NCBI GenBank assembly: GCA_039679385.1
Contig: JBDKVB010000148.1
Location: 1 to 37,236, forward strand
Direction of reading: 5' to 3'
Source: Armatimonadia bacterium
GTDB lineage: Bacteria > Armatimonadota > Zipacnadia > Zipacnadales > JABUFB01
Length of the DNA stretch: 37,236 nucleotides
Part shown: piece by piece, positions 1 to 37,236 of the stretch
Numbering within the stretch: the stretch's first letter is position 1
Layout of the letters: the number at the start of each line of letters is the position of its first letter
Notes under the pieces: generated by a model
Told to the model about the DNA's origin: nothing
Seen by the model: the letters and a program-made list of their open reading frames with translations, nothing else
The model's database searches: none
Translations under genes and position numbers: made by a program

Positions 1-804
1 CGACTTCGGCGCCGGTCGTCTCGTGGTCTTCGGTGTCGCCGACTGCTGTGCAGGCTTTGGCTCAGGAGTGGGCTGGCCACCTGTCTGCGGGTGGCCGGGC
101 TGAGGTCCCGTCTGAACCAGGCTCTGCATGCCCGGTGTGGGCTTCTGCGACTGCCCGATGTTCCCGGCCCACAGGCACGCCTGAGCGAGAAGCTGCACCT
201 GGGCCGCCGTTAGGTCGCCGCGAGCACCCGCCGTCACCAGACTCGCCGGGATCATCACCACACGTCCCTTGCCCACCTGTGCCGCGCCAACCACCACGGA
301 ATCGCCCTGCAGCAGCACTGCCTGCAGCGCCTCGCCGGACAGGCGCGCGTCGCAACTGTCACTGCCAAGGCCCTCAACACCCGCTGCAACCGGATGCCCG
401 GCAGACCGCAGGGCTTCCCGCGCGGTCCGCTCCAGCTTCAGGCCAAGGCCCAGGTTCTGGGCGAGTCTTCCGGCCGTCTCAGCATGCCGCTCGGTGGTCC
501 CGAAGAGGTACACCAGGCCGCCACCGGACTTCACGTAGCCCTCCAGAACACCCGCAGCATACTCCTTGCCCGAGTAGACCACGATGGCCTGCACCGACGT
601 TCCGGCCACTGCAGCGCCCTCGGCAGAGGCCGCCACTCCCGCCTCCCTCAGTCGTGCAGCCAGGGGCGTCGCAATCGCAGCCAGTCGTCCTGCGGTGGGC
701 AGGTCAAAGGCCACCTGCGACTGCTGCGCACCTGCAGCCACACAGCTCAGCGTCGCCGTCGCCAGCACCCAGACTGCCCAGGATGGCAAGCGTCTCACAG
801 GCAT
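1..804 (-). CDS. Secreted protein with amidotransferase-like fold, C-terminus cut by window edge
   Basis: Translation of the minus strand from ATG at 804 stays open for 268 codons to the left edge, so the 3' end is missing. A GAGG core lies 5 nt before the ATG, and an in-frame TGA lies a few codons upstream. Residues 1-26 form a signal peptide ending in AAGAQ. Residues about 30-205 alternate beta and alpha segments (VQAIVVYSGKEY, YVKSGGGLVYLFG, GKGRVVMIPASL), in the style of ThuA/class I glutamine-amidotransferase-like folds. I see no catalytic Cys-His-Glu set, so enzymatic activity is doubtful. From about residue 225 the chain becomes a Pro/Gln/Thr/Lys-rich linker (GGQPTPEPKPAQQ), suggesting another domain beyond the window. 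It lies 52 nt after rph and is probably co-transcribed with it. Function unknown. Confidence 0.75.
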   Translation of the reverse strand, partial: MPVRRLPSWAVWVLATATLSCVAAGAQQSQVAFDLPTAGRLAAIATPLAARLREAGVAASAEGAAVAGTSVQAIVVYSGKEYAAGVLEGYVKSGGGLVYLFGTTERHAETAGRLAQNLGLGLKLERTAREALRSAGHPVAAGVEGLGSDSCDARLSGEALQAVLLQGDSVVVGAAQVGKGRVVMIPASLVTAGARGDLTAAQVQLLAQACLWAGNIGQSQKPTPGMQSLVQTGPQPGHPQTGGQPTPEPKPAQQSATPKTTRRPAPKS

Positions 805-856
805 CCCTTCCTCGCGTCGGGGCCCAACTCACGACATCCTATCCCGCACCCAAGAG

Positions 857-1588
857 CTATTCTCCCAGCTTCGCAACCGCCTCGCGCTGCTTCTCGAACA
901 ACACTTTCAGGCCCTGCTGACCAAGGCCCATCATGTCATCTAGCTGCTGCTTCGTGAAGGCCGCACCCTCAGCCGTGCCTTGGACCTCGATGATCCGGCC
1001 GTCGGAGGTCATGACCAGGTTCAGGTCGACGCCCGCTCGGCTGTCCTCCGTGTAGGCCAGATCCAGCATCAGCTCACCGGAGACGATTCCGCACGACACC
1101 GCTGCCACCTGGCACGCCAAGGGGTTCCGCTTGACCATCCGCTTGCGCTCCAGCCACTTGCAGGCCTGTGCGAGCGCCACATAGGCGCCGGTGATCGAGG
1201 CGGTCCGCGTGCCACCGTCCGCCTGGATGACGTCGCAGTCCAGCGTAATCGTGCGCGACCCCAGGGACGACAGCTCACAGGCCGCTCGCAGCGAGCGCCC
1301 GATCAGCCGCTGAATCTCCAGCGTCCGTCCGCCCTGCTTACCGGTCGCTGCTTCCCGCGAGGTCCGTTCAGAGGTGGACCTGGGGAGCATCCCGTACTCT
1401 GCCGTGACCCAGCCTTGCCCGGAATCCATCAACCAGCGCGGCACGCGCTCTTCGACCGACGCGGTTACGTGGACCTTCGTCGCGCCCATAGTGATCAGGC
1501 ACGAGCCCTCCGCGTATTTGTTTACGCCCACAAGAATCCTGCAGTCCCTCAGGTCGCCGTTTCCACGGCCGTCTTCACGAGTCAACAC
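857..1588 (-). CDS. rph: Ribonuclease PH
   Basis: RNase PH is a phosphorolytic 3'-5' exoribonuclease that trims tRNA 3' ends in the cytoplasm, using phosphate to release nucleoside diphosphates. The 243-residue product has the usual length and is colinear with E. coli Rph from memory: [74 protein letters not shown], and near the C-terminus [21 protein letters not shown]. The phosphate-binding GGTRTAS element and the catalytic Asp region (DLNLVM) are present. The start is GTG, preceded by GAAGGG at 7 nt. It sits 99 nt downstream of the amidase gene. As I recall, Bacillus also places rph near cell-wall genes. The gap holds a small TACCCG/CGGGTA hairpin (1615-1636). Confidence 0.97.
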
Positions 1589-1614
1589 GATCGATCCCTT
1601 CGATAGGATGAAAG

Positions 1615-1636
1615 TACCCGCGCGGACGCACGGGTA
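1615..1636. repeat. Small perfect inverted repeat upstream of rph
   Basis: TACCCG at 1615-1620 pairs perfectly with CGGGTA at 1631-1636 across a 10-nt loop. It lies 27 nt before the rph GTG, between the amidase and rph genes. On the minus transcript it is followed by ACTTTC, so it could be a weak attenuator or an mRNA-stability hairpin. There is no proper U-run, and chance occurrence in GC-rich DNA is possible. Confidence 0.3.
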
Positions 1637-1687
1637 ACCTCTCCTTGCACACGGGGCGCTCCCTACGGTCGCCCTCGGATAGAGCGT

Positions 1688-3355
1688 CTAGTTCAGCGCC
1701 ACGGAAGCCTTCCCAGAGCCCTCGACAAACTGCCGTACACCTTCCACAATCGCACCGGCAGCTCGGTCGCGAAGGCCTGTCTGCTGCAGGAGCGCTTCCT
1801 CCTGGTCATCGTTGATGAACATCAGCTCGGCCAGCACCGCCGGGACCTTCGCCTCACGGATCACCACGAACCGTGCCGACTTTACCCCACGGTCGGTCCG
1901 CCCCAGGCTCTCGGTCAACGCGTTCTGCACCAGGAAACCCAGGGACTTGCTGTCCGGGCGGTAGTAGTAGGTCTCTGTCCCATGGCCGCAGTTGCGCTGC
2001 GGCATCGCGTTGCAGTGTACCGACACGAACAGGTCTGCGTCTCGCCGCTGAGCGATCTCCGGCCGGTCGTACAGCCCCACATAGGTGTCGTCCTCACGGG
2101 TCAGGAAGGCCCGCGCACCCATGGCCTGCAGCATCCGGGCAGCACGACTCGCAACGTCGAGGTTGACTTCCTTCTCCAGCAGCTTGAGGCCTCGTGCCCC
2201 CGAGTCCTTCCCGCCGTGCCCGGGATCGAGCGCCACCGTCTGGTCCTGAAGGCGTCCGCGACGGAACACCACCTCTGCCCCACCGAAGGGCATCGGCAGA
2301 ACGTCGAAGCGGATCAGCTCCTTCAGGTACAGGGTCACGGTAGTCTGCCGAGGCGAGGTCTGCGGGCGCACCTCGACTTGGTCCACGAAGTCCCCGTAGG
2401 TTCTCAGTAGCCCGCTGGGAAGCCGGCACTCGACCTCCGGCAGGACAACCTCGATCCGTGGTGGCCGGATCGCCACATCGTAGTGGGGCATGATCGGCCA
2501 GTTCACCGTCAGCCGCAGGCGCTCCGCATCAGGACCCGGCTGAACGCTGCTCACTTCAGTCAGCTTCGGCAGGTTCCGCGTCACCACCGCCAGGTGTCCG
2601 TCGTCACTGCCGAGCAGCAGGCAGCCGCCATGCCCGTCCTTTGCCGGAACCCACCGTGCCGGCGTGTCCGTCTTCAGGTCTGCCACGACCCGTGCGCAGT
2701 TCGGCTTGTCGCCGGGCTGGCCGGTTCGCATCTGTGCCAGTGGCCCCGTGTAGATGGGCCTTGTCTCGCCCGCAGCAACTTCCAGCTCCACTCCCGCCAG
2801 GTCCACGTACCGCTTCGGCGGCGAGTTGGTCGATACGAGATTGCCGGCCACGGGGACAGAGGTGGCGACTTCTATCCGTGCTCCTGCTGAACCGGCCCGG
2901 ACCAGCACGCCCTTCACAAGCCCGTTCGCCGTCATGTAGCTCTTGCCCGGCGTCCAATGAACCCGTAGCCCCAGGGTCTGCAGCAAGGGAGAGAGTGGCC
3001 CCACGAGCACGCCCGACTGCACCCGCGGCGCCTTGCGCAGTTCGACCTCTTTGCCGCCGGCCTGCATCTGCGTCTTCCCGGCGCTCAGGACAATCCGCTT
3101 CCCCTCGGAGGAGGTGACGGTCAGGCAGGCGTGTGCCGCGCTCCAGACCGCAGAAGCCCCGGCAAGTCGGGCAGCCTCGGCCAGCGGCCCCAGGACCGTG
3201 CCCTCCTCCACAAAAGCCGCCGGGGAACCACTGAGGGCCTTGCCGGCGATTGCCACGCCGAGCACCTGGCCCGCGTGGCATGGCAAGACAGATAGTATTA
3301 GCAGAAGGACAAGAGGGGGAAGCAACAACGACGGAGATGAGTGCGCATGAGACAT
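1688..3355 (-). CDS. N-acetylmuramoyl-L-alanine amidase (Amidase_3) with N-terminal copper-amine-oxidase-N-like domain
   Basis: A secreted zinc amidase of 555 residues that cleaves the muramoyl-L-alanine bond of peptidoglycan. The start is ATG at 3355, because GGAGGAG lies 4 nt upstream and a signal peptide follows (LLLPPLVLLLILSVLPCHAG). Residues about 30-145 look like the stalk domain often named copper amine oxidase N-terminal (VEEGTVLGPLAEAARLAGA ... GKEVELRKAP). Residues about 150-365 hold AMIN-like beta-rich segments. The catalytic domain, about 372-545, has the zinc ligands H380 (DPGHGGKDSGA), E394 (LLEKE) and H447 (FVSVHCNA), and the catalytic E510 (VLAELMFIN). All key residues are present, so it should be active. 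It probably heads a unit with rph and the left-edge gene. Confidence 0.93.
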   Translation of the reverse strand: MSHAHSSPSLLLPPLVLLLILSVLPCHAGQVLGVAIAGKALSGSPAAFVEEGTVLGPLAEAARLAGASAVWSAAHACLTVTSSEGKRIVLSAGKTQMQAGGKEVELRKAPRVQSGVLVGPLSPLLQTLGLRVHWTPGKSYMTANGLVKGVLVRAGSAGARIEVATSVPVAGNLVSTNSPPKRYVDLAGVELEVAAGETRPIYTGPLAQMRTGQPGDKPNCARVVADLKTDTPARWVPAKDGHGGCLLLGSDDGHLAVVTRNLPKLTEVSSVQPGPDAERLRLTVNWPIMPHYDVAIRPPRIEVVLPEVECRLPSGLLRTYGDFVDQVEVRPQTSPRQTTVTLYLKELIRFDVLPMPFGGAEVVFRRGRLQDQTVALDPGHGGKDSGARGLKLLEKEVNLDVASRAARMLQAMGARAFLTREDDTYVGLYDRPEIAQRRDADLFVSVHCNAMPQRNCGHGTETYYYRPDSKSLGFLVQNALTESLGRTDRGVKSARFVVIREAKVPAVLAELMFINDDQEEALLQQTGLRDRAAGAIVEGVRQFVEGSGKASVALN

Positions 3356-3485
3356 AGGGCTCCTCCGCTGAGACCGTCGCTTCGTCGTATTCCGCATCGT
3401 CCGGCAGAGCACCGGAGCCGGTGACACCGTGGAGCATCCACTGAGCTTACCCCCTCTCTGGCCTACCCCAGCTCAAGGCCACAGG

Positions 3486-3767
3486 TCAGGGGCGAGCATC
3501 GTACTTGCCGTCAACGTCGAAAGCCTCGAAGGCCTGCACCACCAGCCACGCCATGCCCACGACCATTAGCGCCAGGGTCAAGGCCGCCCCGATCCACCGG
3601 AGCGCGTCACTCTCCATCCCCAGGGGCAGAACCGAGACCCCAAGGCCGGCCAGGCATGCCAGCGCAGCTACCATGGCGCTCAGGGCCATAAGGCGGACCC
3701 AGCGTCGATCAAGCTTCCGCTTCGGAAGCCTGTCACTCTCCCGCGGTCCCTCCGAGGTCACGTCCAT
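3486..3767 (-). CDS. Small two-TM membrane protein
   Basis: A 93-residue protein I do not recognise. The N-terminal 22 residues are hydrophilic and basic (RLPKRKLDRRWVR). Two hydrophobic helices follow, roughly residues 25-48 (LMALSAMVAALACLAGLGVSVL) and 56-78 (WIGAALTLALMVVGMAWLVV), and then a short acidic tail. The ATG at 3767 was chosen over an upstream in-frame ATG at 3830 because a TATAAT hexamer lies only 10 nt before it, with TTGCCG 18 bp further up. The upstream ATG would lie outside that transcript. No Shine-Dalgarno is visible, which fits a leaderless or near-leaderless mRNA. It lies between the PadR-type regulator and the amidase. Function unknown. Confidence 0.6.
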   Translation of the reverse strand: MDVTSEGPRESDRLPKRKLDRRWVRLMALSAMVAALACLAGLGVSVLPLGMESDALRWIGAALTLALMVVGMAWLVVQAFEAFDVDGKYDARP

Positions 3768-3776
3768 GGTGCGTGG

Positions 3777-3806
3777 ATTATACTCCGGCCGCTCTGCAGA
3801 CGGCAA
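3777..3806 (-). promoter_or_regulatory. Sigma70-type promoter giving a near-leaderless mRNA
   Basis: On the minus strand TTGCCG (3801-3806) and TATAAT (3777-3782) are separated by 18 bp. The -10 is a perfect consensus. The ATG at 3767 starts 10 nt after the -10, so initiation at the usual distance would leave a leader of only a few nucleotides. Confidence 0.6.
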
Positions 3807-3869
3807 GCGACCTCCGACGCCGGCGCACACAGATCAGGGCATGTCGCGGGCAACCGAGGCGCACGTTGT

Positions 3870-4265
3870 CTACCCCTTGCTCGCCTTTCGTGCAACCTCA
3901 AGCAACTCGCCCAGCGCCTGGTGGTACGCGCACAGCGTTCCAACCCAGTGCTCCAGGCATACCCGCCCGGCCCCGGTGAGGTGATAGAGGCGCTTCGCAG
4001 GACCGGTCTCAGAGGTGTCCCAGGTCGAGGTGACCAGCCCGCGTTCCTCCATCTGCCGCAGGAAGCGGTAGACACCCGTGGTGTCCGGCTTATCTCCGTG
4101 GAAGGTCGGCAGGTCGGCCAGACGCTGCACCAGCACATACCCGTGGGCATCCTCACGCGCCAGCACGGTCAGGATGGCAGGCTGGACCAGCTTGTCCAGA
4201 TTCCGCCCTGCACAGGGGCAGTCTTCGTACTTCAGGTCAGGCAGCGGGGTGTCAGTCTGTGTCAT
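3870..4265 (-). CDS. PadR-family transcriptional regulator
   Basis: A 131-residue winged-helix regulator of the PadR family. Residues 25-105 carry the typical pattern LVQPAILTVLAREDAHGYVLVQRL (helix 1 and the recognition region), then DTTGVYRFLRQMEERGLVTSTWDT (helix 3 and wing) and GPAKRLYHLTGAGRVCLEHW. A Cys pair just before the domain (DCPCAGRNL) could bind a metal or sense redox state, but may simply be typical of this branch. The ATG at 4265 was chosen because the promoter and a GGAGAG element lie just upstream. PadR proteins are usually autoregulated and control neighbouring membrane or transport genes. Plausible targets are the adjacent two-TM protein or the upstream operon, which is inference. 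Confidence 0.88.
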   Translation of the reverse strand: MTQTDTPLPDLKYEDCPCAGRNLDKLVQPAILTVLAREDAHGYVLVQRLADLPTFHGDKPDTTGVYRFLRQMEERGLVTSTWDTSETGPAKRLYHLTGAGRVCLEHWVGTLCAYHQALGELLEVARKASKG

Positions 4266-4273
4266 GAGGTGGG

Positions 4274-4288
4274 CTCTCCGAGGGAGAG
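4274..4288. promoter_or_regulatory. Inverted repeat at the padR transcription start, candidate operator or SD hairpin
   Basis: CTCTCC (4274-4279), GAG spacer, GGAGAG (4283-4288): a perfect 6-bp dyad directly after, and touching, the -10 box at 4287-4292. It includes the GGAGAG that would serve as the ribosome-binding site. It could be the regulator's own operator, or an mRNA hairpin hiding the SD. It does not match the ATGT-N8-ACAT pattern known for some PadR operators. Confidence 0.4.
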
Positions 4289-4315
4289 TATGCGTTACAG
4301 CCCCTTCCTCGTCAA
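4287..4315 (-). promoter_or_regulatory. Sigma70-type promoter for the PadR gene
   Basis: Minus strand TTGACG (4310-4315), a 17-bp spacer, then CATACT (4287-4292). This is one mismatch from consensus at -35, with a reasonable -10. It lies 21 nt before the ATG at 4265. Confidence 0.65.
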
Positions 4316-4373
4316 GCAGGCGGGAAGAAGCACAGCTCATGTCGTCATCCGAAGCTGCAGGCGAACCGCTTCG

Positions 4374-4874
4374 TCAAGAACCGGCCGGGCCCTTGCGGGT
4401 GGTCTTGAGGTGAGGCCTACTCACGGCCTGGAGTTCCTCGAGCGAGAGGTAACCTTCGTGTCGCCACAGCTCCTTGCCGGTCGCGTCGACCAGGACCTGT
4501 GTGGGGACCCTTCGTAGCCTGAAGCGCTGAGCCTGGCCGGGATACAGGCCCGTATCGACCCGCACGACATCGAGGCGACCGGCGAGTTGGGGCTCCAGTT
4601 GGTCGAGGACGCCCTGCATCCGGTCACCTTCACTCGACTCCCTCGCGTCGAACTCAACCAGGCAGGCACGACCGGACCCTGTGGGTATCCTGGGAGCCGG
4701 GGCTCCACTCCTGGCTTGTGCCCGTGACGACGGCAGTTCGCATGTACACACGCAATCGGCGTTGGCGGTTGCTGGGGCCGTGTGCTCACCGGGTGTTCCC
4801 CAGATCCGCCAACCGGCGCCGAACCCGAGCACAGCAGCAATCAGAACCAGGCCGAGGACCTGGAGCCGGCGCAT
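4374..4874 (-). CDS. Membrane-anchored thioredoxin-fold protein lacking the CxxC active site
   Basis: 166 residues: an N-terminal membrane anchor (QVLGLVLIAAVLGFGAGW), a linker with a CVCTC cluster (Cys41, 43, 45), then a thioredoxin-like domain at about 70-155. The fold is clear from CLVEFDAR, DVVRVDTG, RVPTQVLVDATGKELWRHEGYLS (with the cis-Pro loop) and EELQAVS. Where active thioredoxins have WCPPC this protein reads ESSEG, so both redox cysteines are lost. It should not act as a classical disulfide oxidoreductase, and a chaperone, scaffold or metal-binding role is possible. GAGGAGGA precedes the ATG and overlaps the TGA of the pseudopilin gene. It is the last gene of the unit starting at the aquaglyceroporin. 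Confidence 0.82.
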   Translation of the reverse strand: MRRLQVLGLVLIAAVLGFGAGWRIWGTPGEHTAPATANADCVCTCELPSSRAQARSGAPAPRIPTGSGRACLVEFDARESSEGDRMQGVLDQLEPQLAGRLDVVRVDTGLYPGQAQRFRLRRVPTQVLVDATGKELWRHEGYLSLEELQAVSRPHLKTTRKGPAGS

Positions 4875-4886
4875 CGGTCTTCCTCC

Positions 4887-5540
4887 TCAGGGGAGGTTCT
4901 TCCACATATCGCGAGGCAAGAGGGTCTGCTCGTACCTCATCCACTTGGCGTGCCCGTCATAGAAGGCGTAGTTGCTTCCGCCCTGATGCCTCGTCTGGAC
5001 CGGGTGAATCGGCGGCGTGGCAGGCATCCCATGGTTGTGATAGAGGGGGCATGTCCGGCACACTGCCGAATCGGCCTCTCCAATCATGATCATCTCGGCG
5101 GGGTAGTGGATATCCGACAGCGAACCATATCCGCCGTAGGGGAGGCCCGAGTAGTTGACGTTGCTCGGGTCCAGCGTGAAGCCGTCGCAGATGTACCCAT
5201 AGCTGCCAGTCCACCCATTGCCGCCAACAGCACCTCCGTGCGAAGGGCAGACAAAGATCTGGGCGTTCTTGACATAGGGCTGAAGCAGCTCGAACCAGTA
5301 AGCGGAAGGGTGCTCGGACAAGTTCGTCAGGTCACGTATGCAGTGGGGCACGTACATCTCGTCGTAGTCCTGGGCATACATGACCGCTCCCATTCCCAAC
5401 TGCTTGAGGTTGCTCAGGCACGCGATGGACCGAGCCTTCTCCCGAGCCTGGGCGAAGACCGGGAAGAGAATCGCGGCGAGGATCGCGATGATGGCGATGA
5501 CCACCAGAAGCTCGATCAGCGTGAAGCCTCTGCAAGGCAT
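4887..5540 (-). CDS. H-X9-DG type prepilin-like protein (DUF1559-like)
   Basis: A 217-residue type II/IV pseudopilin. The N-terminus has the prepilin peptidase site G5|FTLIE with Glu at +5, followed by the hydrophobic helix [25 protein letters not shown]. The C-terminal signature H-X9-DG is present (H185 to D195-G196, within [14 protein letters not shown]). Such proteins are highly paralogous in Planctomycetota, Armatimonadota and Lentisphaerota; their exact role (pseudopilus or surface display) is not settled. The start is ATG at 5540, with AGGGGAG about 8 nt upstream. It lies 31 nt after the GTPase gene and 12 nt before the thioredoxin-fold gene. It is not part of the Tad locus 16 kb away, and its site is of the FTLIE class, not the Flp class. 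Confidence 0.93.
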
Positions 5541-5571
5541 CCCGGCATCTCCCCTTGGGTACGCAGCGGCC

Positions 5572-6669
5572 TCACACAACGGACGCGTAGCGGTGCGTGG
5601 GCACGGGTCTGCCCGGGCTGAGGCTGTGGAGGGTCTCCACCTCCAGATCGTGGCCGTCGCCTGCGATCTCAGCGAAGGCGCCTTCGACGATGCTCCGGAG
5701 CTCCTCCGGTGACATTTGCACGCGGGCATTGAGGACCAGTGACACCGTCACAGGATTGCCTTCGATCTCACCGCGAACGGTCGGTGTTCCACTCGTCGAA
5801 GTGAGGTTCGCTACGCCCTGGCCTTCCGCGGTCAGGGACAACTTCACATGGGCGATCTCGGCCTGTCTCGCAGCGGCTGCCTGCTGGATCAGCTCGATCA
5901 GCTTCCGAGCCAGTGCCTGCCAGTCGATGCCCGTAGCTGCGGTCACAGTGGCAGAGGCGTTGAGCCACCCGAGCACCGCCTCCCCTTCGGCGTACACATC
6001 GTAGTCCACGTCAACGATGTGCGCACCTGCCTCGACGTCGGCCATGACGGCCTCCAGCCACTCCGCCACGCCTTCACCCGTGAGCGCGGAACACAGGTGG
6101 ATCGGCTTGCCCGAAAAGGCCTCGGCGGTTGCTGCGGCCAGTTGCTGCTGCTCCGCCGGGGTCAGGGTGTCCTGCTTGTTGATCACGATCAGGTCGGCCT
6201 CTTCGAGCTGCTTGCGGAGGATGTAGCTCGCACTGGCGTGCATCGGACTGGGGTGCTCCGGGGCAAGCACGCTGCGCAGCCGCTGCGGATCGACCAGCAC
6301 GCTCAGCGGTGACAGGCGGTAGCTGTCGACACAGAGGTCCTTGAGGGGTTGCAGGACGGTGGCCGACAGGTCCGTGCAACTGCCGACCGGCTCGCCGATG
6401 ATGACGTCCGGCGACATCTCCGCCACAAGCTGCTCTGCCGTCTCGAGCAGTTGCCCGAACCGGCAGCAGAAGCACCCACCGGCGATCTCCTGGACCTGCA
6501 GCCTGGCTTGCTCCAGGATCGCAGTGTCCACCAGGTTGGCGGCCTGGTCATTGGTGATCAGTCCGACGCGCTTGCCCTGCTCCACCAGGGCCGTGGCAGC
6601 ACGCGCCAGCATCGTCGTCTTCCCTGCGCCCAGGAACCCGCCAACAAGGATTATCCGGGTCTGCGGCAT
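5572..6669 (-). CDS. G3E-family (CobW/P47K-like) GTPase
   Basis: A 365-residue cytosolic P-loop GTPase of the SIMIBI G3E group, which includes metallochaperones and cobalamin-linked proteins. Walker A is [10 protein letters not shown] (residues 10-19). The metal-binding GGCFCC motif is at 64-69 (Cys66, 68, 69), a switch segment reads [10 protein letters not shown], and the guanine-specificity motif is NKQD at 164-167. The C-terminal half (about 265-365, ending [14 protein letters not shown]) does not look like canonical CobW_C, so I place it in the P47K-type branch. The ATG at 6669 has GGAGAG 6 nt upstream. It lies 13 nt after the aquaglyceroporin gene. A role in delivering zinc or cobalamin, or in maturing a corrinoid enzyme, is inferred from the family only. 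Confidence 0.9.
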
Positions 6670-6682
6670 CGCTGTCTCTCCT

Positions 6683-7573
6683 TCACTCGCACAGATCAGC
6701 CGGGGACGAGCAACTGTCCTGTGAGGGCATCGCCCTGCGCAGGATGCACTGATAGGCCGCACCACCGACCAGCGCGCCAAGGCAAGGCCCAAGAACGTAG
6801 ACCGTGAAAAACCCGCCCTCCGGTCCGGGAATCGCAATCGACCGCCATCCGGCAAGGTAGGCCACGATGCGTGGCCCGAAGTCGCGCGCGGGGTTGAAAC
6901 CGGCCTGGGAGATCGGAGCAAGGAGGGAGATCAGCGCGGACACCGTCAGGCCGATGAACAAGGGGGCAAGGTGGCTTGCAGGACGGCCCGTGTTCCGCTC
7001 ATCGGTCACCGCAAGAATCACGAAGACCAGGAAGGCGGTGCCCAGAGCTTCGGCGGCCATCGCCAGTGGCATGGTCACCGTTCGCAGCCCCGGTACTGAC
7101 AGCACCATGGCTGGGTGCGGGAAGTACTCCCCGTACACCATGGCCGACAGCTCACTGCCCGCCTCGCCACGAACCAGACCTTTCGACGCCTCGAAGCCGC
7201 TGATCACGCCATGGAACATGCCATACAGCAGGACGCCCGCCAGAACCGCGCCAAGGAGCTGGGCAAGAACGTAGGGCACCACCTTACGCCATGGAAAACC
7301 ACGGTACGTCGCCAGGGCCAGCGTGACTGCCGGGTTGAGGTGGGCGCCACTGATCGCCCCCGTCGCGTAGATCGCCAGCGCAATGCCTACCCCCCACACG
7401 ATGGCCACTTGCCAGAGCCCAACCTGTGCGCCGGTGAGGACGGCCACGTGTACCGAACCAACGCCAAAGAACACCAGGATGAAGGTCCCCAGGACCTCCG
7501 CAGAACACTGGCGGACGAGCTCGACGTCACGCCACCCTTGTCCTTCGAGCGTCCTGGCTCTCGTACTAGCCAT
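6683..7573 (-). CDS. Aquaglyceroporin / glycerol uptake facilitator (MIP family)
   Basis: A 296-residue channel of the major intrinsic protein family, inner membrane, six TM helices and two half-helices. The two NPA boxes are HLNPAVTLA (80-82) and GFNPARDFGPR (227-231). The Asp after NPAR marks the glycerol-conducting (GlpF-type) branch rather than strict aquaporins. Such channels pass glycerol and other small neutral solutes, and some pass metalloid acids. The sequence is intact end to end. It is the first gene of a tight unit with the G3E GTPase, the pseudopilin and the thioredoxin-fold protein, behind the promoter at 7645-7673. No glycerol kinase or dehydrogenase is nearby, so the substrate cannot be read from context. 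The Shine-Dalgarno is weak (GGGGGACA). Confidence 0.93.
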   Translation of the reverse strand: MASTRARTLEGQGWRDVELVRQCSAEVLGTFILVFFGVGSVHVAVLTGAQVGLWQVAIVWGVGIALAIYATGAISGAHLNPAVTLALATYRGFPWRKVVPYVLAQLLGAVLAGVLLYGMFHGVISGFEASKGLVRGEAGSELSAMVYGEYFPHPAMVLSVPGLRTVTMPLAMAAEALGTAFLVFVILAVTDERNTGRPASHLAPLFIGLTVSALISLLAPISQAGFNPARDFGPRIVAYLAGWRSIAIPGPEGGFFTVYVLGPCLGALVGGAAYQCILRRAMPSQDSCSSPADLCE

Positions 7574-7901
7574 GGCCTGTCCCCCAGCGTCACGGATGCG
7601 CAGAGTAAGTCCTCTAACAGACGTACTCCTATAGTCTTCTGTTCACTATACGCCGTCGGTCCTTCGCTGTCAATCGGGTGTTACGATCGCCGGGGGCGCA
7701 CCTGAGCTTGCCGCCAAGGGTGCTCACGATCGGACGCGAGAAGGTGAGGGTACGGAGGTGACACGCCCCACCAAACCAGGCAGGGCCCGAGCAGCCGGTC
7801 GGTCTGAGTGCACGTGGGAGAGCAGTTGAACGGAAACACAGGAGGAGTACGACCTTGTGAGAGGCGCATACACAGCAAACCACCATCTCCGAGAATGGAG
7901 A
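7574..7901. other. Gene-free stretch between the aquaglyceroporin gene and ssrA
   Basis: It holds the operon promoter (7645-7673) and the ssrA terminator (7880-7907). The 200 nt between them (7674-7879) show no convincing gene. Short open frames here and across ssrA have no family resemblance and atypical Arg/Pro/Ser-rich composition. Confidence 0.6.
7645..7673 (-). promoter_or_regulatory. Near-consensus sigma70 promoter for the aquaglyceroporin operon
   Basis: Minus strand TTGACA (7668-7673, perfect), a 17-bp spacer, TATAGT (7645-7650, one mismatch). The leader to the ATG at 7573 is about 65 nt. This is one of the best promoter matches in the window. Confidence 0.8.
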
Positions 7902-7907
7902 TGGTGG
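7880..7907 (-). terminator. Terminator hairpin sharing its stem with the ssrA 3' end
   Basis: CCACCATCTCC (minus 7907-7897), loop ATTCTC, GGAGATGGTGG (minus 7890-7880): a perfect 11-bp stem followed by TTTGCTG. The left arm contains the CCACCA of the mature tmRNA 3' end (7902-7907). The U-tract is short (three T), so termination may be partial. Confidence 0.65.
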
Positions 7908-8251
7908 AGGCGGCGGGAATTGAACCCGCGTCCGAAAAGGGGACCACCAGAGCATCTACGAGCGTAGCGTCCGTTTGGTTTTCGCCGGGAAGACCCACGG
8001 ACGCAAGGTTCCGCTCGGCTAGCCCGTTACCTGATTCCCCGGCCCTTTAGCGGGCGGTTATGGCCTGGGTATCCGACCTGGATAATGTCCCGGGGGGTCG
8101 GGTCGGAGAAGACCCCGGGGGACATAGCGGACTATGCCGCTAGTGCCAAGGGTTGGTTGGCGTTTGTCGTTTTCCCGCGTTTAACGAGATTACGGGGATC
8201 TCGGCTCGCAGCCCTGACGCTCCTGCCTCCCCGTCGAGACCAATCGCCCCC
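7902..8251 (-). ncRNA. ssrA: Transfer-messenger RNA (tmRNA)
   Basis: A one-piece 350-nt tmRNA that rescues stalled ribosomes with SmpB. The 5' end GGGGGCGATTGGTCTCGACGGGG and the 3' end GGTTCAATTCCCGCC...CCACCA are the canonical termini. The 7-bp acceptor stem GGGGGCG/CGCCTCC includes the G3-U70 wobble pair that specifies charging by alanyl-tRNA synthetase, and the CCA is genome-encoded. The tag reading frame lies at 8132-8176. The downstream segment is rich in GC stems (for example CCCCCGGGGTC / GACCCCCCGGG), consistent with the pseudoknots. It has its own promoter (8267-8295), and a terminator overlaps its 3' end. Confidence 0.98.
8132..8176 (-). other. tmRNA proteolysis-tag reading frame
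   Basis: The frame reads GKTTNANQPLALAA followed by TAG. Setting the resume codon at GGG (8176-8174) gives 14 residues matching the B. subtilis tag GKTNSFNQNVALAA in length and at 9 positions, including the ALAA degron for ClpXP. The resume codon is set by this similarity, not by direct evidence. Confidence 0.85.
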
Positions 8252-8266
8252 ACAAGCGCCACTATC

Positions 8267-8295
8267 AGTATACCCTTTGGACCGTCTCCAGTCAA
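8267..8295 (-). promoter_or_regulatory. Sigma70 promoter of ssrA
   Basis: Minus strand TTGACT (8290-8295), a 17-bp spacer, TATACT (8267-8272): one mismatch in each hexamer. The mature 5' G is 15 nt after the -10, leaving a short 5' leader to be removed, probably by RNase P. Confidence 0.8.
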
Positions 8296-8338
8296 CGAAG
8301 GTTCCTCTTCGTGGCCAGAACTGGACCCAGGGGCCCGC

Positions 8339-9877
8339 CTACTGCCTCCGCTCGAAAACCGCCATCCGCTCCGCACCCGGCACAGTCACGCGCCGGTAAG
8401 GCCCCTTCTCCACGTAGTCGGCCAGGTAGCTTGCCGCCGGCGTCCGACGGTTCAGAGGGTTGTTGAGCGACAGCTCCCCACCGAACACGAAGAACCGCGG
8501 CGGATGGGCGGCCAACCCCGCCTGCATCTCCGGCCACCATGACGCATGATCCTGGTAGTGAAGGTTCACGTGACGGCACGGTGAGCGCCGGTCGGCGTAG
8601 ATATACACGGCCTGCGAGTAGTTGTCCCCGGCGCAGAAGACCGTGTCCTCCGGCCCGCTTCGCTCGGCCACGTACTCCCCGACGATTCGGCCGTAGTTGG
8701 TGAAGGGCCCCTTCAGGAGGTAGCTCACTCCCCGCTTCGCCACCGGGACCTCAGCGACAAGGTACCCGCCGAGCAGGACCACCAGCACCAGCCACGCAGG
8801 CCCTCGGCGACGAGTTCCAGCTCCCCGAGGCTCCCCGCCCTCGAATCGACGCCACAGCCACGAGAACCCCAGGCCTCCTGCAACCGCCACCGGGGCCATC
8901 AGCGTCACCAGGTGATGCCCATAGCGCGGGCCGGTGAGCACCGGCGACAGCAGCGCCAGCACCAGCCAGACGCCCAGCGACAGACGGGCCTGCCGCGGCA
9001 TCTCGCGCCACGACCAGCCAACCAGCGCCACGAGCCCCACCACGAGCAACGCACCGTCCCGGAGGAAGGGAAGCCAGTTGTGCAGCGCCTGAAGCCGGGA
9101 GAAGTCGCTGTAGCCACTGGTGCCCCGCAGAACCGCCAGGTACCCAACCTCGAGCAGGCCCGACAGGTCCCCAAGCCGCGCGAAGTAGGCCACCACCGCA
9201 CCCATGACCACCACGAGGCCCAGCACTCCCCAGCTCACTGCCACGACTCCGGGGTGAGTGCCTCTCCCCTCTTCCGCCTCCCGGGATTCACTGACGCCCC
9301 GCAATCCCAGCGCGACCAGGATCGCCAGGGCCTCCAGGGCTCCCGTCTGCTTGAATAGGAGTCCGCCTGCCGCGCAGACCCCTGCCATCAGCGCAGACCA
9401 GGGCCCGCTGCCCAGGATCGCGCAGAGCATGCCCCAGGTTGCCGCGAGCGCGACCCAGGGCTCAGTGCAGGCAACGGGATCGCCCACCGTCGGCGATCCA
9501 GCCCACAGGACATAGCCCAGGGCCGCTATCAGGCCGGTCCGGTAGTCCCTGAGCCGCACTCCCAGCCATAGCAGTCCCAGCCCCGTTGCGAACACAGCCA
9601 GCGCCGTCGCAAGCCGCGCCGCATTCACGTTCGCCGTTCCCAGGGCCCACATCGCCGCGAACAGCGCATAGATCCCGGGAGGCTTGGACTCGAACACCGC
9701 CTGGTAGGGAGAGACCCCATGCAGCGCCCACTCCCGGCCACCGTAGGACCACTCGGTCTCGTCACTCACGAAGGGGTAACCGCAAAGAGGAGCACGCGAC
9801 AGCACGGCCGCGGCGAGCAGAACCGCGGCCGTCAGCCAGAGACGCTTGTTTGTGCCAACTCTGGGTTGTACACTCAT
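8339..9877 (-). CDS. ArnT/PMT-type (GT39-like) membrane glycosyltransferase
   Basis: A 512-residue polytopic protein with about ten hydrophobic helices. Near the first external loop it has the acidic pair and context typical of the GT-C fold (PFVSDETEWSYGGREWALHGVSPYQ), followed by ESKPPGIYALFAAMWALG, the characteristic KPP(G) element of ArnT/PMT_2 proteins. These enzymes transfer sugars from polyprenyl-phosphate donors to lipids or proteins on the outer face of the inner membrane. The C-terminal 110 residues are a soluble domain (GPEDTVFCAGDNYSQAVYIYADRRSP...) that probably lies in the periplasm. Acceptor and sugar cannot be predicted. The start is ATG at 9877, with only a weak GCGAAG upstream. 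It diverges from the esterase gene, and the 123-bp gap shows no clear promoter. Confidence 0.85.
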   Translation of the reverse strand: MSVQPRVGTNKRLWLTAAVLLAAAVLSRAPLCGYPFVSDETEWSYGGREWALHGVSPYQAVFESKPPGIYALFAAMWALGTANVNAARLATALAVFATGLGLLWLGVRLRDYRTGLIAALGYVLWAGSPTVGDPVACTEPWVALAATWGMLCAILGSGPWSALMAGVCAAGGLLFKQTGALEALAILVALGLRGVSESREAEEGRGTHPGVVAVSWGVLGLVVVMGAVVAYFARLGDLSGLLEVGYLAVLRGTSGYSDFSRLQALHNWLPFLRDGALLVVGLVALVGWSWREMPRQARLSLGVWLVLALLSPVLTGPRYGHHLVTLMAPVAVAGGLGFSWLWRRFEGGEPRGAGTRRRGPAWLVLVVLLGGYLVAEVPVAKRGVSYLLKGPFTNYGRIVGEYVAERSGPEDTVFCAGDNYSQAVYIYADRRSPCRHVNLHYQDHASWWPEMQAGLAAHPPRFFVFGGELSLNNPLNRRTPAASYLADYVEKGPYRRVTVPGAERMAVFERRQ

Positions 9878-10000
9878 CTTCGCATCGTCGTCGGAGGCCG
9901 TGACCGGACCTCGGCTCGTCGCTTCTGTCCGGCAGGTAACGGCCGGCCGACCGTGGAAGCTTCGCTCCCGTCACTCCAGACTGATCTGAAAGGAACGGCC

Positions 10001-10822
10001 ATGTCAGGCAATTCGCTGCTTCTCCCGCCCGAACCTCTGCCGCTGTACCCCGGGGAGGCGCCCGGTCTCACGGAAGTCGACCAGCAGGAAGTCCCGACCA
10101 TCATCCCCTTCCTCCTGCGCGAGCCGACCTGCCCCGGCTGCGTCATCGTCTGCCCGGGCGGCGGCTACTCCTGCCGCGCACCGCATGAGGCGGACCCGAT
10201 CGCCCAGAGGTTCAACGCTGCCGGCATTTCGGCCTGCGTCTGCCACTACCGCGTGGCGCCCTACCGCTATCCGCGTCCTCAGCAGGATGCTCAGCGCGCC
10301 ATCCGCTGGGTGCGCTCACAGGCCGCCGAATGGAACCTCGACCCGCAGCAGATCGCCATCCTCGGGTTCTCCGCCGGAGGACACCTGGTCTCCACCGTCG
10401 GCACTCACTACAACGCCGGGAACCCCGAGGCCGACGACCCGGTAGAGCGCCTGAGCTGCCGCCCCGATGCACTTATCCTGTGCTACGCGGTCATCAGCTT
10501 CGGCCAGTTCCGCCACACGGGTACCATGAAGAACCTCATCGGCGAGAACCCACCCGAGGATCTGCGCCAGTCCCTCTCCAATGAGACGCAGGTCACCGCC
10601 GACACTCCGCCGACCTTCCTGTGGCATACCGCCGAGGATGGTGGAGTTCCGGTCGAGAACAGCCTGCTCTTCGCCGAGGCCCTGAGCCGAAACAAGGTCC
10701 CCTTCGAGCTGCACGTGTACCCTCACGGGCAGCACGGTCTCGGCCTCGCACCGCAGTTCCCCCATGTTGCGACCTGGGCTGGACTGTGCTGCGAGTGGCT
10801 CCACGGGATGTGGGACCGGTAG
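10001..10822 (+). CDS. Alpha/beta hydrolase of the BD-FAE / acetylxylan-esterase-like group
   Basis: A 273-residue esterase-like hydrolase. The oxyanion segment is VIVCPGGGYSCRA (about 48-60). The nucleophile elbow is GFSAGG with Ser124, the acid is Asp213 in WHTAEDGGVPVENS, and the base is His245 in YPHGQHGLGLA. The triad is complete, and the DPQQIAILGFSAGGHL context is typical of the bifunctional feruloyl/acetyl-xylan esterase-like family. No signal peptide is seen, so it is probably cytosolic, removing acyl groups from imported oligosaccharides (inference). GAAAGGA lies 6 nt before the ATG. Transcription ends at the strong hairpin at 10852-10883. Confidence 0.9.
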   Translation: MSGNSLLLPPEPLPLYPGEAPGLTEVDQQEVPTIIPFLLREPTCPGCVIVCPGGGYSCRAPHEADPIAQRFNAAGISACVCHYRVAPYRYPRPQQDAQRAIRWVRSQAAEWNLDPQQIAILGFSAGGHLVSTVGTHYNAGNPEADDPVERLSCRPDALILCYAVISFGQFRHTGTMKNLIGENPPEDLRQSLSNETQVTADTPPTFLWHTAEDGGVPVENSLLFAEALSRNKVPFELHVYPHGQHGLGLAPQFPHVATWAGLCCEWLHGMWDR

Positions 10823-10851
10823 GTCCCGAGCACGCCTGAGCCCAAGACGCT

Positions 10852-10883
10852 AAGCCCCTCCTCGCAAGTCCGGGGAGGGGCTT
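10852..10883 (+). terminator. Rho-independent terminator after the esterase gene
   Basis: AAGCCCCTCC (10852-10861) pairs with GGAGGGGCTT (10874-10883). The stem can extend inward by three pairs to leave a 6-nt loop, and is followed by TCTGTCTGTC. It lies between convergent genes and may also slow transcription from the minus side. Confidence 0.75.
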
Positions 10884-10914
10884 TCTGTCTGTCCTGTCTG
10901 GTCTTGCGCCCTGG

Positions 10915-11772
10915 CTAGGCCCCCGGGATTCGCCGCGCACAGGGGACGCCGGCCTGACACAGACCGCAGCCCATGTTCCGGATCCCGTAGCGCTCGTTGA
11001 TGCCCGGCGTGAAGGAGACGATGTAATCGCGGCATTTCGTCTTCGAGTGGCCCTCAGGCGTGATCGCTCCGCCGGGGCATCGTTCGGCGCAGGCTGTGCA
11101 GCTCCCGTCCGTGTAGAACAGGCAGTTGTCGTGCAGCCCTGGCCTGCGTACCTCACCGGAGGCCAGCTTCGCCTTCGCGACCACACTTCCCAGACGCATC
11201 GCCTTGCCCCGGGGCGTGATGAAGCCGTCGCAGAGCCCGAAGCTCCCCAGACCGGCAGCGTAGGCCACATGCCGCTGTGACCAGTTCGTCGTGATCCCCA
11301 CCTTCTCGTCGTTGAGCCACTGGAACCCCGGGAGAAGGTCGGGAGCCACCGCCTGCACGTCCAGTCTCTTCAACTCGTCCACCAGGTCCACCAGGAGCGC
11401 ATCCCGGTACACCTCGCCGTCCAGACGTGCCAGCGCCCATAGCTCCGAAGGCACCTCCGTCTGCCCGGCATTGCTATCAACGATGGCCCCCGTGAAGGGC
11501 AACACGATCGAGACCACAGATAGCTCCTCGGCAGACGCTGTCTCTCCCGTACCCTCCGCGAAGGCCTCCGCCGGAGTCAGGTGGAAGCTGCCGATCACCT
11601 GCTTGTACTCGCCAAACAGAGGGTCATCCCCACGCACGTAGCCCACGAGCGGGTTCTCATAGATCACCACTTCCGCGTACCGAGGCAGCCGGTTCCGCGG
11701 GTCGCCGGCAAGGTGCCGTGCGACGAACTCCTCAATCTGGGCGCGCAGGCCGTCCTGATCTGCCATGTCCAT
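10915..11772 (-). CDS. QueG-like double [4Fe-4S] protein (epoxyqueuosine reductase-related)
   Basis: 285 residues, related to epoxyqueuosine reductase/COG1600. The central motif RHVAYAAGLGSFGLCDGFITPRGKAMRLGSVV (about 168-198) is the QueG-type substrate/corrinoid region. The ferredoxin-like part has DGSCTACAERCPGGAI (Cys225, 228, 232) and CGLCQAGVPC (Cys269, 272, 278), with further Cys217 and Cys247. The position that is the first Cys of CxxCxxCxxxCP in standard QueG is Asp222 here; Cys217 may replace it. I believe this DGSC variant is typical of a QueG-like branch of unknown function, so true epoxyqueuosine reductase activity is uncertain. The start is ATG at 11772, with AGGGA a few nt upstream; the upstream M14 stop (TAG) adjoins it, so the two are translationally close. 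Confidence 0.82.
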   Translation of the reverse strand: MDMADQDGLRAQIEEFVARHLAGDPRNRLPRYAEVVIYENPLVGYVRGDDPLFGEYKQVIGSFHLTPAEAFAEGTGETASAEELSVVSIVLPFTGAIVDSNAGQTEVPSELWALARLDGEVYRDALLVDLVDELKRLDVQAVAPDLLPGFQWLNDEKVGITTNWSQRHVAYAAGLGSFGLCDGFITPRGKAMRLGSVVAKAKLASGEVRRPGLHDNCLFYTDGSCTACAERCPGGAITPEGHSKTKCRDYIVSFTPGINERYGIRNMGCGLCQAGVPCARRIPGA

Positions 11773-11774
11773 CA

Positions 11775-12992
11775 CTATCCCTTGGGGCGCTTCGTTGTCG
11801 CACGCTTCTTGGCCGTCGGAGCCGGTGGCGGTGTCGGCGGTTCTGCGAGTGTCCGCTGCACCTGCTCTACCACGCCCTGGGCGATTCTCTGGCCGATCTC
11901 ACGGTAGTTCTCTATCGTCAGCAGCAGGTCGCCGCTGAAGGAGTAGGCCGTCTCCACCGAGAACGCGCACAGATCGTGGGCCATGCCGCAGAAGCTCGTG
12001 AAGTTGGGCAACTCCCACCGAGATGGGTAGCGAGCGATTCGGCAGAAGTCCTCCGCCGCGTACTCCGGCTTCAGCTTCCCCTCCACTGCACTTGTCCAGG
12101 CCAGGCAACGCTTGTGCGCCTCGGGAGCATTGTCGGGCTTCTGGGCGAAAACGTAGACCCCCGTGGTCTCAGTCCCACCAGGGGAATGGAAGTCGATCCC
12201 CAGCATGGGCCGGCAGCGTTGCTTCCACCGGGCCACATCACGCTGGTACACCAGGGTCTCATGGCGCATCGGGGTGACTCCCCAGGAGCGGTTCAGGTCA
12301 TAGGGGAAGTTGTCCTTCCCGTAGTCGCCTTGCTCAACCCCATCGATGTTTGTGAAGGGCACAGCCCACACCAGGGGCGCCGCGTCTCCCAGTCTTGCCA
12401 TCTCCCGCAGGAACCCATCGAGTACCCAGGAGCCGGTCGTTTCGCCGGAGTGCTGCCGGGCCACCACGTAGATCCCCGGTCGCTCTCCCTCCGGGAGCCC
12501 GTAGTCGTTGCTCAGCCGCACCAGCGGGCGCGCTCCCTGACTGACACCGATCACGTCGGCCTTCCAGTAGCCCTCGGTGTCGGACAGCGTGCTCTCCAAC
12601 TCCGGCTTGCCGTAGGGGTAGCAGAAGGCGATGTCGACGAAGGTCTGAGGCCGCGCGATCTGCCACACCACCAACTGCCGTCCGTCCGGGAGAGCCTCCA
12701 CCGAAGGTGCCTCGAGGCGTTCCCATTCCCCTTCGTCATAGCGTGCAACCGGTCTCGCGCGAAGGGCCTGCCCCATCCCCAGCATGTTCTCGCTGTGCTT
12801 GAGTACCAGGCGCACGGGTGCCCCGGTCTTCTTGCCCGCTTTGCTTCGTTGCAGGCGGAAGCAGAACCACAGGCTCTCCGGCCCGCCGTGAGGGTCGGCT
12901 GCAAAGGACACCTCTGTCATGCCCTCTCGCTTCTCGATGCAGACATCGCAGGCGTTGCCAAAGGGTATCTTCGTGCTGAGCTCCAAAGCCAT
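11775..12992 (-). CDS. M14-family zinc carboxypeptidase, cytosolic type
   Basis: 405 residues. An N-terminal beta-rich domain (about 1-135) precedes the peptidase domain, as in cytosolic-type M14 carboxypeptidases. Zinc ligands are H181 and E184 (RQHSGE) and H269 (GIDFHSPGG), the substrate-binding segment is DLNRSW (N234, R235), and the catalytic glutamate is E347 (FSVETAYS). There is no signal peptide. The C-terminal 25 residues are Pro/Ala/Lys-rich (PPTPPPAPTAKKRATTKRPKG). A perfect AGGAGGT lies before the ATG. It is the middle gene of a three-gene minus operon with the secreted M14 enzyme and the QueG-like protein. The substrate could be a cell-wall or dietary peptide; the sequence does not decide. 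Confidence 0.92.
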   Translation of the reverse strand: MALELSTKIPFGNACDVCIEKREGMTEVSFAADPHGGPESLWFCFRLQRSKAGKKTGAPVRLVLKHSENMLGMGQALRARPVARYDEGEWERLEAPSVEALPDGRQLVVWQIARPQTFVDIAFCYPYGKPELESTLSDTEGYWKADVIGVSQGARPLVRLSNDYGLPEGERPGIYVVARQHSGETTGSWVLDGFLREMARLGDAAPLVWAVPFTNIDGVEQGDYGKDNFPYDLNRSWGVTPMRHETLVYQRDVARWKQRCRPMLGIDFHSPGGTETTGVYVFAQKPDNAPEAHKRCLAWTSAVEGKLKPEYAAEDFCRIARYPSRWELPNFTSFCGMAHDLCAFSVETAYSFSGDLLLTIENYREIGQRIAQGVVEQVQRTLAEPPTPPPAPTAKKRATTKRPKG

Positions 12993-13041
12993 GGCGGACC
13001 TCCTGGGGCTGTCGACGGCGTCTTGTGATCGCTACGGTTCG

Positions 13042-14280
13042 TTACTGCCCGGTTCCACTTGCGAGTGGCTTAACGCCTCGGTAGTACTGCGCGATGCCCT
13101 TCATCAGGGCCTCGCCCGAGGCCAGGTTCCGTTCCCTCGTGTCGATTATCCCGGCGCCTTCGCACAGCACCGCGGAGATACCGAACTGCGCATGGATCCC
13201 GGCGTCCCACAGCGTCGAGGCGTCCTTGCCCTTCGAGACCGCCAGCTTCTTCACCAAGCCCTGCGGGTCGTTAGCGGCGATGGCGTCCCGCAGCTCCGTC
13301 CAGGGCCCAAGGGTCGTCCCCATCTCCGGCCCCGGCAGCAGGATCGGTTCCACGACTCCGCCCCAGGTATGCATGCTCCAGGCCGAGGTAACCGGGGTCG
13401 GCGAGGCCATCAGGGCCTCGAGGTCATGCTGGCACAGATAGGCCTCGTGGGGCTGCAGTTCCGGACAGCTTCCGCCGGCGCGGTAGGACCGGTTCATATC
13501 CACTCCTTCAGCGTTGACCCGGTACCAGCCCTTTGAAGGCGCGTCGGGGCTCATCATGAGGAGGAAGTGGCAGATGCTCCGCCGGCGGAAGTCGGTGCCC
13601 TCGTCGCTGAGCAGCCAGTTCACCATGGCCACCATGCGCCACTGGGAGTTGTGCTCGCCGGGGTGCTGGTTGGCGAAGTAGTGGACCCAACGCTGCCTGG
13701 GCGGGACGTCCGACTCCGGGTCTGTGATCGTCACGCGGTACAGGTTGCGTCCACCCAGGGACTTGCCGACGATGGTCACCGAGACGTTGGTGTTGCGGCT
13801 CCACTCCTTCACTAGCTGCACCGAGTCCTCATAGGACATCGGGACCTGGTGTCCAACCCAGACGGTGTCCTGCTCGAAGACCGGGAACTGCAGCGTATCC
13901 GCCGTCGCCGCCTTCGCAGTCCCATCCTCCCAGTGGATCGGGTGCCAGTTGGCGCCGTCATAGGACCAGGACATGAAGTACTCGTTCAGCCGCATGGACG
14001 GACCGCCCGGGAAGACCACCTCCAGCCGCAGCGAGTTGCCGCGAGCATGACGCAGAATCCGGAACTGGGCCTTGTTGCACCATTCCGGGTGATTGGGCGC
14101 ATGGCCCAGAATCATCCGGAAATGGTTCGTTCCCAGCTTCTCGATCACAGAGCCTTGGGAGCCGAGCGTGCCGTTGACGTCGAAGTCCTCGACCGTTAGT
14201 TCCTCGGCCTGTACCGTTGTGCTTGCCACGAAGATCACCACGCCTGCGGTTGATAGGAGAGCTATCAGAGCTTTGAGCAT
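13042..14280 (-). CDS. Secreted M14-family zinc carboxypeptidase
   Basis: 412 residues with a signal peptide (MLKALIALLSTAGVVIFVASTTVQA). An N-terminal beta domain (about 30-150) resembles that of the downstream paralog in layout. The peptidase domain has zinc ligands H206 and E209 (NQHPGEH) and H304 (SMHTWGG), the substrate-binding DMNRSYR at 261-267, and the catalytic E374 (AVLCEGAG). All are present, so activity is expected, in the periplasm or outside. GGAGGGG lies 5 nt before the ATG. It is the first gene of the minus operon and lies 49 nt ahead of the cytosolic M14 gene, so external and internal peptide trimming may be coupled (inference). Confidence 0.9.
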   Translation of the reverse strand: MLKALIALLSTAGVVIFVASTTVQAEELTVEDFDVNGTLGSQGSVIEKLGTNHFRMILGHAPNHPEWCNKAQFRILRHARGNSLRLEVVFPGGPSMRLNEYFMSWSYDGANWHPIHWEDGTAKAATADTLQFPVFEQDTVWVGHQVPMSYEDSVQLVKEWSRNTNVSVTIVGKSLGGRNLYRVTITDPESDVPPRQRWVHYFANQHPGEHNSQWRMVAMVNWLLSDEGTDFRRRSICHFLLMMSPDAPSKGWYRVNAEGVDMNRSYRAGGSCPELQPHEAYLCQHDLEALMASPTPVTSAWSMHTWGGVVEPILLPGPEMGTTLGPWTELRDAIAANDPQGLVKKLAVSKGKDASTLWDAGIHAQFGISAVLCEGAGIIDTRERNLASGEALMKGIAQYYRGVKPLASGTGQ

Positions 14281-14601
14281 CTTTGCCCCTCCAGGGAGGC
14301 CCGCGCTAACTACTCAGAGGCCTACACCTTCTCCGGTCGCAGGCCTGAAGGTGCAGCCGTGCAATCTGCCGAAGTGTCCGTTCAGGACAGGAGTCCTTTG
14401 GCGATACTCAGTCCGTCTTCGGCCGCAGGGCCCTGCCGGGGCGAACTGGACTTTCCCGCTGTTCGCCTGCAACCGTGATTCTCCTCCCCTGACATCGCCG
14501 CTCAGGGCCTGGTTCGCCGGGCCCTCAATATCTAGTTTCGCCGACTGACCGCCAGCCCGGTGCCCACATGTCACCGGCTATCCTGACAGGAGGTCCGCTC
14601 C
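14281..14601. other. Divergent intergenic region between the M14 operon and the glycosidase operon
   Basis: These 321 bp must carry promoters for both directions, but I see no confident -35/-10 pair on either strand. The only clear signals are the SD elements at its ends (CCTGGAGGGGC for the minus gene, CAGGAGGT for the plus gene). No gene is supported inside. Confidence 0.5.
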
Positions 14602-17217
14602 ATGAACCCCGCTGTGATGGTCGTGCCCGTGCTGCTCCTGACGGCCGCTTCCTTCGCGCAAGTGCCGGACAACTGGTTCCCCTTTGTCATCTCCGAACTC
14701 GCCGACGACAGCATCGCCAACGTGTCGTCCTACAGTCCTTCGCCGGCCGGCGCCGATGGCTTCCTGCAGTTCCGCGACGGTCACTTCGTGGACGCCAGGG
14801 GCAGCCGCGTGCGATTCCTTGCCACCAACTGCACCTTCAACGGCGCCTTCCCCGACAAGGACCTGGCGCCAAAGATCGCCGCCCGCATGAGGTCGCTCGG
14901 GATCAACTGTGTCCGCTTCCACCACATGGACAACGCATACAAGCCACGTGGAATCTGGGATGCCGCCTACAAGGACCATCAGCACATGGATGCCGAGCAG
15001 GTCGACCGGCTTGACTGGTTCATCTACCATCTCAAGCTCAACGGCATCTACGCTGATCTGAACCTTCACGTCTCCCGGCAGTTCAACGACGCCGACGGCT
15101 TCACCAACACCACCCCACTCAGCGAGCTGACCAAGTACGATAAGGGCGTGGATTACTTCCAGGCGCGGATGGTGCAGTTGCAGCACGACTACGCCCGCGA
15201 CCTTCTCACCCACCTCAACCCTTACACGAAGACCCGCTACGTCGACGAGCCCTGCATCGCCATGGTTGAGCTGAACAACGAGAACAGCCTGCTTCAGTTC
15301 AGCTACGGCAGCATGCTCAGAGGCCTGCCCGAGCCCTACAAGGGCGAGCTCACCGGCTACTGGAATGCCTTCCTCAAGGCCAAGTACGGCTCCACCGGGA
15401 AGCTCCGCGAGGCCTGGGATGAAGGCTCCGCTCCCCTCGGCGCAGAGATGCTGCGCGACAACGCCTTCGCTCGCGGCACCGCCGAATGGGTGCTGGAGAG
15501 CCGCAAGAAGGACACCGACGTCTTCGAGATCGTGACCGATCCCCAGGAAGGCCTTGTGCTCCATGCACGTCTCAACACCCTGGGCGTCAACCCCTGGGAT
15601 TTCCAGATCCACCAGGTTGGCCTGACCCTCGAAGCCGGCAAGACCTACACACTCTCCTTCAAGATCAAGGCGAACTCCGCCCGGACGATCTCGGTCGGCG
15701 CACGGTGGGACAAGGAGGACTGGCGCAGCATCGGTCTGTCGGAGTCGGTGCCCGCCGACACACAGTGGCGCTCCTACGAGATGACCTTCCGGGCTCGCGA
15801 CGCTAACCCCGGCCACAACCGCATCAGCTTCAGCTGCCAGAACCTGCTTGGCGACGTCTGGCTCGCCGACGTGAGCCTCAAGCCCGGCGGCATCCGCGGC
15901 CTGACGCCCGGAGAGTCGCTCGAGGTCGCCTCTGTTGGCCTTCCCGCTCCGAGTGCCACGGCAACCGCTCGCCGTGACTGGTTCGCCTTCATCATGGACG
16001 TGGAGCGCAAGTACACCCAGGGCTTCAGCGACTACCTCAAGCAGACCCTCAAGCTCCACGCGCCGATTATCGACACCCAGGCCAGCTACGGCGGAATCGG
16101 CGGCGTCTGGCGCGAGTCTCAGCTCGACTACGTCGACATGCACTCCTACTGGCAGCACCCGTCCTTCCCCGGCAAGCCCTGGGACGGCAGCAACTGGTTC
16201 ATCGGTAACACCCCGATGACCGACGCGATGGGCCGCGACAACCTCACCGGCCTCGCCCGGTTCCGCGTCGCCGGGAAGGCCTTCACGGTCAGCGAGTACA
16301 ACCATCCGGCGCCCAGTGACTACCGCGCCGAGTGCATGCCGATGATCGCCGCCTTCGCCGCCTTCCAGGACTGGGACGGCATCTTCGAGTTCGACTACGG
16401 GACCACTCCGACTGACTGGACCACCTCAAAGGTCTCCGGGTACTTCCAGATGGTTACGGACCCCGCGAAGCTGGCCTTCTTCCCGGTAGCTGCCAACCTC
16501 TTCCGCCGAGGTGACGTGTCCGCGGCGAAGGAGGAGGTCCGGCTTCAGGTGCCCAAGTCGCAGGTCCTGGACCTGGTCGCCGAGCACAACAACGACATCG
16601 GCGGCCTCTACACGAAGGCCGGACTGCCGAGGATAGCGGCCCTCATGCACAAGCTGTCGGTCGAGTTCACCGAGGGCGGCGAGCTTCAGGCAACCGCCAA
16701 GTGGGACGACAAGCCCATCACCGGACCGGTCTTCTCCGACACCGAGCAGATCGTGTGGCGCTGTGACGAGGGCAAGCACAACTGGTTCATCGTCGACACT
16801 CCCAAGACCGTGGTCATCCTGGGACGTGTGGGCCTCGAGGGCGCCAAGATGACCCTCGGCGACCTTAAGTTCGAGATCGGCAAGACGGACACCGGCTGGG
16901 CCGCCATCGCCCTCACCAGCATGGATGACAAGCCCATCGCCGAGTCCTCCAAGATACTGCTCGTCGCCATGTCCAAGTGTGAAAACCCCGGCATGGTGTG
17001 GGATGAGCAGCGCAAGACAGTGCAGAACAAGTGGGGCACCAGCCCCAGCATCGCGGAGGGCTTCGACCTGACCGTGACCTTGCCCGGCGGTCGTTCGCTG
17101 CAGGCCTTCGCCCTTGATGGCACCGGCAAGCCTCTGGCGCCACTTGCCGTCTCAGGCAGCCGTGTGACCATCGCGCCGCCGTACAAGTCCGCCTGGTTTG
17201 GCATCACCGCTCGATAG
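14602..17217 (+). CDS. Secreted clan GH-A glycoside hydrolase with inserted carbohydrate-binding domain
   Basis: 871 residues with a signal peptide ending at ASFAQ (20). A cellulase-like (GH5-type) barrel begins at about residue 60 (FVDARGSRVRFLATNCTF, LGINCVRFHHMD). The acid/base is probably E227 in MVELNNENS, and the nucleophile E565 in FTVSEYNHP. Between them, at about 285-430, is a beta-sandwich module of the CBM4/9 type (NPWDFQIHQVGLTLEAGKTY ... ARDANPGHNRISF). The barrel resumes at DWFAFIMDVERKYTQGF. The C-terminal 200 residues are beta-rich. The polysaccharide substrate is not evident. The start has CAGGAGGT 7 nt upstream. It is co-transcribed with the DUF4838 gene 28 nt later. The composition of the chain is even throughout, with no frameshift. 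Confidence 0.87.
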   Translation: MNPAVMVVPVLLLTAASFAQVPDNWFPFVISELADDSIANVSSYSPSPAGADGFLQFRDGHFVDARGSRVRFLATNCTFNGAFPDKDLAPKIAARMRSLGINCVRFHHMDNAYKPRGIWDAAYKDHQHMDAEQVDRLDWFIYHLKLNGIYADLNLHVSRQFNDADGFTNTTPLSELTKYDKGVDYFQARMVQLQHDYARDLLTHLNPYTKTRYVDEPCIAMVELNNENSLLQFSYGSMLRGLPEPYKGELTGYWNAFLKAKYGSTGKLREAWDEGSAPLGAEMLRDNAFARGTAEWVLESRKKDTDVFEIVTDPQEGLVLHARLNTLGVNPWDFQIHQVGLTLEAGKTYTLSFKIKANSARTISVGARWDKEDWRSIGLSESVPADTQWRSYEMTFRARDANPGHNRISFSCQNLLGDVWLADVSLKPGGIRGLTPGESLEVASVGLPAPSATATARRDWFAFIMDVERKYTQGFSDYLKQTLKLHAPIIDTQASYGGIGGVWRESQLDYVDMHSYWQHPSFPGKPWDGSNWFIGNTPMTDAMGRDNLTGLARFRVAGKAFTVSEYNHPAPSDYRAECMPMIAAFAAFQDWDGIFEFDYGTTPTDWTTSKVSGYFQMVTDPAKLAFFPVAANLFRRGDVSAAKEEVRLQVPKSQVLDLVAEHNNDIGGLYTKAGLPRIAALMHKLSVEFTEGGELQATAKWDDKPITGPVFSDTEQIVWRCDEGKHNWFIVDTPKTVVILGRVGLEGAKMTLGDLKFEIGKTDTGWAAIALTSMDDKPIAESSKILLVAMSKCENPGMVWDEQRKTVQNKWGTSPSIAEGFDLTVTLPGGRSLQAFALDGTGKPLAPLAVSGSRVTIAPPYKSAWFGITAR

Positions 17218-17245
17218 CCGGCTATCCACGGGAGGTACGAACAAG

Positions 17246-19522
17246 ATGCTGACAGCCGTCGCGTGCTTGCTTGCCCTTGGTGCGGCTCTCACTCAGGCCC
17301 AGGCGATGGACCTGGCGACTGATGGTCGCACTGATTACGTCATCGTCACGCCGGCAGACGCCATCCCGGCCGAACAGACGGCCGCACAGGAACTCCAGTC
17401 CCACCTCCTCAAGGTGACGGGAGCGCAGTTCGCCGTCCGCAGCGAGAAGGACGGCCCCGTGCCCACGCGAGCGATCGTACTCGGCGTCACCGAGGGTTTC
17501 CGTGCGGCCTGTCCCGACATCGAGGTCGCCTCGCTCAAGCATGACGGCGTCGTCCTGCGAACCCGTGGCGACACCCTCTATCTCGCCGGTGGTCGTCCGC
17601 GCGGAACGCTCTACGCCGTCTACAGCTTCCTCGAGGACGTCGTGGGCTGCCGTTGGTGGTCCGCGACCGAGAGCTACACGCCCCACACGCCGACGCTGAA
17701 GGTGGAGGAACTCAACACTGTCTACGTGCCGAAGCTGCAGTACCGCGAGGCCTTCTACCGGGGCGCCTTCGACGGCGTCTACGCCGCTCGGTCCAAGTGC
17801 AACGGCCATTTCGAGCGCGTGCCCGAGGAGTACGGAGGTCACTACCGCCTCCTCGGCTGGTGCCACACCTTCTTCCAGTTGCTCCCTCCGGAGAAGTACT
17901 TCGAGCAGCACCCGGACTGGTACAGCGAGATCGACGGCAAGCGCGTCGGCCCACGGGCACAGCTCTGTCTGACCAATGATGAGATGCGCGCTGAGCTCAC
18001 CCGTCAGGCGCTCGAGTGGATCCGCAAGGACCCCACGGCAGGCATCATCTCGATCGCCCAGAACGACTGGGGGAACCCCTGCCAGTGCGCCAAGTGCCGC
18101 AAGATCGTCGAGGAGGAAGGCTCGGAGGCCGGTCCGCTCCTGCGCTTCGTGAATGCGGTCGCAGCCGACATCGAGAAGGAGTACCCGGAGGTCCTGGTCG
18201 AGACCCTGGCCTACCACTACACCCGCAAGCCGCCGACTCACGTCACGCCGCGGTCGAACGTGATCATCCGGCTGTGCAGCATCGAGTGCTCCTACGCGCA
18301 GCCACTGACCGGGCCGCAGAACCAGACCTTCAAGGAAGACATCGAGGGCTGGAGTGCCATCGCCCCGCAGTTGTACATCTGGGACTATGTCACCAACTTC
18401 GCGAACTACCTCATCCCGCATCCGAACCTGCGGGTGCTGGCGCCCAACATCCGGTTCTTCGTCGACCACAAGGCCATCGGGCTCTTCGAGCAGGGCGATG
18501 CGGGGAGCACCTGCGGCGAGCTGGTTGAGCTTCGCGCCTGGCTCCTCGCACACCTGATGTGGGACCCGTCGCGCGACGAGAACGCCCTGATCGACGAGTT
18601 CCTCGACGGTTACTACGGCCCTGCGGGCAGGACCCTCCGCCAATACATCGAGGTCACCCATGACGCCGTCGAGCGTGCCGGCACCTACCTGCGATGCGGC
18701 ATGCAGGACACCTCGGCCTGGTTCACTCCGCAGGACGTCTTCAAGGCCACGCAACTGATGAACCAGGCCACAGAGCAGGTCAAGGGCGATCCCGTCCTCG
18801 CCGACCGCGTGCGTCGTGCCCGACTCCCGCTCGATCTGGTCTGGCTGAGCAGTTACCGTTCCCTCAAGTCCGCGGCGGAGGCAGCCGGCCAGTCTGCCCT
18901 GGCTCCCGTTGACCTGAAGGTAGCGCTCGAGGACTTCCTGGCAGCCGCCAAGCGCTTCAACGTTGGCAACTACCGCGAGGGTGTCGTGTTCACCCAACTC
19001 GAGGACGTCCTGCGGGCTCGCACAAGGCCGCCAGGGCCGCCACCCGAGCAGTGCAAGGACCTCCCGGCGGGCACCTGGTTCGACGTGCAGGACAACGCCT
19101 TCATGCTGTACGGCGTCCCCAACTGGGCGAAGCTCGGTCAGGACCCGCTCGCCTCCGATGGCTACGCGGCGCGCATGACCACCAACCACGTCCAGTGGGC
19201 CACCCAGTGCCGAATCGAAGCGGACTCTGCGGGCCGGTACCACTGCTACGTCGTCGCCCGCTGTCAGCCAAAGCTCCCTGCCGACGGCAAGCTCCCGACC
19301 GGTCAGGCCTTCAAGATCGGCATCTACGACCCGGAGGCAACACGCTCTCTCGTCACCCTTGAGGTGTCGATTGCCGATGCCGCCGGTGACAAGTACCACA
19401 CCTTCGACCTCGGCACTCACGACCTCAAGCCGGGCATGTACTTCTGGCTCGCACCAATGAACAACCCGGACGCCGTCGAGGCGATCTACACCGACCGCAT
19501 CTTCGGGATCCGCGAGCAGTAA
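17246..19522 (+). CDS. Secreted DUF4838-type protein (GH67-like N-domain)
   Basis: 758 residues with a signal peptide (MLTAVACLLALGAALTQAQA). Residues about 35-140 form the alpha-glucuronidase-like N-domain (AEQTAAQELQSHLLKVTGAQF, YAVYSFLEDVVGCRWW). Residues about 175-480 match DUF4838, with its cysteine signature QNDWGNPCQCAKCRKIVEEE and catalytic-barrel-like strands (LYIWDYVTNFANY, ALIDEFLDGYYGPAG). A C-terminal beta domain (about 610-758) may bind carbohydrate. DUF4838 proteins are abundant in polysaccharide-degrading bacteria; the reaction is not established to my knowledge. GGGAGGT 9 nt before the ATG decides the start. It is the second gene of the operon with the GH-A enzyme, supporting work on the same glycan. 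The terminator follows at 19571-19599. Confidence 0.9.
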   Translation: MLTAVACLLALGAALTQAQAMDLATDGRTDYVIVTPADAIPAEQTAAQELQSHLLKVTGAQFAVRSEKDGPVPTRAIVLGVTEGFRAACPDIEVASLKHDGVVLRTRGDTLYLAGGRPRGTLYAVYSFLEDVVGCRWWSATESYTPHTPTLKVEELNTVYVPKLQYREAFYRGAFDGVYAARSKCNGHFERVPEEYGGHYRLLGWCHTFFQLLPPEKYFEQHPDWYSEIDGKRVGPRAQLCLTNDEMRAELTRQALEWIRKDPTAGIISIAQNDWGNPCQCAKCRKIVEEEGSEAGPLLRFVNAVAADIEKEYPEVLVETLAYHYTRKPPTHVTPRSNVIIRLCSIECSYAQPLTGPQNQTFKEDIEGWSAIAPQLYIWDYVTNFANYLIPHPNLRVLAPNIRFFVDHKAIGLFEQGDAGSTCGELVELRAWLLAHLMWDPSRDENALIDEFLDGYYGPAGRTLRQYIEVTHDAVERAGTYLRCGMQDTSAWFTPQDVFKATQLMNQATEQVKGDPVLADRVRRARLPLDLVWLSSYRSLKSAAEAAGQSALAPVDLKVALEDFLAAAKRFNVGNYREGVVFTQLEDVLRARTRPPGPPPEQCKDLPAGTWFDVQDNAFMLYGVPNWAKLGQDPLASDGYAARMTTNHVQWATQCRIEADSAGRYHCYVVARCQPKLPADGKLPTGQAFKIGIYDPEATRSLVTLEVSIADAAGDKYHTFDLGTHDLKPGMYFWLAPMNNPDAVEAIYTDRIFGIREQ

Positions 19523-19570
19523 CCGGTAGCACGGCCATCGGCTGAGGTCCAAAACGTAATCCACAAGCGA

Positions 19571-19599
19571 AGGGGAGAGACCCGCAAGGCCTCTCCCCT
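19571..19599. terminator. Bidirectional terminator between convergent genes
   Basis: AGGGGAGAG (19571-19579) pairs perfectly with CTCTCCCCT (19591-19599) across 11 nt. On the plus strand it is followed by CTTCTTTG, on the minus strand by TCGCTTG. It lies between the DUF4838 gene (plus) and the zinc-ribbon gene (minus). Confidence 0.65.
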
Positions 19600-19634
19600 C
19601 TTCTTTGCCCCAACCTGCGACGTGCCGGCGGAGC

Positions 19635-20114
19635 TCAGTCGATTAGGAACTGCGCCCACAGGTCCGTCCCGGTCGAGACCGGCGGCTCGGGCTCGACGGC
19701 AGCGCTCTCGAAGTCCTTCCCGCAGGTCTTGCAGTGCCAGTTCGGGTTCTCCACATCGATGACGCATCCGCCCAGTTCCAATCTCCCCGCCTTCCATGCC
19801 TCAACCAGATCGGGCGCATAGCCGTAGATGATCGGCACGGTGTTGCAGGACCCGCAACGCGGGCACAACGGCCGTCCGTTCACAACGACGGGCGGCTTGG
19901 GCTCGGGAACGAAGACCGGCCCGGGCAGCACCCATGGAACCATCACCCACGGCCCCAACACCGTCGGATCCATCGGAAGGAAGTCGGGCGTCCAGAACCC
20001 GCACACGCCGCGCAGGTCTCCTGGTCTGGGCAACTGCGACCACTCGTCGGCCTGTACGCCCAGGGTTACACTTGTCAGCAGCACTACCGCCAGCACCGTC
20101 AGCACTCTCCTCAT
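19635..20114 (-). CDS. Secreted protein with zinc-ribbon domain
   Basis: 159 residues. A signal peptide (MRRVLTVLAVVLLTSVTLGVQA) is followed by a Pro/Trp-rich stretch and then a zinc ribbon at about 82-135: CPRCGSC (Cys84, 87, 90), YGYAPDLVEAWKAGRLELGGCVIDVENPNWHC, and CKTCGKDF (Cys128, 131). The CPxCGS ... IxYG ... LGGCxxxxxxPxWHCxxCG layout is a small ribbon I recognise from many bacterial cytosolic proteins. Finding it behind a signal peptide is unusual. The protein could bind zinc outside the cytoplasm, or the hydrophobic N-terminus could be an anchor with the ribbon inside. AGGGGAG lies 9 nt before the ATG. No partner is evident. Confidence 0.78.
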   Translation of the reverse strand: MRRVLTVLAVVLLTSVTLGVQADEWSQLPRPGDLRGVCGFWTPDFLPMDPTVLGPWVMVPWVLPGPVFVPEPKPPVVVNGRPLCPRCGSCNTVPIIYGYAPDLVEAWKAGRLELGGCVIDVENPNWHCKTCGKDFESAAVEPEPPVSTGTDLWAQFLID

Positions 20115-20192
20115 CCTACTCGTCTCCCCTCTGGTAGCTTCGGCCTAGCCTGATTAGCGATCTCTGCTGCCTTAGTGCAGCGGCGCTCCAGT

Positions 20193-20219
20193 TTCTTCCC
20201 GACCTTTGGGTTCTTCCCG
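20193..20219. repeat. Direct repeat of TTCTTCCCG
   Basis: TTCTTCCCG occurs at 20193-20201 and again at 20211-20219, an 18-bp period, in the divergent region between the zinc-ribbon gene and the PEP-CTERM-like gene. It may be a pair of regulator half-sites. No family is identified. Confidence 0.35.
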
Positions 20220-20259
20220 CGCGTGCGCTGACAAGGATCGGGGTCACTGACAGCCAATA

Positions 20260-20304
20260 ACTACCCTCAAGCGATGGGGCGGTTGCGTGGCCACCGAGGG
20301 TAGT
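20260..20304. repeat. Perfect 9-bp inverted repeat in the leader of the PEP-CTERM-like gene
   Basis: ACTACCCTC (20260-20268) and GAGGGTAGT (20296-20304), separated by 27 bp, 55 bp before the ATG at 20359. It could close a structured RNA leader or be a spaced operator. I could not match it to a riboswitch class. Confidence 0.4.
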
Positions 20305-20358
20305 GGGGGCGCCGTGGTGCGGAGACCTTCGGCATGGGGCCAAGTGTGGAGGGAGACT

Positions 20359-21396
20359 ATGACACACAGACCAGGAGTGATGATGCATTGCCCAGTTCGC
20401 TTGGGCACACAAAGGCGGGCAGCAGTGGCGGGACTCGTCAGGTGCGCCGCTGTCGCCGGTATCTGTGCGGTGCTACTCGTGTGCCTGGCAGTACCTGCGC
20501 CTGCGGTGGACCTCTGGGTCCACAAGACCTCCTCGGATCCCCCGGACCCGAACAAGAAGCCGGGGGATGACCCAGTGTACTGGGAGAAGATGGTGGACCG
20601 GCTGTTAACCGTCCCCAAGGCGTCGACCACATACCTGGGGATCATCAACTCAAAGGATGGCGGCCAGAAGGATGTGACCCTGGAGCTATGGGGCACTGGC
20701 CTGGACCAGCTGATGTTCGACCCAGACTGGTGCCACGGAGTGAACGTCGATGGTGTTCCCCCGAAGGTGCTGACCTGTCCCACTCAGTGGAAGCACACCC
20801 GTGGTGACAAAGGGTACGTGAGAGTGAAGTACAGCATGATCCCGAACCCGGAGGGTGAGTGGGTAGGCATCTTCAACCCTTACAACCACGAGATTGAGGT
20901 AACCGATATCCTGCTGACCGGGTCGTGCGTCCGTCAGCACTGCGTCAACGACAAGAAGTTCGTCGATGTCAACGCGAAGGTGACGAGCTCAGCGGACCCG
21001 CTCCAGATCACGGAGTACTGGGCCTTTCCCCTCGAGTTCGACCTCGATCAGACCTACACTCCCACCTTCACGGGGCCGGCAGGCAGCGGCGACTGGTCCA
21101 GCCAGTATGTGACCGAGGACCCGTGGGGCGCCCCGATGCTCCACGGCGGCTGGCATTGGGCCACCAACGGCCCGGGCTTTGCCGATGGCCAGGACTTCAG
21201 TTGCCACTTCGGCCTCGAAGAGGAAGGGAACGCGTGGTTCACGGTCTGGTACCACGACCAGGTCACGGGAAGGGACATCTCGCAGGACCTGTACTGCACG
21301 CCTGAGCCTTCGCTGAGCCTCCTGCTGCTCGTGACCCTCCTTCCGGCGGGGATCGTCTGCAGACGACGCTGCAAGGGGCGTTGCACCCAGAGGTGA
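20359..21396 (+). CDS. Secreted protein with PEP-CTERM-like sorting tail
   Basis: 345 residues. A long N-terminal region with a hydrophobic core (CAAVAGICAVLLVCLAVPAPAVD) acts as a signal peptide. The body is beta-rich and has no family I recognise (VDLWVHKTSSDPPDPNKKPGDD ... YVRVKYSMIPNPEGEWVGIFNP). The C-terminus reads CTPEPSLSLLLLVTLLPAGIVCRRRCKGR: a PEP motif, a single TM helix and a basic end, the layout recognised by exosortase/EpsH systems. No exosortase gene is in the window. The ATG at 20359 was chosen because GGAGGGAG lies just before it; upstream in-frame ATGs lack this. It lies directly before the Tad locus, but a functional link is only a suggestion. Confidence 0.75.
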   Translation: MTHRPGVMMHCPVRLGTQRRAAVAGLVRCAAVAGICAVLLVCLAVPAPAVDLWVHKTSSDPPDPNKKPGDDPVYWEKMVDRLLTVPKASTTYLGIINSKDGGQKDVTLELWGTGLDQLMFDPDWCHGVNVDGVPPKVLTCPTQWKHTRGDKGYVRVKYSMIPNPEGEWVGIFNPYNHEIEVTDILLTGSCVRQHCVNDKKFVDVNAKVTSSADPLQITEYWAFPLEFDLDQTYTPTFTGPAGSGDWSSQYVTEDPWGAPMLHGGWHWATNGPGFADGQDFSCHFGLEEEGNAWFTVWYHDQVTGRDISQDLYCTPEPSLSLLLLVTLLPAGIVCRRRCKGRCTQR

Positions 21397-21505
21397 TGGC
21401 GCAACCGGGGGGCTTGCGCCGGAGGTCCGAAGAGTGCTTTGAGACCGCTCCACCGCTTGCACGAGTTGTGTTCATGCCGCGACCTGCCGGAACACGTCGG
21501 CTTCT

Positions 21506-21541
21506 GAGGGCTTCCCTCTGCCTCTGTATAGCGAAGCCCTC
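21506..21541. repeat. Perfect 9-bp inverted repeat, candidate terminator
   Basis: GAGGGCTTC (21506-21514) and GAAGCCCTC (21533-21541) enclose 18 nt that include TATAGC. The following sequence is pyrimidine-rich but has no clean U-run. It may end the PEP-CTERM-like transcript, about 110 nt past the stop codon. Confidence 0.4.
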
Positions 21542-21621
21542 TCTCGTACTGCCTCTCCCCTGCTTTGTCTCCCTCCTCTGCCCTTAGCCTCGCTGTCGCG
21601 TAACCGTCCCCCATGTCTTCC

Positions 21622-21637
21622 CGTTACAGCACGTTAC
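21622..21637. promoter_or_regulatory. Helically phased CGTTAC repeats upstream of the pilin genes
   Basis: CGTTAC at 21622-21627 and 21632-21637, exactly 10 bp apart, about 95 bp before the first pilin start. One-turn phasing suggests a dimeric activator site. This is speculative. Confidence 0.3.
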
Positions 21638-21730
21638 GTCCCTGAAATCAACTGCCGCCGCCGGCTGCCGATAGCCTCTGTGACATCGCACATCGGCCGT
21701 ACGTGCAGGATGAACCCAGGAGGTTCCGCG

Positions 21731-21901
21731 GTGCGCCAGGCACTTCGCCGACTGATGACCGACGAGACAGGGATCGGCACGGTTGAGTATGCCCTTCTCC
21801 TCGTGCTCATCGTCGTCGCCGCATCGACAGCCTGGCACATCTTCGGCCGCCAGATTGCCGCGAAGGTATCTGGCGCCTCGCAGGGCTTCGGGTCCTCCTA
21901 A
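21731..21901 (+). CDS. Flp-type pilin subunit, copy 1
   Basis: 56 residues from a GTG at 21731 with a perfect AGGAGGT 6 nt upstream; an in-frame ATG at 21710 has no such site. The class III (Flp) prepilin signature is present: TDETGIG|TVEYALLLVLIVV, best read as cleavage after the first G so that IGTVEY has Glu at +5 and Tyr at +6. A single hydrophobic helix and a short polar tail (IAAKVSGASQGFGSS) follow. It assembles into the thin Tad pilus after processing by the peptidase encoded at 22294. It is the first gene of the Tad operon. A paralog of exactly the same length follows after 117 nt. Confidence 0.93.
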   Translation: MRQALRRLMTDETGIGTVEYALLLVLIVVAASTAWHIFGRQIAAKVSGASQGFGSS

Positions 21902-22018
21902 TGTCCCGGTCGGCTGTGCCTTTCACCCCAGGCACTCCTGGATGTCCTGCCATCGGCGTTCCCGTCGCAGGCGTTCAGTGACCCAGATGCCCCACACACC
22001 CGCATGGAGGTGTCCCAA

Positions 22019-22189
22019 ATGCTGCAAGCCGCGAAGAGACTCTGGATGGACGAAGAGGGTTTGAGCACTGTCGAGTACGCACTCTTGCTGGTGCTCATCG
22101 CCATCGCCGGCATCACTGCCTGGCAGACACTCGGTAGCAAGGTTAGCGGCAAAGTCAGCGAGGTCTCCAACACCGTCGACGCGACCTAG
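22019..22189 (+). CDS. Flp-type pilin subunit, copy 2
   Basis: 56 residues. The ATG at 22019 has GGAGGT 7 nt upstream, and that SD itself lies inside an earlier ATGGAGGTG, so the in-frame ATG at 22004 is rejected. The signature is EEG|LSTVEYALLLVLIAIAG with Glu +5 and Tyr +6, and the tail is KVSGKVSEVSNTVDAT. It resembles copy 1 along its whole length (TVEYALLLVLI, TAWxxxG, KVSG), so the pair arose by tandem duplication. Two hairpins follow immediately in the mRNA and may protect or separate the pilin message. Confidence 0.93.
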   Translation: MLQAAKRLWMDEEGLSTVEYALLLVLIAIAGITAWQTLGSKVSGKVSEVSNTVDAT

Positions 22190-22197
22190 TCACGCCA

Positions 22198-22264
22198 CCG
22201 GCAACTCTCTTGCCGGACCGGAAAGCGGGCGCCGGGGGCCAAGTCCTCAGAGGTCCTCGGCCCC
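22198..22264 (+). promoter_or_regulatory. Two hairpins between pilin 2 and the prepilin peptidase gene
   Basis: CCGGCAA (22198-22204), CTCTC loop, TTGCCGG (22210-22216) is a perfect 7-bp stem starting 9 nt after the pilin stop. GGGGCC (22235-22240) and GGCCCC (22259-22264) form a second hairpin. Neither has a U-run. They may act as a processing or stability element that gives more pilin than downstream mRNA. Confidence 0.45.
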
Positions 22265-22293
22265 GCTTACCGAGCCTTCCAGGAGGTGAACCC

Positions 22294-22818
22294 ATGAGCC
22301 TGACTGCCCTCTGCTTCGGGGCCACTCTCGTCGTGACGCTGATCTCGGCCTATACCGACCTTCGCTACGGCAAGGTGTATAACCTGGTTACGATGCCTGC
22401 CCTCGCTCTCGGACTGGGTGCGAATGCCCTGGGCTCCGGCTGGCACGGGCTGCTCCTGTCCCTGGCCGGGGTCGGAGTGGCGCTGGCCCTGTGGCTGTTG
22501 AGCCTGGCTTGCGGCGGTTGCATGGGTGGCGGCGACATCAAGCTTCTTGGCGCCGTGGGTGCCCTGTGCGGCCCGCACTTCCTGGTGGCTGCCTTCGTGA
22601 TGGCCATCTTTCTCGGGGGGATCTTCGCCATCGGTCTGGCACTCCGACACCGATGCCTGGGCAGCGTCCTGTCGCGTCTCTACACCTGGATCGTGTGTAA
22701 GCTCGGCTTCGGGTGCAGCACACAGCTCAGTCCCGATCGCACGCTTCGAGTGCCCTACGCACTCCCGATCGCTCTCGGAGTCGTCATCTGCCTTCTCAAA
22801 GCCTCACCCTTGGTCTGA
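22294..22818 (+). CDS. Prepilin peptidase, CpaA/TadV type (A24)
   Basis: 174 residues, about four to five TM helices, an inner-membrane aspartyl protease that removes leader peptides from Flp and TadE-type prepilins. Both catalytic Asp are present: D22 in AYTDLRYGKVYN and D81 in CMGGGDIKLLGAVGAL (the GxGD motif). It lacks the N-terminal methylase domain of PilD, as expected for the Tad branch. AGGAGGT lies 6 nt before the ATG. The C-terminal part (YTWIVCKLGFGCSTQLSPDRTLRVPYALPIALGV) is the usual RVPYAxxI end of the family. tadE begins 5 nt after its stop. Confidence 0.92.
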   Translation: MSLTALCFGATLVVTLISAYTDLRYGKVYNLVTMPALALGLGANALGSGWHGLLLSLAGVGVALALWLLSLACGGCMGGGDIKLLGAVGALCGPHFLVAAFVMAIFLGGIFAIGLALRHRCLGSVLSRLYTWIVCKLGFGCSTQLSPDRTLRVPYALPIALGVVICLLKASPLV

Positions 22819-22823
22819 GTGCC

Positions 22824-23294
22824 ATGAGACAACCAATACACCGGCGCACGCGAACTTGCCGCGGAGCTGTCATGGTCGAACTGGCCCTGGCCATGCCTCT
22901 GCTCCTTGTCATGCTCTTTGGGTGCATCGAAGCCGGCCTGCTCTTCTGTGACGCCATCGTCCTGGGCAACGCCGCTCGCGAGAGTGTGCGCATGGCCTCC
23001 GTCGGTGCACCGACGAATCAGATAGGTCTCGTCGTCGGCACTACCACCGGGTGCCTGAAGGAGGACCTGCTCGACCCGGCGACGGTGCAGTACCGCGTCT
23101 GGAACGGCATGAACTGGGGCGAGCCGCAGACCCTTACAGACGTCGAGGGACGCAATATCGCGCAGGCCGGTGATCAGGTAATGGTCACTTTGCACTACCG
23201 TCATCCTCTCGCCACCGGGGGGATGCTCGCTCCGCTCTTCGGGGGCCGCACCGAGATACCCATCACCGCACTTCGCGTCATGCGTCGCGAGTGA
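22824..23294 (+). CDS. TadE-like minor pseudopilin
   Basis: 156 residues. It has a TadE N-terminus: a basic stretch, then CRG|AVMVELALAMPLLLVMLFGCIEAG, where Glu at +5 after Gly fits prepilin processing. The motif ELALAMPLLL followed by GNAARESVRMAS is typical of TadE/TadG-like proteins. The extracytoplasmic domain ends in TALRVMRRE. TadE helps assemble the Flp pilus. Only one TadE-like protein is encoded here; TadF and TadG are absent. The SD is weak (GAGTG), and the ATG lies 5 nt after the peptidase stop, consistent with translational coupling. Confidence 0.87.
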   Translation: MRQPIHRRTRTCRGAVMVELALAMPLLLVMLFGCIEAGLLFCDAIVLGNAARESVRMASVGAPTNQIGLVVGTTTGCLKEDLLDPATVQYRVWNGMNWGEPQTLTDVEGRNIAQAGDQVMVTLHYRHPLATGGMLAPLFGGRTEIPITALRVMRRE

Positions 23295-23347
23295 TGCCCG
23301 TCGCAGCACACCTGCCTCACCATCCCTGACCGGCTGGAGCGATTCCC

Positions 23348-24505
23348 ATGATCCGTTTGCTGCTCACCGAACTCTCCGCGGGAGCAGCCGAGGGCATCCG
23401 CGCCCTGCTGGGTGCCCACGAGGACCTTGAGATTGTGGGCTATCCGCGTGATGGCCTTGAAGCCGTGCAGATGGCGGCTCGCCTGCGCCCTGACGTTCTC
23501 CTGGTCCACGACCTTCTCCCTGGGCTGTCTGGGGTCGAGGCCTGCGAGCTGACCGCTCAGGCTGCTCCAGAGGTCGCCTGTGCCCTCCTGTGCGAGCAGT
23601 CCGACCCTTCCTCCCTGCGTCGGGCCATGCGCGCCGGTGCACGAGCTGTGATGACGCCTACCATGTCCCCCGAGGAGATGGCCGCCGTCCTGCGGGACCT
23701 GGCCACCGTGAGCACGATCACCCAGGCCCCGGAGTATGCCCTCGCCACCGACCCTGCCAGGATGCCCCAGACGATTGGCGTGATCGCGGCCCGGGACGGA
23801 GTGGGCAAGTCCACGCTCACCCTCAACCTCGCGACGGCTCTCGCAGCCAAGGCGCCGGACCAGGTGGTCGTGGTCGACCTGTGCGGGCAGTTCAGCAGTC
23901 TCCCGCTGCTTCTGAACCTCGCCAGCCCAAACAGCATCCTCGATCTCGCCGGCTTCGCTCAGGAGATGGACGGGGATCTGCTCGAGACCTTTCTCGGGTC
24001 GCCTTCGGCCGGGTTCAAGGTCCTCCCCGGCGGCAGTAAGTATGATCCTGCCTGGACTGACGCGCTAGGCGTCGAGTTCCTGGCCGACCTGTTCGGCCTC
24101 CTGCGCCGTCGGTACCGATTCATCCTGTGCGACATTCCCTGTGTCGTCTGGCCCGGGAGTCTTTACGCCATCACCCGATCACAGTACTGCCTTATGGTGA
24201 GCGGTCTCTCGGAAGTCACCGCGGTTCGTGAGTCTGCCGCTCTCGCAGACCTGCTCGTGCCGGCCCATCTGCCTGCCGAACGTCTGCGTCTGGTGGTCAA
24301 CCGCGTCTCGTCCCAGGAGTGGTTCACCGAGGACGACCTGAAGGCCGCGACACGTCTGCCCGTCTGGCACTCGCTTCCCTTCGATGCCGCCAGTCTCTTC
24401 GCCGCAGCCAACGAGGGCGTTCCTGTTGTGGCGGCAAAGCCGAACGCGCCCTTTGCTAAGGGCGTGGTCGGACTCGCCGATAAGCTCCTTGCGGAGCTGT
24501 CCTGA
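23348..24505 (+). CDS. cpaE: CpaE/TadZ-like pilus-positioning ATPase with degenerate receiver domain
   Basis: 385 residues. Residues 1-120 fold like a response-regulator receiver (IRLLLTELSAG, PDVLLVHDLLPGLSGVEA, AMRAGARAVMTPTMSPEEMAAVL). The acidic pocket is lost (TE in place of DD), His54 occupies the usual phospho-Asp position with Asp55 shifted by one, and the switch Lys is Thr. It should therefore not be phosphorylated in the normal way, as in other TadZ/CpaE proteins. Residues about 142-385 are a MinD/ParA-type ATPase with Walker A AARDGVGKSTLTLNLA, DLCGQFSSLPLLLNL and FILCDIPCVVWPG. Such proteins place the Tad machine at the cell pole. GGAG lies 8 nt before the ATG. Confidence 0.9.
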   Translation: MIRLLLTELSAGAAEGIRALLGAHEDLEIVGYPRDGLEAVQMAARLRPDVLLVHDLLPGLSGVEACELTAQAAPEVACALLCEQSDPSSLRRAMRAGARAVMTPTMSPEEMAAVLRDLATVSTITQAPEYALATDPARMPQTIGVIAARDGVGKSTLTLNLATALAAKAPDQVVVVDLCGQFSSLPLLLNLASPNSILDLAGFAQEMDGDLLETFLGSPSAGFKVLPGGSKYDPAWTDALGVEFLADLFGLLRRRYRFILCDIPCVVWPGSLYAITRSQYCLMVSGLSEVTAVRESAALADLLVPAHLPAERLRLVVNRVSSQEWFTEDDLKAATRLPVWHSLPFDAASLFAAANEGVPVVAAKPNAPFAKGVVGLADKLLAELS

Positions 24506-24563
24506 TCTGCAGCACTGACGGGCACCAACACCTGTACCACTGCTTCCCTGGAGGTCCGGTCGC

Positions 24564-25916
24564 ATGGTCGCCGATGCACAGCCGCAATGGGAAACCGACT
24601 ACCGCGCCACGGCCGATCGCGCGGAGGCCGACCACATGCTCAAGCTCCAGGCCGCCGTGCACGAGCAGCTCTTGGCCGCCATCGAACCGCAGGAGCTCAA
24701 CCGCATGTCTCGAGCTCAGCTCATGGAGCGCATCGGATCGATGGCCGCCGAGGTGATCGCGGCCAAGCGTGTCATGCTGACTTCACGCATGCGTCAACAG
24801 CTTCTCAGCGAGGTCTTCGCCGAGGTTCGCGGCTATGGCCCCATCCAGTCACTGCTCGAGGACGACAACATCTCTGAGGTCATGGTCAACGGTCCGGAGA
24901 TGGTCTTCGTGGAACGCAGCGGACGCATCACGGAAGTCCCCAAGCACTTCACCGACAACGCCCACGTGATGCGCATCATCGACAAGATCATCGCACCCCT
25001 GGGTCGCCGCCTCGACGAGTCCATGCCCATGGTCGACGCGCGCCTTCCGGATGGGTCGCGCGTGAATGCCATCATCCCACCCGTGAGCGTCACCGGGCCC
25101 TGCGTGACGATCCGTAAGTTCTCGCGAGATCCCTTCGGCGCCGACGACCTGGTCCGCTTCGGCACTCTCACGGAGCAGATGAGCGACTTCCTTCACGCTT
25201 GCGTCGAGGCACGGCTCAACATCCTGGTGTCGGGTGGCACGGGCTCGGGAAAAACCACCACTCTGAACGTTCTCTCTTCCATGATCCCGCCGGGAGAGCG
25301 CATCGTCACCATCGAGGACGCCGCCGAACTGCGGCTCATGCAACGCCATGTCATCACCCTGGAGGCTCGACCCGCGAACCTCGAAGGACGTGGCGAGGTC
25401 TCCATCCGCCTCCTGGTCCGCAACGCCCTGCGAATGAGGCCGGACCGAATCATCGTTGGTGAGGTCCGTGGCGGCGAGGCCCTCGACATGCTCCAGGCCA
25501 TGAACACCGGACACGATGGCTCCCTGAGCACCTGCCACGCGAATACCCCCCGAGACATGCTGGCGCGTCTGGAGACCATGACCCTTATGGCCGGCACAGA
25601 GCTGCCTTCGCGCGCGATTCGCGAGCAGATCTCCTCGGCCGTCCACATCATTGTCCAGCAGTCCCGTCTTCGTGACGGCTCGCGGCGGATCACCCACATC
25701 ACCGAGGTCCAGAACATGGAGGGTGACCACATCGTCGTCCAGGACCTGTATCGCTTCCGGCAGGACGGCGTCGACCCCACAGGACGAGTGATCGGCGAGC
25801 ACGTGTCGACCGGACTGCGTCCACACTTCGCCGACCATCTGCTGGCTCAGGGCGTGCAGCTTCCCGGAGACCTGTTTCAGCAGTGGACGGGAGGCGGTCC
25901 CCAGTGCCGCCGCTGA
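24564..25916 (+). CDS. cpaF: Tad secretion ATPase CpaF/TadA
   Basis: 450 residues, the cytosolic hexameric ATPase that powers Flp pilus assembly. The N-domain (about 75-200) includes EVRGYGPIQSLLEDDNISEVMVNGP and RLPDGSRVNAIIPP. The ATPase core has Walker A SGGTGSGKTTTLN (about 223-234), IVTIEDAAELRL, the Asp/His boxes PDRIIVGEVRGGEALDMLQAMNTGHDGSLSTCHAN, and RLETMTLMAG. All motifs are intact. GGAGGT lies 7 nt before the ATG. Its 3' end overlaps the start of tadB by 13 nt. Confidence 0.96.
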   Translation: MVADAQPQWETDYRATADRAEADHMLKLQAAVHEQLLAAIEPQELNRMSRAQLMERIGSMAAEVIAAKRVMLTSRMRQQLLSEVFAEVRGYGPIQSLLEDDNISEVMVNGPEMVFVERSGRITEVPKHFTDNAHVMRIIDKIIAPLGRRLDESMPMVDARLPDGSRVNAIIPPVSVTGPCVTIRKFSRDPFGADDLVRFGTLTEQMSDFLHACVEARLNILVSGGTGSGKTTTLNVLSSMIPPGERIVTIEDAAELRLMQRHVITLEARPANLEGRGEVSIRLLVRNALRMRPDRIIVGEVRGGEALDMLQAMNTGHDGSLSTCHANTPRDMLARLETMTLMAGTELPSRAIREQISSAVHIIVQQSRLRDGSRRITHITEVQNMEGDHIVVQDLYRFRQDGVDPTGRVIGEHVSTGLRPHFADHLLAQGVQLPGDLFQQWTGGGPQCRR

Positions 25917-26854
25917 TCTTGCTGGCCGGTGTCGGCCTCCTGGTGGTTGGCGGAGGCTTCGCCGTCTACCTGGCTACACGCTCCGCGGGCCAGTCACCTC
26001 CGAGTCGCCTGGCACCACGGGCCGAGGAGGGTGCCCCAACGGCGCAATCGGGGAAGGGTTCGGCGCCGGACGACCCATCACCGGTTATCACACGCGTGCT
26101 GGACCGTCTGGGCCTGGGAAGGTCCTTGCAGAAGCTCCTTCTGCAGGCTGGACTACTCGTGCGTCCAACAGAGCTCGTTGTTCTGGTCCTCGGCCTCGCA
26201 GGTATGGGCTTCGCTGCCGGGATGGCCGTGCGCGGGTTCCTTCTGGCTCTGGTGCTCTCGGGCGTCGCGGCCGTCGTGCCCGTCGTCTACGTGCAGACCC
26301 GCCGGGCCAAACGCAACAAAGCCCTCGTGGATCAGCTTTCTGAGGCCCTCACCATGATGGCCTCCTCGCTGCGCTCGGGCTATTCCTTCCTACGGGCCAT
26401 GCAGGTAGTCAGCGAGGAGATGGACGCACCGATCTCCGAGGAGTTCGGGAGAGTCCTGGACGAGATGAACGTCGGGGTCTCCCACGAGAGGGCGCTCAAG
26501 CACCTCATGGACCGCTGCCCGAGTGGGGACGTCGAGCTGATCGTCACCGCCTGCCAGATCCAGTCCACCGTCGGTGGCAACCTGGCCGAGATCCTGGATA
26601 CCACTGCCGGCATGATCCGCGAACGCGTCAGGCTGCAGGGCGAGATCAGCGCCTTGACCGCCGAGGGACGCCTCTCCGCCAGCATCCTGTGTGCCTTGCC
26701 CATCTTCCTGGCGATCGTGGTGGGCCACCTCAGCCCCGGCTACCTGGACCCGCTCTTCATCACTCCCATGGGGCGCCTCCTCCTACTCGGTGCCGGAGGC
26801 GCGATGGGCATGGGCATGCTGGTCATCAAGAAGATGATGGCTGTTCAGATCTGA
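25904..26854 (+). CDS. tadB: Tad inner-membrane platform protein TadB
   Basis: 316 residues of the T2SSF (GspF-like) family. An N-terminal TM helix (PLILLAGVGLLVVGGGFAVYLA) is followed by a basic linker, two TM helices (about 90-135), and the cytoplasmic T2SSF domain (LVDQLSEALTMMASSLRSGYSFLRAMQVVSEEMDAPISEEF, CQIQSTVGGNLAEILDT). Two C-terminal TM helices follow. A GTG at 25904 is preferred, because GGGAGG sits at the right distance and it matches the start of the hydrophobic segment; an in-frame GTG at 25883 lacks one. It overlaps cpaF and is followed by tadC after 65 nt. Confidence 0.92.
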   Translation: MPPLILLAGVGLLVVGGGFAVYLATRSAGQSPPSRLAPRAEEGAPTAQSGKGSAPDDPSPVITRVLDRLGLGRSLQKLLLQAGLLVRPTELVVLVLGLAGMGFAAGMAVRGFLLALVLSGVAAVVPVVYVQTRRAKRNKALVDQLSEALTMMASSLRSGYSFLRAMQVVSEEMDAPISEEFGRVLDEMNVGVSHERALKHLMDRCPSGDVELIVTACQIQSTVGGNLAEILDTTAGMIRERVRLQGEISALTAEGRLSASILCALPIFLAIVVGHLSPGYLDPLFITPMGRLLLLGAGGAMGMGMLVIKKMMAVQI

Positions 26855-26919
26855 CGTCAATCCCGTCTGCCCGGCTCGCCTGGTACTCGGGCATCTGGTG
26901 CCCCTGAGGGTGATCGTCC

Positions 26920-27846
26920 ATGCTCCCTGCGGCAATCGCGGTCTGCATCTTCGCCGGAATCGTCTTCGTCGCTTTGTCCTTCACCCTGGAGACGCAGTCG
27001 CGCAGGATGTCAGACCGCTTCACCACCGTCATCTCCCGACCGCCGGAGGACGACCTGTCTACCGTCCTTCGCGGAAGCTGGCGTGAGCGCTTGCTGCAGC
27101 CCATCGTCGAGCGTCTCGCCGGTCTTGCGGCACGCCTCACTCCAGCCACAGCCTCGAAGGAGGCCAGCCTACGCCTCGACCGTGCAGGTCGACCCTACGG
27201 TCTCACTCCACCTCTGTGGACGCTGATCCGTCTCTTCGCCCTGCTTGCCTGCGGCGCCCTGGCCCTGTGCATCCATCGGTTCCTGCCGATCCCAGCGCAG
27301 TTCAAGGGGCTCCTGTGTCTGACCGTCCTGGCCGCAGGCGTGCTCGGGCCCAGTGGGTGGCTCGACTCGCAGATCAAGCAGCGCCAGATGGCCATCCGGA
27401 GTTCCCTGCCCGACGTCATCGACTTGCTTGTGGTCAGCGTGGAGGCTGGGCTCGGCCTCGATGCCTCCATGCAGGAAGTGATCAGTCGTCGCCGGGGGCC
27501 GCTTCTCGATGAGTTCGCTCGAGTGCTCGCAGAGGTCCGCGTTGGTGTCCGACGACGCAAGGCCTGGCAGGACCTGGCAGAACGGGCAAACATCACCGAA
27601 CTGAAAGTCTTCACGGCGGCCATCATTCAGGCCGAGGAACTTGGGGCCAGCATCGCCCAGGTCATGCGCGGACAAGCCGAGAGTCTACGCCTGCGCCGCA
27701 GCCTCAGCGTTCGCGAGGTCGCGGCCGTTCTGCCCATCAAGATGCTCTTCCCACTTATCTTCTTCATCTTCCCGAGTATGTTCGTCGTGATCCTTGGCCC
27801 CGGCATGATGCACATGTTCACGTCCTTCAGCTCCATCGGCTTCTGA
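26920..27846 (+). CDS. tadC: Tad inner-membrane platform protein TadC
   Basis: 308 residues, the second T2SSF-family membrane protein, partner of TadB. TM segments lie at about 3-22, 95-120, 125-145 and 275-295. The T2SSF domain reads SSLPDVIDLLVVSVEAGLGLDASMQEVISRRRGPLLDEFARVLAEVRVGVRRRKAWQDLAERANITELKVFTAAIIQAEELGASIAQVM, a textbook TadC pattern (written here only to locate residues about 160-250). GAGGGT lies 8 nt before the ATG. It is the last gene of the operon; the long hairpin at 27863-27895 ends the transcript. No TadD, TadG or secretin follows. Confidence 0.92.
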   Translation: MLPAAIAVCIFAGIVFVALSFTLETQSRRMSDRFTTVISRPPEDDLSTVLRGSWRERLLQPIVERLAGLAARLTPATASKEASLRLDRAGRPYGLTPPLWTLIRLFALLACGALALCIHRFLPIPAQFKGLLCLTVLAAGVLGPSGWLDSQIKQRQMAIRSSLPDVIDLLVVSVEAGLGLDASMQEVISRRRGPLLDEFARVLAEVRVGVRRRKAWQDLAERANITELKVFTAAIIQAEELGASIAQVMRGQAESLRLRRSLSVREVAAVLPIKMLFPLIFFIFPSMFVVILGPGMMHMFTSFSSIGF

Positions 27847-27862
27847 ACCGCCGCCGCAAACA

Positions 27863-27895
27863 GAAGAGGGGTCGTCTCACAGACGACCCCTCTTC
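27863..27895. terminator. Long perfect hairpin between convergent operons
   Basis: AAGAGGGGTCGTCT (27864-27877), CAC loop, AGACGACCCCTCTT (27881-27894), plus one outer G-C pair: a 15-bp stem with no mismatch. It lies 17 nt after tadC and 35 nt after the end of the facing glycosidase gene. T-rich flanks exist only on the minus side (TGTTTG). It probably terminates both. Confidence 0.75.
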
Positions 27896-27929
27896 CCTAT
27901 CCCCGCAGGTTGGCACTTCCAGCACCCGA

Positions 27930-30900
27930 TCAGCGACCGCCCAGGGCCCTCTGCAGCTCCTCAACCGTAGCCGCCGTCACGTAGGTCAGATGTCCGCTGA
28001 AGGCGCTCCCCGGGGTCACCGGGTTCCCGAACAGGTCGGTGGCGCTCACACCCACCGCCGTCGGCAGCTTCCACACCGCAGCAGTCGGGCCGCTGGAGAT
28101 CGCGGCGACCGCACGACCTGCCCCTGCGAACAGATATGCGTATACGCCCTCGGCGACTTCCAGCCGTCTCACGAACTTGGTGTCCTCGAGCAGCCAGGCC
28201 ATCGCCGAATACGCGCACCCACTCGGATGGAGCTGCCCGTCCTCGTTGACGATCACCCGCCACTCGGCCTTGTTCCCCAGGTAGCTGTGGCCATGCATCG
28301 AGTACACGAAGGTCTTCTCGACACCGGCCGAGAGCAGGCTGACGATCTGGCGGCACACCCGATCGCCGGTCTCGAAGAGGTCCTCGTTGTTGTCATAGGG
28401 GATCGTCAGGCGGTAGAAGCCCGGTCCGACGGTATCGCGCGCGGCAGAGCCCTCAGTCATCCACACCGGCTTCGGGAGCTTCCCCAGCTGTTCCTGGATC
28501 GGCCCCGTGGCGGTCTTGAAGCCCTTCTCAACCACATCCTCCGGGTAGCACGACCTCCCGCCGATGTAGTTGTGGTAGCAGACGGCGTCGCAGAAGTCGA
28601 GGCCGCCGGCCTTCAACACTCCGTTGGTCCATTCGGACCCGCTGAAGCTGCGAGAGCCTGAGCCGCCGGTGGTCGAGTTGAACCCCAGGATGCGAATGCC
28701 CGGGTCTGTTGCCTTGGCATTGCGATAGGCCGTCTCCATAAGCCGCGCGAAGTCGGCCTGCGGCTCCTTGCTCGTGATGTACCCCTCGCGGTCGGTCTTC
28801 CCCTCATCGTAGCCGACACCCCACCAGGCCCAGATCCAGGGCTCGTTCCACACGTCGTAGGCATCAATGACGCCCTTGTAGCGCTGCGTTACCACCCGCA
28901 CGTAGTTGGCGTAGTCCTCCAGCTTCTTCGGCTGGTAGAAGCGGTCGAAGTAGCCGTTGTGGGCCTTGCCGGGGTAGTAGCTGGCCCAGAAGGGAGCGGT
29001 GCCCAGTTCGCCGAGCACCTTGATGTGATCGCGCCGGTAGCGGTAGATCTCCTTGTCGTGGAAGGTCCACGTGCCGGGCTCAGGCTCCAGGTGGTACCAG
29101 CCCAGGTACTGCAAGCCCGCGTCATGCAGCCGCGTCCAGTTGATCCCGCAGGCCTTGGCCATGAGGTTGTGACGCGTCGTCGAGTTGGTGTGCACCCCGA
29201 AGGGCGAATCCGGGGCGTCCTTGCCCCAGTAGCGCGGGCGTCGCAGTCGGTTGATGACCAGTTCGTTATAGGTGCTGACGACCTTGCCGGCCGGGTCCTC
29301 CACCCATGCTTCAATCCGCTGCGGCCCGAAGGGGTGGGCCGCGAAGGACCCGTAGTTCAGCGTCCCCTGATGCAGCGTCGCAGTTCCCAGCGCAACCGGT
29401 GCCAGGTCCTTCTGCTCGCCGTACACATCCACCAGTCGCATCTTGAGACTGGCGCCGGGTGCTGCGCCCGTCACACAGTACTGCACCACCGTGGGCTCGT
29501 CCTCAAACTGCACTCGTGCCATCGAGGCATCGGAGTCCGGGCACGTCAGCGAGACCTCGCAGGCGGCTGCAGAGGTGTAGGCGCCAGCATGGCTGCCGGG
29601 CTCCACCTGGAGGGCATCGACCCAGGCGTCTCCGTTCACTTCGAGCTTCAGCGTGTACGAGGGGACCATGAGCTGCGGGGTGAAGGTCACCTCAAGGCGC
29701 TCCCACTCACCCTTGCCTTCCGGCTGCACGGTCTTGTCTCCCACGGTCGGCCCACCGGCGAGAACCGTCAGCCGCACCTTCTCGGCGGTCTTCACATACA
29801 GGCTCGCCGTGTGCGGCTGGAAGGCCAGCGGGACCGCAAAGGGCGCACTGTAGATGCGGGTCGGCTCGGCCGTGCTGATCTTCATTGCCGGAGCGCCGCT
29901 GGGCCCAATCGTCTGCGGATCCCCGGCGATCACCACATCGTCACCGTCGGAGTTGTCGCGATCCAGCGTCCAGCCGCTCTGCAGGCCCAGCGGGAGCCTC
30001 GATACTCGCAGCAGGTTCCGAGGTCCGCCCTCAGCGTACTTGGCCTTCAGCTCCGCGATGTAGTCGGCCCTGGTAAGCTGCGTGAGCTTCAGCTTCTGGA
30101 GGTCCAGAGTCGCGGTGTCGTCCAGGCCGATGAAGAACCCGACCGCAGGAGCGTACCTGGTCAGTCGGAAGTCGTAAGTGAAGTCCTTCCAGCTCGGTCC
30201 AAGCGCAGGCCGAACACTCCAGACCGTCTTGTAGGGTGCTCCTGCATCACGGATCTGGAACTCGGCGGCACCGGCGTTGGAGCTCCGTGCCGTCAGAGTC
30301 AGGCGGAAGAAGGTCTCCTCCTTGATGTCCTCCAACGAATGGCGGAGTTGGCAGCGCCCGTCCTCCACCTTCGTCACCTGCATACGGAGATAGCGCCGCC
30401 CCTCCTCTTCGAGGGGCTGGTAGTTCATCCATACCTTTGCCCAACTGGAGTCTTCCTGCCAGCCCTGGGGCAGCACCCCGGTTGCTCTCCCGGTGGAGTT
30501 GCCGGCCTCGGCAACGGGTGTCGCTGCGGTACCAAAGTCCGTGTCAATGGGCACCCGTGTCGGCGCCTCAGGGGCATCGACCCACTCGAGTTTCACACTC
30601 TTCAGGTCCACGCTTCCCACCTTCTCAACCCGCAGATAGAGCCCCACTTCGGCCTCTTCCCTGGGCAGCTTGAGTTCATAGCGGAAATCCTGCCACCCGG
30701 TCTGCAGGGGCACAGCGGTGTCCCACAGGTACGTGTAGGGCACCTCCCGTACTCGTACCCCGATCTGCAGTGGCTGGCCCTCAAGGCTTCTTCCCCGCAA
30801 GGTCAGGCGGCACGTGGCCTCCTGACCGAAACTGGGCAGTTGCTGAACGAACTGGCACCAGTCACGCTCGATCTTGCTGACCTTGACCCGCAGGTACCCG

Positions 30901-31130
30901 CCTTCCTCCTCTCCCCGTCGCTCGTAGTCTGTCCACACCCGGGCCCAACTGGACTCCTCGCGCCATCCCCAGGGGAGTGCTCCCGTCGTCCGGTCCAGGG
31001 CAACGCCGGGCTGATCCGCCACCGGCTGGTCCGAGGCAGCGAAGTCGGTGCTCACGAGTGTCAGCGTCCGGGCATGGCCGATGGTCACACCCAGACAGAG
31101 AACCAGCACCGCGGTCATGTACTTGGCCAT
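27930..31130 (-). CDS. Large secreted GH39-like (clan GH-A) glycoside hydrolase
   Basis: 1066 residues with a signal peptide (MTAVLVLCLGVTIGHA). Residues about 22-185 and 190-360 are tandem copies of a beta-sandwich module: both have TGxLPxGWxExSSWAxVWxxY, then RYLR/YLRVKVSK or MQVTK, WxDFxY and a closing VxLxWVD-like strand. A third module (about 400-545) looks CBM-like (PHTASLYVKTAEKVRLTVLAGG). The catalytic barrel begins at about 660 (DSPFGVHTNSTTRHNLMAKACGINWTRLHDAG). The acid/base is E763 in YDVWNEPWIWAWWG, and the nucleophile is probably E893 in PVWMTEGSAARD. A C-terminal beta domain follows. The substrate is unknown. The start ATG at 31130 has GAAGGGA about 9 nt upstream. It diverges from the sialidase-type gene. 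Confidence 0.87.
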   Translation of the reverse strand: MAKYMTAVLVLCLGVTIGHARTLTLVSTDFAASDQPVADQPGVALDRTTGALPWGWREESSWARVWTDYERRGEEEGGYLRVKVSKIERDWCQFVQQLPSFGQEATCRLTLRGRSLEGQPLQIGVRVREVPYTYLWDTAVPLQTGWQDFRYELKLPREEAEVGLYLRVEKVGSVDLKSVKLEWVDAPEAPTRVPIDTDFGTAATPVAEAGNSTGRATGVLPQGWQEDSSWAKVWMNYQPLEEEGRRYLRMQVTKVEDGRCQLRHSLEDIKEETFFRLTLTARSSNAGAAEFQIRDAGAPYKTVWSVRPALGPSWKDFTYDFRLTRYAPAVGFFIGLDDTATLDLQKLKLTQLTRADYIAELKAKYAEGGPRNLLRVSRLPLGLQSGWTLDRDNSDGDDVVIAGDPQTIGPSGAPAMKISTAEPTRIYSAPFAVPLAFQPHTASLYVKTAEKVRLTVLAGGPTVGDKTVQPEGKGEWERLEVTFTPQLMVPSYTLKLEVNGDAWVDALQVEPGSHAGAYTSAAACEVSLTCPDSDASMARVQFEDEPTVVQYCVTGAAPGASLKMRLVDVYGEQKDLAPVALGTATLHQGTLNYGSFAAHPFGPQRIEAWVEDPAGKVVSTYNELVINRLRRPRYWGKDAPDSPFGVHTNSTTRHNLMAKACGINWTRLHDAGLQYLGWYHLEPEPGTWTFHDKEIYRYRRDHIKVLGELGTAPFWASYYPGKAHNGYFDRFYQPKKLEDYANYVRVVTQRYKGVIDAYDVWNEPWIWAWWGVGYDEGKTDREGYITSKEPQADFARLMETAYRNAKATDPGIRILGFNSTTGGSGSRSFSGSEWTNGVLKAGGLDFCDAVCYHNYIGGRSCYPEDVVEKGFKTATGPIQEQLGKLPKPVWMTEGSAARDTVGPGFYRLTIPYDNNEDLFETGDRVCRQIVSLLSAGVEKTFVYSMHGHSYLGNKAEWRVIVNEDGQLHPSGCAYSAMAWLLEDTKFVRRLEVAEGVYAYLFAGAGRAVAAISSGPTAAVWKLPTAVGVSATDLFGNPVTPGSAFSGHLTYVTAATVEELQRALGGR

Positions 31131-31206
31131 CGCAGCGTCATCCCTTCGCGGAGCATCTATCGGTGGGACACAGAAGCGGTCCTGTCTTCCCTGTCTTGTT
31201 CCCCCT

Positions 31207-31229
31207 TCAGGCGAAAGCATCCTGCCTGA
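31207..31229. promoter_or_regulatory. Inverted repeat in the divergent glycosidase/sialidase promoter region
   Basis: TCAGGC (31207-31212) and GCCTGA (31224-31229), perfect 6-bp arms with 11 bp between. It is central in the 172-bp region between two divergent starts and so is a candidate shared operator. No clear -35/-10 pair was found on either strand. Confidence 0.35.
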
Positions 31230-31302
31230 GAAGGACCCGTGCCGAGGTCGGCGAATAGGTCTTTCGTGGCGTACAACTCGAATCAGGGAGCTTGATCGGT
31301 CC

Positions 31303-32895
31303 ATGAAGCCGATGCCTTTTCTGTTGCTAGTAGCCCTTGTCTCTCCCGTTCTTGCGGCCCAGACGGTCGCCTTTGACAAGCCCTCCGACCTCGACCGCTG
31401 GCAGATTGAGGTGGGCAAATGGGCCGTGCAGGACGGCGCGCTGCTACACAGCGATGCCTCATCCCATCGCTCCCTGATCTGGTCTCCAGCGCAGGCCTAC
31501 TCAGACGTCGACCTCACCGTGGACTTCTACATCTACCCCGACGGCAGCGGCGTTCGTGCCCCGGGCATCGTCTACCGCGCCGTCGACCAGGTAACCTACT
31601 ACTACCTGCACTTCGACTACCTCAACAAGCAGATCGTCTGGGTTCGCTCGGACTCCGCCAAGGAGTGGACGGATGCCCGGCGGCACCGCACCGATGCCCT
31701 CAAGACCGGTGAGTGGATGACCGCTCGTGTGGTCTGTAAGGGCGACACCCACGAGGTCTACCTGAACGGCAAACTGCTGTTCACCGAGAAGGATGCGACG
31801 ATCCCCGCCGGAGTGATCGGCCTGCGAGCGGGACAGGGCAAGATCGCCTTCCGCAATCTCCGTGTCGAGGGCACGCCGGCCACTCTCGCGAAGCCCTTTG
31901 TGGTGACCAAGCCTCCCTACGGCGTAGTCTGCTCAGATGCCGGCGCCGGAGCCTACGAAGCCTTTCCGGACCTGTGCCGCACGCGCTCTGGCGAGTTGCT
32001 GTGCGTGTTCTATGCGGGGTACAGCCACGTGAGCGTGCCCACGGAGAAGCTGCCCAGGGGTGCACGGATCGCCCTGTGCCGCTCCACCGACGACGGCAAG
32101 AGCTGGTCGCCTGCCGAGACGGTGGTCGACACACCCATCGACGACCGCGACCCCTCCATCACACAGCTTGCCAACGGTGACCTGCTGTGCGTGTACATGA
32201 GCTATGACCCGACCCGCAAGCCGGGCACCCACCAGGTCTTCACGGTCCGCTCCAGCGACGACGGCAAGACCTGGAGTGAGCCCGCACGTGTGCCCACACC
32301 TCTCACCGGCAACGAAGCCGTCTCCACACCCGTGGTGCCACTCGCCGACGGCCGCCTCCTGCTTCCGGTGTACGGGCAGATGCGGGAACCGACCACGCCG
32401 CCAAGCTGCGTCGTCGTCCTCCAGTCCCGCGACCAGGGCAAGACCTGGGAGAGCCTGAGTCTCGTTCGCTCCAAGGATTCCGAGTCGCACGAGCCCTGCC
32501 TGCTGCCCATGCCGGACGGTCGTCTGCTGATGATGATCCGCCCCACCATGACCTCCTGTGAATCCACCGACGGCGGCAAGACCTGGACAGAGCCCAAGCC
32601 CATCGGTGTACAGGGCGACGCCCCCTACCTCTTGCTCACCTCCAAGAACCTGCTGCTCTGCGCCTTCCGACATCGCCCGACAGCCAGCACCTGTCTCATC
32701 TACAGCCGGGACTTCGGCCGCACCTGGAGCGATATGGTCACCCTCGACAGGGTGCTGGGCGCCTACCCGAGCATGGTCGAGCTTCCGGACGGCCGCGTCC
32801 TTGTCGTCTACTACACCGAGGGCAGCGGTTCGGACATCCGCTGTCTGTATCTCCGCGCTGACGATAGCGGCGTGCAGGTTCTGCCGCGCGACTGA
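31303..32895 (+). CDS. Secreted sialidase-type (BNR/Asp-box) protein with N-terminal LamG-like domain
   Basis: 530 residues with a signal peptide (MKPMPFLLLVALVSPVLAAQ). Residues about 25-190 form a jelly-roll domain of the LamG/DUF1080 type (VDFYIYPDGSGVRAPGIVYRA, YYYLHFDYLNKQIVWVRSD, VYLNGKLLFTEKDATIPAGVIGLRAGQ). Residues about 200-525 are a six-bladed sialidase-like propeller with five Asp boxes: STDDGKSW, SSDDGKTW, SRDQGKTW, STDGGKTW and SRDFGRTW. An RDPS segment and SHEPCLLPMPDGRLLMMIR fit the exo-sialidase-like family, but substrate identity is open; many relatives in soil bacteria are not true sialidases. The SD is distant (GGGAG about 12 nt before the ATG). It is followed after 49 nt by the URO-D-like gene, probably in one operon. 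Confidence 0.88.
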   Translation: MKPMPFLLLVALVSPVLAAQTVAFDKPSDLDRWQIEVGKWAVQDGALLHSDASSHRSLIWSPAQAYSDVDLTVDFYIYPDGSGVRAPGIVYRAVDQVTYYYLHFDYLNKQIVWVRSDSAKEWTDARRHRTDALKTGEWMTARVVCKGDTHEVYLNGKLLFTEKDATIPAGVIGLRAGQGKIAFRNLRVEGTPATLAKPFVVTKPPYGVVCSDAGAGAYEAFPDLCRTRSGELLCVFYAGYSHVSVPTEKLPRGARIALCRSTDDGKSWSPAETVVDTPIDDRDPSITQLANGDLLCVYMSYDPTRKPGTHQVFTVRSSDDGKTWSEPARVPTPLTGNEAVSTPVVPLADGRLLLPVYGQMREPTTPPSCVVVLQSRDQGKTWESLSLVRSKDSESHEPCLLPMPDGRLLMMIRPTMTSCESTDGGKTWTEPKPIGVQGDAPYLLLTSKNLLLCAFRHRPTASTCLIYSRDFGRTWSDMVTLDRVLGAYPSMVELPDGRVLVVYYTEGSGSDIRCLYLRADDSGVQVLPRD

Positions 32896-32944
32896 ACCGC
32901 CCGTAACTGACGCAGACTTCGCCCCACACACGCAGGTGTTCGCA

Positions 32945-34096
32945 ATGGCCCGGTCCATCAACGACGCACATGCCGCTCTTGCCATCAAGCGCTCCATGGA
33001 GGTCAGACGCGAGGAGTACCTCGACCACATGACCTTCCGCCAGAACCGCAGGGCGCTCTTCACGGAGATCTTCGGACCCATCGTCGGACTCAAGGAGGAA
33101 TGGGCGGCGCAGGGAGCGTCGCCCCAGGAACTGGACATGTCGGCCTTCCGGTTCCGCCGCCATGCGGTCGGGGGCATCCCGCTGAACACCGGTTGGATGG
33201 GCGGCCCCGAGCCCACCCTCCAGGAAGAGACCGACGACTACATCATCGGCACCGACCGCTACGGGCGTCGTGTCAAGCTCATGAAGAAGGCCGCCACGCT
33301 CCCGCTGCCTCTCGATCACCCGGTGCGGACCATGGATGACTGGCTCGCCCTGCGCCACCACTACGAGTTCTCCGAGGCCCGCTTCGGCAAGGACTGGGAG
33401 CAGACCGCAAAGGCCCACCTGGAGGCCGGTCGCGTCGTGAGCGTCTCTATTCCGGGCGGCTTCGACGAACCTCGGCAGCTTCTCGGCGAGGAAACCCTCT
33501 GCGTGGCCTACTACGAGCAGCCCGAGCTGATCCACGACATCCTGGAGACCATCGGCTACACCGCTTACCGTGTGCTTGAGCGCGTCTCCCAGACGGTCAC
33601 CGTCGATATGCTCAGCGTCCACGAGGACATGGCGGGCAAGGGTGGCCCGCTGGCCGGCCCCAGGCAGGTAACGGAGTTCATCAAGCCCTACTACCGCCGT
33701 CTCTGGGACATGCTTCAGGAGCGCGGTGCGCGGGTCTTCAATCAGGACTCCGACGGTGACATGAACGCCGTCATCCCCGCCTTCCTCGACGCCGGGGTGA
33801 ACATCATGCACCCCATGGAGCCCGCAGCGGGCATGGACATCGTCAAGACCCGCGAGACCTACGGTTCGCGTCTCGCCTTTGAGGGCGGCATCGACAAGCA
33901 CGTGCTGCGCCAAGGTCACGGGGCGATCGAGGCGGAGCTCGAGTACAAGATCCCGCCCATGGTCGCTTCGGGAGGGTGCGTGCTGGGGCTGGATCACCGC
34001 ATCCCCAACGGAACGCCGCTGGAGGCATACCGCTTCTATCATGCCAAAGCCTGGGAGATCATCGAGCGAGAGGAGGCCCGGTTGGCCAGGTCTTGA
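32945..34096 (+). CDS. Uroporphyrinogen-decarboxylase-family protein (MtaA/methyltransferase-like)
   Basis: 383 residues of the URO-D superfamily, a TIM-barrel group including HemE and corrinoid methyltransferases. Typical segments are SVSIPGGFDEPRQLLGEETLCVAYYEQPELIHDIL, VDMLSVHEDMAGKGGPLAGP, ARVFNQDSDGDMNAVIPAFLDAGVNIMHPMEPAAGMDI and GSRLAFEGGIDKHVL, ending in GGCVLGLDHRIPNGTPLEAYRFY. It lacks the N-terminal arginine motif I expect in HemE, and it sits with glycan genes, so heme synthesis is unlikely. Related genes are abundant in carbohydrate loci of Armatimonadota and Verrucomicrobia; methyl transfer or demethylation of sugars or methoxy groups is a hypothesis. The ATG at 32945 follows GCAGGT at 7 nt. 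In-frame codons extending upstream overlap the sialidase gene and are not coding. Confidence 0.87.
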   Translation: MARSINDAHAALAIKRSMEVRREEYLDHMTFRQNRRALFTEIFGPIVGLKEEWAAQGASPQELDMSAFRFRRHAVGGIPLNTGWMGGPEPTLQEETDDYIIGTDRYGRRVKLMKKAATLPLPLDHPVRTMDDWLALRHHYEFSEARFGKDWEQTAKAHLEAGRVVSVSIPGGFDEPRQLLGEETLCVAYYEQPELIHDILETIGYTAYRVLERVSQTVTVDMLSVHEDMAGKGGPLAGPRQVTEFIKPYYRRLWDMLQERGARVFNQDSDGDMNAVIPAFLDAGVNIMHPMEPAAGMDIVKTRETYGSRLAFEGGIDKHVLRQGHGAIEAELEYKIPPMVASGGCVLGLDHRIPNGTPLEAYRFYHAKAWEIIEREEARLARS

Positions 34097-34144
34097 GGCC
34101 GCTGTCCGTTGCAGCGAAGGGAGTAGTCGCACTCTCATGCCCGT

Positions 34145-34172
34145 TTGGGCCAAGGTACGAAGAGGGTATTAC
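34145..34172 (+). promoter_or_regulatory. Possible promoter for the 34312-35966 operon, with a dyad over the -10
   Basis: TTGGGC (34145-34150), 16 bp, TATTAC (34167-34172). The -10 lies inside GGGTA-T-TACCC (34164-34174), an 11-bp dyad that could be a repressor site. The leader would be about 130 nt. Confidence 0.4.
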
Positions 34173-34311
34173 CCCTAGCGTATGTATCCTGTGAGGTAGC
34201 TCCCATGCCCCTTTGCCTTGCAGTACCAGAGGGCCCGGGCCGGTACCCACTCAGTCCGCACCCTGGGTGACCGCGCCGTGGCCCCGCATTCTCAGTAGGG
34301 AGGTTGGCCCT

Positions 34312-35484
34312 ATGAGTCTCACCCGCAAAGCCCTGGCCGTCGGTGCCGCGCTTGCGCTGTGCCTGGCTGCCGTGGGACTGGGATCGATGGTCCGGATGGC
34401 CCTACCTGGGCTTGCTCCGCCCGTCGCCTACGCACAGCAGGCAACGGCCACCACTCAAGCCGCTCTGCCCCAGGCTCGTGTCGAGAAGTTCACCAACGAG
34501 GGGGTTGTCCGTGGCAAGGTCTTCATCGGCACCCGCGAGGTTATCCGCTGCGTCTGGCCTTCTGCGGAGCTTGAGCCCTTCGAGCGGGCATCGCTCGCTG
34601 CAGGTCGCATCAATCTCGCGCTGGGGGCTGGCGCAGGTCCTGGTGACTTCCAAGCGGTCCAGCAGCAGGCGGGCGGTCCTTGGATAGTCGTCGCCGGGGA
34701 CCGCGTGATCATCAGCGTAGCTCCCAAGGAGCCCGCTGCCTACGGAATCACAGAGCAGGGGGTTGCCCAGCGCTGGGCAACCAGCATTAACAACGCGCTC
34801 TACGAGGCCTTCGGCACCAAGCCCGGCCAGCCCAAACCTCTGCCGCCGATGCCTCTTGAGGCGCGCAAGGCGGTCGTCAACGGCAACGAAGCCGGCGTCC
34901 TGGTCTACAACAACAACGAGGTCCTCCGCATCCTCGCCCCCGCTGCGAGCATGGGTGCCTATGACCGCGCCAACATCGTGGCCGATCGCCTCCGCAAGGC
35001 CGTCTCCGAGGGCGCAATGGCCCAGGATGTTCGTGCCGCCGATGTCTACGGGATGTCCGTGGTCCAGGTCGGCGAGACCCTCCTGATCACCGTCGATGAT
35101 GAGGACGCCCGGCGAGCCGGCAAGGAGCCGCAGGCCCTGGCCCGCACCTGGGCCTCGAGCATCTCCAATGCCATCGCCGCTCACTACGCCAGCGCCGGTG
35201 GCTCAGTCCAGCCGCCGACCGAGGAGTGGCAGCCCACAGAGCCCTACGAGGACAAGTGGGTGCCCATCATCAGCGTGCTTGAGGGCGTCAAGCTCGGTAT
35301 GGCTCGGGTGAACGGCCCGTCCTCCGCAGTGTCCCTCGTTCAGGCGGTTGCACAGCTTGAGACGCACTGGAAGGACTACGTCGAGATCGACCTCTACGTA
35401 CCCATCTCCACCAAGGTGCCGGGGAAGACCCTTGACCGCGTCAAAGCCGTCGGGGTTACCGGCCTGGGTGACATCAAACTCTAG
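34312..35484 (+). CDS. Secreted tandem-repeat protein with MscS-periplasmic-like domains and a C-terminal domain shared with its neighbour
   Basis: 390 residues with a signal peptide (ALCLAAVGLGSM...AYAQQ, cleavage near 42). Residues about 57-168 and 183-292 are repeats of each other. Each has an N-terminal strand pair with REVIR/NEVLR, then PFERASLAAGRI / AYDRANIVADRL, IVVAGDRVIISV / VQVGETLLITV, and QRWATSINNAL / RTWASSISNAI. The pattern AGDRV(L/I)...V....A...G......A..WA..I..AI reminds me of the periplasmic domain preceding MscS channels in cyanobacteria, but there is no channel here. Residues 317-390 form a separate domain matching the C-terminus of the next protein. No function is known. 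TAGGGAGGT lies 7 nt before the ATG. The next gene starts 14 nt after the stop. Confidence 0.8.
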   Translation: MSLTRKALAVGAALALCLAAVGLGSMVRMALPGLAPPVAYAQQATATTQAALPQARVEKFTNEGVVRGKVFIGTREVIRCVWPSAELEPFERASLAAGRINLALGAGAGPGDFQAVQQQAGGPWIVVAGDRVIISVAPKEPAAYGITEQGVAQRWATSINNALYEAFGTKPGQPKPLPPMPLEARKAVVNGNEAGVLVYNNNEVLRILAPAASMGAYDRANIVADRLRKAVSEGAMAQDVRAADVYGMSVVQVGETLLITVDDEDARRAGKEPQALARTWASSISNAIAAHYASAGGSVQPPTEEWQPTEPYEDKWVPIISVLEGVKLGMARVNGPSSAVSLVQAVAQLETHWKDYVEIDLYVPISTKVPGKTLDRVKAVGVTGLGDIKL

Positions 35485-35498
35485 AGGAGGCGCCAGCC

Positions 35499-35966
35499 AT
35501 GATCAAACGCAAGCCCTATCATTGTCTCGTGGCGCTCTTGTGCGCCTTCTGCTTCTTCGTCGGCCTCAATGCCGCACCACCTCCGGCCATGGCACTTGAC
35601 CTCGGAGGCGCCCTCGGAACGGTCCTTAAGGTCGGCGGCATCGCTCTTGTCGTCAAGCAGTTCGGCGACCAGATCGACAGCTTCATCAACAGCGTGCTGG
35701 GCCAGAAGGGCATCGGGCACGAGGGCAAGACCAAGGTCGTACCGATCCTCCGCATCGGATCGGGCACGGCTGTCGGTGCGGTTCAGGTCGTCGGTCCCGC
35801 AGTCCAGGTCAAGAAGGTCCAGGCGGTCGCAGAGGTTGAGATGACCATCGGCAATCGCGTCCGCGCTCGAGCCCTGATTCCCATCACCACCAAGAAAGCG
35901 GAGACTTCCAGCATCCGTGGCGTCGGCGGAGTCGGGGTCTCGGCCAACATCAAGTTCCCGCTGTAG
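35499..35966 (+). CDS. Small secreted protein sharing a C-terminal domain with the upstream protein
   Basis: 155 residues. A signal peptide (CLVALLCAFCFFVGLNAAPPPAMA) is followed by a hydrophobic/amphipathic region (LGGALGTVLKVGGIALVVKQFGDQIDSFINSVLGQKG, about residues 35-71, possibly membrane-interacting). The C-terminal domain at 81-155 runs VVPILRIGSGTAVGAVQVVGP ... VQAVAEVE ... ALIPITTK ... NIKFPL. That domain aligns without gaps over 60 positions to residues 317-376 of the upstream protein, with 21 identities counted by eye. The family is otherwise unknown to me. GGAGG lies 7 nt before the ATG, and the gene is in the same operon. The hairpin at 35995-36040 follows. Confidence 0.8.
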   Translation: MIKRKPYHCLVALLCAFCFFVGLNAAPPPAMALDLGGALGTVLKVGGIALVVKQFGDQIDSFINSVLGQKGIGHEGKTKVVPILRIGSGTAVGAVQVVGPAVQVKKVQAVAEVEMTIGNRVRARALIPITTKKAETSSIRGVGGVGVSANIKFPL

Positions 35967-35994
35967 CACCTCAGGGCAGCACTGCCTGATCTAC

Positions 35995-36040
35995 GGGCGC
36001 GAGTTCGTTCACCTCTGTCGGTGTACGCTAGCTCGCGCCC
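35995..36040 (+). terminator. Probable terminator after the two-gene secreted operon
   Basis: GGGCGCGAG (35995-36003) pairs perfectly with CTCGCGCCC (36032-36040), then CTTTCCGTG. The loop is long (about 28 nt) and the T-run short, so termination may be partial. It starts 28 nt after the stop codon. Confidence 0.5.
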
Positions 36041-36142
36041 CTTTCCGTGTCGGGAACACTTTCGTCATGCCGACGTCAGACCTTGCGACACCAACCTGCT
36101 GAAACACACAAGCGCCACCCGTTCTGGAGGAGGATGGGTTGC

Positions 36143-37236
36143 ATGACACGCTGCGTCATCGCTTTGGTCCTGCTCATCGTCGGCATCGCTTCCGCCCAGG
36201 TGACTGAGCCGGTCGGCGGTCCACCCACACCACCACCCCTGCAGCCCCAGGCCGACTACTCTCGCAGCGCCCCGAGCTTGGGCGACAAGACCTATACAGT
36301 CCATGTGGCGGGCACGGTCCGCGACGCCTTCACCGAGCTACGCAAAGCAACAGGGCTCTACTTCTCACCGGCCTTCGAGCCACCGGGCCGACCGGGCGTC
36401 GTCCAGAGCCCCGCCAAGCTCATGGAGACCCCTGTGTTGCTGGACTTCGAGAACACAACGCTGGACAAGATCCTGCTCTCACTGTGCGAACAGGCGGGTC
36501 TCGTCTACGAGGTCAACGCAGGCCAGATGATCACCTTCCGACTCGGCGACCTGAAGCTGGACAGCCGCCCAACCGTCGGGGTCGAGGACTTCACCCTCCG
36601 CGTTACTGGTGCCGGCATCACCTCTCGGCGCAGCTTCATCTTCGGTTGGGGCTGGGACACGCCCGATCAGCCGGACTACAACGACCAGCTCTACCTGACC
36701 CTGCAGATCAGCGCGAAGTCGCCCGAGGCGATGAGCCGTCTGGCGGGCATCGGAGGCACCCTCAATGCCGTCACGGACAAGGGCAGCACGCTGGACTCGC
36801 CCATGGTAGGGCCGGATGGTGACCGCCCCATCATCGTGTCACGAGTCGCGGGTGGACCTGGCGGCCTGCCAAGCCTGACCTCCTACCCCACCCAACTCAT
36901 CTTCACCGCCCCGACGGATGGCGCGCAGAAGGTCACCCGGCTCCAGGGCAACCTGCTTTTGTTCTCCGACGTGTCCAGCATCGACCTGCGGATTCCAGCG
37001 GGAGCTGGGCCCGGCGAGAGCTTCGAGCAAAACGGGACCAAGCTGACGGTGGAGAGCTCCCGGCAGCTTGAGGACGGGTTCGAGATCGTCCTGCGGCGCA
37101 CCGACCCTTCGCGTCCAACTCCGCCGCCTCCGCCACCGCCTGCTCCCCTTGTGCCTCCTGGAGGACCTGTTCCGCCCGCTGGTCCGGGCGCTCCGCCACC
37201 AGCCGGACTGGGCGCTCCAGGTGGACCGGCGGCCCC
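36143..37236 (+). CDS. Secreted protein with STN/secretin-like N-domain and Pro/Gly/Ala-rich tail, cut by window edge
   Basis: Open from ATG at 36143 to the right edge (364 codons), so the 3' end is missing. GGAGGAGGA lies 8 nt upstream; an in-frame ATG at 36134 abuts the SD and is less likely. A signal peptide (CVIALVLLIVGIASAQ) is followed by a Pro-rich stretch. Residues about 50-135 resemble short secretin/TonB N-domains: YTVHVAGTVRDAFTELRKATGLYF and PVLLDFENTTLDKILLSLCEQAGLVYEV. Residues about 150-335 are beta-rich, with no family recognised. From about 335 the chain is low-complexity (PTPPPPPPPAPLVPPGG, then GPGAPPPAGLGAPGGP). A secretin core, if any, would lie beyond the window. It may be an envelope assembly or pilus accessory protein, which is inference. 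Confidence 0.75.
   Translation, partial: MTRCVIALVLLIVGIASAQVTEPVGGPPTPPPLQPQADYSRSAPSLGDKTYTVHVAGTVRDAFTELRKATGLYFSPAFEPPGRPGVVQSPAKLMETPVLLDFENTTLDKILLSLCEQAGLVYEVNAGQMITFRLGDLKLDSRPTVGVEDFTLRVTGAGITSRRSFIFGWGWDTPDQPDYNDQLYLTLQISAKSPEAMSRLAGIGGTLNAVTDKGSTLDSPMVGPDGDRPIIVSRVAGGPGGLPSLTSYPTQLIFTAPTDGAQKVTRLQGNLLLFSDVSSIDLRIPAGAGPGESFEQNGTKLTVESSRQLEDGFEIVLRRTDPSRPTPPPPPPPAPLVPPGGPVPPAGPGAPPPAGLGAPGGPAA

Follow-up and report, generated by a model that had tools for sequence, protein, structure and literature searches.

An unnamed family of small exported proteins in bacteria with outer membranes, and its apparent duplication in Armatimonadota

Two adjacent genes in the window (the whole 37,236-nucleotide stretch of Armatimonadia bacterium DNA that was analysed) encode exported proteins, P0001 and P0002, that end in the same beta domain. 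The shorter protein is the ancestral form and the longer one arose by a single later duplication. The family of the short form occurs in lineages with outer membranes (Armatimonadota, Synergistota and some Negativicutes). The reading that we favour, though only tentatively and at a little under an even chance, is that the P0002 family is a non-lipidated accessory of outer-membrane assembly, placed at the inner face of that membrane, with P0001 as its Armatimonadota paralogue. The genes and their parts are as follows.

34312-35484, plus strand: P0001, the longer protein, 390 amino acids, with a signal peptide, two repeats and the shared C-terminal beta domain
34312-34440, plus strand: signal-peptide-like segment of P0001 (residues 1-43), a hydrophobic stretch with an AYA end; helix 3-30 in the model
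34474-34812, plus strand: first exported repeat of P0001, about 110 residues (55-167), strands-helix-strands-helices
34855-35193, plus strand: second copy of the repeat (182-294)
35245-35481, plus strand: shared beta domain of P0001 (residues 312-390)
35499-35966, plus strand: P0002, the shorter protein, 155 amino acids, the ancestral form of the family
35499-35594, plus strand: signal-peptide-like segment of P0002 (residues 1-32) with an AMA end and no lipobox, from the sequence; helix 6-24 in the model
35607-35699, plus strand: conserved glycine-rich amphipathic helix of P0002 (residues 37-67)
35718-35963, plus strand: shared beta domain of P0002 (residues 74-155), YbbR-like by fold comparison

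Both open reading frames lie where the first-pass annotation had placed them. They are separated by 14 bases and are presumably co-transcribed. Both products had been called secreted, and each does begin with a signal-peptide-like segment, as judged from the sequence. In P0002 and in the family members of Veillonella ratti and Pelosinus this segment has an AxA-type end and there is no lipobox. The helix that follows the signal segment has an amphipathic moment of 0.55-0.64 in three family members. Most relatives of P0001 possess one repeat, corresponding to the second copy only; both copies are present in the window's family. P0001 and P0002 were scanned against Pfam and NCBIfam with no usable match, in line with the first-pass annotation, which knew of no named family for the domain, and no model of either collection covers the short relatives of P0002. 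A match to AvrE (E 0.46) was dismissed as noise. A sequence search of the PDB revealed no relative of either protein.

The common domain had been proposed from a gapless alignment with 21 identities counted by eye. BLASTP of P0001 against P0002 also returned 21 identities, over 56 positions without gaps (residues 313-368 against 77-132, E 3e-8), and a search of the window's own genome with P0002 recovered the C-terminus of P0001 (E 1.4e-4). To avoid circularity, a profile was built from 66 relatives of P0002 only. It matched residues 312-390 of P0001, the whole C-terminal domain, with 58.3 bits, whereas none of 1000 shuffles of P0001 scored more than 8.3 bits. Profile-profile alignment of the two C-termini gave a probability of 99.8 over 79 columns; the first-pass annotation had suggested a profile search as a check. 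P0001 and P0002 were each modelled with AlphaFold2 from an alignment of its own, and both models contain a beta domain of five strands in identical order: 77-86, 91-99, a helix, 109-117, 121-129 and 146-154 in P0002, and 312-321, 327-336, a helix, 345-353, 357-366 and 381-389 in P0001. Structure prediction for each domain had been a second suggested check. The BLASTP, profile and profile-profile matches and the common strand order demonstrate that the C-terminal domains of P0001 and P0002 are homologous; their resemblance is far beyond chance, and the domain reaches the end of both chains.

Co-occurrence of the genes had also been put forward as a check. A P0001 relative directly precedes a P0002 relative in all 19 of the 19 fetched close-relative loci of the window's class. 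What did not survive was the idea that the domain is peculiar to the pair, since the short form is present in three phyla and mostly lacks the longer partner there. When 143 beta domains were placed in a tree, one branch, supported at 98/88, separated the P0001-type domains from the rest; the tree rests on few columns, and the exceptions are a mislabelled fragment (L063) and partner-type genes labelled in the other group (L034, L097). The single branch indicates that the P0001 type goes back to one old duplication within Armatimonadota, with both copies kept. A few families of other classes have the long type after the short type (L026, L034), and in others (L025, L035, L041) two full beta domains are joined in one protein. 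No plasmid copy was found. On this reading P0001 came about when the beta domain was duplicated and became fused to another exported domain, present in one or two copies. The conserved pairing and the common domain would suit a P0001-P0002 hetero-oligomer, and the two proteins probably act together.

Members of the P0002 family consist of a signal peptide, a glycine-rich amphipathic helix and one beta domain. They were detected in 83 of 101 Armatimonadota genomes, 38 of 61 Synergistota genomes and 6 of 199 Bacillota genomes. All six Bacillota are among the 48 with LptF/G over cut-off, our marker of outer-membrane Bacillota (hypergeometric p 1.5e-4, uncorrected for kinship). Most LptF/G-bearing Bacillota lack the family. 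LptF/G was present in all 101 Armatimonadota genomes, and nearly all of the 18 that lack the family carry an LptD-like gene. A separate genome scan used two peptide patterns; the loci from its best 80 of 167 matches belong to Armatimonadota, Negativicutes, Synergistota or bacteria and metagenome-assembled genomes whose domains cluster with theirs in the tree, and weaker relatives may exist in other phyla, given that these are the best 80 of the 167. The window's genome is itself one of Armatimonadota, its kin being metagenome-assembled genomes with the labels Armatimonadetes, Candidatus Zipacnadia and WS1.

The fold of the beta domain was compared with known structures. The top match of VIA-align to the P0002 model was 4qdy, with Z 5.4 across 73 residues, followed by 5hqh with Z 4.8 across 64 residues, and 2kxy was also among the matches; 4qdy was first for the C-terminal domain of P0001 too. 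Z values up to 5.4 can also come from a common arrangement. These three are the YbbR entries of the PDB found by a YbbR profile search, 2kxy and 4qdy clearly and 5hqh weakly. Foldseek against the PDB returned nothing below E 0.001 with the P0001 or the P0002 model, which left VIA-align as the only structure search to indicate YbbR, and the Pfam YbbR model (PF07949) had no match over cut-off in P0001 or P0002. Compared with YbbR, the family profile reached a score of 24.5, higher than any of 200 column-shuffled decoys (at most 16.7), with a probability of 43 over 29 columns; for the full-length family profile the hhalign probability was 11.5. A short motif, V-GP-s-V-kVkAV, aligns between the family and YbbR. 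The predicted beta domain probably has a YbbR-like fold, and it may share descent with YbbR domains. YbbR domains of CdaR regulate the c-di-AMP cyclase CdaA, and the first rank of the fold for both models, together with the profile match above decoys, could be taken to mean that the family is a CdaR-like envelope sensor. We regard this as very improbable. Unlike the inner-membrane-anchored tandem repeats of CdaR-type proteins, P0002 has one domain after a signal-like helix ending in AMA and no membrane anchor after the signal peptide. Its beta domain also stands behind an amphipathic helix and its gene keeps other company than YbbR genes do; true multi-domain YbbR genes are found elsewhere in the same genomes (for example, G000:C31).

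The surroundings of P0002 family genes (FAM) were determined by mechanical gene prediction, with labels for LptD-like, SLH and c1 genes assigned from our own profiles and checked in part with Pfam. Here, c1 denotes an exported family of about 300-400 residues encoded beside FAM in Negativicutes and Synergistota (L109:10418-11602, L142:10652-11569, L138:6178-7338); its L109 member has no Pfam match. One Armatimonadota locus (L038) carries on one strand, in this order, an lptB-type ABC ATPase, LptF/G, DUF3084, RuvX, an OmpM-type SLH porin, FAM and an LptD-like gene; LptF/G, DUF3084, SLH porin and FAM recur at three others (L027, L093, L123). OmpM, the SLH-domain tether porin of diderm Terrabacteria, is a frequent gene neighbour. 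Of 37 Armatimonadota loci that lack the long partner, 12 have an SLH porin gene directly upstream of FAM and in the same orientation, some of the loci counted coming from the same or near-duplicate genomes. Among 87 Armatimonadota loci (1.2 Mb) there were 13 SLH reading frames, 12 of them directly upstream of FAM. Pelosinus has five SLH porin genes followed by FAM, c1 and LptD. These arrangements raise the possibility that the family is an OmpM accessory, aiding assembly of the SLH porin or the tether from outer membrane to wall. We consider it unlikely, because most Negativicutes and the Synergistota loci have no SLH porin beside FAM. P0001 and P0002 differ from OmpM itself in having neither an SLH domain nor a beta barrel.

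An LptD-like gene is directly downstream of FAM at L033, L038 and L043, and also, by coordinates, at G084 and G055. The order FAM, c1, LptD-like is seen in 17 of 26 Negativicutes loci, and Synergistota have c1, FAM and then LptD/LptA-type genes where the contig extends far enough. The Pfam LptD barrel model found no LptD over cut-off in the 101 Armatimonadota genomes, and we therefore built our own profile from Negativicutes and Armatimonadota LptD-like proteins. It matches 95 of the 101, part of the matches being LptA/OstA-type domains. No Pfam model matches the LptD-like proteins of Armatimonadota, and their assignment rests on this profile.

In Veillonella parvula, the products of the two genes that precede lptD, Vpar_0645 and Vpar_0646, were detected in outer-membrane fractions and among surface-exposed proteins by Poppleton et al. 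(2017, PMC5491611). The authors saw no homologues, described Vpar_0645 only as uncharacterised, and proposed that the two proteins cooperate with Lpt or stand in for LptE (PMC5491611). In seven Veillonella genomes we found FAM, then c1, then LptD where the fetched stretch reaches it. In V. ratti these three genes cover about 3.27 kb, compared to 3.26 kb reported for V. parvula. The Veillonella family members thus have the order and span of the Vpar_0645 locus. Judged by this gene order and span, not by its own sequence, Vpar_0645 is very probably a member of the family, and Vpar_0646 probably belongs to the c1 family. If so, as is very probable, the fractionation of Vpar_0645 is the only localisation data for the family. 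Unlike the window's pair, Negativicutes have no second copy of the domain fused to other domains.

The proposal of Poppleton et al. bears on a further reading, that the family is a non-homologous replacement of LptE which plugs LptD or helps it to fold. FAM precedes lptD in Negativicutes and in some Armatimonadota and lies inside the Lpt cluster in Synergistota. According to a review, diderm Terrabacteria rely on Bam, Lpt and related machines to build their outer membranes and lack outer-membrane lipoproteins, LptE included (PMC11784454). Like LptE, the P0002 family comprises small exported proteins that are encoded near LptD in some lineages. In contrast to LptE, an LptD-associated outer-membrane lipoprotein, it has no lipobox, no sequence relation between the two was seen, and it is no obligatory companion of LptD. 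Many genomes with LptD-like genes lack the family, whose occurrence is patchy, and in most linked Armatimonadota FAM follows OmpM rather than preceding lptD. A true LptE replacement is thus doubtful, slightly more so than an OmpM accessory. The same absence from many genomes with an LptD-like gene makes the family an accessory rather than an obligatory part of Lpt.

In the window's class none of the 42 pairs with known upstream sequence has an OmpM/SLH porin nearby. The window's genome has LptF/G and an LptD-like gene elsewhere; the class has lost the linkage of FAM to OmpM and Lpt while the genes persist. Because of this loss the first-pass annotation could not see the OmpM/Lpt company of the family. 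The gene downstream of FAM also varies between groups. Both observations fit the explanation that the linkage is an inherited old gene order and the family has some unrelated envelope role. This deserves to be taken more seriously than the other alternatives and is still improbable, since FAM is found next to OmpM or LptD again and again, in three phyla whose gene arrangements differ. Gene linkage itself does not show interaction with LptD or OmpM. Together with lineage and the location data, the neighbours point to the outer membrane, LptD and OmpM.

For diderm Terrabacteria, which lack outer-membrane lipoproteins (PMC11784454), a non-lipidated helper is the kind of protein to look for. In the accessory role that we favour, P0002, exported and non-lipidated, with an amphipathic helix in front of its single YbbR-like beta domain, would leave the inner membrane, touch a membrane through the helix and offer the beta domain to a partner. 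The family would work on the inner face of the outer membrane, most likely aiding the assembly or retention of LptD and perhaps of OmpM. The gene would, in the window's class, have moved from the OmpM/Lpt locus to sit with the gene for P0001. The fuller proposal, in which an unnamed non-lipidated YbbR-like accessory serves both LptD and OmpM in the absence of lipoproteins and a duplication in Armatimonadota created a two-protein unit, we hold more loosely, as a possibility of roughly one in three. The genes of this family of two-membrane bacteria often neighbour those of the outer-membrane assembly machines, which makes the family a testable candidate for the helper that diderm Terrabacteria supposedly lack. 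Its position beside LptD and OmpM in three phyla offers a concrete gene and a concrete complex for outer-membrane assembly. The unnamed family has one probable member already seen in outer-membrane fractions in 2017, and this unexplained Veillonella protein is joined to the family its discoverers could not find.

Several further features were recorded. The repeat of about 110 residues in P0001 has no Pfam family. It also occurs in other exported Zipacnadia proteins (L068:3-734, L082:735-2525), one of which has an Ig-like, Big_2-like domain. No support was found for an origin of the repeats from MscS channels. A URO-D-like protein (PF01208) is encoded directly upstream of the pair, at 32558-34096 on the plus strand. 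Directly after the pair, at 36143-37236 on the plus strand and running past the window end, is a gene for an exported protein with a weak match to STN, the secretin/TonB N-terminal domain (E 0.0016, below the Pfam cut-off). The window also contains a tmRNA gene at 7902-8251 on the minus strand (166 bits).
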